Source: Antedon mediterranea (lineage: Eukaryota > Echinodermata > Crinoidea > Comatulida > Antedonidae). Taken from it: a stretch of DNA of 64,000 nucleotides. How positions within the stretch are numbered: position 1 is the stretch's first letter; every line of letters begins with the position of its first letter. The notes beneath the pieces were generated by a model. The model searched no databases and was not told the origin of the DNA. It saw only the letters and a program-made list of their open reading frames with translations. Positions 1 to 64,000 of the stretch are shown piece by piece. A program made the position numbers and the translations under genes. The stretch is taken from NCBI RefSeq assembly GCF_964355755.1, contig NC_092672.1, forward strand, positions 8,494,001 through 8,558,000, given 5' to 3'.

Positions 1-2100
1 GGTCGTTGCATCTGGAAAGGTCAAAGTCCAAGTTTGGCGCTAATTTTTAGAATGGTACGATCTGCTGCCACATGAGTAGGCTACACCGGTTGATATTTTA
101 AGGATATTAGCACTTCGGGCGATGTCTGTAGGTTATATATTTTTTTAAAGATCATACGATCGACGACAATTGTTCTATATATCAAGAAATACCGATCATT
201 CTTGTTCCTCGTGATCAGTGATAAGTGCAGTCAATGAATTTACCGCCGGAGTATATGCCAACTAGCGACATGAGGTAGACGCGACCTCAGGCAAATTACT
301 ACATTTATTTTGGTCGTTTCCATTTTTAAACGTCTGATATATTAATTGCATGATTTAGAAAACCAAATGATCAATTATTTCAATTGGAATATTCCACTCT
401 ACTTTTAGAAAAGAAAGTTATAAGCACGAAAAAGAAGGGTTTCCCCGGATATCGTTAATTATCGTCACTTTCTAAAAATCGCTAGGCTAAAATTTAGTTT
501 AAATCAAATTTAAGATAAGATAGTAGGCCTATACTAACAAAAGGAGAATAGGCCTACGGTTACTAAATACAAAATATAAAATATTAATGCTGCGTTTACG
601 CGTGATTATAGAATGACGTATTCGTAACGGATACGGAACTTAGCAACTATACATTGTTCATTGCTGGTGGTAGGCAATTTGTTGTAAATTAAGTACAAAT
701 GAATTTAACTTAATGTTGTAAATTGTTGTACAGTTATACTAAATCACGAAACGGTATAATACAGTTAACAATGTGACTGTGACAATCTAGGCCTATTTAC
801 CCCGAGTGACCTTATAGTACAAGCCGTAACTAACTCAATTCGATAAAATTGATCAACAATGCTCACCTATACAAAGCTGGGTCATATCGATGTGAGTTGC
901 TATTAATAATGTTTTGAATTCCTAAAATCAATACATTATTATTCTGCTCACATCACTGAGATGCATCTGGCTACCGTAGCAGCCGATCCACATCGATTTT
1001 AATAAAAGGAAGCTGAAGGCTTAAGGAAATGTGGGTCTATGGCAGTACATTAAAACAACATTAGATATAAGACAATGTCAAATTAGATTTTAGAAATTAA
1101 CATAACAGGTGTTTATTATATAGAAAGACAACAAGTGTCCTCGTAATACCGGTGTCCATGAATAAGAGTTGGCCATAATCTTAATTGACCTTTGTTGTGT
1201 CCCCTGAATAATTGTGATGTCCCTGAATAAGTTTGTTCCCTTACTAAGTGTGTCCGCTGAATAAGGTGTCCACTGAATAAGTGTGTCCCTGAATTAGTGT
1301 GTCTGCTGAATAAGTGTGTCCGCTGAATAAGAGTGTCTGCTGAACAGGTGTCCCAAAGTATTGGTGACTGAGCCGATACTATTTGTATACTAAATTCAAT
1401 TGTACAATTTATTCTGATAAATTAAGCACAAAGCAGCCGAGGCGGGAAAGTCATCGGCGGACCGGCAATAAAGTAAGAAGTAAGTAATTTGTTAATTACT
1501 CGCTTGTGATTGGTTAAATGTTGGGAACTAGTTTAACCACCCAATTCGATATAATACTTATTTGCGAGTCTTTTGGTCGACTTCCCTCAACGGAAGTAGA
1601 GGGAGCTAGACGCATATATTTTCTCGAAAGTGTTATGCTGTAAAGATGAATGTTGATTCCATGGAAATAATAAATAGTCCGATTCCAAAAACCAGCATTC
1701 AACAACCGTACTACTATTTCTTTTTTTTACCCTCATACTGTTAACATATATATTTTTTATTATTTATTCTGAAATGTAGGTCTGATTGATTGATTGATAA
1801 AATGGGGGAACGACCTCCATCAACAAATCAATGGCTTTAGCCACACCATTGGTGCATACCGACTTCCATCTTTCATACATCCATAAAAAAATTAGAAGAA
1901 TTATGTCAAACTGAAAAGAAGCCGGTTTAAATTTTGAACTGAAAGTGCGACGGCAACAGTTTGTTGACGACGCCCTCTTTATAAACCAGGAAGTTCAATA
2001 CAGAGTTTTACTTTTACGGCGCGAAATTTGCTTTGCGAAAAAAAAATATTTTTAGTAATTTTATTGCTTTAAAAAGGTAAAAACACATGATCATATGTTG
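1..2100. other. Gene-free AT-rich DNA
   Basis: No reading frame here has coding character and no exon of a known family was recognised. The stretch is AT-rich with scattered AGGCCTA words. The only clear structure is the degenerate minisatellite at 1131-1355 and a short (TGAT)n run near 1782. It could hold distal regulatory DNA or non-coding exons of a gene to the left, but nothing in the sequence shows this. Confidence 0.6.
1131..1355. repeat. Degenerate minisatellite, GTGTCCGCTGAATAA-type unit
   Basis: About ten imperfect copies of a roughly 16-20 bp unit around GTGTCCSCTGAATAAG follow one another, with unit length drifting between copies. The same words (GTGTCC, CTGAATAA) echo the dispersed repeat seen in MPHOSPH9 introns at 39575-39760 and 40410-40560. 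The array may therefore be a local amplification of that dispersed repeat. The relationship is an inference. Confidence 0.7.
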
Positions 2101-2117
2101 TTCCAGGGTTCACTACT

Positions 2118-3672
2118 AGGACTACTTGGCGCTAATGCAGTTTCGTACCCACCCCTTAAAATTACTCAAAATCTTCATCCAACCTACTCACGAGTTGTCT
2201 ACAACATCCTGCAATCATAAAATTGTAAAAATTCGATATTTTTTTTATTTATAACTATTTTTAATCAATTAATACTGAGCACCCTTCAGAAATACACAGC
2301 CAGCTTAGCTTTTCGAAAATCGTCGCTAGGCCTGCCGATAAAAGTACGGAGGCCTCACAGGACATTAACTCTTGATAGAGTAAACAGTTGCGTTCTATAG
2401 AGGGCGTAGTTTACTAATGTTTAAAGCACGCACTAAATAATAATTTGCATTATTTCCGACATGAATTTCGTATTTTTAATAAAGAAATAATATACAATTA
2501 TTGTATTCATCATTGTGGGTATCATCATAATGTTATGTTTTTAATTTGTTGTTCATTTTTAATAGTAGAATTTCACACAGGAAAGAAGATAAATTGTATG
2601 GGACTGCTGACTTGAAGATTTAAGTACTACAGACCAATTTTCCTCTGTTTTAGTTTATTTTACATTATGATTTGTAGGTCAAATAAATAAATAAAATGAA
2701 ATAAAAAGAATTACAGTACTTCGTTCAGTCCTGAGGTACATTGTTATAACACAATAAACAAGGAGCTTATGACAAATTAATTGTTTTAGTAATGTTATCA
2801 CTATATTAGAAACACTAATGGTTTCCTTGTTTTAAGATTTTATAGAAGTATATAAATTAACATTTGTTATTCACCCATGAAAGACCTCTTCAAATACATG
2901 GAAATAAGAAATGCAACAAAAACAGAAAGATATAATTTATTGAAATGTAATGTACAGTAATAAAATGATAATTATAATAAAAATGTTTTCCATCAATTAC
3001 TAGAATTTATTTTACTTCTGCTGACACTGAAAAATCATTTCATGTCTTTCATTTCTTCCTTTTTATCTTCTTTCCTGTTGTGTTTATTAAAATAAAATAA
3101 AAATATAACATTTAATAATGAAGCAACTGTTCCTTTATTTATTTCAACAATATTTTACGAGGGTGGTCCATCCAGCCGAAGCTGATCATTAAAGACCCTC
3201 ACAAAAATATAATTTGACAAGACAATAACACTCAAATTAAAAAATATAATTTGACAAGACAATAACACTCAAATTAAAAAGAATTTCTAAAAATTAACAA
3301 CATAATTAAACACAAAATATTTCTTTATGAAAAAACTTAAAAGTTCGTTTCACGAGGAATATTTTTTACGCATTTTTTAAAGACATATAATATGACCATA
3401 ACAGCGTCCTCTATAGATCGATGCCCTATGAGGCCTCCGTACTTTTATCGGCAGGCCTAGCGATGATTTTCGCAAAGCTAAGCTTGCGATGGATTTCTGA
3501 AGGGTGCTCAATTATCAATTGATTAAAAATATTTATAAATAAAAAGTTATCGATATTTTACAATTTTATGCTTGCAGAATGCTGTAGACAACTCGTGAGT
3601 AGGTTAGATGAAGTATTGAAACAATTTTGAGTAATTTTAAGGGGTGGGTACGAAACTGCATTAGCGCCGACT
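2118..3672. mobile_element. About 1.55 kb element with long inverted repeats
   Basis: The segment about 2131-2430 reappears in reverse complement at about 3390-3672, with frequent substitutions and small indels. Shared landmarks are GGCGCTAATGCAGTTTCGTA, the CCACCCCTTAAAATTACTCA block, CACGAGTTGTCTACA, GAGCACCCTTCAGAAAT, GGAGGCCTCA and CTATAGAGG. The interior of about 1 kb is very AT-rich and has no coding frame. This fits an old non-autonomous terminal-inverted-repeat or foldback DNA transposon. The outer ends are blurred and I found no confident target-site duplication. Confidence 0.75.
3203..3280. repeat. Tandem duplication of a 37 bp unit
   Basis: Two nearly identical copies of about 37 bp, beginning AAAATATAATTTGACAAGAC, lie head to tail inside the interior of the inverted-repeat element. 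Just to the left (3120-3200) is a segment resembling the reverse complement of a retroposon 3' end, with an ATAAATAAA run. Confidence 0.85.
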
Positions 3673-4230
3673 TCTTCTAGCCTACACTGTTAGTATTAGT
3701 ATTAACTACTACTATTCTAGTAAACTAGACGTTACAGTATAGGTACGACTACGGTAGGCTGTTGCTAGGCCTAGCTAGGCCTAGGTAGGTCTTTTTTGTG
3801 TAGGCTGCTAGATACTAGCCTAGATAACACAAAAATCGCTCGACCGGGCGCTCTCTATAATATTAATAGGGCCAGGGCAGGCCTACAATATAGGCCTAGC
3901 TAGGTAGGTTGTAGGACTATCCATATAGTTCTAGCCTAACACAGGTATCTAGGCTATTAGGCTCTTATTTCACAGACATACTCGCCATCTTCTTTATTAA
4001 ACATTGTTTTTCTCACCATATGGCATTTGCCCCAAGACAAAGAGAGATGTGTTTTTTATTTAGTTTAGGCTGATTAACTAGGCTAGTAGGCTAGACTAGG
4101 CCTAGCTAGTATGTATTGTAGTATGCACCATTGATAATATTTATTTAAATTCTGTATTTTATATAGGCCTAGTTATATATATGTATGTCATTTTTATTTT
4201 TCATCTGATTGCCAATAATATTTAATAATG

Positions 4231-4490
4231 CACTTGTCAATTGTATGACCCACTATACAACCCCCGGGAGAGGTGCGTCATTTGACCAATGTACGTCATA
4301 CCCGTGATTAAAAAACTGTGACTTACCCTTAGGTGACCATGACGCACTCCATTTTGATGCACTGTGACCATGTTGGTAGTAAAAAGTGATGAACAGTGAC
4401 ACACCTTGTTTATTGATGTGCAGACCATCGATGAAGCCTTGACGCACCTCTCCCGGGGGTCGTATAGTGGGTCATACAATTGACAAAGTG
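4231..4490. mobile_element. 260 bp MITE with about 50 bp terminal inverted repeats
   Basis: The left end CACTTGTCAATTGTATGACC and the right end ...TACAATTGACAAAGTG are inverted copies. The inverted match continues through the CACTATAC, CCCCGGGAGAGG and TGCGTCA blocks. The interior has no coding potential; two reading frames of 64 and 80 codons across it are artefacts of the palindromic structure. A second, diverged partial copy lies at 45449-45605 just downstream of the CCCH gene. A direct repeat of AATAA flanks the ends but is too short to be sure of. Confidence 0.85.
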
Positions 4491-4565
4491 AATAACTGAT
4501 AGTTATTCATTTACTCATACACACACATACATTTTTTATTGTACTACTAGTCTCTACTTAGACCC

Positions 4566-4590
4566 CATGGAGGTATTTTATACCTCCATG
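4566..4590. repeat. Short perfect palindrome
   Basis: CATGGAGGTAT and its exact reverse complement are separated by TTT. Similar GGGAGGTATA- or GGGAGTTGT-type palindromes with AT-rich loops occur at 8136-8174 and 40097-40122. Confidence 0.8.
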
Positions 4591-4799
4591 ATGATGCTAT
4601 ACTGAATGATGTTCACAATATAGATAGGAAGATGATGATGAAAAAAAATGTGTTGGCTTTTGCATAATATGCACAATTGATAACATTTATTTATTTCTGT
4701 ATTTTATCATTTTTATTGTCATTGTTCTGATTTAAAATTGTAAAATAATTCTTCATGGTTTTATATTGTTTCGAAGATTATTATTATTAAATATATATT

Positions 4800-4960
4800 A
4801 TCTCCCTGAAAAAATATTTATTTTGTAGAATATGCCATTTTGATTTTCAATATTATTAGTTACTCACTTTGACCAAAAATTGGATGGATTTGTTGTCAAA
4901 TTGGCTGACGGCCAATGGGGATTTGTTGGATTTTCCCGTTTGTTTTGTCTTTTTATATAT
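4800..4960. repeat. Dispersed repeat M2, copy 1 (partial)
   Basis: Shares with 5110-5350 and 50445-50788 the ordered blocks CCCTGAAAAAAT, TTGACCAAAAATTGGAT, TTGTCAAATTGGCTG, CCAATGGGG and GTTTGTTTTGTC. Only the third copy keeps recognisable terminal inverted repeats. Confidence 0.7.
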
Positions 4961-5109
4961 TTAGATATACTTACTGTACATATAAATAAACATTAAACAA
5001 ATATAAATTAATCTTTCTTAAATACAAAATATAAATAAAAGTCAAATGAAGAGAAAGAAACTATAATGTTAATTATTTTGTAAAATAATTCTTCGTGGTT
5101 TTAAATTGT

Positions 5110-5350
5110 TTGGAATTTGTTTTAAAATACCTACTGTGTTGTCCCCCTGAAAAAAAAATTTTTGTATGAAATATGAAAGTTCCATACTAGCTATTAATTT
5201 TTACCAAAAGTTGGATGATTGAGACATTTTGTTGTCAAATTGGCTGCCGGCCAATGGGGTTTTAGTTGAATTTGACCGTTTGTTTTGTCGTTTTATATAA
5301 GTAAAAACATTGTTTTTGTTCACTTTCTGATTTTATTAATCTTCTTACTA
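5110..5350. repeat. Dispersed repeat M2, copy 2 (partial)
   Basis: Same block order as copy 1: CCCCCTGAAAAAAA, ACCAAAAGTTGGAT, TTGTCAAATTGGCTG, GGCCAATGGGG, GTTTGTTTTGTCGTTTTATA, then CTGATTTTATTAATCTTC. The last block is also found near the right end of the copy at 50445-50788. Copies 1 and 2 lie about 300 bp apart in the same orientation. Confidence 0.7.
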
Positions 5351-5873
5351 GTCCCACAATAGTAATTGAGAACTTTTAATTAGGTTGCCTTCATTCGTCA
5401 TGTTCACTCATAATAATTTGGGTGGGGTTTTTGTTCTTGAAAGATTGGACGGTCATATGTTGAAATATTTACATTTTATTATATTTACACATTTACTATC
5501 TTTTTATTGTATATCTGATAAATTTTTTATATTTTAATGACTAATGATTTTAACTGTTTTTATGTCGCCTGTGTTAGCAGAAAAAATTAGTACAGCAATT
5601 CAGTTTGCTTTGTTTAATCCTGTCACCGTCATGGGTTTTTTGTTTGTTTATTTGTATTGTATGATAATGTTTTTAATTGATGAAATAAATGAAATGAAAT
5701 AATTATTGTAACTATTTCATTTGTGACGGCAGTATATGAGAAAACCTGTTAGCTTAGTAATAGTAGCAGTGCCAAGTTTATTAGAGGAGGAAGTCATGTG
5801 ACAGACACTCATCAGTGTACAGTATAACACACTGCATAAGTGCTTAGTTGTTCAATTCAGTATTGGAACTACT

Positions 5874-8800
5874 ATGCTAAGTCAACCGTTAGCTAGGCCT
5901 ACCTGCCAAATGCAGTCCACATTTGAAAGAGGTATGGTTTTGTTTTTGTTTGTTTTTTTAAGTATCATTAATAATAAAGGGGATATTATAAGTTATGGTT
6001 CAGAAAGTGCCCTTTTTCTTTTAACATTTATGTATGATTTGTATTTTATTTTCACAAAATGAAGATTGGAAATCGAAAGGATTTAGTTTAATTTTTTTGT
6101 TTAATAAGTTACTTCTTCAATTAGAAATATATGAGCATGTTCATATAAATATTACTCATTTTTTAAAAAATATTCTGAAATATTTTAGAAACCTGACAAA
6201 TTTTATCCTGTACATAATAAAATTTATTTTTTGCGTTGCATATATGTACTTTAATGATTTTTATTTTTGACCTATAAAATCAATGAATTTTAGATATGTT
6301 TGTTGGTAATTTTTGTTGTTTTGTAATAAAAATATGATGAATTAATATTGTATTGCATTAACAACAATGTCCTAATGTGTTTTCAGAGACTCTATACTCT
6401 ATATGTATAGTGTACAATATTCAATAATGAATATAGTTTTATTAATATTTCAATACCTTCTCTCATAATAATGGTTTTTACATTGCTGTTCTAAGTATAG
6501 AGATAAACTGAAGTGCAACCATTTCTTAAGATTAATTCAATGTTGTCCACGTCAGCAATGCATTATGTCACTTTAGATTTTTAAAGCAAATCTTGATGTT
6601 GCATTTTAAAAAATTGTAGGCCTATAGGTAAATCTTGCACAGTTTGTTTTCATTTATTCTGTTAAGTGTGATGTGCCCAAAAATGCTAGTGATAATGACA
6701 TCATCATGTCCATATATGGGCACATCACATTGTTTTTTTTCACATAAGTTTGATAGTGTGAGCTTTAAACATGCCCATGTGAAATTCCCCAAATATTCCC
6801 TCCTCCCATTTTGCGTGCAAGGAGTTGGCCTTGTGCCCAAGTTAATAGGGAATGCAATACTGTGCACAGTTTTAGCGTTTCTTTCTAGAACCCCTTTGTT
6901 TCTGTAACGTTTTTTCTAGGATGTAAGACAAGACTTCCTTTGCACAATTAATTACATTACAATTCAACATGAATAACAAATTAATTATTGGAAAAATTGA
7001 AAAAATTACGATTTGTTGGCGTGCAAATTGCTTTCCTAAGTAAACATGTTGACAAATTCTTATGCAAACATGTTGTTATATTATAGTAAAGAATAAATTA
7101 AAGATCTGAAGAACAAGAAAATAATTGCAAAATGTGTATAATGAAAAACAAGACTTCTGAATACTGAAATATTGTACCTCATTGCTGAATAAATAAATAA
7201 GTTTTACTGTAATAAACGATTTTTATTATAGTCATAATTATAGGCCCAATAGAATATTGAAATGGGTGAGGGGTTGGGTGGAATTGGAAAAGAAGAAACT
7301 TCTACCTGGTTTGATCTGCAGTACTGTATCCTTCTTTGTTTTGAGAGGAGATATTAAGAGAAACTTCTACCTGGTTGGATCTGCAGTACAGGGAATAATT
7401 TCACCAGTGTAGCATAGCAAAAAGCTATACAAAACAACCTTATTGCTAATTCTGTTTGATTAGCAACATTGCTAAACAAATTTTTAAGTTGTAATTTTTC
7501 CCTGCAGCACTGTATCTCGTTTATTTTGAGAGGAGATATTAAGAGAAACTTAACACCTTGTAGTACATACAAATCGTCTTATCCCCATAATATATCCCTG
7601 CTAACAAGAAAGGGACGATAAAACCCTGTGGACAAAAATGAAATAATTTAATTTATACCAACACGTAAATTAATGGAAACAATGTTCATATTTCTTTTGT
7701 GGCTGTTCCTTGAAGGCCAAGTGCAAAGAAGTTGACCGATATTTGGAATCCTACCTCAACAAGTGAAAGCAAATGCTGTACTGGTACTGCCACACACTTT
7801 TGACCTAGAATGACTCAAGTATTCAGGGGTCCTTGTTATGTGGCGGCACTAGTGAGTCAGTGTTGTCTCTTTTCCTCAGTATAATTGTCACCATGTTGGC
7901 TCTAGGAGTCATTTTTCTTTCCTCTACTTTATAAATTGAAGATTTTCATTGCAGACAAAGAAACCCAACACAATTTTGAAATAGTATTCATGTGAAATGA
8001 TATGCGTAGTTGGTATTTTTTTAAGTGAATAATATTTCTTTACCATATCCACTGTCTCTGTTCCATGTTTGGATTTTGGGTCTTGCTCAATACTACTGCA
8101 TACCAAGAATTATTGCCTTACAAACAAAGATGATGCAGGGAGGTATAATATAGTATATATTTTATACCTCCCTGGATGATGGATGTAGATTTTTTAATAA
8201 ATTTTTTATGAATTTCTGGTTGCCCAGATTTTTATTTTGTTTTGCATTTTCGATATTTATATACTTACTGCAAGTTTTGTTGCTTTGGATTTTTTTTGCC
8301 TAATCTTAACAAATTAGAAGTTTCATAATTCTCGAATTGTTACTTGAATATTTTTTAAACAATTCTAATTAAACTAAAGTAACAAACGCAAATATTTAAA
8401 TAAAATTGAGTAGTTTAGCGCAAAATAATCTTGTGTTAAAATATCAATAATGTATCTAACGAGACGTGTTGTGAACATAGTAGTACGCATGTGCAGAAGA
8501 AAGTTTCTTTTAGGTTCTGACAAGTTTTATGAGTCACACTTGATATTTTATATTTCTTTTTTATATTTACTAAAGAATGAAAGTGATACTTTGCTGTCAT
8601 CTGGACTACAGATGAATAATTTGTGTCTTAGTGGTACTTAGTCATCGCACCGTATTTCTTAGTAAATCTTTAGTTTTCCATTTTGAAAATTCCAGGGATA
8701 TGAAAATAAATACTATGAATTATAAAACAACCAATTTAGAAGCACGACTACTGTAAGTCTCTGTCTACTCAATCAAATATTATGTGACAACAAATTGTAG

Positions 8801-11800
8801 TACCTGTATATGGACATGATGATGTCGCATCACTACCACATTTGGACATATCACTACAACCACTGTATATGGGCACATTTTTGTCAAATAACTAGTTTAT
8901 CATTTATTTTATCTTCCCCAAATGCATCAGTATAATGCATTTAAATCTCCCAATTGTTATTATAATTTGTGATTTTATATCAAACACTTCAAAAGATATT
9001 TGACTGGCATTCCAATTTGAGAATTCTAGGGATACATGTATGAAAACTAACATTACAATTACAGAATGACTATTGAGAGACTATTGAGACTCCATTAGTA
9101 TCAATGAAAAGTAATTATATATTCTTGCAACACAAATCATGCAATCAGTAATGCATAAAAATCAACAATAATTAATTGTTCTTTATTATTTGATTATAAT
9201 GCTATTTTCATGGAGGTTAAAAAGAAAATTGAAAATGTTATTGCCAATAAAAAGAATAGGAATTATTATTATTACTTGGAATAGGGGAAAGAAAAGAGGC
9301 TAACTGATGATCAGTATCAGTATTCATTCCTCATAGGGCATTAACAAAAGAAGAAGACGGATTACCTCATCTTACATTTACAATAAAAAGTACAAATTAC
9401 AATATCAAATCTTAAGAATAATAAAAAGTTAAAATGTTATTTATTTAATAGTCTGATGGCACAAATGAATTTCTTTTACGTTAGTTTTGCAAGTTTTACA
9501 CCTGTAACGGCGGCCAAGTGGCAACACTTCAAATTTCTTATAAAGAGTGTGGTTAAAATATGATATGATATATGTGTCTTGAATCCTGTAAATTTCTGTT
9601 TATGTGCTGTAGTCTCATAGCAACAAAATTTTCTAGATATTTTATGCAAATGATATAATAATTAATATGGAAGTGAATAATGTTAGTGTTTTAAAAATGA
9701 AACTCTTAAGAATAAAATATTTTACTTCACAATAAGGCTGCTAAAATTATCGACGTTTCCCTTTTATCCATAAAAACTCTCATAAAAATTTAAAAGTTAA
9801 TTTTAATAAACAATTATGTCCAATATTTTAGGGTTAATTTTTTATGAAGTAACCAAATTGTTTTAATGTCAAACAAATGTTATTAATAGCTAACAAATGT
9901 CCTGAAAATAATATTAGTTAATCAATCATACATACTTTGATAATATGTATGACTATTACGTTCGACTATTAAGTCTATTATGGTTGTCTCATTTTACATC
10001 CGTATCATTCTGTTCTGAGCAGAACAGTGTCGATATTAACATCCATCCAGGCTTAATTTTATCTGCTTACTTAGCTTTGTACTTTAGCTTTCAGTACAAA
10101 AAAATGCTGTATTTAGATAATTACTTTAGACTTTGATAGACTCACTTGGCTTGGATTTGGATTATTAAATATGTATGTCTACAGTGTATTTGTACATGTA
10201 TTTTGCTACGGTATCTGTGAAACATTTTGGTTTTTTTAAATAAAAATGTATTTGATTAACTTTACATTTTGTTTTTAAACAGATTTTAAATGCTTTAGAT
10301 TGTACAATAATTAATCTTTTTTTTAAATTCCTAAAACATATTTGTTGTATTAATAAATTATTAATTTATTTTCATTTTAATATGAAATGTACACTAGATT
10401 GTAACTTATGTTACTATAGTATGTTAATTTTTATTAAAACTTTAAATTGATTTTCTTTTCAAATATAAACATTTAGGAACAATGATTACAATTTAGATGT
10501 ATCTGAACTATGAGTAACAGATTATTACCCAAAACTAAATACTGTATAGTGTTATCTTATGTATACACTATGATTTAATATAACTAGATGTTTCTATTAT
10601 TAGAAATAATTAATGTTTCCTACTTAAATTAGTTTAAAGAACTTCACAATTAGATTTATCTTCAAATAGCCACATCAACATATAAATAGACGTTCTTGCA
10701 TGAATTGTTGGATTGACTTTTTATCTGTGAATTGAGTCTACTGATTAAGTTGTCACCAAAGTGTATGTAAATCACTCTGTTATTAGTGTTACATGTTCAT
10801 TAATAAATTCATTAAATTAAACAAATTATTGTTCATCATACTTTAGGCATACAGTACAATGCTTGTGCAAGAGGCCCAAGTCTTCTGATAATCTCTGTGT
10901 TCCTCTTAAGGTTCAATTTGTGCTAGTTGTTTTGGATCTACAAAAAAAAACAGCAATGCATAAATATACCTTCCTTAGGCACTACTAGTCCGAATCCTTT
11001 GTTTAACTAAAGAAGAAAAATTGTTGAGCTCTTTTTCCACCTTTTATTAAAATGTATATATGCCTCTTAGAATGTGCATGATATCCAGTAGATGTTGATG
11101 ATGAGTTTTTAAAAAATGTGCCACTTCTATTTTGGGAATTTAGATACAACCCTCTATTTTTGCTCCCAACATTTTTTTAGTTAGAACCTCTGACATCCAT
11201 ACTTAAAAATGTAATCGCCACTACTGAAGATACTGTACTGTTATGATGCTGTAAAGTACACAAATATATATTTTTTTAGTTGGGATCTCTGAAATCCATA
11301 CCGCCGCTCTCCTGCTAAAGACGCTTTTATGATGCAGTAAAGTATACAAATACAGTTCTTGTATTTATAGACATAATGCTATTTTTTATTTCAGATAGCT
11401 ACAAATTAAATTATGTTGAAGTGGAAATTGGTCCACCAAAGCAAGGGTGAGTTCTGACCCTTACAATTTATTTGGAGTTTTAGTAATTGTGTTTGCTTTG
11501 TGTAATATACCTTTATTGATTACAGTTGCTGTTAATACTTTAAATGGATTTTTTTAAAATTTTTAATAACAAACCGTGAACATGTAAATTATGCAATGTT
11601 TTTTAATTAATTTATTTCTAGGAAAGATGATGGAACTCCAGTCATCCGTATACAGCAAACATCTAAGAATGTCAACTACAGCACGATTGTCTTTCCTCCA
11701 AAACATAATACTAATTCTTTGTAAGTTTATGATTCATTGTCAGCTTAATAGTTATATCCTGGATCGTCTAATTTTGTGAAACCACTAAGTGCTGTACATA

Positions 11801-14800
11801 TATCATTACCCCAGTCATTTTTGGATGAAACACCTATTAAGGATATTGGATATGATCACACAATGAATAGTCTAATGTCCAACATACTACGCCATACACG
11901 CTTACAACTTGACTTCATGCCAATGAAAGGATGCTTTATTACTTATAGTGACCTACAGTATCTTTTGACAGGGTAGTGTCAAATTTCCTCTAGGATGAAA
12001 AGATTTTCAGAGAGATAAGATTTTAAATAAATTTGTTTTCTTTTCAGGAAAAGTAATGAGAAAGATTCAACCAACAACAATGAGCAGGTGTCGAGTCCAC
12101 CAGCATCCAAACCAAGCCAGTCTAAAATTCCAAATGTTGTTTGCACTAATGGCCCTCTATCACTGCCACCAGCCAAAGCTAACATCAGTTCATCTCCACC
12201 ATCATCACCACTGCCCGTCAAAAGTTCATCTCCAACAAAGAAGTCAATACTTGCTGGAATTCTTCCAAGTCTCCCTTCAAAGTTTAGTGGAGTAAAGTTT
12301 TCTCGATCGAAGAACCAAGCAAAAAACAACGCAGCTTCAAATAAAGACGCAAGTAAAGTGTTGTCAAATTCCAAATCATCTCCCAAGAAAGGAAGTTCAC
12401 CAATTACAATCAATATTCAGTCAAAAAAAATTGAAGAAACTCCAGTAGTTAGCAGTTTAGAGACAAAAGAATGTTTAATTATGAATTGCAAGCCGGTTAT
12501 AATGGCAAGCTCACCAGAATTAAGTCCACAACCTCGCTTAAGAAAAAGACAAAGTGTGGAGAGAAGAGGGCGTAGTAGAAGACAAGCTGTTGCAGATACA
12601 GCCTCTTGTTCATCATCTGAAGGGTTGTTGTTAACAAGTCCTGAAACAGTTCGCAAAGACTTGTTAAAGTCAAGACCTAACACACTAGAACTCAATGAAG
12701 AAGACCACACTAATGTTAACCAGGTAATTTCATGTTTAAACTAGATCTATGGTTAATGTTAACTTGGTTAATATGATTATTTAGTTTTGAAGGTATACAA
12801 CTTTTTAATTTTAACTACTGTATGTCTATGGTTTATTTAATGTAAACTATGCATATGACTAATGTTAACTTGGTTTATGATTAATGTTAACTTGGTTTAT
12901 GATTAATGTTACCTTGGTTTATTATTATTTAACAATAACTAGGTCTATGATAGATTAATGTAACAATTCCATGATTATTTAATGTTAACTAGGTCTATGA
13001 TTGATGTTCACTAGGTCTATGATTGATGTTAACTAGGTCTATCATTAATGTTAACTAGGTCTATGATTGATGTTAACTAGGTCTATGATTGATGTTAACT
13101 AGGTCTATGATTGATGTTAACTAGGTCTATGATTGATGTTAACTATGTCTATGATTGATGTTAACTAGGTCTATGATTGATGTTAACTAGGTCTATGATT
13201 GATGTTAACTAGGTCTATGATTGATGTTAACTAGGTCTATGATTGATGTTAACTACTGTAGGTCTATGATTGATGTTAACTAGGTCTATGATTGATGTTA
13301 ACTAGGTCTATGATTGATGTTAACTAGGTCTATGATTGATGTTAACTAGTTCTATGATTGATGTTAACTAGGTCTATGATTAATGTTAACTAGGTCTATG
13401 ATTGATGTTAACTAGGTCTATGATTGATGTTAACTAGGTCTACAGTATGATTAATATTAACCAGGTCTATGATCAATGTTATTGTTAACTAGAACTATGA
13501 AAAAACACATTTTAGGATGATCAGTCAGACTGTATTTGCAAGATATTTTCCCTAAAATTCTTGTACTTAAATATATTTTGAATGACATTTTAAGTAACCA
13601 ACAATATTCCTATTTTAATCATTTATAGAGTTTAAATTCCACATTATAAATACACATTTTTACATCAGATAAGAGTAACCTTTGATGCATTTTCCTGTTG
13701 TCAATCTTCTGTAGGATTCATTTGGGCATTTTTAATTTTATCATTTAAAAAAATCTTTAATGGCCATGACCAAAATGGTACTTAATAGGTTTCAATTTAA
13801 GACGTGGAATTATAATTAGTTAATGGATTTTTTAGTTAGAATATCATGATTGACTTACTGGAATCAAGTTCAACAATTGAATAAATATTCCAACAAATTT
13901 ATTCATTTAAGTTGAGCACAATGAGCAATCTGTATAGTGTAAAATAATATTTTAAATTATCTAAAAAACTAATAATTACAATGATAATAAGAAATAATAT
14001 TACTAATTAAATACTAATATACTTTATACTAACTGTATACATCATTACTGTACATTAATATTGTTAATATAACTGTTTTTAATAGTTTTTCAATATTATC
14101 AGGATAGTCAATTTTTTTTTAATGATACATACTGTCTGTAATTTAATAGTTTTTATTATCTGTGTCTATAATTAGTAAAGAAATTTAGTATTTCGGTTGT
14201 TTTATCGTATTTTAGGATGTGAAGTAGTCAAGGGTTTCCTTTAGATTACATACACATTCCCAACATCGTTGCAAAACGAAACACTTTAGCTTTACCAAGA
14301 GGATTAAGTTTGTCCGCAGAGCCATTCTGAGTATTTTCAGTCCTAAAAAAGTTTATAAATAGCTTCATACCTTGTATTGGATTATACTATTTTTAGATGA
14401 TATAATATGCAGTGTTTAGTTGCTGATTAGTTTGGCTTATGTTTAAATGCTATATTGATTTAGGTATTAAAGCTCTCATAATCACATAATTGGGGCAAGT
14501 TTTTAGGGTGGATTGGGGAGGAGACACAAGGCTTTTACACACAGACTCTAGGCCTAAAATGTAGTGTGCCTACTAACTCTAACTTCCCTTGTTGCAAGGA
14601 TAAATAGTTTGCTAGAATTTTATAGTTTTTATTGTTCAATGAAAGTGGTTTATGTTCATTATTGGTCATAGAAGTGTTTTATACTGTATGTGATCATTAT
14701 TGGTCATAGAAGTGTTTTGTGTGTTCATTATTGGTCATAGAAGTGTTTTGTGTGTTCATTATTTGGTCATAGAAGTGTTTTATGTGTTCATTATTGGTCA

Positions 14801-17800
14801 TAGAAGTGTTTTATGTGTTCATTATTGGTCATAGAAGTGTTTTGTGTGTTCATTATTTGGTCATAGAAGTGTTTTATGTGTTCATTATTGGTCATAGAAG
14901 TGTTTTATGTGTTCATTATTGGTCATAGAAGTGTTTTATGTGTTCATTATTGGTCTTAGAAGTGTTTTATGTGTTCATTATTGGTCTTAGAAGTGTTTTA
15001 TGTGTTCATTATTTGGTCATAGAAGTGTTTTATGTGTTCATTATTGGTCATAGAAGTGTTTTATGTGTTCATTATTGGTCATAGAAGTGTTTTATGTGTT
15101 CATTATTTGGTCATAGAAGTGTTTTATGTGTTCATTATTGGTCTTAGAAGTGTTTTATGTGTTCATTATTGGTCTTAGAAGTGTTTTATGTGTTCATTAT
15201 TTGGTCATAGAAGTGTTTTATGTGTTCATTATTGGTCATAGAAGTGTTTTATGTGTTCATTATTGGTCATAGAAGTGTTTTATGTGTTCATTATTGGTCA
15301 TAGAAGTGTTTTATGTGTTCATTATTTGGTCATAGAAGTGTTTTAGGTGTTCATTATTGGTCATAGAAGTGTTTTATGTGTTCATTATTGGTCATAGAAG
15401 TGTTTTATGTGTTCATTATTGGTCATAGAAGTGTTTTATGTGTTCATTATTGGTCATAGAAGTGTTTTATGTGTTCATTATTGGACATAGAAGTGTTTTA
15501 TGTGTTCATTATTGGTCATAGAAGTGGTTTTTTTTTCATTATTGGTCATAGAAGTGTTTTATGTGTTCATTATTGGACATAGAAGTGTTTTATGTGTTCA
15601 TTATTGGTCATAGAAGTGTTTTATGTGTTCATTATTGGTCATAGAAGTGGTTTTTTTTTCATTATTGGTCATAGAAGTGTTTTATGTGTTCATTATTGGA
15701 CATAGAAGTGTTTTATGTGTTCATTATTGGTCATAGAAGTGTTTTATGTGTTCATTATTGGTCATAGAAGTGGTTTTTTTTTCATTATTGGTCATAGAAG
15801 TGTTTTATGTGTTCATTATTTGACATATAAGTGTTTTATGTGTTCATTATTGGTCTTAGAAGTGTTTTATGTTCATTAGGCCTATATTATATATTTATAG
15901 GTTTAGAATACTAGTGTGCCATACATATTGAACTATTGAATTTTATATCTGTTTATTTCAGAATTTGTCACCAGGACCAGCGGTACAACGGCGTAGAGCT
16001 CTATCGACGCCAACACGTGGTCATCAAAAAATGCTAATTAATGAATCTGAACTTACAGATGCCATTAAGTCTAGAAAAGAACGTTTTGATTCCACTGGTG
16101 AGGACCTAGCACACGATGACTATTCCTCTAGTGATGACGAACCCTTTATGGAAATTCCACAAGCAGTGCAAGCTGCTCAGAAAGCTGAAAGAGATCGAGT
16201 TTTTCAAAACCAGGCCATTCAAGCAACACACAACAATGCAAAAGAACGAACTCACATGGTCCAACTAAAACAAAATACTGGAAAAGACCGAAATTGTAAA
16301 TTCCAAGCAGTACAAAATACGGACAAAGAGTTCATTTGTCAGACGATCCAAACTGCACAACATTGTGAAAAAGAGGATCCTAGTTCTACTGAGAATCAGA
16401 GTAAAAAGATCACATATGAAGTTGTATCATTAGGTGCCCCACTCGCCAGAGGAAAGGATTTAACAGAGTTAGCAAAAGCTATGAAATCAATGCAAAATAG
16501 AGTGTGTCGAAGGTCGTCTGTTGATGGCTATGAAGAACTGGAAAAAGAAGACCAACCAATAGAAACTGGTCAAGCTAGAAAAATTGACCGCCATGAAATT
16601 GAGAAAATTATCCATAAAAGTAAACTTTCCAAAAAGTTGTCATTATCAGAAACTTCTTGTAGACTAGGTGATCTTCAGGCTAATAGAGATTGTGAACTTT
16701 CCATGTCCGCGACAACAGAAATGGTGTGCAATAATACAGTTAAATTGAAATTGCAAAGAGTTCCATCTGCAAAGTCTAGAAAGTTTGAACAAGAAGGGCA
16801 AAGAAGCCCAAAGAGTGACAGTTTAGAGAGCAAAGGGCAAGATTTAGATGGAAAGGGGCACAAAAAACCCATTCCTCTACCAAGAAGTTATTTAAATCGA
16901 GACAGTGGACATGAGAGTAGTAATGATGAGAAGAGTGGTTCTTCCGCAAACACATCCCCGTCATCAACGCTATGCAAATCTCGTAATTTAAATGTCACTC
17001 CAATTATTAACATTGCAATGGAAAAGTGTCAAGCTATGCGAGAAGCTAAACAAAATGCAGAAGTGGTTATTCAGAATGGGAATGACACGTATATGAACGT
17101 GAAGTTGAAACCAAGACACCAGAGAGATCGGTATTATGAAAATGTGGCAATTGAGCAGGTCTTGCAAAGTATTTCTCAGGTAAGCTCAGCTAATATGAAA
17201 TTATGAACTATTTGATACCTATTTTTGACAGACTGTTACTACTCTATCTCAACAGCGAGACGTTCAATGTTAAGTTTTCGTCAGCTTTATGGACATGACT
17301 TTAGTTTAACATGTATTACTGCTATGTACCCTGTGCATATCTGTACATAATATACAGTGATATCTAATTCTGCAGAATTTGTCTTAATGCACATTTGCAT
17401 TCTATGCCTAGATTAATACAGAACTTTACTTTGGCATGCCGTACCAGTTTGTATCATTTCCTAAACTTCAAAAAGTGTGTAATTATACATCTGCTTCGGC
17501 TAGAAATTATTCTATAATTACTTCATTTTCGGACACTGTTAACAAATTGTTGACATGTCCTAAATGAGTATTTTATTAAACACATGCATATTACTAATGG
17601 ACCACATGATAAAATGTGTACAATATGCTCTGTCTCAAATATGATCGATGGTTTGTTAGTTAATGTTAATGGATGTTAATAATGATTGAGTGTACAGTAG
17701 TTTTACCTATAATTCCTGGATCTATTCCATACATGGCTTTAAAAGTATTTTGTTAGGCATCATCACTATAGAACACAATTTGTTTATATTGGAATATTAC

Positions 17801-20800
17801 AGTAGCTCTTTCAATACAAAGTAAAGTACTGGTCTCCAAAATTCTTCCAAAAGAATAAGTAACATTTCAATACATTTTTTTTTTACAGCGATCAGATTCA
17901 CCAAATCCTTCTCCTATTCCAAAACGAAGAGTACGCCATGTTTCTGGCGCAGACAGTGAGGGCTCTTCCTCATCAGAAATTAGTGTTAGTCCAAATCAAA
18001 ACAAGGTGCACTTGAGTAGTCAGTATATTAAACAAGACACTTCGTGTCGATATAGCGGCGGATCCGATTGCAGTGCAAGAGGTCGTGGTGATGGGCAAAA
18101 TTCACGCCCTGTTCCTGCTCCTCGTTACCCCAAAGAAAGTGGAGAAAATCATAGTATGTGTATATTCTTCTTTGTTAATAATATTAATTTAAATCAAGAT
18201 CTTAATGTAGGCTAGTAATACGAAGTAATAGTTCTGTATTTTTTTCCTGGTCTGTACAGTATGATACAGAATACATAAATAATACAGAAAAATAAAATAT
18301 TGGTCTTATTTACTGTAAGTAATAGCTGATTTTCGGAAACCTGTATCTATGTCCTGTATCATACAGTAGGAAAATTCATTAATACATTCTTATATATCTA
18401 TCACATGTGATACTCTATCATAGCCATAAGCCTAACCATATTCGCCACATGAGATACAGTATGTGACACTGTATTGCAGAATTTGCCTATGATACTGGAC
18501 ATAATTATAATGACATATGTAGCAATACAGTACAGAAAATTGGGTGTAAATTAAACCAACTAATTGTGTGTTTATACTAGCTTTATCGTTTCATTATTTT
18601 CTTCATTTTTTTTCATTATTCCAAAAGATACTGTTGATACTTATAATTGTCCATTGCTGTGCATGTAAAGGCCTTGATAAAATAGATATATTGCAACAAG
18701 TTTGACCAGTTAAAATATGTTACTTATGACCTACAATAATTAATTTTGGATGACTGTAAATGTTCTGCTAAACTCTCTGTATTTCCTTTGTACAGTCAAA
18801 GAGACACCTTTCTTCTAAAATTTTACTGAAATTATAGAAATTTTACTTCACTTTACAAATCTACACAGGAAATTGCTAATCACTCCGAGGCATCCAGAAT
18901 GTCTCGAGTTAACTAGAAACGTGACTAAAAAAAATCAATTTTTCTAGCAATTTTAAAAATAGCCTCTTCAATTTGCTTTTGTTTAGTAATATAATAATGA
19001 TAATGATAAGTTACATATTTCTGAATTTAAATATTGGTTCCTGTATAAAATTGTCTTTGTAAAAAAATGCTGTGTTATGTGTTTTAAAGTAAATGTTGGT
19101 GTATTTGTTTTATATATCTTTTCTTTTTTTTTTCGGTAGATGGTAAATTATGGTATTTTGGCAAGATGCCTCGGCAAGAATGTGAAAACCTACTGTTGTC
19201 ATTAGCTAAACCGTGCCAGTTCTTAGTGAGAGACAGTTCCCACAGGGTAAGATATTATAATACATTTTGCTTTCAAAAACTTACTTTTTTTTGTGTATAA
19301 CTGTTTCAAAGTTCTACAGAAATTGTATGACAAAATAACAGTATTTCTATAGCTTGGCACTGATATTTAAATCCCTTTAACAGAAAATAACTTTTAATTG
19401 AAAATTATATTATTTATTCATTTACAACATAAGTTTATTTATTGTACATGCTAACACAGTATGGCATTACTGATTGTAAAAGTGTATTCTCAATAAAAAA
19501 AAAACAAAATATTAACATAAAAAGTTACAAATACTTCCTAAAAATACAAAATATTTTATTTTTTATTTATTTATTTTTTTATTTTTATTTATTTCGGTAT
19601 ATAAAACATTACAAAAAGCAGAACAAGTCTGAAATTATTGTAGCACATTATATAAAAAATTTACATTACAGATAAAAAATACAAAACAATTTACAAAATG
19701 CATAAGAAAAATAAATATACTGTACATTAATCATTAAAATTTATCTAGTATTTTAAAAATATTTATCAAGGTTTTAATTTATTTTAAGCAATATATACAA
19801 TAGTATTAATTTAAATGAATTTATTTATTTACTTATAAAAATCCTATATAAAAAAAATTATTTCAAGTTAAGCAGATTAACATTTAGAATTGTCCAATAT
19901 AAAATGCAAAAGTGGAGAAAGAAAAATGTAAAGGTATTTTAATATGTGTTGTTTTTTTATTTTGCAAAGACAATCCATTGAATGTGATTTTGATATTGTT
20001 TGTAAGATATTCTACCTCGTAGTTGCACTGTATATAAATGTTCGGACCATGGCGCCAATATTGTTACGTTAAATTGGTTACTTGACTCAACAAATTTCCT
20101 TCTATAAATGTTTATATTAATACCTAATACAATTCAAATTACTGTTTTATTAATAAAATTCTGAACTTGATTTAACCTTACTTAGAATTATGTAAATTAA
20201 TTTGCTGACCTTTAATGATACTCGTTACAGTTGGAGATGGGTTCCAGTTAAGCCTTACGGTTACATCCTAGATTAATTTAAAACCCTGACCAGATTTTAC
20301 AGTTGGTTCAAACGCATGATGTCATGTAGCAAAATCAACATTAGCATTTCAACAGTAGCCTCTATGTCTCCTTGCAAACTAATTACGCGTGTGTCAGCAT
20401 ATGGACTTGTTATAATGACAGACATTCGTTTTTTATCTAGTGTTCCATGCTGATTTTTTGTAGGTCATATATTTTAAACCACACTTTTAACTTTACAATG
20501 TATAAAGCACTTTTTTACACATGCCTGTAGGAAAAAATTATATAATTAATAGGAAAACAAATGATTGGTATGTCAATGCAATTTGATGAATGTTATATGC
20601 AGTTTACACAACCTTAAACCAAATCTATCACTCTTTTAATCATGCCTTATTACTTAGCTGGCAAGGCTCAGAAAACTTTCATTGTGTTATGGGAAATATT
20701 ATCTATTAAAATTGACAGGGTGCTGGTTGCTTTGTAGTTCATCCTCCTAAGACCAGTTGGTGATATGACCATTCATGATTGAGCACCCTCCTCCAATGTT

Positions 20801-23051
20801 TTTATATGTTAAACTATAGTTCAATAATATTCGACAAAACATGCGTTTTTGACCAATTATTTATTATATTAGGAACTATACACATTTCATATTAGGTCAC
20901 AGAGAGGTCAAATATAATTTAATATTTTACCGATTGTATTATGTAATATTAGTATATTTACAATACATCTGCTCCCTCTCCCCCACTGTCATGTTCTATA
21001 TTTTGTTGACCTTTATAGATTTCTCATATCCAATTTGTTTTTACTGACATATGATACTTGAATGACTAGTTTGATATCTGGGGCATTTCCCGTACAGTAT
21101 GTCAAGGTATCGTACCGGTCTGTATCATCTACATGTATACCCACATTGTACAGGAAATATGGAATCCCATATAAAACTTTTATGTTACCATTTTTTTAAT
21201 GTATTGGTTCCTGGTGGCACTTTTACTTATTCCTGGTGGCACTTTACTTATTCCTGGTGGCACTTTACTTATTCCTGGTTGCACTTTACTTATTCCTGGT
21301 GGCACTTTACTTATTCCTGGTGGCACTTTACTTATTGCTTGTGGTACTTTACTTATTCCTGGTGGCACTTTACTTATTCCTGGTGGCACTTTACTTATTC
21401 CTTGTGGCACTTTACTTATTCCTTGTGGCACTTTACTTATTCCTGGTGGCACTTTACTTATTCCTGGTGGCACTTTACTTATTCCTTGTGGCACTTTACT
21501 TATTCCTGGTGGCACTTTACTTATTCCTGGTGGCACTTTACTTATTCCTGGTGGCACTTTACTTATTCCTGGTGGCACTGTACTTATTCCTGGTGGCACT
21601 TTACTTATTCCTGGTGGCACTTTACTTATTCCTTGTGGCACTCTACTTATTCCTTGTGGCACTCTACTTATTCCTGGTGGCACTTTACTTATTCCTTTTG
21701 GCACTTTACTTATTCCTGGTGGCACTTTACTTATTCTTTGTGGCACTTTACTTATTCCTTGTGGTATTTTACTTATTCCTGGTGGTATTTTACTTATTCC
21801 TGGTGGCACTTTACTTATTCCTGGTGGCACTTTACTTATTCCTGGTGGCACTTTACTTATTCTTTGTGGCACTTTACTTATTCTTTGTGGTACTTTACTT
21901 ATCCCTGGTGGCACTTCACTTATTCCTGGTGGCACTTTACTTATTCCTTGTGGTACTTTACTTATTTCTTGTGGCACTTTACTTATTCCTTGTGGCACTT
22001 TACTTATTCCTGGTGGCACTTTACTTATTCCTGGTGGCACTTTACTTATTCCTGGTGGCACTTTACTTATTCCTGGTGGTATTTTACTTATTCCTTGTGG
22101 TACTTCACTTATTCCTGGTGGCACTTTACTTATTCCTGGTGGAACTTTACTTATTCCTTGTGGTACTTTACTTATTCCTGGTGGCACTTTACTTATTCCT
22201 TGTGGTACTTTACTTATTCCTGGTGGCACTTTACTTATTCCTGGTGGCACTTTACTTATTCCTGGTGGTACTTTACTTATTCCTGGTGGTACTTTACTTA
22301 TTCCTTGTGGTACTTTACTTATTCCTTGTGGTACTTTACTTATTCCTTGTGGAACTTTACTTATTCCTGATGGAACTTTACTTATTCCTTGTGGAACTTT
22401 AATTATTCCTTGTGGTACTTTACTTATTCCTGGTGGCACTTTACTTATTCCTGGTGGCACTTTACTTATTCCTGGTGGTACTTTACTTATTCCTGGTGGT
22501 ACTTTACTTATTCCTGGTGGTACTTTACTTATTCCAGGTGGCACTTTACTTATTCCTGGTGGAAATTTCTTCCACTTGAAAAACAAAATTCAGATCATTA
22601 AAAAGTTGTAAAAAGAAAAAAAAAAAAATTCAACCAATCACATTAAGAGAGTTAGTTGTAAGAGCACTTTATTTGTAAGAGCTTTGGATAAACATAAGCA
22701 TGAAAATGGGGACATGAATAAAGAGAAATATGTTTAAACCCCTACATCTATTCAAAGGCTTTCATTGTGCCAATGAACTTAATTTACTAACATTGTATCA
22801 TTAGATAGATTGCATTATGTACTTCTATATTTTGTTTTTTCTAGGCTGGCGATTTAATGTTATCAGTACTTTTTGGAAGAAAAGTTCATCACTACCTTAT
22901 ACAAACCACACAAGATGAGAAGTTTTCTATCGCACATCATGATTTCAACTCAGTCACTGAAATTATTGATTTCTATACAACTCATGTTATTATGTACTCA
23001 CCGAAGAATGATCCGATATACCTCGGGGAACCATTTATGAAGCACCAATAG
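5874..23051 (+). CDS. C-terminal SH2-domain adaptor protein (family unassigned), 8 exons
   Basis: Proposed exons are 5874-5931, 11395-11446, 11622-11720, 12048-12723, 15962-17179, 17889-18153, 19140-19246 and 22845-23051 (TAG stop). All junctions are GT-AG and every phase agrees, giving 893 residues. The last two exons encode one SH2 domain (about 793-890): it opens with WYFGKM, carries FLVRDS (the FLVRES strand with the phosphotyrosine-binding Arg), then HHYLI and an FNSVTEIIDFYTT helix. The ~750-residue middle is low-complexity, rich in Ser, Lys, Gln and basic-proline patches, with no fold I recognise. The N-terminus has two short tyrosine motifs, LNYVEV and VNYSTI, that fit the (I/V/L)xYxx(I/V/L) pattern. 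The layout suggests a cytoplasmic phosphotyrosine adaptor like SHB or SH2D proteins, but no orthologue is recognised. Exon 1 is the least certain: its phase fits exon 2, but the start and first 19 residues are inferred. Confidence 0.82.
6652..6770. mobile_element. MITE M1, copy a
   Basis: Contains the family core: GTGATGTGCCCA, a 'TAGTGATAATGACATCATC' segment, ATATGGGCACATCACA, then CACATAAGTTTGATAGTGT. Outward-facing halves are inverted copies of each other. Confidence 0.75.
7290..7555. repeat. Local direct repeats of about 45-60 bp
   Basis: GAGAGGAGATATTAAGAGAA occurs at about 7342 and again at about 7530. ACTTCTACCTGGTTTGATCT recurs about 60 bp downstream with one change. CTGCAGTACTGTATC and CTGCAGCACTGTATC mark further copies. 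This is a small local duplication inside intron 1. Confidence 0.65.
8136..8174. repeat. Short AT-loop palindrome
   Basis: CAGGGAGGTATAA and its reverse complement TTATACCTCCCTG (with one T more in the AT stretch) flank an AT-only loop. Same type as 4566-4590 and 40097-40122. Confidence 0.75.
8812..8900. mobile_element. MITE M1, copy b (degraded)
   Basis: Holds TATGGACATGATGATGTC, CATCACTACCACATTTGG, TATATGGGCACATTTTTGTC and AACTAGTTTATCA. These match the core of the family, but the outer TIRs are worn away. Confidence 0.6.
11170..11345. repeat. Duplicated approximately 95 bp segment
   Basis: TTTTTTAGTTAGAACCTCTG...CATCCATAC...TTATGATGCTGTAAAGTA recurs about 100 bp later as TTTTTTAGTTGGGATCTCTG...ATCCATAC...TTATGATGCAGTAAAGTA. 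It is a diverged tandem duplication in intron 1, close to exon 2 of the SH2 gene. Confidence 0.65.
12860..13490. repeat. 22 bp minisatellite in SH2 gene intron 4
   Basis: About 25 copies of GTTAACTAGGTCTATGATTG plus AT run head to tail. Units at the left edge are more diverged and the centre is almost perfect, suggesting recent expansion from an old seed. The array starts about 140 bp after the splice donor at 12724. Confidence 0.95.
14640..15875. repeat. 31 bp minisatellite in SH2 gene intron 4
   Basis: About 40 copies of a 31 bp unit, TTCATTATTGGTCATAGAAG followed by TGTTTTATGTG. Some copies carry an extra T (TATTTGG) or a GGTTTTTTTTT variant, and these variants recur at regular spacing. 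That shows higher-order duplication of blocks of 3-6 units. The array ends about 90 bp before the acceptor of exon 5. Confidence 0.95.
17180..17888 (+). other. SH2 gene intron 5
   Basis: Begins GTAAGC and ends in a T-run followed by CAG. No internal feature beyond AT-rich unique sequence. Confidence 0.7.
18154..19139 (+). other. SH2 gene intron 6
   Basis: Begins GTATGTG after the codon fragment CAT A and ends TTTCGGTAG. It has several short GATACAGTA/TACTGTATC echoes at 18255-18540 but no element boundary that I can define. Confidence 0.65.
19247..22844 (+). other. SH2 gene intron 7, interrupting the SH2 domain
   Basis: Splits the SH2 coding sequence between SSHR and AGDLML, just after the FLVRDS strand. 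It holds an A/T-only stretch (about 19490-19860), unique sequence, and the large 21 bp minisatellite at 21199-22565. No additional exon was seen. Confidence 0.75.
21199..22565. repeat. 21 bp minisatellite (about 65 copies)
   Basis: Unit GGTGGCACTTTACTTATTCC plus T, with GG/GT/TG variants at fixed positions. Because 21 is a multiple of three and the unit lacks stops in most frames, it gives long reading frames (380-470 codons) on both strands, translating to seven-residue repeats such as SWWHFTY, PGGTLLI and PGISKVP. It lies wholly inside the intron between two SH2 exons, so I read these frames as artefacts. Confidence 0.96.
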
Positions 23052-23164
23052 AAAGCTCTTGTGGTTTTCAGAGTAATGATGTCAGAGCAATTAGTAGTAT
23101 GCATTCGCACACATGAGTAATGGAAGAACAACTGTAGCTGTTTCACATAGCCTAGCAAACTCCG

Positions 23165-23300
23165 GAGTAAAGCTTTGTCTAGGGCTATCAAACTAGTTTG
23201 ACAATAAAGTACCCAAATATGGTAGTGATATTCCCAGATATGGTAGTGATATGACATCATCATGTCCATATATGGGCACATAACGTTTGATAGTGTAGAG
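23165..23300. mobile_element. MITE M1, copy c, in the SH2 gene 3' UTR
   Basis: Runs from AGCTTTGTCTAGGGCTATCA to AACGTTTGATAGTGTAGAG and keeps ATCAAACTAGTTTGACA, a doubled ATATGGTAGTGATAT and TGACATCATCATGTCC. It lies between the stop codon (23051) and the candidate poly(A) signal at 23565, so it is probably transcribed. Confidence 0.85.
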
Positions 23301-23564
23301 AATGCTTAACACAGACCAGGACGTTAACAATTGCGTTTGGTATGGTACAGTATGTACTTATATTTTGCTAGGTGATAGGAAAGAGGTACTTTTCAAGAGT
23401 CTGCTAAACTCATGCTAAATTTGTCTTGTTTTATGTTTGATAAGAAGTAATATAATTGTTGAGCATTTCGTGAATTATGTATATATATATATATATATAT
23501 TATATGTGCTAGATATGTGTTTATGAATTTACTTAAGTTGAATGATTTGATGCTGGTGTTGATA

Positions 23565-23570
23565 AATAAA
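23565..23570 (+). promoter_or_regulatory. Candidate poly(A) signal of the SH2 gene
   Basis: AATAAA about 515 bp after the stop codon, the best-placed hexamer before the satellite array begins. Other hexamers cannot be excluded. Confidence 0.4.
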
Positions 23571-23629
23571 CATAATTATATTTTTTTGTAATACAAAACA
23601 GTGACTGTTGCCTGGTGCAACTAGAATAT

Positions 23630-26600
23630 AAGCATATATGGCAACATTTTCGAAAAATGGAAAAATTTCGACCCTTTTATTTTTTGACATAACTAGTTAC
23701 TATGGTTCTATAAGATTATGCAAAAACAATATATGCACATATATGACAATATTATGGCATAATTATTGAATTTAAAAAGTGGATCTTATGGCCATTTTTC
23801 GAAAAATTTCCTGTACTATAAGACATGGAAATTTTAGAAAAATTGCCAAATTTTTACCCTTATAATTTATGACAAAATTAGTTACTATGGCTCTATAAGA
23901 TGATGTAAACACAATATATACGCATATATGGCAATACTATCGTATAATTAGGGATTTTAAAAGGTGGATATTTTGGCAATTTTTCGAAAAAAATCCCTGT
24001 ACTATAGTATAGGTAAATTTTCGAAAAAATGGCCAAATTTCGACCCTTATATTTTTTGACAAAACTAGTTACTTTTGCTCTATAAGATGATGTAAACACA
24101 ATATATGCGCTTATATGGCAATACTATCGTATAATTAGGGATTTTAAAAAGTGGATATTTTAGCCAATTTTCGACAAAATCCCTGTACTATAGTACAGGG
24201 ATTTTTTCCAAAATTGACCAAATTTCGACCTTTTAATTTTTTGATATAACTGGTTATTATAGCATAATTGACATGCGCAGAACCCATTATTCAACTCTGC
24301 GCATGTGTATTATGCTATAGTAACCATTTATGTCCAAAAATAATTTTCGACGATTTCATTTTTTGACATAACTGGTTACTTTAGCATAATTGACATGCGC
24401 AGAACCCATTATTCGACTCTGCGCATGTTTATTATGCGATAGTAACCATTTATGTCTAAAAATTAAAGGGTCAAAAATTGGCCATTTTTAGAAAATTTCT
24501 CTGTACCAGTACAAGGATTTTTTCCAAAAATGGCCAAATATCGACCTTTTTATTTTTCGATATAACTGGTTACTATAGCATAATTGACATGCGCAGAACC
24601 CATTATTCGACTCTGCTCATGTTTATTATGCAATAGTAACCATTTGTGTCTAAAACAAAAGAGTCGAAAATTGGCCATTTTTAGAAATTTCGGCCTTTTA
24701 ATTTTTCGATATAACTGGTTATTATAGCATAATGTACATGCGCAAAACCCATTATTTGACTCTGCGCATGTTTATTATGATATAGTAACTATTTATGTCT
24801 AAAAATAATTTTCGACCATTTTATTTCTTGACATAACTGGTTACTATAGCATAACTGACATGCGCAGAAACCATTATACGACTATGCGCATTTTTATTAT
24901 GCGATAGTAACCATTTATGTCTAAAAATAAAAGGGTCGAAAATTGGCCATTTTTAGAAAATTTCCCTGTACTATATAATACAGGGATTTTTTTCCAAAAA
25001 TGGCAAAATTTCGACCTTTTTATTTTTCGATATAACTGGTTACTATAGCATAATTGACATGTGCAGAGCCCATTATTCGACTCTGCGCATGTTTATTATG
25101 ATATAGTAACTATTTATGTCTAAAAATAATTTTCGACCATTTTATTTCTTGACATAACTGGTTACTATAGCATAACTGACATGCGCAGAAACCATTATTC
25201 GACTCTGCTCATGTTTATTATGCAATAGTACTTAACCATTTATGTCTAAAAACAAAAGGGTCGAAAATTGGCCATTTTTAGAAAATTTCCCTGTACTATA
25301 TATAGTACAGAGATTTTTTCCAAAAATGACCAAATTTCGGCCTTTTTATTTTTCGATATAACTGGTTATTATAGCATAATTGACATGCGCAGAACCCATT
25401 ATACGACTCTGCGCATGTTTATTATGCGATAGTAACCATTTATGTCTAAAAATAAAAGGGTCGAAAATTGGCCATTTTTAGAAAATTTCGCTGTACTATA
25501 GTACAGGGATTTTGTCCGAAAATGACCAAATTTCGACCTTTTAATTTTTCGATATAACTGGTTATTATAGCATAATTGACATGCGCAGAACCCATTATTC
25601 GACTCTGCTCATGTTTATTATGCAATAGTAACCATTTATGTCTAAAAACAAAAGGGTCGAAAATTGGCCATTTTTAGAAAATTTCCCTGTACTATAGTAG
25701 CCTACAGGGATTTTTTCCGAAAATGACCAAATTTCGGCCTTTTAATTTTTCGATATAACTGGTTATTATAGCATAATTTACATGCGCAGAACCCATTATT
25801 CGACTCTGCGCATGTTTATTATGATATAGTAACCATTTATGTCTAAAAATAATTTTCGAACATTTTATTTTTTTACATAACTGGTTACTATAGCATAACT
25901 GACATGCGCAGAAACCATTATTCGACTCTGCTCATGTTTATTATGCGATAGTAACCATTTATGTCTAAAAATAAAAGGGTCGAAAATTGGCCATTTTTAG
26001 AAAATTTCCCTGTACTATAGTACAGGGATTTTTTCCGAAAATGACCAAATTTCCACCTTTTAATTTTTCGATATAACTGGTTATTATAGCATAATTGACA
26101 TGCGCAGAACCCATTATTCGATTCTGCGCATGTTTATTATGTGATAGTAACCATTTATGTCTAAAAATAATTTTCGATCATTTTATTTGTTGACATAACC
26201 ATGGATTAAAGAATAGGAGGATATGCATCGACGGTGACATCAAACGATTTTACAACGCGCTTGCCTATACTAAAGCACTGCTGCCAATCAAACAAACACG
26301 TTCATTGAACTCCATGTCTCTAACCGCGGCCCTCTGTAAAACGCTGCGAATCAACTGTTACATTTTTTTGAGACCAAAACGTAACCATGTAGAAATCGTA
26401 TGCGCAGTCTGAATGTTCTATTGACATGTCTGCGTCGATGATTAATTGATAACAAACATATATTGCTGAATAATTCTGTTTTAGTTTCATCACAATCGGA
26501 CTACGAAAAGTTCACTTTCTTACGACTGGTAATTTTAAGTAGTTGGTAATATTAATAAAATATGCAATTTTTATATTTGAATTATCATTATTTGCCTGCC

Positions 26601-28200
26601 ATCTTCTGTCATTAAAAATTGCGTTAATCTATAGAATATTAAATTTTGCATTTGACCATGTATGTTGTTAGCGTGGCCGGTGTTCAGACATACAACAATC
26701 GTGTTTTTTAATATATGGCTAAGCAGTGGTTTCTTCATAAATCTCCTTAATTATCGATGTGATTATATTTAAACTGTAGTGCCTGGTGATTGGCTAGTGG
26801 TTATGTCATCCACATCACATCCAATCACCGGGCCTAATTGAATGAAAACAGCGATCCCTGATCCGGGATTGGCTGGCTATGTATAGTTGCGATTCGTTAC
26901 CTAGCGGTCGTTTTGAAAAGTACACGCAGGGCAAACTTGATCACGAACAAACGAAGTAGGCCTACCTATTATTATTCACACAAGAAGTAAGACAACGGTG
27001 AGTATTTAAGATTAGCCTAGGCCTACCTAGGCAGTATCAATGTCGGCAAATCATAGGGTTTACTAGCCCAGTTTAGCCTAGTTAGTACAAGGCCTAGCTA
27101 GGCTAGCATTCTTGCTGATTTTGTAATTTTACAACAAATGAGACAACTAATAGTTATTGTCTCAGATGTAGGGCTACTACAGGTCATAAAATGCTACTTT
27201 AATCATCATAAAAAAATCATTAGCGTAGATCAATCGCGGCAGAAACCAACATAGTCAATAGTTGACCATAAACATCATGCAACCAAAGAACGCGCGAAAG
27301 AAGCGTAGCCAACTAGGTTAAATGTCGTTGCACATGTGCAGTAAACAATATATTAGGCACGCGACCGTTTCGTTGTTACCCTGCGGTTAATTAAACTGTA
27401 ACATTGTGGGCGGTCCGCAGTCTGTCGGCGAGAGTCAAGGAACCCTTGATCTCACGTCGATGCATATCCTTCTATTCTTTAATCCATGACATAACTGGTT
27501 ACTATAGCTTAACTGACATGCGCAGAACCCATTATTCGACTCTGTGCACGTTTATTATGCAATAGTAACCATTTATGTCTAAAAACAAAAGGGTCGAAAA
27601 ATGGCCATTTTTAGAAAATTTCCCTGCATAGGACATATTCGAAAAATGTCGAAATTTTTTGACCCTTTTATTTTTTGACAAACTAGTTAAAATGGCTCAT
27701 TAAGATGATGCAAACACAATATATGCGCATATATGGCAATATTATCGCATAATTATTGAATTTAAAAAGTGGTTATTTTGGCCATTTTTCGGAAAATCCC
27801 TGTACTATATATAGTACAGGGATATTTTCAATAAATGTAGAAATTTCAACCCTTTTATTTTTTGACAAAACTAGTTACAATGTGTCTATCACATGATGCA
27901 AACACAGTATATGCTCTTATATGGCAATACCTATCGCACAATTATTGAATTTTAAGAAGTGGATATTTTAGCCATTTTTCGAAAAAAATCCCTGTAGGCC
28001 TACAGGAAATTTTTTGAAAAATTGCAAAATTTCGACCCTTTTATTTGTTGACAAAATTAGTTACAATGGCTCTATAAGATGATGTAAACACAATATATGC
28101 GCTTATATGGCAATACTATCGCGTATTTATTGAATTTTAAAAAGTGGATATTTTGGTCATTTATCGAAAAAATCCCTGTACGCTACAATAGCATAAAGAA
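23630..28200. repeat. Satellite-like array of hairpin-bearing units
   Basis: Two related unit types. Type A (about 23,640-24,200 and 27,640-28,190, roughly three copies each side) carries CTCTATAAGATGATGTAAAC, ATATATGCGCATATATGGCA and AAAAGTGGATATTTTGGCCA. Type B (about 24,240-26,190 and 27,480-27,620, about 13 copies spaced about 120 or 200 bp) carries an imperfect hairpin. Its arms run from GGTTACTATAGCATAAT and CATGCGCAGA to TCTGCGCATG and TTATGCGATAGTAACC. Most long units also carry a small palindrome, CCCTGTACTATAGTACAGGG. Flanking words AAATTTCGACC and GGTCGAAAATTGGCCA are themselves inverted. The array has no coding frames. It is split by the inserted element 26200-27488. Confidence 0.9.
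26200..27488. mobile_element. 1.29 kb TIR element inserted in the satellite array
   Basis: The left end CATGGATTAAAGAATAG and right end CTATTCTTTAATCCATG are inverted copies, and the match continues as GGATATGCATCGACG / CGTCGATGCATATCC (about 34 bp, with one or two mismatches). The seven bases ACATAAC stand on both sides (26193-26199 and 27489-27495). Joining the flanks restores the array unit TTGACATAACTGGTTAC, so the insertion is clean. The interior has no reading frame over 60 codons. It is less AT-rich than its surroundings, with CCAAT boxes (about 26,790-26,870) and an ACAACGGTGAGTA splice-donor-like site near 26,995. It is non-autonomous; superfamily undetermined. Confidence 0.9.
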
Positions 28201-29440
28201 TTTTTTATTTTTTTATTTGTTTGACATAACACGTTACTATGGCAACATAACATGACAAAGCCAAATGTTGCCATCCGTATTTAGCAATATTATTATCTCG
28301 GTATCTTTATTCAATATATAAGTGCTGAATTGACTTCTTCCTTAATACAAAATATGGAACAATAAAGATCATCCGATTTTCAACAAATTTTATATCAAAG
28401 GTAAGGCTGCAATATTTATGATTATGATCCTTGACATACAGTATTCATTGCGTCAAGGCTAATGTAGTTGCCTTATTTAAAAAAATCCTTAATTTTTCGA
28501 CATATCTCTAAAAACATGCTGCAGTTTTATATTCAATATTATTACTATCCATATATTGATTGCACGTAGGCCTACAGTAGGTGTATGTTACAACTCCAAT
28601 TTACGAGACCCCTATTAAGGGGACATCCTAAACAGGGAAACGTCTTTCCTGTAAATCAAATCAAAATTGTTCAAACAAAATTATTTTAAATCCGTGTACT
28701 AATTTATCTTAAAAACAAATATTAAAAATAATGTAAATTTTTGTATTAAAGTTCAAATTTATTTTCTTTATTCTTAGCTGTGAGAGTCTCCTTTCTATGC
28801 AGTACTATTTTTACTGTAATCGCGATTATCAGCTACGTCCGGCTTTCCTAATATGGGCATGATATCAATATACATGCTATTGCTATAAATTAAAGAAGTC
28901 GACGACTGATTTGGTTGCAACACGAGTTGCATATTTCCTCTCTCTTTAATTAATTATAGTAATGTAATTTGTCGTATGTAACCAACTGTAAAAAACATTA
29001 TCTCTGGAGGTGGTGTGCTATAAACTCATTGAGAATGTAGTAACATATGTTTGTTACGAGGAAAATTCCCTGTTTTTACGAGCATGCCTGCAATTACGTC
29101 TATGGTTTAGAATAAGAGTTTTGAATAGTAAAAATGATCTTGTTATGTGTTCCGTTTTGTATTGTATTGTTTGTTGTACTATGGAGTTTTTATTCTGAAA
29201 TAAAGTGATCAATCAATCAATACAGTCGAACAAAAAAATGTCTCCTTAATCGTGTCTCCAGAATCAGGGTTGGCCGTAGTGTTAAAACATGTTTTCTCAT
29301 TTGTTTCCCTTTCATTGTTTGTCTAAAACTTACCGAGAAAAAAAGTGTAAACTTCGAATAGGGTGCGCAAGCCGTTTCTCCTGAAAAGGAGTTACGATAT
29401 TTCTCATTCCTGTTCGTTTTACAGGAAAGTGTACCCCTAA
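28201..29440. other. Gene-free DNA with retroposon-tail-like segments
   Basis: No gene seen. Two short pieces (about 28,610-28,640 and 29,236-29,290) match the dispersed TTAAGGGGACA repeat M3. The segment about 28,950-29,220 ends AATAAAGTGATCAATCAATC, which looks like the 3' end of a LINE or SINE with a short tandem tail. A 62-codon frame in it has no recognisable content. Confidence 0.5.
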
Positions 29441-29445
29441 TATAC

Positions 29446-30000
29446 CCACCTCCACCTCCCCCGTCAACAATCTCCCACCTCCCCCGTCAACAATCTCCCA
29501 CCTCCCCCGTCAACAATCTCCCACCTCCCCCGTCAACAATCTCCCACCTCCCCGTCAACAATCTCCCACCTTCCCCGTCAACAATCTCCCACCTCCCCCG
29601 TCAACAATCTCCCACCTCCCCCGTCAACAATCTCCCACCTCCCCCGTCAACAATCTCCCACCTTCCCCGTCAACAATCTCCCACCTCCCCCGTCAACAAT
29701 CTCCCACCTCCCCCGTCAACAATCTCCCACCTCTCCCGTCAACAATCTCCCACCTTCCCCGTCAACAATCTCCCACCTCCCCCGTCAACAATCTCCCACC
29801 TCCCCCGTCAACAATCTCCCACCTCCCCCGTCAACAATCTCCCACCTCCCCAGTCAACAATCTCCCACCTCCCCCGTCAACAATCTCCCACCTCCCCGTC
29901 AACAATCTCCCACTTCCCCGTCAACAATCTCCCACCTCCCCGTCAACAATCTCCCACTTCCCTCGTCAACAATCTCCCACCTCCCCGTCAACAATTTCCC
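29446..30000. repeat. C-rich 23 bp minisatellite
   Basis: About 24 copies of CTCCCACCTCCCCCGTCAAC plus AAT, with 22 bp variants lacking one C. The plus strand carries almost no G except one per unit, so there is extreme strand asymmetry. Spacer-like segments do not exist between repeats, so it is not a CRISPR array. Confidence 0.95.
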
Positions 30001-30542
30001 CATCCACACAACCGCACTCAACCTAACCTTCCGTTTATAAAGGTTTAGTGGCTGAGAAAAGCCTTTATCAAATCGAGGGGCCCATCATTGAATTTGAAGC
30101 GGAATTAACTAAATCAGTCAACAATTATTAAAGCACAAATAGTAATCATAATCTTATATCTCACTAAATTATAAATTGATTTCTTTATTCTGTCAACAAG
30201 CACTCTTTACTAAATTCATTGTTTCAGTTTTATAGAATCTATCTTACAAGATTACTGTACAGAGTAGGACTACACGAATTTGTACAAAACTACATAAATT
30301 AAGAATTTGCATACAAACATTTGTCCGACTAAGTATTTGGCTAATTATAGTTTTTACAATAAACTGCAATACTATACAGTATTATCATTAATGTATATTC
30401 TTTGTTCAGTTTGATAAATAATTAAATAAATAAGTATATTTCATCAGATACACACACACTTTTAGATAGTCATTTTTTATTTACATTAAGAAAAGGCTGA
30501 AAATTAATGTTTAATGTGAACTTTAATTGATATTGAAATGTT

Positions 30543-30668
30543 ACGCTTTGTCTACACTATCAAACTAGTTTGAAAAAAAAAAAGAGTGTGATGTGCCCAC
30601 AAATGGTAGTGGTATGCCCTAATATGGTATGGTTTTGGTCACATGAAGTTTGATAGTGTAAACAGAGC
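30543..30668. mobile_element. MITE M1, copy d
   Basis: Begins GCTTTGTCTACACTATCAAA and ends CACATGAAGTTTGATAGTGT followed by AAACAGAGCTC, so both TIRs are present. The core GTGATGTGCCCACAAATGGT is kept, but the CATCATGTCC centre is shortened. Confidence 0.88.
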
Positions 30669-30989
30669 TCTTAAAAATATATTATAGTTTTGGAATGTTT
30701 AAGATATGATAAAGTGATAATATATGTATAATAAAGAGGAATAATACTAGAAAATATGCAGATGCAACAATTTATGAAAGCATGTTAATATAAAATTAAT
30801 GTATGGTTTATTAAAATGAAAACTTTTTTAGAGAAAATATATAATTATGCAAAAAGAGACAAGATGAAAGAGTGGGATAATTATATTTGATTGCTTTCAA
30901 GGATAAATTCTTGCAGTAATACCAAGATGAGATTATAGGCTCATGTCAAATGTGGTGTATATTAAACTACAGTGAGTACTATTAAGGTC

Positions 30990-31084
30990 CTGTTTCCACT
31001 GCAAAAACATTATCGGTCTATAACCATGTGAATAAATTAACCCCAATTTCTTGGGGTTTATTCAGCACTGTGCAGCAGAAACAG
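30990..31084. mobile_element. 95 bp inverted-repeat element
   Basis: Ends CTGTTTCCACTGC and GCAGCAGAAACAG are near-inverted. The middle has an inner hairpin GAATAAA..CCCCAA/TTGGGGTTTATTC. It resembles a small MITE, and its TIR is similar in style to that of the element at 61228-61383. Confidence 0.6.
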
Positions 31085-31334
31085 ACGGTATATTACCAAC
31101 TACATATTAACATTGAATAAATCTACTGTAGATATACATATTACAGTACTGTATTTGTGGTATTTAGAAAGTGTTACATCTGTTGAAATGATGACTAACA
31201 CATATCCTGCACATAATGACAACGTATCCTGGAATCTGTTTGTTTTTATATGCAACATACTATTGCAACTTCACCTGTTCTATAAAAGAGTTTAATATCG
31301 TAAACCATATTGGCAACACTTTGCTGCCTCCTTT

Positions 31335-31400
31335 TAAAGTAGTGGAGTTGTAATGCACTTGCCTTCCAATTCAAAGGTACAGGGTTCATTTCTGATCTAG
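31335..31400. repeat. Possible tRNA-derived SINE head
   Basis: GTGGAGTTGTAATGCACTTG resembles a pol III A box context and GGTACAGGGTTCATTTC a B box, spaced as in a tRNA. It does not fold as a real tRNA by eye. Weak call. Confidence 0.3.
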
Positions 31401-32047
31401 ACAGGGTTGTATATTGCTACTCTAGACAGGATTGCTACTCTAGACAGGGTTGCAACTCGCAACTCTAGACAGGCTTGCAACTTGCAACTCTTTCATCTCC
31501 ACTCCCTAAGCCTCAAATAAGACTTACTTTATAAGCATGATAAACTATAAATAGTCCCTGGAGCTGTAATCCTGAAATTCGCGAGTTGCTCACTGTTGGA
31601 TGGGAACTGCAGCATAGAAACCATAGGAACTGCTTGTTTTTAAAAAGCGGCCATGCTTCTGCTCCATCACCGAGTCCAACAGTTATTCTGAGCATGAATA
31701 CAGAATGACTTTTCAACTCAAAACAAGTTCACTATTGGAACTACTGATACCATAGTTATACTTTTGCACCAATGTCAGGGGTTCAAATCATAGCAGTGTA
31801 ACTTAGAAATCAGCTATGTATGAAACAAATTGGTGACCTTGTAAAAATCTAAAAAAGTTATGACCAAGAAGTTGCTAGGCAAGGCAGCTTTCCCATCAAT
31901 CATATTGATTGGATATTTTTTAAGCAGAAAGTACTGTTAGAGAATGGTCCAGCCCAAATGTTCTATTATTACACAAGAAACAATATGTCTCTTTTACCCA
32001 GGTATGAAATACTGTACTCCTCTTAGTATCCTGAATATGTCTATATA

Positions 32048-35000
32048 TCATGTCTTCAATATGTTGTACTTCCGAAGCAGCATACGTATGGAACCGAGTT
32101 CTTTAACAACTTCATCATAGCGTAGCTCCAGCTGTTCCTACAGGATAGGGACATAGGAAGCTTGTGTCAATTGTATATAATTATTAACAAGCAGGGGGAT
32201 GGTACACTGAATCTGACATGCTTTGCAAGAACATCTTCAGTGACTCATAGCAAGTTTATGCAATCATATGCTTCTTATTTCATGCCATTGTGCTAAGGGC
32301 AGGTGGGTGAAGTTACCCATACTAAGGGTTTATTTATATGACTTCCACTCAAAATTCACCCTAAAGCCATATGAATGGTTGTCGCACAACCCTGTGTCAC
32401 CCACCATTAGATTATTGTGAACCACCACTATGGTGTCACTACTCTCTCCAGAGTTTGTTGTTATTATTGTGACTTTCTTAAACCTTTGTATCGATCCTTA
32501 AAAGCATTGCACATTGTATTGTGCTGTTGGTATTAAGACAAAAATTATAATTAAATAAAACGAATGAATGAATGAAGCTATAATAGGTTCATAATTTTGA
32601 TCAGAGATGAGCTAAACTCTTTTCTTGATCTATTTTAGTATTATTAGATGATAAATTCTGAATCATGATAATATATTCTCCTAGCTCTACTTCTTTAAAT
32701 CATATTATTTCAATACTATAATATTCATTATGCACTTACTATATTATATTATTCTACAATGACCTTATACAAAGCTAAACTTTGAAATATATTAGATTTA
32801 GTTATTTCCTGCATTAATTTACTGTTGATATGTGAATCAGAATACCAAAAGAAAAAACTTCTCTGTGGCAAATCAAATTACCCATTCACTAAAGCTGAAA
32901 CAGATTGTTATTAAACAGGATGCTGTGGTAATACACCATGTTAAACATCCCCATGAATTTTGGAAGAAGGGTTGAAATTGCTTTTGACAGATTGCTATCT
33001 TAAAGAAAGATTCAGACAAAATCTTAATTCATTTATTCTAATCAAAATCCAATAAAAAACGCATTTTGTTATGCATTTCTAGAGGCATCAATTCATTGCA
33101 TTGCTGGCTTTTTTACATGGGCAAAATTACAGTAAAAACACTATTTAAAAAAAATCCACTTTCCTGTCAAACAGACGGGATAATAATTGTAAAATTAAAG
33201 CAAAGCCCTGAGGTGAAAATCCTATTAAGGGGACACTTGAGTCTGGGAGGTACAGTATCTCCTTAATTGTGTACGTATACATGTGATTGCCCTAATAACT
33301 AACCCTTTCTCTTTAGAGCCCCTCATATCGGAAGCGGTCAAATAAAGTTTATATTGTATCTGATCAAACAAGCATAGTACTAAAAGGACTGAGTGCCAAA
33401 AATGTTGTGGGGCAAGTAAACAGTGAACAGTGAATACAAAATACAATAAAAAAAAATAAATCAATTAAATTTGTCCAATATGCCTGCAGTTAAACTGGCC
33501 AGACAATAATTGGAGCAATTGGCCAATTATGTTTAAATTAGGATTAATTTGATGATTCTCAAATTAATTAAGTAATTTTGGGTATTTATGCGACAGCAAG
33601 CGTATTATTTGATTATTTTCGGTCTATGAGAGCTATGATAGATTACTAACCTCAGTTTCCCGTGATTGTCTTGACATACGAGTTGAAGGTGGTAACCGAC
33701 TTAATGCCGATTCGATCTGTATGACATAAATAATATATTTAACCTTTTGTTGCAAAACCAAGAAATCATGTGATAAAACAATCAAACCATTATTAACTTT
33801 ATATTTCATTAATTATTTAACTAGCTTTAAAGTGATCGATATGGCGTAATGGTAAAGGACATCAGATTAGCATGTGAGAGGCATGGGTCCGAAATTGTCG
33901 GTGCAAAATCATTACCTCGTCCTTCAGATTGGATGTAAAGTCATTTGGTCCTGTGTATATACATTCCACATGTGCCAATATGGAACTTAGGTACATCATT
34001 CATATTTAACTAGCTTTTAACAAATGCAATATGCTGTAATGGTAAGGAACATCAGACTAGTCGATTGCTTAATGGTTCCATACTGGGAGTGCAGTTTTGC
34101 ACTGAAGAGGTAACCCAGTATAAGGAATAAATCTATTTAATTGTCCTCACTTTAATTTTTTCCTTGTTCAAATAATCATAGTTCTTCTCCACTGCTGACA
34201 GACTATTAATTGTGTCATCTATAGATGATTTAGTTTTTTTCTGATTAAAAATAAAATTCATAATTATTAGTTTAAATTTAAATTTTCTTTATGCCAATTT
34301 AACGTAATAATGAATAGTACATGTAACCATTTTTTTTCTCCCGTAACTTTCTGGTCTTTCACAAGGTGACCATGTCTTTTTTCTTGCTTTGGTCACCTTC
34401 CACACTCATTCCAAGGTGACCATAAGGTGACCATGTCTTTTTTCTTGCTTTGGTCACCTTCCACACTAATTCCGTTTTTAATTTAATTATGTATGTTGAT
34501 CTTGAATGTTGATGTTTGTGGAAAATTACTTGGCAAAATATTGCCACAAAGGGCCAATAGGCATGTTCTGTAAGTATATGCCTCTTTACACCGAAATGAA
34601 TGATAACTTTAAAATTGTAGGCGCTATCGTGCAAAACAAAGCAAGTACTACCAACCAACAATGTTTAGAGGAAGTATTAAAATCAGATATATTATATTAC
34701 TTACTGAAATACTTGTAGAATGGTCACTTTTTCTACTTGGTGAATATAATTTAGGCTCGTCACGCCCTGTGTTGGTCACATTGTCAGATTTTAACTGCCC
34801 AAGTGTTTTCAAAATAGCTGATTGATAAAAGATACAAACAAAATATAATCAGTCATAAAATACCGAAATGTAAATCAATTAAAGATATATTTACTAAAAT
34901 TTCAACAACAGTTTCAACAATATTTATGCAAGATAAAACTAAATAGTAAACAAATAATAAATGTACTGTATAAGTGCAAGCAACTAGGGTACAAATATTT

Positions 35001-38000
35001 TCATTTAAGGAAAAATGAAATATTCTACTTTTGAATATCATGTGACCCTCAATCCACCAATCAAATGACAAGGATCTACTTTGGTGTTATATAAAATCAA
35101 CTATGCCATTATACAGCATGATATTGCACTTACTATTAGGATCTGTGCTCCATTTTTTTCTTGGCACAATTCCATAATCTTTGGTCGGAGTCTCATCCAA
35201 AGAAACGCTAAACCTTGCAGCAGTTTGTCGATGTTTATCAGTAAATCCCATATACTTTGGTGACACATCAACCTTGGGGTTAAAAGTATGCATTTTTGAG
35301 CTAATTTTAGTTGATGTGCCCCTAGTTGGTGTACTCCCCCTAGGTGAGTTAGATGCTGACTGAGTCTTTCTTGCGGATCCTCGATTTGCCTTCGGAGAAG
35401 AGGAATTTGGTCGACTTGGGGAGCTTTTATGATAACTGGATCTTCTTGGTGGAGAATATGGTGATGTCAGATTATTAGAAAGTGAGCTTCTTGGAGATTT
35501 TTTCTTCACTTTAAAGTTGCTACTTTGTGGGGAGAATTGATTTAGTGGATCGTGATCAAATAACCGTCTGGATGTTTTTGAAGTCTCGGATGTTCGTGGA
35601 CTTCTCTTATTACCACTGGACGTTAAGCTACTTGATAAACGAGGTGGAGAGTTTTCGGACAACTTTGGTTTCCTCTGAGAGTGTGATTCATGTGACAAGA
35701 CACCTTCACGTATTGGTGGTGACTGTTTGGAGTTGTAACGATACTTGTTTTGTCCGGTTTCAACATTCAAATCAAGTTTTTCTTCTGGTAAACTAAAGAC
35801 AGGCGAAGTACTAACAGACACATTTTCTTTAACTTCGTTGCTTTGTACAAATGATGAAGTCGATAAATCTTGATGTGAAGACCTTTGAACTTCAGGAAGA
35901 TTTTCAATATTTTTGCTTAGATCAGACAACATTGATTGTGATTTTTCTAATTCTTCGTGGTGTTTCCATCGATTGAACTGTGCAGCTGCTTTCATCATTG
36001 GTGAAATAGGTCTTTCGTCAAGATCAGAATCAAAGGGGGGTGGGTGTAGAGTGCTCCGCATTGATGCAAAGAGTCCACTGCGGTTTAAGGATACATCCAA
36101 GTCTGAATCAGCTAGTTGATAAACACCACTAAAAATCAAACCAAATTTTTAAAAAGAAATGCCTAAATTATAAGATAATTTAAATGATTAAAAATATATA
36201 ATATGTATATAAAACGTTTTTTCATATCTTGTATAACAATTAATTATATCTAGTCTATTTAAAAAGGGTAAATATTGTACTGTAAAATATCTATCTATGA
36301 CAGGTAGACAAACTATGGAAGGCAAAATCTGCCAAATATATAAAAGATAAACTATAGAAAGGAACCTATGGCAAAATAAAATGCTTGGTCATTAGATTTT
36401 GAATTACTTTTATTTCACTATGTTCAACTATGGCTTCAGATATCGACAATAAATACCTTTCACTTTCGGACTCCATCTTATCTGATTCTTTTTCTGTATC
36501 TGATGATTGTTTGATTTCTCCATTGAAGAGGTTAAAGTCTGCACCAGATGTCAAAAACTTTCGCTGTTCCATAGACGGTACAAAGACCTTTGCTTGAGGT
36601 TGCTGTACACTTGGGTGTGGGTATGATGAAGGCACTGGCCGGTCAAGTTGCATCCTGTCAAAGATACTATGAAGATTAAACTTTCAATTGGTTTGATTTA
36701 TTTCTTTATAATCTCATATAATATATAATATAATTTAATATCTAATCCCCTACACTTTCTTAATAGTGTACCAGGTTTTTTATCATGCACACATATGTTC
36801 ACATGACCAACAGCTTTAGATCCTATCCAAAGTACAAGACAATAACAGTATTAAAGTATCTTGCCTATAGATACAAGCAATATGGCAGAGACAGGTCTTG
36901 AAGCAATGCCTCTCACACCATTAACTATACAAACCACTAACTGCTCTGCTTTATTCAAAGAGTGCGCTCAATCCACTAGAAGATCAGAATTATGCTCAGT
37001 TCTGAGTTTAATATCTTAGTGATGGCAGATGGCAGATCCAGTGTATTGCAAAAGTTGTACTTTAACCCCCACAAGCCTCCCGAAATAAAGATATATACAG
37101 TAGTCTAAAGCTGTCTACACTAACTTTATGTGACAAAAAAATATGATGTGCCTGTCACACCAAAATCAGTCCGGGCCAAAATCGGTCTGGCGGACCAGTT
37201 TTGGCTGCCAAAATTAGTCCGGGGGACGATTTATGGCTGCCAAAACCTGTCCGACCGGACCAATTTTGGCCGGCAAAACTCTGTCCGGCCTGGATAAAAT
37301 CGGTCCGGGCAGTAGGACTATTTTTGGTCGCCAAATATGGTCCGGTCTTACAAATATATGGTGCGCAAAATGAGTCATAATGTATATATCATTAAAAAAA
37401 AAGGCCATGATTAGTCATTATATTGAAAACTACAGGGTTTTATTTGTTATTTTAATATTATAAATTAAGTCTGGTTTTTTTTATTGTCATTACTAATAGT
37501 AACTAAAAAATAATTATTACTAATTGTTTGCTTTTTGTATACAATATGTATCTCTGCCGGTTTTTAATCCATTATTGTTCTTTTTTAACATCTTCGTTTC
37601 CCCATGATGTTAAAAACAATTTAATTTATTACCGTAATTATTTATGGTTAATCAATCAATATATCAATTCAATACAATTATTATAAAACAATTATCCAAT
37701 ATTTATTAGGCTGAGGAAGGAAAAAGGGCTCAATCATAAATAAAATCTAGCTGGCAATATCAGCGTCTCATACCCGTTCATGTGAGTGTATGGCAGGTGG
37801 AAATATGAGTGAACACCTAAGTCATGTTTTTAGATAAAATACATTTATTTATAGTATTTATCCGACAAGATAAACTTACTAATATATATCATGGGATACT
37901 TATCTAGCCATAAACAATTTAAAACAGCATCATATGCCTAGTAATTCAATTAAAATCGACAGAAGAAAAGCCCGGACCGCTTTTGGCCACAACTTTAGAG

Positions 38001-41000
38001 CCAAAACTGGTCCGGCCGGATTGATTTTGGCCCCGGACCATATTTATCGTGACATGCCAATATATGGACCTGCGATGACATCATACACTACTATTTGGGC
38101 ACATCAAACTCTTTTATCAATTTAGTTTGATTTATACTATCAGTGTAGACAGAGCTTTATAGCCTCATCCGCAAACCCACCATTCCTGTCATTATATACT
38201 CTACACAATCAAATTCAATATAAAGTTATCTTACGGTTTAATATCGTATTCAGCAAGAACACTTGAATGATTACTTTCAATACTGCCCTCAACTGTCTTT
38301 TGTTTCCGCTTGTCAACATCGTTTAGGGAGCTAAAACAGCAAAATATAACAACAATATAAAAAATGTAATAACAAACCTTGGTTTTAATGGAATGCAATT
38401 ATTTCAGTATTTAATATCATGATCATGAAAAACCTGTCAATTAAAATAGATGAAATAAAATGAAACATACCTTTTTGGAGCAATGACTTCAGGTAATTCA
38501 TCCTCTGATTTGTTTAATGAATCCTATAAGAAAAGTGTAGCAAAACTATTACAGAAAATTGAGAGGTATATAGTGTTTCTTTAAGAATGACATGAGTAGA
38601 CTAATTAAATAATAAATATCCTATCAAATACTCTTCATAATTAGTACTAATAATAATAATATATATATAATAATCATAATAACTACTACTACTACTACGT
38701 GTACTTACTTCAGAAACAATACTTACCACAGGCCTTTGGCTCTCGTCAGCAATCATAGATTTAATTCCCTGTAACTGAATAAAACAAAAAAAATATTAAT
38801 TTACTAAAGCCGACTAAAGTGAAAATGTGTGGATTCACGTCATCCATAATTTCACTGTAATTTTTTAAACATACACCTTGAATAAAATGGACTGATCTGA
38901 TAGTAAGATGTCTGTCGGTGCGTATAAAAATGTATTTTTGTTTTCTTAAATTGGCTATTTTCAAAATAGCTTAAGTACATCCTATAGGATATATTATATT
39001 CATTGTTAAAGAGGGAGGTAGATCAAGAGTCGCATACGAGTCACTGTTCACATGGTGGCTCATGAACAGATCATCATAATCGAGTCAATGTTCACATGGC
39101 TGGCTCATGAGCAGATCATCATAATCGAGTCAATGTTCACATGGCTGGCTCATGAGCAGATCATCATAATCGAGTCAATGTTCACATGGCTGGCTCATGA
39201 GCAGATCATCATAATCGAGTCAATGTTCACATGGCTGGCTCATGAGCAGAACATCATGATCAACCTCAAGAACCTACTATGATACTTACCTCATAAGCTT
39301 CATGTAAGTAGTGTTTAAGCTCATCTATTGTCTGTTTACAATCTCTCAGTTCAGAATCCTTGTCAGCACACAATACATTCAAACTCTCTGCTTGTTTCTC
39401 CAAGATGGTAATGGTACTCATGGCAACACCATACTTTTTTGGCCAGTCCATCTTTATTAAAATATTTGAAAATATGAACATAAAAATAATATGGCATACC
39501 TTTTATACTCAATGGTATTGTTTAATAATGATGACCTATACAGAACATTAATGGTATCAACATTTAAATTTGGGTCACCTCTAATCAAGGGACACCTTAA
39601 GGTGACACTTCCTTGTGAAACAAGGGGCTTAAAGGTTACACGACATTAGGCGTTTTATAAATAACACTATGGGTAAACCATATATTCAGTGGACATCATT
39701 ATTCAGGATACCATTATTAATGGGATACTTTGTTGGCTCCTGGAGGTGTACCTCTAATGTTATGAAATACTTACTAATCGTGTATCAAGCTGTTTCACAG
39801 TAGCCTCCAAGTCTTCAATGCGACTGAAATATAAAATATGGTGAAATACATAAAATTTGAATTATTTGTTATTGTATTTGTTATTATATGAATGAAGTTT
39901 GTTTTACGGTCTTTAACACATCTTGTGATTGGTTGTTTGTCTGTAAACTATTGTATTGTCTTGATGCAGATAGCACAGAAAGTGATAGTCCTTGATTACC
40001 AAGTCATCTAAACATTCCCTTAATACTAATAACATTTGGCACAACTATTAAACATTCATAAAGTATTTATTTTAAAGGATTTTCTTTAGATATAAGCAGG
40101 GAGTTGTAATAACAACTCCCTGATATAAGAATGTGTCTTACTTGCTAGATAGCTTCAATGCTGCCTCCAATTGGTAACATTTTTGCTGATATCTTTCGTT
40201 AGACTCCTGCATGGCACTCAGTGGTGGTTGACCACCATTTTGGGATAAACTGTTGTGAAGCTGTTGTTTTAATTCAAAAATTTCATTTTCATAGAAATAT
40301 TTCAGATCAGCAATGTGTCTAGAGTGTTTCTCCTTCAAATCCAGTCTGTAAAATTAGAATTTTTACATCTTAATATTCGTCATGAAAGGTTTTTAAAACT
40401 TTAAAAATGAAATACTCCTTTAGGACACTCTTATTAAGAAGAGGCAGTATGTTTCAACATTACATCCAACCACTATTTAGAAAGCACCACTATTCAGGGG
40501 ACATTTTGTTGCATCTCAAGGTATCTCCTTAATAGGATTTGACTGTATTTCAAAAGGTAATAATAAAATGAAGTTAGGTAAGGTAGTGGATGTTTTGCTA
40601 AATATACAAAAGGCAAACCTAGTCAGTACATTGCTGCATTTATATTCTGACTAACCTTTCAGAAACTTGGCTATCTGGAGAAAACATCGATGGCATTGAT
40701 TGGTCTCTGGCAGTGTCGTCCAGAAAAGCTGTGTAATCCTGAAGAAAAATTATTATCAGAGAGGTTCTTTTGCAAAGGAAAATATGTTATAAACAAAAAA
40801 GTCTGTCCTTGAACTAAGAACTCTATGATGTTAATAAACATATTTATCCCAGAGTTCTGCTTTACTTACAGTACAGTTGGTTTGATAATTACTGTACCAA
40901 AAGGAAATTTGCTGTCTGCTACAGGGTTATAGTCTCAACACCAAACTTAAATATCACAACTGCTGTTATGTAGACTAACCTGTCTTGTGTGAGTTTTAGG

Positions 41001-42300
41001 TAGAGGGCGGTATGTATCATCGTATCTCCAGTAAGAAAAATTGGAGTATACCGTGCTGTTGTCATCATCTTCTTTAACTGAAAGAAAAAGAAAATGTGTT
41101 GTTTTGAGTAATAACTGAAAGTTATTGATGTGCATTTGAGGATGAAGAAAAAAAAACATTACAATTCATACCTGAAGATTGTTGCCTTTTCATCAACTGC
41201 TCATTCCCCTCTGTTGGACTTGTTTTAGTTATTCTTTGCATTTGGTCCGATATAGCATTATTTAATAATTTCTGCTGATGAGTCTGTTGCTCATGTAGAG
41301 ATATCCACTGCTTCTGAAGATCTTCTAAGTACTGATCATACTCCCTCTGAAGCTTTTGTTGCTGTTCTAAGAAGTTCTGCTGGACAGCAGCCAATGATTC
41401 TGTAGTTTCAGACATTTGATCAGATACTTTTGAAGATTCAGGTTTTGCTCTTTCGGATGAAGGCTCCAACTCTTCTTGAGGTTGCCTATCAGATCTTTCC
41501 TGTTTGTCATGAGATCTCGCAGGTTTGTCTGATGGTAGGATTAACTTGTTTATTTGCATAGAAAGAAATTGAAGTTGATTTTCTTGTTGCTTTTTCTGTA
41601 AATCGATTTGCTGTTGGTGCTGGTCTTGTAGTACATGGACAAGAAATTCAAATTGTTCATTATCTAGAGACCCATCAACATTCATATCATTGTCAAATTG
41701 TCTGGTTTCTGGTGAAGTAAATGGAGAGACAGAATCAAACTCTGATTTATCTTTATATTTGTCATCACCCTGATCTTTGTCACTTTCACTAGCAGCTTTG
41801 AAAAATGTTTCAGATTTTTTCAGAGAGGAATGCTCATGTTCATCGAATGACTTTGAGGACTCCATGGCGTCGTCATCAGGTTTGTCAAATGACTTTTCAG
41901 ACTCTTCGGCATCAATTGTCTCATCCGAAGACTCGCAAGCTTCATAATCAGAATCAGCGACTTGTCTGACAATGCCATCTTCCAAATCAGTTGATTCATT
42001 GAAAGATTGCTGATCTCGTAAACTTCTAATACCAGCCGGCATCACGTTGGAAGTTCCAGAGGGAGGAGTATACTGTAAGTCAGATTTTCTTTCATGTGGG
42101 AGAGGATGGTACCGTTTGAGAGATGATGATAGAGGTCCACTGTCCCAGGAACTTGTGTCACTACTGCCATCGGTTTGTTCGGCTATATCATCTTCTTTTA
42201 CATCCTCTTTGACGGCAGAATAATTTGGGGCAATTTCAACTGGTTCCGTCTCCCTCTTCCCAACCACATTTTCTGTATCATCTGGATTTCTTGTAGCCAT
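32048..42300 (-). CDS. MPHOSPH9: M-phase phosphoprotein 9 (MPHOSPH9) orthologue, 14 coding exons
   Basis: Minus-strand exons: 42300-41172, 41077-40980, 40738-40656, 40345-40142, 39823-39775, 39451-39290, 38774-38727, 38523-38471, 38330-38235, 36654-36457, 36128-35134, 34218-34151, 33716-33651 and 32137-32048. Junctions are GT-AG and the sum is 3339 bp with phase kept, giving 1112 residues (human about 1183). Conserved blocks seen: SYWRYDD (human TYWKLEE), KEKHSRHIADL starting the coiled coil at about 441, QRKFLTSGADFNLF at about 671, SPMMKA, SLDETPTKDYGIVP, and a C-terminus with KIESALSRLP and KELGSIRM. MPHOSPH9 is a centriolar protein that recruits the CP110-CEP97 cap and restrains ciliogenesis. 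The N-terminal 370 residues are acidic and Ser-rich with a Gln-rich coiled coil (about 225-360). Several introns are full of repeats. Start chosen as the first in-frame ATG after a likely 5' UTR acceptor. Confidence 0.93.
32260..32580. repeat. Retroposon 3' end-like segment
   Basis: Ends AAATAAAACGAATGAATGAA followed by more GAATGA units, the style of a LINE 3' end with a short tandem tail. It lies in the last MPHOSPH9 intron. No open reading frame survives. Family unassigned. Confidence 0.4.
33200..33265. repeat. Dispersed repeat M3, fragment
   Basis: CCTATTAAGGGGACACTTGA followed by GGTACAGTATCTCCTTAAT matches the family seen at 40410-40560. It is in the last MPHOSPH9 intron. Confidence 0.55.
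33818..33990 (+). repeat. tRNA-derived SINE with conserved core
   Basis: Head: ATGGCGTAATGGTAAAGGAC (A-box like) and GGCATGGGTCCGAAAT (B-box like). Body: ACCTCGTCCTTCAGATTGGA followed by TGTAAAG, close to the CCTCGTCCTTC-GG-ACGT core I associate with widespread metazoan SINEs. Lies in MPHOSPH9 intron 12. Too diverged from cloverleaf rules to be a working tRNA gene. Confidence 0.65.
34006..34100 (+). repeat. Second partial SINE head
   Basis: TTAACTAGCTTTTAACAAAT...GCTGTAATGGTAAGGAACATC repeats the start of the copy at 33818 (TTAACTAGCTTTAAAGTGAT...GGCGTAATGGTAAAGGACATC). It is a tandem, diverged copy that lacks the core. Confidence 0.6.
34363..34475. repeat. Tandem duplication with inverted GGTGACC words
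   Basis: AAGGTGACCATGTCTTTTTT...CTTTGGTCACCTTCCACACT occurs twice. Each unit is itself framed by GGTGACC and GGTCACC, an inverted pair. In MPHOSPH9 intron 11. Confidence 0.8.
36735..36960 (-). repeat. SINE-like element, minus orientation, copy 1
   Basis: On the minus strand it reads GAGAGGCATTGCTTCAAGAC ... GGTCATGTGAACATATGTGT ... AAAACCTGGTACACTATTAA ... GTGTAGGGGATTA. The tail GGTACACTAT..GTGCACG..GGTCCCGTG type is shared with 59715-59800. Lies in MPHOSPH9 intron 9. Confidence 0.55.
37108..38158. mobile_element. MITE M1, copy e, split by another element
   Basis: Left half 37108-37152 (GCTGTCTACACTAACTTTAT ... ATGATGTGCC) and right half 38055-38158 (TGCCAATATATGGACCTGCG ... AGTGTAGACAGAGCTTTAT) together make one full M1 copy when the inserted element 37153-38054 is taken out. 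Confidence 0.85.
37153..38054. mobile_element. 902 bp TIR element with GGTCCGG-rich ends
   Basis: The left end TGTCACACCAAAATCAGTCC and the right end (read on the minus strand) TGTCACGATAAATATGGTCC are inverted copies. Both continue into repeated GGTCCGG and GCCAAAACTGGTCCGG-like words. TGCC stands on both sides (37149-37152 and 38055-38058), a 4 bp target-site duplication. The AT-rich middle holds no transposase frame. It is inserted in MITE M1 copy e, inside MPHOSPH9 intron 9. Confidence 0.85.
39052..39255. repeat. 45 bp tandem repeat, 4-5 copies
   Basis: Unit CTGGCTCATGAGCAGATCAT followed by CATAATCGAGTCAATGTTCACATGG, nearly identical between copies. The length is a multiple of three, so it creates a false plus-strand 76-codon frame with a 15-residue repeat. 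It ends about 35 bp before the exon 39451-39290 of MPHOSPH9. Confidence 0.92.
39575..39760. repeat. Dispersed repeat M3, copy
   Basis: Contains AATCAAGGGACACCTTAAGG, TCAGTGGACATCATTATTCA, GGATACCATTATTAATGGGA and GTACCTCTAAT. These phrases are repeated inside the element itself (GGACA/GGGACA blocks with ATTATTCAGG) and recur at 40410-40560. In MPHOSPH9 intron 5. Confidence 0.6.
40097..40122. repeat. Short perfect palindrome
   Basis: CAGGGAGTTGT and ACAACTCCCTG separated by AATA. Just beside the splice donor of the MPHOSPH9 exon 40345-40142. Confidence 0.85.
40410..40560. repeat. Dispersed repeat M3, best copy
   Basis: Holds GGACACTCTTATTAAGAAGA, CAACATTACATCCAACCACT, ACTATTCAGGGGACATTTTG and TCTCCTTAATAGGATTTGAC. 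Fragments of the same phrases appear at 28610, 29236, 33200, 39575 and, amplified, at 1131-1355. In MPHOSPH9 intron 3. Confidence 0.65.
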
Positions 42301-42748
42301 TCCAATACAATATATTAACTGTTATTCTTAACAATGTACACAGGGAATGATATACAGCTGAAAAAGAAATTAAATAAAGTTATTGAAAGAATTTTTATTT
42401 TCTTTCACAAGATAAAAGACCTTATAAAAAGATCTAAAACTTTAAAAACTAAAGGGAAGGGTATATGGTATTTACAGAATCGTATAGGCCCTAACTAATA
42501 GTATACTAGGCCTAGCCTACAACTTATTTTTTTGTAAATTTAAAAAAAAAACAATCAATAAATAATCTACACTACTTAGAATAGTAATATTATTAAAATA
42601 TTAACTAGGGCCTAGGCTAGGCCTATGCCTTTATAATAATATTATAAATATAAGCTCATCTAGGCCTATATAGGCCTACACAGACTCTAAATTAATAAAT
42701 TAAATACATTTAAAACGCCTAGGCCTATGCTATATATTCCGTCCTTAC

Positions 42749-42880
42749 CTAGCGCATAGAATACCCTTTCAAGTTCCTAACTGTACCGGATTATTACTAG
42801 CCTAGGCCTATGAAGACGCAATATACTGCACAACCCCTGCTCTACAGCACCAGTCCAGTGTCAGTGAGCAGTCCAGTTTG
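42749..42880 (-). other. MPHOSPH9: Putative non-coding first exon of MPHOSPH9
   Basis: On the minus strand CTATGCGCTAG is followed by a strong donor GTAAGGA at 42748. The reading-frame exon is preceded by an acceptor (TTTCTTTTTCAG at about 42361). This suggests a spliced 5' UTR. The upstream edge is a guess, placed in the less AT-rich stretch around 42,830-42,900. Confidence 0.35.
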
Positions 42881-44498
42881 ACACGCTCCGCTGACAAACT
42901 CAACGAACTAGCTAGGCTAGCCTAGGCCTAGCAGCAATCATCATTCGACTGTTGCCTACCTTGATTGATTGTTTGGACAATAGGATGAGATCGATAATAT
43001 CATTGTGGTTTCTTTTTAAAATAAATTGATCATTGTTATTTCGTTTCTTTACGATCTTAATTTATTGACTTTTTTGAACACCGCCGCTTCTCTCAGCTCT
43101 CTATACTATTTTACAAGTATGCATGAGTAATTTTCGGACTACCAAAAGTGGATATCAGAGATGTTCGATTTTTCCGAAACATTTTTTTCAAGAACCTAAG
43201 GGGTAAACATTTTTTCCAGTTTTTAAAGATGTATTTAAGTTTTTTTTTCGATCCATTTTGTACTATGTGACATTAAAATGACCTTGAGATAAATCTCTAT
43301 GAAAAGACATATTATTCTTTAAAAAATGAATAAAAATCAAGAAGTGTGATAAAAGTTCAAAATGAGTATTAGGCCTACGAACGAGGGATCACCGCATGAT
43401 GGATGATGCATGTCGTAAACGATGTGTAAACAATCTTAAAAGCTGACCTTTTACAAATCGAATGTGTTTATTGCTGTCAGTACTAGGCTTACGTAACGTA
43501 GAGTGTAATGGTAAGGAATGAATGTTTATTGCGCGAGGCCACGTCGCAAAAACGTGTCACTTTTATTTGTTGAAAATCGCGCCAATAATGTTAGATGGAA
43601 GAACATTTTCTACAATAATAAAATGAAGAAAAACTTTGAAAAACTGTGAATGTTTAAACCTTGTTTTTACGCCCAGCGAGGACATAAATAGTCTCCACCG
43701 ACATGTTGCAAATTCTATAGGGTGAACCGACTATTATTAGGCCTAATGTTGTTATGTCCTACTATTTTTAAACGTACACTTATACCACCAATACTGTTAA
43801 ATATAAAAAAATAGTTAGGTAAGAGTAACTTCTCAGAATAGATCAGAATAACTTTCTTAATAGGTCAGTGTAAAATGCAATTTTCGAAATATTGTCTGAT
43901 GAAGAACTTCGTATTTATTTAGGGATATAATAATATCTCTAGAAACCAGGATGATGTTTATTGAACAACGTCCCTTCTTAATGAGTATATTATGCGACAA
44001 TCTATTTATAATTTTATGCAACTTATGTTGAATAGCTGTAATATTCTTGTTGCATCTGTTTGCAAATAATTACGCTCCATTAGTACTCCATGCCATAACT
44101 AAAAACATGTATTGTAGATGGAGAAGTCATTCTATATATTTATTCTAAATGATGCGATGATATGGATGAAATATTTCCGAAATAAAAGAAATTGAAATTG
44201 AGTAGTATTAGTTTGTAATTTGCCAATACAATAAGCATGCTTATAGTCCCCTAAGTTGTTTGAATAAAAGAAGTCTAAAAAAACAGCTGCGGCGACAATC
44301 CGAACATTTCCGAGGTCCAATTTGGTATGCTGTACAATACATACTCACACGCACAGTGACGACGACGACACAGTGCACACTCTGTGTGTGCCGTGGCCCG
44401 TCGTGTGACGTGTTTGTGTGGTGGATGCAGTAGGCCAAGGCCTAGCCTATACATTAGCATTTATAGTTATATTATTGAACGCCGACTGTGTAGACAGT
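42881..44498. promoter_or_regulatory. Head-to-head intergenic region between MPHOSPH9 and the CCCH gene
   Basis: The two genes point away from each other. Notable words are AAAATCGCGCCAATAA (E2F-like, about 43,575) and a GC-richer tract with TGACGACGACGAC, CGTCGTGTGACGTGTTTGTG (about 44,355-44,420) just upstream of the CCCH start, including TGACG half-sites. No TATA box is evident. Promoter assignment rests on position only. Confidence 0.4.
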
Positions 44499-45376
44499 AT
44501 GGCTCTTGTGGCTAATTATGGTACAGATTCTGAATCGGACGATGATGTAAACGAGCCATTTGAAAACAAAGGGTAGGCCCTATATGACCTAATTTAGTTA
44601 CCGTTCTAGGCCTAGCCTAGAGCCTACCTAGAATAGAGGCCTAGCCTAGGCCTAGCTCTCCAGGCGCCGTAATAAAAGAGTAGACTAGTAGTTAGCAGTA
44701 AGTAGGCCTACTACCTAGGCCCTAACTTGCTAGGCTTACTTTACTTATATAGCCAACTCTATATGACAGGCCTACTGTATTCTGAGGCACCTAAGACGTA
44801 TTAAATTTATTATTTTTTATTCTTTGCAGATTAAATAACAAGAATCTATTAACAGCGGGTGATGAATCTGATGATTCGGAACCAGAAATCACTCAAAATA
44901 AAATCGAAACTGAAAATAACCATCATTCAGAAAGACTTCCATTGCCAACTTTCATGAATGAAAATGAAACGCGCATTCTAAACTCTTCAGTTTTCAGTAA
45001 TCCTTTTAAGGACGCAGAACACGAGAAATTTTCAATCTTGGAAAAACACGTCAAAATGACCCACACCAACGTTGAAGATTTAAACAAAAAGAAAATATGT
45101 CACAGTTTTCGAAAAGGACGATGCAGATTTGGAAACAAATGCAAGTTTGAGCATGCAAGTAAGAGTGTACAGCCAATACCAGAGAATCAAAATACTGCTG
45201 TATTAAACAGTGAAATAAACTATGAATACGATTACCAAGATGATGAAGAAAGTGAGAGTGTAGAGAAGCGAAAAAGAAAAGCTGGACTAAGTAGAACATT
45301 GATACCTTCAAAAAAAGCTATGAAAGATTACAAGAAAACACAAGTGGAAGAACGCCCATGGACAATGAGTAGTTGA
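44499..45376 (+). CDS. CCCH-type zinc-finger protein, 2 exons, uncharacterised family
   Basis: Exon 1 is 44499-44572 and exon 2 is 44830-45376; joined in phase they give 206 residues. The start follows the pattern of short nuclear proteins: MALVANYGTDSESDDD, an acidic Ser-Asp head. Residues 115-133 are one CCCH finger, C-x7-C-x5-C-x3-H (CHSFRKGRC..C..H), a single-stranded RNA-binding fold in known families. Before it lies a conserved-looking helix, VFSNPFKDAEHEKFSILEKH (about 79-98). After it come an acidic patch, a basic stretch (EKRKRKAGLSRTLIPSKKAM) that could be a nuclear localisation signal, and the end ERPWTMSS. I recognise the pattern as a conserved eukaryotic family but cannot name it with certainty. 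Nuclear RNA binding is an inference. Confidence 0.88.
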
Positions 45377-45448
45377 ATAACTTGAATATTAAATTGTCGT
45401 GATGCATACTGGGAAGGAATTGGGAGAAAACTGAACCATGTGTATCAT

Positions 45449-45605
45449 GCACTCGTCAATTGTATCACCCACTATACGACCTTCGGGAGAGGTGGGTCAT
45501 TTGTGCGTCATACCTTATGAATACCTGCATCAAAAAAGTGACTTCTTTTAAGAACAATTATTGTACACTACATGTTTCAATTGACACACCATTGTTTATT
45601 GACCA
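45449..45605. mobile_element. Partial second copy of the 4231-4490 MITE
   Basis: Starts ACTCGTCAATTGTATCACCC, then ACTATACGACCTTCGGGAGAGGTG, TGCGTCATACC and GACACACCATTGTTTATTGA, matching the element at 4231 in order. The right TIR is lost. It lies in the CCCH gene 3' UTR. Confidence 0.7.
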
Positions 45606-45773
45606 TTTGTTTTTTTTGATGCAGGGGTAGCGCTGTTGCTCCCAATTAATTCCCATCATGCACTGCAAATACTATTGGGATAAACCTTATTGTACTGTGA
45701 TAAAAATGACATGATTTGGAAAATATTGCAAAATTATATAATATTACAGTATTAACTAATGTAATAATAATAC

Positions 45774-45779
45774 AATAAA
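45774..45779 (+). promoter_or_regulatory. Candidate poly(A) signal of the CCCH gene
   Basis: AATAAA about 400 bp downstream of the stop codon, in an AT-rich context; TTTTTG and TTTTA runs follow. Confidence 0.45.
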
Positions 45780-46000
45780 CAGCTTTGTCTACTTTTTGAA
45801 TTTTACTTTGTGTATTGATCTTTTTATCTATAAACAAAATGCTGATTTCAAACAAATATGTTTCATACTAAATATATAAGACTTGAAAAATTTATTCAAA
45901 CAATTGTTTTCATTCATATAATTTTGAAAATTACAAAAACTAACATTTTCCAAATTAACGATTACTTTACGTTGTATCAAACCTAGGCACATACTCTTTT

Positions 46001-46185
46001 ACGGGTCTTTCACATCTGGCTCGGCATGGTTGCAGTCTGACATTGGAAAATCAAATCACACGACCGCAAACATATCAATTGTCGCATAGCCGTGTGTAGC
46101 ATTGTGAAAATGAAACATTGCCAATCGATATGCCGCTGCTGGACGGGAACCGGGCCGGAACAGGTGTGAAATACCCTTTACTCAG
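46001..46185. mobile_element. MITE-like element with GGGTCTTTCACA ends
   Basis: Left GGGTCTTTCACATCTGGCTC and right GGCCGGAACAGGTGTGAAAT..ACCC are roughly inverted. The ends resemble those of the element at 53001-53627 (TACCCCTTTCACACC), suggesting a shared family. Diverged. Confidence 0.5.
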
Positions 46186-46882
46186 TAGTTTTCTAATAGG
46201 ATTATTATACCGTAGTAGGGTATAACTACTAACAAAGAATTTAATGATTACACTGTTTTTTAGTGGTTGGTAAATATACACTGTCAAAGTACTGTACTTT
46301 TGCTGTTATCAGTGAACACAATCATATGCCATCATAGCATAATCTATCCTCCGACCATGCCATTACAGGACTCGCATGAGGGATTTACACATCTAAGGGT
46401 TTTAAAACCCATAAAGGACCGGTAATATATCAATATTTTCATAACGTATATCATGAAATAATAAAAGCAGGTACATTTAAATAAACAATACTATATTCTG
46501 TATTCTCAAAGTTGAGAGGTTATTACATCAAGATCCAAATACATAACATGCCGAATTTATTTAAATGGTAGTGAAAAAATACGCAACAAACAACATTCAT
46601 ATGCAACAATATTAACTAGGCTAAAACATAAATAATTTTGATTATAACAGAAATAAACTGACAAAGGTTTTTGATATTTTCAGAAAAATAAATATGTAAA
46701 ATCCTATACGGTAAATAATCAAATATGCGCTATTATATAACACCTATATAAATTCCTGTCATTTGATTGGACGAATGTGGGTCACATGGCGTGCAATAGT
46801 ACGCACTATTCAACGATCGTTAAATAGTACTTTTTGAAACATTTTTGTGTACGAAAAAAAAACGTCTAGATGTTATATAAAA

Positions 46883-47042
46883 CAAATAATGAATGTTTTG
46901 TATTCGTGTAATGGTACAAATAATGGCACTTGGTGAATGATGAAAGGTTATATCAACTCGGCTTTGCCTCGTTGATATAACCTTTCATCATTCACCTTGT
47001 GCCATTATTTGTACCATTGCACTCATAAACATTCATTATTTG
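46883..47042. mobile_element. 160 bp foldback element, about 72 bp arms
   Basis: Left arm CAAATAATGAATGTTTTGTA...GGTACAAATAATGGCAC...AATGATGAAAGGTTATATCA; the right arm repeats this in reverse complement almost without mismatch. The loop is about 13 bp, TCGGCTTTGCCTC. The whole element would form one long hairpin in single-stranded DNA or RNA. There is no coding frame. Confidence 0.92.
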
Positions 47043-47826
47043 TATACTATACTCAACAGTTGACTTACGTGGCAAGTTGTAGTCCACAAAAACTGATTTC
47101 AACTTTTCTGTGACGACTGGGCACCGAAACAAGTTTGAAAGGTTGACCGAGAATTGACGAAATTACAAAACACGGGTTGTCACAAAACACATGAGCAGCA
47201 TTGATTAATTATTAAGCAAAATCTTAACAATATCAAATACTATCCGCGCCAAAGGTTTTATATGCCGTACTGAATTCTCGCAGAGCATCATATCGCATAT
47301 TTGACCATTTACGGTAAATAATTAATAAGTGTTGACCAAAAAAAGAAAAAAAAAACTAGTGTGCTAAAAGTTTTTAAAAATAAAAGTAGAATATCTAATG
47401 GTCCAGTGTTTAGAAATGTGCAAAAAAAAAATGTGACAAGGACGAGAGGAATCCGGAAACAGAAGAAGTCAATATTGGTAACAGTTTTGAGATATAGTCA
47501 ACCATGCATGTAATTTAAAGTTATCTATCATTTAGTTCTCTCTGCCGACAAACAATAGAATAAAAGTGCACAACTTTGACAAAAGAAAATAAGCCAATTG
47601 GATTCACGGCTTATCATGCTGGAAAAAAAAATGAATTTGACGCATAGTTGACCGTACCGATAGTAATAATAGTAATACACAATATTGTGACTGTAAGTAA
47701 ATCTTAATTTACATGCACAGTCAACTTAAAATTATGTATGATAGCCTCTTCTATTTTTTATGCATGACCGATTCCTCCTGTCTTTACCACCAATACAAAT
47801 GGTTTCCAAGTATTTAATTATTAACA

Positions 47827-49896
<2,070 letters not shown>

Positions 49897-50444
49897 TTTT
49901 GAGAAAGTATAGCGCTCTTTGTAGGTAAATATGTGTAATTCTCCTACTGATACTCCGCCGGGTCGATCCTGGCTAGGCCTCCTTATGCCACGTTCGCTCT
50001 CTCGTTGAGTAGCCAAATAAAAGAGGGCGCTTTACATATGGAACGGCAACAATGACAAAATAAAAATAGTTTTACTTGATTGTACAGTATGTATATTATA
50101 AAAAAAATATAAAGAATACAAAGCCAAATAGTCCTACTGATAAGCATTGTTTATTTCTAATGAATTCTGCTTACTAGTACTAAAATATATATGTAATATA
50201 ACTTCAAATAATGCAGGTAGTAAGCAAATCTAGCCCTATATCTAGCTTACATCAAAATGCATTTGTTCATCATGCTTGTATACTAATGTATGTAGGAATT
50301 TCTTTTCAACATAACAAAGTGTTACACCTTTCTCTACTGTATTATGTTAATTTCAATTTGAGCATTGCATTCAGATGTTTCAGCATATTTTGTTATATAA
50401 AGAACTTTTTTAAAGAAAAAATTAAAAAATATATCCACTTTTCC

Positions 50445-50788
50445 TTAAAGATGTAGGCCCTATTGTGCCCCTGAAAAAATAATTCTTAAAAAAACTTTTG
50501 TTGAATATTCCATTTTAATATAACATAATAGTTATCCACTTTGACCAAAAATTGGATCGGAAAAAAAATGTATTTACCTGACAAAATGTAATTTAAAGCA
50601 AAAAATGGTCAAATTAGCTGCCAGCCAATGGATTTTTAGTTGAATTTAACCATTTATTTTGTCATGAAAACATTTTTGTTTTCGTTTTTTTTCTATGGAA
50701 GTGATTAACTTTATTAAAACTACAAAATAACATATTCAAAGTCTGATTTTATTAATCTTCATTTTTTTGGGGGACAGTACATCTTTAA
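50445..50788. mobile_element. Repeat M2, full copy with terminal inverted repeats
   Basis: Ends TTAAAGATGTAGGCCC..TGTGCCCC and GGGGGACAGTACATCTTTAA are inverted copies, so the M2 family is a TIR element of about 344 bp. Interior blocks TTGACCAAAAATTGGATCG, AAATTAGCTGCCAGCCAATG and TTGAATTTAACCATTTATTT match the partial copies at 4800-4960 and 5110-5350. Confidence 0.75.
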
Positions 50789-51039
50789 TGTTATTTGTAT
50801 ACTAATTTGTCAAGCATTTTCATTAAATATTCAGATAACAGCAAAATGTGACTAATTTGTTTCATGCATATCTTTACTTTAAACTGAACTCATTATGTAT
50901 TTTAATTTCTATACAATATGTTTCACTTAATTTTAGTGCCAAATACCAAAATATTTGTGACAAAAATAACGAAGAACATAAAATGCTGACGAAGTAATTT
51001 ATTATTATCATGACATCATCAACACCATACTAATGACAG

Positions 51040-51840
51040 CTGATATGATTATTATGATAATTTAATAGAAATATTTATGCTTGTATTATTAATGGTCAAT
51101 TGTGGTACTGACGGTAGTAACAATGATGGAAACACTATTATACTGATATCAATTTTTGCTATGATGATTAATATGACAATTTAATAGATTGATTGATTAA
51201 TATATGATATTAATGTTAAATCATGGTACCAATGGTAGTAACAATGATGGAAACACTATTATACTGATATCAATTTTATTTTTTATTGATTAATATGATA
51301 ATTTAATAGATTGATTGATTATGATATTAATGGTAAATCGTGGTACCAATGGTAGTAACAATGATGGAAACACTATTATACTGATATCAATTTTATTTTT
51401 TATTGATTAATATGATAATTTAATAGATTGATTGATTATGATATTAATGGTAAATCGTGGTACCAATGGTAGTAACAATGATGGAAACACTATTATACTG
51501 ATATCAATTTCATTTTTTATTGATTATTATGATAATTTAATAGATTGATTAATATATGATATTAATGTTAAATCATGGTACCAATGGTAGTAACAATGAT
51601 GGAAACACTATTATACTGATATCAATTTTATTTTTTATTGATTAATGATAATTTAATAGATTGATTGATTATGATATTAATGTTAAATCGTGGTACCAAT
51701 GGTAGTAACAATGATGGAAACACTATTATACTGATATCAATTTTTGCTATGATGATTAATATGACAATTTAATAGAAATATTGATGATCATGATATTTAT
51801 GGTCAATTATGGTATAGAAAGTTAGTAACAATGATAAGGA
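51040..51840. repeat. Tandem repeat with 114-123 bp unit, 6-7 copies
   Basis: Each unit has AGTAACAATGATGGAAACAC, TATTATACTGATATCAATTT, ATAATTTAATAGATTGATTG and GGTACCAATGGTAGT. Spacing between successive GATGGAAACAC words is 114 to 123 bp. The first and last units share a variant (GCTATGATGATTAATATGAC, AATAGAAATATT) that the inner units lack, so the array grew from inside. It ends about 90 bp before the PINK1 stop codon on the opposite strand. Confidence 0.92.
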
Positions 51841-51929
51841 TGAAAACAGTGACAATAAAAATAATTATGATGTTTATGATGATAAGGATGACAGCATATT
51901 TTTGTACATACTACATAAAGCCAACTTTT

Positions 51930-54900
51930 TTATAGTTTGCAGTTATAACTTTGTGACGCCATAAACTCTTTAACGATTTGTGCCTGACTAGCGTCCACCG
52001 ATTCCATCAAACTATCTAAATTAACCCTTTGCAAAAATGTGTAACATAAATCTTCTTCAACGAGATTACCGTAATCTGACGGCACGTTTGTACCTATGAC
52101 ACGCTTCATACACCGCTCAACATAAAGCGTTCCCAACCAATCAACAACATGGTTTTCCTTTGGTATCACATGTCCTGTACTCCAACACGCAGCTTTCCAA
52201 TATTGCGGTTGCCATAAAAACAAGTGAAAAATATTTGCTGCAACTGCCGCAGATAATCTCTGTAATTTGACAAAACGCATCATTCAATACAGTAGATGTA
52301 CATTTTATGTGTACAGAAAGAAAGATCTTTATAGACTATTTCAGTTGATGTAAAGGTCTGTGTACACTATCAAACTTTTTTTTATGTGACAAAAAAATGT
52401 GATGTGCCCATATATGGACACGATGATATGATCAGGGGCGGATGCAGGATTTTGTGAAAGGGGGGGGGGGGCGCAACTGTATCGAGTCCACACGATTTTG
52501 AAATTAGGCGATTTTGAAAATGTAAAACCTCTAGATGGTCGGAAATGGCAATCTTACGTTAAATAAATGTATTAAAAATTGATATTTTAAATATGAAAAC
52601 TGAGGTACTAGCCTATTAAAGAGTGACATTTTCCCTATAGGCCTATTTTGAGTAAATCGTCACAACAGGGCGTTTCGCGCATGTCAGAGTTTGCACGTAC
52701 ATGGCGGAAAAGGTGCTTTTCCAAGGCCGTCAACAGGACCTGTGATGGTGAAGAGAATTTTGTTAAATGACGCCCCAGATGGCCGGAAGAAATGGTAGGC
52801 CTACTCTCGCACATAAAATTCATGATAAATGGCACCTCTAATTTGCAGGAAAAGACACTCTCATAATAATGCAGCATGCTACCAATGATCAAAACGATCA
52901 TACTTTTTCCCTCCAATAAACACACGTGACTAATTGCAGGACGATATAACATTTTGTTGCCGATTTCATTCACTCAGTATTTAGTTTTGATTGCGTTTAA
53001 TACCCCTTTCACACCAAAAGCAAAACTCCGGAGACACTCCGGAGACACCCCGGAGTTGACGTCCCGCTGTTTGGTGTGAAAGGTAAAATCAAGCAACTCC
53101 GGAGTTTAAAACTGCGGGGTTGAACAGCTGAACATTCTCCGGAGAGAGCGAACTGCGGGGACACCCCGGTGTTTTGGTGTGAAAGGTACCAACATCAAAG
53201 ATTGTATAGCGCCGCGTAGCGGCGCTATACAATCTTTGCCAACATCAAACTCCGGAGTGTTTCGGGTCAAAAGGTCATCCTCACACGATCACTCATTGCT
53301 TTAGTTTTATTTCAAAATACTTTAAATATTTGTACAACATATATAGCGGGTTAAAAAATAATAAGTAGTATCAATAAAACATTATATTACTTCTGAGACT
53401 TTGAAAGTAATTATTAAATTAAACATATTATTAATTAAAATGATTCTAATGATCGTCGCTATGTAAACAAACAAAATAGAGGGCGACATTTACAATTTTA
53501 TTTTATAAACCCCGGAGTTGCTAGGTTGGTGTGAAAGGGGTATCTCCGGAGTTTCTCGACGTTTTGAATGGTCATAAACCCCGGGGTGTCTCCGGAGACA
53601 CTCCGGAGTTTTGGTGTGAAAGGGGTATAAGTTCAATGCGAACGTCCATCTAGGGGAAGCCCTAGAAAAGGCGAGGGTGCGCACCCCCTGGATCCGCCAC
53701 TGATGATGTCATATCACTACCATATTTAAGCACATCACATTTTTTGTCAAACTAATTTGATAGGGTAGATAGAGCTTAAGTCACCTGATCAGTGCACAAG
53801 TATATATCATGGACTATGTAATGGACTATATAATGAAGAAAGGACTTGATGAGTTTAATGGAGAATGGAATGAAGTAGTTACACAATAGTTTAATGGAAA
53901 ATGGATGAAAGTGTTAATATAAGGTCACAATAGTTCTTTAATAAAAAAAAAGCATCAGTACATACCTCATCAGGGTCTCTTTTCAATAGCTTATGGCAAA
54001 CCATTTGAGTGAGGTGATGTTTATTATCCCCAAAAGATGGCAGCTCCGACTCCTGATACGTTCTGCTGTCCAGACGTTTAGAACCAGTGTTCTGTGAAAC
54101 TGAGAAGGGGTTGGGGAGGCCTACTATCTCATATGCAATGGTTGCTGCACTCCATGCATCTGATTTCTGATAATTGATAGTAGAGTGCACCCCTGGAATT
54201 GCTGTTTTGATCTGTAGGATAGAACAAATCTGCAGTAACTGAGAGTAGGTACAGTAAATCATTTTCTTGCTTTTCAAATGTCACAGACACACTTTGCTAT
54301 ATTATTATACCTCACAGTTTTCTACTAAGATGGTTGTTAAAAGGTCAGAGTTAAAATATTATACTTCATCTTATGGTTTAAAAACACAATTGTCACTTGG
54401 CCTAACAAAAGAAACTGAACTCTCTCTCATAAATTTAAGCAACCTCCTCTCACAAAATTAAAACCATCTCTCGCTGTTTTTGTTATTTTGTTCTTATGTC
54501 TAATTTCTTGTTTTGTATTTATATTTAAGTGTGTATGTATTATTTTTCACTGTAAACTTGTTGCACATCTCATTGAGACTGTGCCTCTGATTTAAAAGAG
54601 ATACAATAAAAGTTCAGTTCAGTTCAGTTCAGAAAGTGAAACAAATTTCTGATTTTGTAATGTACCTCTGGAGCCATAAGAGCGCTGTTCCCTCCTTTGT
54701 CAACATATGAACTGGTGTATGGTAAACTCAGACTCCTGTTATCTTGGACTAAGCAGCAACCAAAATCAGTAATCACTAATCTGCAAAAACCTATTTACAG
54801 TAAATACAATGAAAAAAAAAAACAGATTTAGCAACCATTTTTAAGAAACTAATAATGGTAATGCATAATAATTGCTATCAAGTTTGATCATGTTTTAGAA

Positions 54901-57900
54901 ACATTCAACACTGCTGTTTGTCTTTGATGGCATGGCATCAAGCAAGATGGCCAGACACTATTACACTGGGAAAAAAATGCAACTTAAAACAATGTCTACA
55001 CTATCAAACTAGTTTGACAAAAAAGTGTGATACGTGCCCAAATATAGTAGTGATATGACATCACCATGTCCATATCACATTTTTTTGTCACATAAAGTTT
55101 GATAGTGTTGACAGATCTTTAGACCTACAATGGTAGTGTTGGTTGTTAAAGCAATTAGGTACATGAGAGAGCTACTAGCTAGTACTGCAGCACTTACTAA
55201 AATCGATTTGTTAAAATACAGTACCACAATAGTGACAAACATAGGAAATGCTACAGTTGTTAGTGCATTTATCATTATCATTATTTATATTATTATTCTA
55301 CTACATCTATATTCTTAATTTGTACCACCTTTGATATACACATTTTCAACTTTTATTTTGAATTTGTACCTGACTGTATCTCAACCAAAATGTTATCACT
55401 CTTTAGGTCTCTGTGAGCAATGCCTTGACAAACAAGATATGTGATTCCTTCCAATAGCTGAGTTAGCATTATCATGGTTGCACACTCCGATTGTTCTCCA
55501 AAACGATTAAGATATTGCTTCAAATTCATATCATATCTAGATAACAAAATTAAATATTTTAAGAATAAAAAAGTATACAATGATGAGCAAAGTCCTGACG
55601 GATTGACATTTTTTTCTAATAAAAAAAGAAAAATATTTGTGTAGGAAGAACTCCATACTATAAAAATATTTTATTTTAATTTTGGTCACATTAGCAGTTA
55701 CAGAAGGCACTCTCTACCCATCATGCTAATCTTTGTCCGGTAGGGCCGCCAGGTAAAGTAGGTGCCCGGTACCGCCAGGTAGTGTTTTATGATATAAAAT
55801 GATGTCAAGTACACGTAATTAAGATGATTTAGTTATTTATTTAGTTAAATTTAACTTATATATAAATTTCTTACAGAAACAAGTTACAATCAGTTTCGTC
55901 ACAACGCGTCAACAATAACAAAACATCACTTTACCACAGAGGGCGGTCTTCAGTTCTTAATCAGTATTTTGACAGTTTTTTTATGTTATTAAAATGTATA
56001 AAACATACAATTAAATCAATTAAATACCACAATAATATTAAATATTATGTTAGCATATACTTGACATACTTAACATTTTATATCATAAAACCCTACCAGG
56101 CAATACTGGGCCCTACCAGCATAACCCATCTATACAAATGAGTTCTCTTCAACAAAAACTGCCTACTGCAATCCACAATAATTTCAATTTTGTTACAAAA
56201 AGTTGACTGGGTCGTACAATGGTGCTGTACATTCAATTGTTGAATAAAATAATGCACAGCAATTGATATGAAATTAACCAATCAAATGACAAGGATACAC
56301 ACAAATAAAAACATTTATTAGTCACAGACACATTATCTTTTAAGCCCAAAGTTAATTAATAAGGAAAAACAAGACGTGTTCGGGGGCTGTGGTTTCCAAT
56401 TTAAAAGCAAGAATAAAAACCATACAAACGTACCTCTTCATAGTAACAAACATTGTCATGTTTCTACCAAGGCCATTACTTGGATTGAGAGCAGATGGTA
56501 AGCAGGCTGGATGATGCTGCAGGATGTAGTCCTGTTGGGGATACTCATCATCAACAAACGCTCTGTACAAGTCTACGACATTTGGATGCTTTAAGGCTTT
56601 CTTTTGTGATAGTTGACTGTTGAACCAAAAAATAATTTTATTAATCAGCAAACATTTGAATTCTCTGCTACCTTTGTCACAAAAATCCATGTAAACAGAA
56701 ATGAAATCTATTTTAGAATTTTAAAAACAGCATTTCACCATACGTAAAGCTCTGTGTACAATGTCAAACTTTAGTGACAAAAAATGTGTGCCCATATGGA
56801 CATGATGATGTCACATCACTACCATATTTGGGCATATCACTACATATTTGGGCACATCAAATGTTGTCAAACTAGTTTGATAGTGTAGACAGAACTTTGA
56901 ACACAGAATACTCAGGCATCATAAAGTGAAATCTGAGGGTTCTTGTTCATTATTGCTGCCTGTTTTATAATATGTTAAGGAGAGTAGAAATTAAAAAACC
57001 ACACATTTCATTTAATAAAAAGAGTGAATTGTTGATCCAATTAAATGATTAGATACGTTTTTAAAATCTGAAAACATTTTTCCAAGACTTACAGAGATGT
57101 CATTTTGCCAGCAGAGGCAATACCATTCAATGGAACTAATTCCCTTTCATATTTACGGAGAATATCGTCCGAGTTGGAGGAAGCAAAATAGTTGAATGTC
57201 ATCTATATAAAAAAAGAAAAGTCAGTCTGCTGTCATCATAGGCAGGTGGTGAAAATGTTTTACTGCATATGCAAATTAATATGCAGATTTATTTTATTAT
57301 TTCTTCATTTTTGCAATGATTTCATTGTGTTGTTATTATACCTTAATAGCAATAGGATAGTCATCTTCTTCGGTATTCACTGGACTCATTTCTTCTTTGT
57401 GTTCCTCTACCAGATCCAATCTATCTTCTTCTTTAGGTCCTTCTACCACCAGATTCCATCCATCTTCTTCTTTTGTGCGAATGACCTCTTCTTCCACCAT
57501 GTCCCATCCATCTGCCTCAGTCTCAACATCAATGTCTTCTTTGATGCGAGCAGCAAATATTAGTCCATTGCAGCCATTGCCAAGAGGTTTCTTGCAAAAC
57601 TCATATCCAGATACGTGGTCAGGTACATCTGGTTTTGATTCTTGTTCAGTTCTCCTACACGAGTTCTAAAAATTAGAGGAAAAGATTTATTTCAGATTGC
57701 ATAGTTTTTATTAACAATTTCGTATTGAAATTGGGCCAGCAGAAGATGCTTTTAAAATATAAATTCTCTTTTATTTTGTTATAATATACTAGGCTACTAC
57801 TATATTAAACTTGTTTAACTTGTCTTGGTTGTTTGAGAACCCAATCTTAAAATACCTTGTCACCTGAACTTACCCTGATTTTGGAACAAAAGTCTTCATA

Positions 57901-58302
57901 AAATTTATCCTCCATACAACTTTTAGATCCACTATAAAGTGAGTCTATTCCTGTTCCAACCATTGAAATACCAACAAAAGCGAATAGGCCTAAAGAACCT
58001 CTGCCAAGTACCTGATCACGGGAAGCCATCAGCCTCACAGTGGCACTGCGACGCAACACAGAAGCAAACCCTTTAAAATTGGCTTCTGGGAGGGACTTGA
58101 ATAGACCATATCTTTGAAAGATATTGGACGATGGACGACGAACAAGTTGCGATTCATCCCTACAATCACGTTTTTGCAGGCATTTTCGATCAGCAAACCG
58201 TCTTTGATGATTTATTTCATTTTGGATTCCACGGGCCCTGTGTTTTAGTAGTTGACCTAGTATCTGCCTGGTCCTCATGAATATCATAGTACCAAAAGAC
58301 AT
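51930..58302 (-). CDS. PINK1: PINK1 mitochondrial Ser/Thr kinase orthologue, 8 exons
   Basis: Minus-strand exons 58302-57874, 57665-57342, 57202-57093, 56616-56434, 55536-55370, 54790-54666, 54211-53966 and 52259-51930 join in phase to 637 residues (human 581). The N-terminus is rich in Arg/Lys (mitochondrial presequence), with a hydrophobic segment [17 protein letters not shown] at about 98-114. The kinase has GNGCNG (Gly loop), AIK Lys251, the helix [20 protein letters not shown] (catalytic Asp392), TDFGCC (Asp413) and LMAPE (446). [18 protein letters not shown] and [12 protein letters not shown] are PINK1 signatures. The C-terminal region after the kinase is present. PINK1 phosphorylates ubiquitin and Parkin on damaged mitochondria. 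The acceptor of exon 54790-54666 was set by phase: it gives [11 protein letters not shown], as in the human GCPWLVIADFG. Three in-frame ATGs lie within the first nine codons; I took the first. Confidence 0.96.
53001..53627. mobile_element. 627 bp element with CTCCGGAG-rich arms, nested inside the hAT-like element
   Basis: Ends TACCCCTTTCACACCAAAA and TTTTGGTGTGAAAGGGGTA are perfect 19 bp inverted repeats, with TA at the edges and TTAA / TAAG outside. Next to the ends are multiple CTCCGGAG palindromes and ACACCCCGG words. More copies of GGTGTGAAAGG occur inside (about 53,075, 53,178 and 53,528), so the arms are internally repeated. There is no coding frame. Confidence 0.85.
53196..53238. repeat. 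43 bp perfect hairpin flanked by direct repeats
   Basis: CAAAGATTGTATAGCGCCGC, loop GTA, then GCGGCGCTATACAATCTTTG: 20 bp arms with no mismatch. CCAACATCAAA stands at 53189-53199 and again at 53239-53249, suggesting the hairpin was itself inserted or arose by palindromic duplication. Confidence 0.93.
54260..54640. repeat. Retroposon 3' end in PINK1 intron 6
   Basis: Ends GATACAATAAAAGTTCAGTT followed by further CAGTTCAGTTCAG units. The preceding stretch (CATTGAGACTGTGCCTCTGA, TTTAAAAGAG) looks like a LINE 3' UTR. A short frame at 54267-54461 may be a remnant but is not recognisable. Confidence 0.5.
54993..55122. mobile_element. MITE M1, copy h, in PINK1 intron 5
   Basis: Near-complete: TGTCTACACTATCAAACTAG, TTTGACAAAAAAGTGTGAT, AATATAGTAGTGATATGACA, then TCACATAAAGTTTGATAGTG and TTGACAGATCTT. 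The ATATGGGCACATCA block next to the centre is shortened. Confidence 0.9.
55620..56300. other. PINK1 intron 4, unassigned sequence
   Basis: Contains paired words GGTAGGGCCGCCAGGTAAAG..CCGCCAGGTAGTGTTTTATG and, 330 bp later, CATAAAACCCTACCAGGCAA..GGGCCCTACCAGC, which are inverted with respect to each other. This looks like a decayed inverted-repeat element of about 390 bp (about 55,735-56,120). The middle has no coding frame. Confidence 0.5.
56744..56897. mobile_element. MITE M1, copy i, in PINK1 intron 3
   Basis: AAAGCTCTGTGTACAATGTC at the left end, CATGATGATGTCACATCACT, duplicated CATATTTGGGCATATCACTA / CATATTTGGGCACATCA, and TCAAACTAGTTTGATAGTGT with AGACAGAACTTT at the right end. Confidence 0.9.
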
Positions 58303-59714
58303 TATTCAATTATGACCAAGCCTGGGCTAGCCCCCAGCGCTTAAAAACACTCTCTCTGTCTAGGCCTAGGTATGTAGTAGCTTATTCACACAAAACATTT
58401 AACGATACTATTACTAGGCGTTAGGCCTATAGTAGTAGGCCTACTACTAGCACTATCGGATTCCCGCACTATCTAGGGCCGGGCCTAGCTAGCTACCTAG
58501 CTAGTCCTCACTCTAGCCAATAGCAAGTAGGTAGTACATGCTAGGCTCGCCGATATATATATAAGACGTCTTCGTTTCTTTCAGTTAAATTATTGATATA
58601 TAAAACAATAAACCGAGCAATAAACTAAAATAAGTCTGTATCTTTGACGTTTTCCGCCACCAAACACTGTCACAAAAACTTGATAATGATGTCATTTCCA
58701 AAAATAGCAATTACGTAATGTTCTATGGGGCGCCACATGCAACTAATGTATTTTGTGGTGATATTTTTTCGCGCCGCGGCTCTATCCAGCTATGTTCCAG
58801 GAGGACATATTCATTAATAAGCTGGTTTATAGCTGTAGCTTTAGTATCTAAGGCTGACAGTTTTGCGAATTTTGTAAACTCGACTATAATTTATAGGTCC
58901 CAGCTGCTGAACCCAAAAAAGAGTCTATGAGGGTTCACGGTTGAACGATTTTGGATTCTCGCCCTTTGTCACTTGCATACCACCGTGAAGTCACGTTGTC
59001 TCTAGAGGGTATTCAGTTACATGCCTACAGTACAGGTTGAGGTCACACACAAACAGGCTACAGCACATTGAAGTTCAAAATTGATCATTTTTAAATGCCA
59101 TTTTTGAATTGGTAGATTAATATTTGTTGGCAAAATAATAATAATACATGTCTTCTTTCAAATGCTGTGTATACAATTAATTTGTGAAAAATTGGGCATG
59201 TGATTCATAATTAAAGAACTATCTGTGACTTGTATGTATTTTTGCGCTTAAAGGACATCTTTTTAATAATTAATCATAAATTATTCAAAAGAACAATGAT
59301 TAATGTTAAAATGTCAAGCGGCGTTTTTTGTAAGAAATATTTCTTGTTTAAATTTCACATATTAAATGTGACGTCAGGCTTGAATATTTCGCCCGGAATT
59401 TAATCTAAACCATCAGATTAACCATATTGTCCTTATGCAGAAAAATATTACTAAATTTAAATTGAATTATAGTGAATCAATAAAAAAACAGAATGGTTTG
59501 GTTTATAGCTTAATTGATACTGGTTGATACTATGGTAATAGGCGCGCCACACTGAACAATTCTAAACGACGTGTTTAAGCAATATATTGCACTTTCAAAA
59601 TTGATTATTATTATTTTATAATATAATTTATTTATTGATAAAGGCTGAGATAACAATATCAATAAGGTATTTATGTTTACATTTATATTCGTTCTCAAGC
59701 TTAACTGGAAACTG

Positions 59715-59800
59715 AGGACATTTGGATTAGGCTCTCTACCCTCTCTTTGCGGATAGTGTACCAAGTTTTTTAACGTGCACCATGTACACGGGACCAACAA
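59715..59800 (-). repeat. SINE-like tail, minus orientation, copy 2
   Basis: On the minus strand GTTGGTCCCGTGTACATGGT, GCACGTTAAAAAACTTGGTA, CACTATCCGCAAAGAGAGGG, TAGAGAGCCTAAT. The same word order is in the copy at 36735-36960. Confidence 0.65.
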
Positions 59801-60975
59801 GACAATTCTTAATGGAATATTAATGAAGTTATTATATTAGGCCTATTAATGAGCCAAATTGAAAATTTCAATCAGGGTTTTCCACTCTTTTATAATCCTG
59901 TAAAACTATGCGATTGGATACGTATGTTTATTTTTAATATAGTCTCACACGTGTAGAACTGACGAAAACCATACAAATCCACTGATGTTTAGCAGCAAAT
60001 ATGCTTACTGGTTCCTTTGAATTTTGAAAAGATCATTTTAGAAAAAGTCAAATGAAATATAAAATATTTAAGTTTAAACCGTCTCGTAATTGTTTCTTGA
60101 AAATAAAAAAATTGTCTGTCTTCTTTTTGTCAAAATGTATATCCTTGTTAATGCAATGGATTCGATTGGATATCATAATTGTTGCAATATGGCGTTTGTT
60201 TTAGCAGAAAACCTGATGTTTCTTATTGCAGGAATCAGGGTAATATTTTCGGCCAAAGTATGCCATTATTAACAATAAAAAAAGAAATATTTCTTCCCTA
60301 CACTATGTAGTTAATAAAAGCTTTGCTTGTAATAAGATCTTTTGTGAGATGTTGTGAGATGTTTCAAAACTTGAGTTCCACCTCTCTGGGATGTGCACCC
60401 CTCCTCCCACACTCCCTCGTGCAAATTTACGCCTTGTATTAGCCAGTAACTCATGACTGACACGTGGCAGTCATGTCTTCAAATACAAATTACAGATAAA
60501 ACTAAAGTCTCCATTTGTTGATTCAAGGGTTCAACTTAAATACGTTGTTGTTCATCAAACCTTTGACTTATCTTATTTTCATCATGCAACAGATGGAGTC
60601 TGCAATAGAAGTACCTGTTTTTATCTTGATAAACAACCATACGTTGTTGTTTCAACAAATGGATGTTTAATTAATTAGATAATTCCACATATCTATGGAT
60701 GTTGCTTACGTAGGCCTAGCCGTAATCAACAATTAACGTAAGAAAACATCGTGCTATGGGGCAACATCCCTTTATTACCTTTCGTATCTTCTCTTAAACA
60801 AATATTAAGTTTTGTTGTTTTAATTTATTTTGCAAACTGATGACATTCATTACAGAGACATTATCTGAAAATAATTTTGATAGATTTGTTATAATCAATT
60901 TATAACCACCTGTTTGCTCACATAACGTATGCTTACGTACGCCTATCATCGATAAATAATGGTCCGAGCATCTCC

Positions 60976-60990
60976 TGAATGGTATTTAAG
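60976..60990 (+). promoter_or_regulatory. Candidate core promoter of the carboxypeptidase gene
   Basis: TGGTATTTAAGAGAG, a TATA-like box about 60 bp before the ATG at 61044 and about 30 bp before the likely transcript start around CTCTCTACACTTTGG. Placement is consistent with a strongly expressed secretory gene, but it is only a motif call. Confidence 0.45.
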
Positions 60991-61043
60991 AGAGCACACC
61001 GGTTTGCCTCTCTCTACACTTTGGTGAAACCAGTAAAGTCAAT

Positions 61044-63866
61044 ATGGACCTGAGATTGGTGTGTTTGGCCGCTGTAGTCGTGCTCTGCGCTGCCGAACCA
61101 CGAAGATACGATGGGTAAGTATAGGCCTACAATCTTTCATCAGTTTCCTATTTTCTTCGTTTGTGTTTATATTGATTGATCTCTAGCACCTTATAATCAA
61201 AATATTTAAGACAGGCTTATTCTTAAGCTTGGTTTCCACTAGCACGCAACGCAAGGACGTAAGCCGCAAAGCAAGCAAATTGACCAATCGCAAGCGACAG
61301 TTGGAGTAATCCATCGCTTTTGATTGGTCAATTCGCTTACGTTACGACTTACATCATTGTCTGGCGTCCTAGTGGGAAACAAGTTTAACGAAACATAATG
61401 GTCAAGGTAAAGTAGGCCTATTGTAATATTGCAATATGGGTTTAGATTCTTATATAATTAGTCGACACGCGATAGATAAATAGAGGAAATCAACTGCCAT
61501 AAGAAAAAATATTACAGACTTATCGACGCATTTTTAGCACAATGTATTCCTTTGGTAATGGATGATGCAGAATGATTTTTAAATATGCCAAATGTTAAAC
61601 TTTGGATTTCAAGAACAAACATTCAGGTAGAGAATACCTAAAGTGTAAACACCCTAAAACAATATGAAACAACACCGCGCTCGTCTAAGTCTAAAATTAC
61701 AATACACTATCTAACTCAAATATATGGACATGATGATGTCACATCCCTACCATATTTGAGCATCACACATCAAACTAGTTTCATAGTGCGGACAGACCTT
61801 AAGCCTGAGAAAATGATTACCGGTTCTTATTAATTAACAGATACCACCAAAATCAATTTTGTATAATTTGGAGTTCTTTCATACAACAATAACTTGAACA
61901 CTTGATTTTTTGTCAACTGCTTTCCTCCTTTTATAAATACAATCTCTTTAACACATTTTCTTGTTTTTTTCATCTCCTGCATATTTTATACTTGCATTAG
62001 TTTCTTTATACAATTATCTATTAATACATTTTTTTTCAATAAATCCATCCAATTTAACATCTAATAGGCCTATGGGTTTGTCCTATTTTATTTTGGCTTT
62101 GGGTTTATAAATATCTAGGCCCTATGATAAATTTGTATCTATGTTGTTTTTAATCTCTTTTAATCTTTTTTTTTTCATTAGATATTTACATAGTCTACTA
62201 TTAGAGTTGCATTTGTTTTGATCAAACATATTCATTTAATAACGAACATTGCATGAATCATAAGTAAGTCACCTTATGATAAAAAGCATAAAATATTTAA
62301 CGACTCGTGCATTATGTTACCAATCTTAGTACAAATATTGCACATTCCTTATGATTAGTTCATTATGAAAGACATTAATAAGATTGTTTTTATGATTACT
62401 GTGTTGTTTAAATTTATACATTGAGAATTTAGCAATCCTAAATACAATTTTATTTATATTTATTATTTACAATTCAATTTTTGTGCATAAAATCCAAACG
62501 AAACATGTTCAACTCTATATTTATCATTATATTTCGTCTCAGTTTATCCCATGGACAATTGATGATTTAAATTACCCAAAAAATTACCAATAAAAAAAAA
62601 GAACAACATTATAAATACAAGCTTTCTGACAAAATAATACCGGTGATAACTGGTATAAAGCGAAATAAAGGAAACTCTAAACCAACAACGACAATGTTGA
62701 AATAAAAGTATTGAACGATGAAGATGAGTAAATTCAAATTCAAATTAGTCCTCTTCTGGTCCCCATCATTCGACAAATGTTTTTCAAAAGAGTGAACGTT
62801 TATATACAAATATCATATAGAAATGAGTGGCAATGTTATAAAAACAAATTTGTGTGAGTATTTACATTCCATTTGGTATTTTTTGTTTAGGTACAAAGTA
62901 TTTCGCATCACCCCAAATAGCGACGATGACATGAAAGCGCTAAAGAAACTGAAATCTGTTGTTGAAGATAAGGTATAGTAAACAGTTTTATTTTGGTTAT
63001 CACCATCTTAAAGTGAAATCTTATTCCTGGTTTTACACCGTTTGCGTGTTGGAATACATTTATACATATTTTTTTTGTATAGATTAACATTGTCTTTTTT
63101 TAATCATCATACATTTTTACTTGCGTTTACATGCATACTTATTTTACTTATGAGAAGCGAAATATTTGTTTTATATTTTAACATAGGTAGATTTCTGGCG
63201 AGACATCAGAGCAGTAGGCTCACCTGTAGATATAATGGTATCTCCACAAATGGAAAAGCTTCTTGCAAACATTGCCAAAGAGTACAAATTGGATGTTGAT
63301 GTTGCGATTGAAGACATTCAACCTCTCTTCGACGACCAGATGAAACACAGCAGAGAGATGTCCGCCAAAGGGATCATTGGTGGTGGTAGCTTTGATTATA
63401 CTGAGTATCACACTCTAGACGAGGTAAATCCCGAAGATTCAGAGTATTAGAAGCCAACAAATTACTAATATGTTTCATTTTATGATAAAAAATGCTCGTA
63501 GAATGTCTTTTGAGTCTTTGGCAGTAAAATGCATTGTTTCCAATTCGAAGATTCTTAAATATTTTAACTGTAACGTTGTTGTTCCAATATTGGTCAGCAC
63601 TATCAATATTTCCAATAAGTTAACTAATTTAAATTTCTATATAATTCAAGGTGTTTCCTTGCTTGATTGGTTCTGGGGTTTTAAATTTTACAGATTATAG
63701 TATATGAATAAAATATCACAATATCTTATTATAAGTAATACTGTATTGTTATCGAATACATTAGATAAACACGTGGATTGAAGATATTGTATCAACGTAT
63801 CCAGCCCTTGTTAAAAAAGTACCAGTTGGAAGTTCGTATGAAGGACGTAATATTTACGCATTAAAG
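61044..63866 (+). CDS. M14 carboxypeptidase A/B zymogen, 5' part (cut by window edge)
   Basis: Exons 61044-61114, 62891-62972, 63187-63423 and 63765-63866 join in phase to the first 164 residues; the gene continues past the right edge after a GTAAGC donor. MDLRLVCLAAVVVLCAA is a signal peptide. YKVFRITPNSDDDMKALKKL through DIQPLFDDQM is the activation propeptide (the ferredoxin-like fold of M14A zymogens). GGSFDYTEYHTLDEINTWIE, then VGSSYEGRNIYALK, is the start of the mature catalytic domain, matching the family's FNYATYHTLEEI region. The zinc ligands (HxxE and the later His) lie beyond the window, so A or B specificity cannot be read. It is a secreted digestive-type metallocarboxypeptidase that removes C-terminal residues after tryptic activation. 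MITE M1 copy j and another MITE lie in intron 1. Confidence 0.93.
61228..61383. mobile_element. 156 bp MITE with about 70 bp inverted arms
   Basis: CTTGGTTTCCACTAGCACGC ... AAATTGACCAATCGCAAGCG is matched in reverse by CGCTTTTGATTGGTCAATTC ... GGCGTCCTAGTGGGAAACAAG. The arms make up nearly the entire element. In intron 1 of the carboxypeptidase gene. Confidence 0.88.
61712..61803. mobile_element. MITE M1, copy j
   Basis: TCAAATATATGGACATGATG, ATGTCACATCCCTACCATAT, TTGAGCATCACACATCAAAC and TAGTTTCATAGTGCGGACAG match the family. The left TIR is missing. In intron 1 of the carboxypeptidase gene. Confidence 0.75.
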
Positions 63867-64000
63867 GTAAGCTAAAACATATCTTATTAAAAATGTATTC
63901 AATGACAACGTATACTCTATATACGTTTTGTTAATTCTCATTAAAGATAGAGTAGGGCCTACATGAACTAAAAAGACACGTGATAAATATCGAACCGGAG

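Follow-up and report, generated by a model that had tools for sequence, protein, structure and literature searches.

A four-level transposon nest in a PINK1 intron and the probable collapse of its innermost member to a 43 bp hairpin

Introduction

Transposons nested in introns are common, and each such nest raises the question of whether its parts arrived one after another or moved as a unit. One nest, in the last intron of PINK1 of the crinoid Antedon mediterranea, raises a further question, namely how a perfect hairpin of only 43 bp came to lie at its centre. The stretch studied (C3:8494001-8558000, 64,000 nucleotides, hereafter the window) was annotated initially from its sequence, and relatives of each part were then sought across the 354 Mb genome of the same individual assembly. 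Here, we describe the four levels of the nest (Table 1) and weigh how the innermost one may have arisen.

The assignment to an intron is sound because PINK1 matches flank the nest (52351-53779) on both sides, with splice positions being approximate. The gene, on the minus strand, had been called PINK1 at the outset, and rightly so: the exon on the upstream side matches PINK1 kinases with a best E of 1e-12, while the region across the nest continues collinearly into the C-terminal part with a weak score. We imply no role of the nest in PINK1.

Table 1. Positions in the window of the nested elements, their target-site duplications and the bordering exons.
Feature	Positions	Strand	Basis
PINK1 last coding exon (C-terminal), downstream border of intron	51930-52270	-	open frame; weak collinear match
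TAA target duplication, left of M1	52351-52353		same TWA pattern in 7/8 other M1 copies
M1 MITE, left part (level 1)	52354-52432	+	unbroken relatives; PIF/Harbinger-like by duplication
ATGAT 5 bp duplication, left of hAT-like element (also part of M1)	52428-52432		read directly
hAT-like non-autonomous element (level 2)	52433-53702	+	CAGGGGCGG...CCGCCACTG ends; sister copies
TA duplication, left of CTCCGGAG element	53001-53002		read directly
CTCCGGAG element (level 3)	53003-53625	+	CCCCTTTCACACC TIRs; bounds if duplication is TA
CCAACAT 7 bp duplication, left of hairpin	53189-53195		empty-site comparison
43 bp hairpin (level 4), TIR-only form of 454 bp MITE	53196-53238		dispersed copies
CCAACAT 7 bp duplication, right of hairpin	53239-53245		empty-site comparison
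TA duplication, right of CTCCGGAG element	53626-53627		read directly
ATGAT 5 bp duplication, right of hAT-like element	53703-53707		read directly
M1 MITE, right part (level 1)	53708-53776	+	unbroken relatives
TAA target duplication, right of M1	53777-53779		read directly
PINK1 kinase exon, upstream side of intron	53973-54280 (range searched)	-	PINK1 matches, E 1e-12 to 1e-7

Four Levels in One Intron

The four levels are four different non-autonomous DNA transposon families, one inside another. The outermost is a MITE, M1, whose two separated parts join into one element. A first look at the genome gave 4527 candidate relatives, and relatives pass unbroken through the site where the hAT-like element is inserted; the window copy is 91-96% identical to its best sisters. 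Along with TAA on both sides in the window, a TWA duplication of 3 bp was found in seven of the eight other M1 copies read. TIRs, thousands of copies and a TWA duplication are likewise features of PIF/Harbinger-type MITEs, and by its target duplication M1 appears PIF/Harbinger-like. That M1 is split by the hAT-like element had been recognized correctly, but its ends, first placed at 52358-53778, had to be moved to 52354-53776 with the TAA flanks added. Elsewhere in the genome, a 454 bp MITE (L037, C2:16546328) and a hAT-like element (L071, C7:329016) also lie in M1-like sequence, which makes M1 a target of insertion more than once.

The second level begins with CAGGGGCGG, ends with CCGCCACTG and, once the inner insertion is subtracted, measures about 645 bp. 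Sister copies (890 candidates) pass through the site of the third level without that element, at 94-96.5% identity. Longer relatives have extra sequence before the right end, the window copy being internally shortened. In its CAG...CTG ends and inverted terminal repeats, the element is like hAT-like non-autonomous elements with CAGGGGCGGATCCAG ends. However, its duplication is 5 bp long rather than the usual 8 bp of hAT elements. A duplication of 5 bp, and none of 8 bp, was found in the window and at four other copies read (L060, L063, L069 and L071), which is why we name this level hAT-like only. The boundaries initially drawn at 52433-53702 are exact, with ATGAT duplicated on both sides.

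The third level, the CTCCGGAG element, belongs to a family with 419 candidates in the genome and is 623 bp long in the window with the hairpin, or about 573 bp in its closest copies. TA stands on both sides in 7/8 copies read, a duplication consistent with a Tc1/mariner-type MITE that inserts at TA. Although it was rightly placed inside the hAT-like element, its first bounds (53001-53627) wrongly included the duplicated TA. Outside the hairpin, the best sisters are 99.5-99.8% identical to it, and from this we infer that the family was active very recently.

These sisters also provide the empty site for the fourth level. In all seven read, the hairpin is missing and the sequence is GTACCAACATCAAACTCC. 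A wider survey with a junction pattern, allowing up to two mismatches, found about 160 copies of the CTCCGGAG element, among which the window copy is the sole exact junction match, that is, the only one running into the hairpin; among 100 matches listed, nearly all terminate in the C of the empty site. The hairpin itself reads CAAAGATTGTATAGCGCCGC-GTA-GCGGCGCTATACAATCTTTG, its perfect arms of 20 bp enclosing a loop of 3 nt. The initial annotation located it exactly and saw 11 bp repeats at its flanks. The empty copies show that the duplication is instead the 7 bp CCAACAT; an 11 bp duplication is rejected, as the hairpin begins with the additional CAAA and the target happens to continue with the same four bases.

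The Hairpin and the ~454 bp MITE Family

Although first taken for an independent fourth kind of element, the hairpin is a TIR-only form of a longer MITE. Compared by sequence, it corresponds to the two ends of a MITE family of about 454 bp, brought within 3 bp of each other. The family has about 125 candidate copies in the genome, with 55+50 full-length ends. Its copies start CAAAGATTRTATAGCGCCGC-TAC-GCGGCGC-AAGATAGG and finish with the reverse complement (family ends CAAAGATTRTATAGC), so that each end contains a 17 bp near-palindrome, GCGCCGC-NNN-GCGGCGC. Partial losses within this palindrome are seen at three loci (L040, L041 and L108). Duplications of 7 bp flank almost every full-length copy and the majority of short forms.

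The 43 bp form is found at 15-16 unlinked places in the genome. Fourteen of these copies were read with flanks, and each has its own duplication: nine have a perfect one of 7 bp (window included), one has 9 bp (L021), and the remaining four contain one or two mismatches. L033 (C7:10516356) was dropped from the family, having degenerate arms and lacking a duplication. More broadly, ultrashort forms of 33-59 bp occupy about 30 genome places, in lengths of 33, 34, 38, 43, 48 and 59 bp, of which 43 bp is the commonest. Full-length and short forms have the target motif (G/C)TNNNA in common, with T at position 2 in 28 of 31 sites (binomial p 9e-12) and A at position 6 in 24 of 31 (p 1e-7). Among 43 bp copies, the arms and loops come in four variants (A-TAC-G, A-GTA-G, A-A and G-G). 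Matching arms occur in 19/29 short forms vs 5/34 full-length copies (Fisher p 6e-5), a comparison confounded by further subfamilies that share these ends; the excess possibly comes from arm correction or from those subfamilies.

Several loci illustrate the variety of the family. At L031 (C3:627020-627125), a 43 bp hairpin (GTCAGAG) and a 38 bp hairpin (GTTCAGC) lie 23 bp apart, and at C5:25358089-25402601 four identical 33 bp hairpins are spaced by 10-19 kb, probably through segmental duplication. Full-length members at L109, L110 and L042 hold further insertions and thus form more nests. When the flanks of 43 bp copies were joined as empty sites and searched, the matches were dominated by the high-copy host repeat of L027, which has at least 40 empty sister sites. 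A literature search gave no match for ultrashort TIR-only hairpins, which is not proof of their absence.

Collapse in Place or a Mobile Miniature

The hairpin in the window is to be seen as the shrunken remnant of a 454 bp transposon or, just possibly, as a mobile miniature. We put a probability of about 0.7 on the whole of the first reading, in which the nest formed in four steps and the last arrival, an element of about 454 bp, collapsed in place to 43 bp. Such an element would have inserted at CCAACAT and shrunk later through a deletion between its near-palindromes, caused either by slippage over a hairpin or by a gap repair that broke off after excision. As each end holds a near-palindrome, left and right ends match both directly and inverted, and a deletion between them as direct repeats yields exactly the 43 bp form. 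The product would read CAAAGATTRTATA-GCGCCGC-NNN-GCGGCGC-TATAYAATCTTTG, with the target duplication left intact, and other joins between the ends would give the 33, 34, 38, 48 and 59 bp forms, all of which were found.

Direct evidence that such a collapse takes place came from a single locus. A 43 bp copy at L019 (C1:12365425) has 400 bp flanks on each side that are 99% identical to those of L083 (C1:2902882), where a full 454 bp element occupies the same position of the host repeat with the same GTATAAC duplication. With site and duplication shared, collapse in place does happen, at least at this one locus. L035 (identical in place with L083), L038, L040 and L041 likewise have a complete or almost complete copy there, with the same duplication. 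The range of short-form lengths and the partial losses within the end palindrome at L040, L041 and L108 also speak for collapse. In addition, the four combinations of arm and loop among 43 bp copies require several separate origins. The 454 bp family has collapsed repeatedly, at many genome places.

This does not by itself decide what happened in the window, and the alternative would be that the 43 bp hairpin is itself mobile, a 20 bp terminal repeat on each side of a 3 bp spacer, moved by cut-and-paste by the transposase of the family. We regard this as rather unlikely, though several points favour it. The unlinked places of the 43 bp form, with a separate duplication for each copy read with flanks and the same target motif as in full-length copies, count in favour of a mobile unit. 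The host of the window hairpin is very young (0.2-0.5% from its sisters), such that insertion and collapse must both be recent, whereas direct insertion of 43 bp needs one event fewer. The excess of matching arms among short forms is not predicted by simple deletion and also counts against collapse, as do the standing of 43 bp as the commonest short length, the neighbouring short forms at C3:627025 and C3:627091, which have different duplications, and the failure of our search to find an autonomous partner for the family. Against a mobile hairpin stand the collapse in place directly seen at L019, the at least six lengths of short forms and the four arm and loop combinations with the several origins that they require. 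Moreover, given the stiffness of DNA, a paired transposase complex would have difficulty in gripping transposon ends only 3 bp apart. If the hairpin did move, few cut-and-paste elements known from animal nuclei would be as short, and it would stand at the small extreme, setting a new lower limit to transposon size and offering a simple test of the minimum spacing between ends.

A third explanation, that the hairpin was made locally by a fold-back template switch without any transposition, is very improbable. Fold-back template switches do produce perfect hairpins, and the palindrome here is perfect. However, about 14 further loci have the same 43 bp sequence, most of them showing a 7 bp duplication, and the 454 bp family has these arms as its ends. 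The dispersed copies rule out a fold-back as the sole origin, although it could be one step of the collapse.

Order and Age of the Insertions

Each of the four levels has relatives at other places in this genome. For each pair of outer and inner elements, copies of the outer one exist with the inner site empty, and inner elements are also found without the outer ones. The initial annotation had proposed a nest of four levels, and all of them are there, non-random and each with its own duplication. It had also asked whether inner parts always travel with outer ones; the check was run and they do not, as unbroken outer copies exist at every level. That the four parts are a single composite element moving together is accordingly ruled out by the empty-site copies, with virtually no chance left to it: no support was found, inner and outer parts coincide at the window locus only, and inner elements sit at unrelated sites.

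The order first read from the sequence, M1, then the hAT-like element, then the CTCCGGAG element, then the hairpin, stands, borne out by empty sites, duplications and the ranking of divergence. Divergence from sister copies drops inward, from 4-9% for M1 to 4-6% for the hAT-like element and 0.2-0.5% for the CTCCGGAG element, which marks the two inner levels as recent arrivals. The PINK1 intron has taken four successive cut-and-paste insertions, each from a different non-autonomous family: the M1 MITE (TWA), the hAT-like element (5 bp), the CTCCGGAG element (TA) and a member of the CAAAGATT... MITE family (7 bp duplication).

As a whole, the nest dates four transposon families of one genome cleanly relative to one another. 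Its modestly interesting part is the recurrent collapse to ultrashort hairpins, as the family illustrates the repeated paring down of a palindrome-ended MITE to perfect hairpins of 33-59 bp with the duplication kept. Remnants of this kind would normally be overlooked or taken for unexplained palindromes.

Comparison with Known Systems

From the duplication length and target motif, the transposase that moves the innermost family is probably of the P superfamily. The 454 bp family has duplications in the 7-8 bp range of this superfamily and, over 31 sites, a palindromic target preference like GTANTAC. A search of the genome for P-type transposases returned 35 matches, none of which could be tied to the ends of the 454 bp family. 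Among longer TIR pairs, no transposase was found in L109 and L110, read whole, or in two 0.9 kb samples of a pair at C10:23683760-23690048 (L111 and L112) with ends 6.3 kb apart. As autonomous partners, L109 and L110 were rejected, since each is a 454 bp element into which other elements have inserted; both 0.9 kb pieces of the C10 pair are minisatellite-like arrays. Since no transposase was found inside the elements with family ends that were read, "P-like" is a lead and not a statement of membership. Separately, three P-type matches (C1:2823415, C3:37950354 and C8:6208861) have equal scores and open frames of 794 aa, and possibly represent a recently active autonomous P-like element.

One member of the P superfamily in Drosophila, Galileo, makes 7 bp duplications at palindromic targets of the GTANTAC type (PMC4168063, PMC2775673) and has numerous deletion derivatives, some of them reduced to a pair of TIRs around a short spacer (PMC3573991). 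The 454 bp family is like it in its 7 bp duplication, in its fold-back-prone ends, in its deletion derivatives and in its (G/C)TNNNA target, which is weaker than GTANTAC at positions 3-5. In contrast to the TIRs of Galileo, which are hundreds of bp long, the short forms here measure only 33-59 bp in all.

A second likeness is found in primates. MADE1 is a MITE of about 80 bp, a mariner derivative that stems from Hsmar1, makes a TA duplication and has spread as such. Like MADE1, the hairpin comprises scarcely more than its two terminal repeats. The two differ in duplication and size, and also in history: MADE1 spread in its short form, whereas for the 454 bp family collapse in place has been shown at least once.
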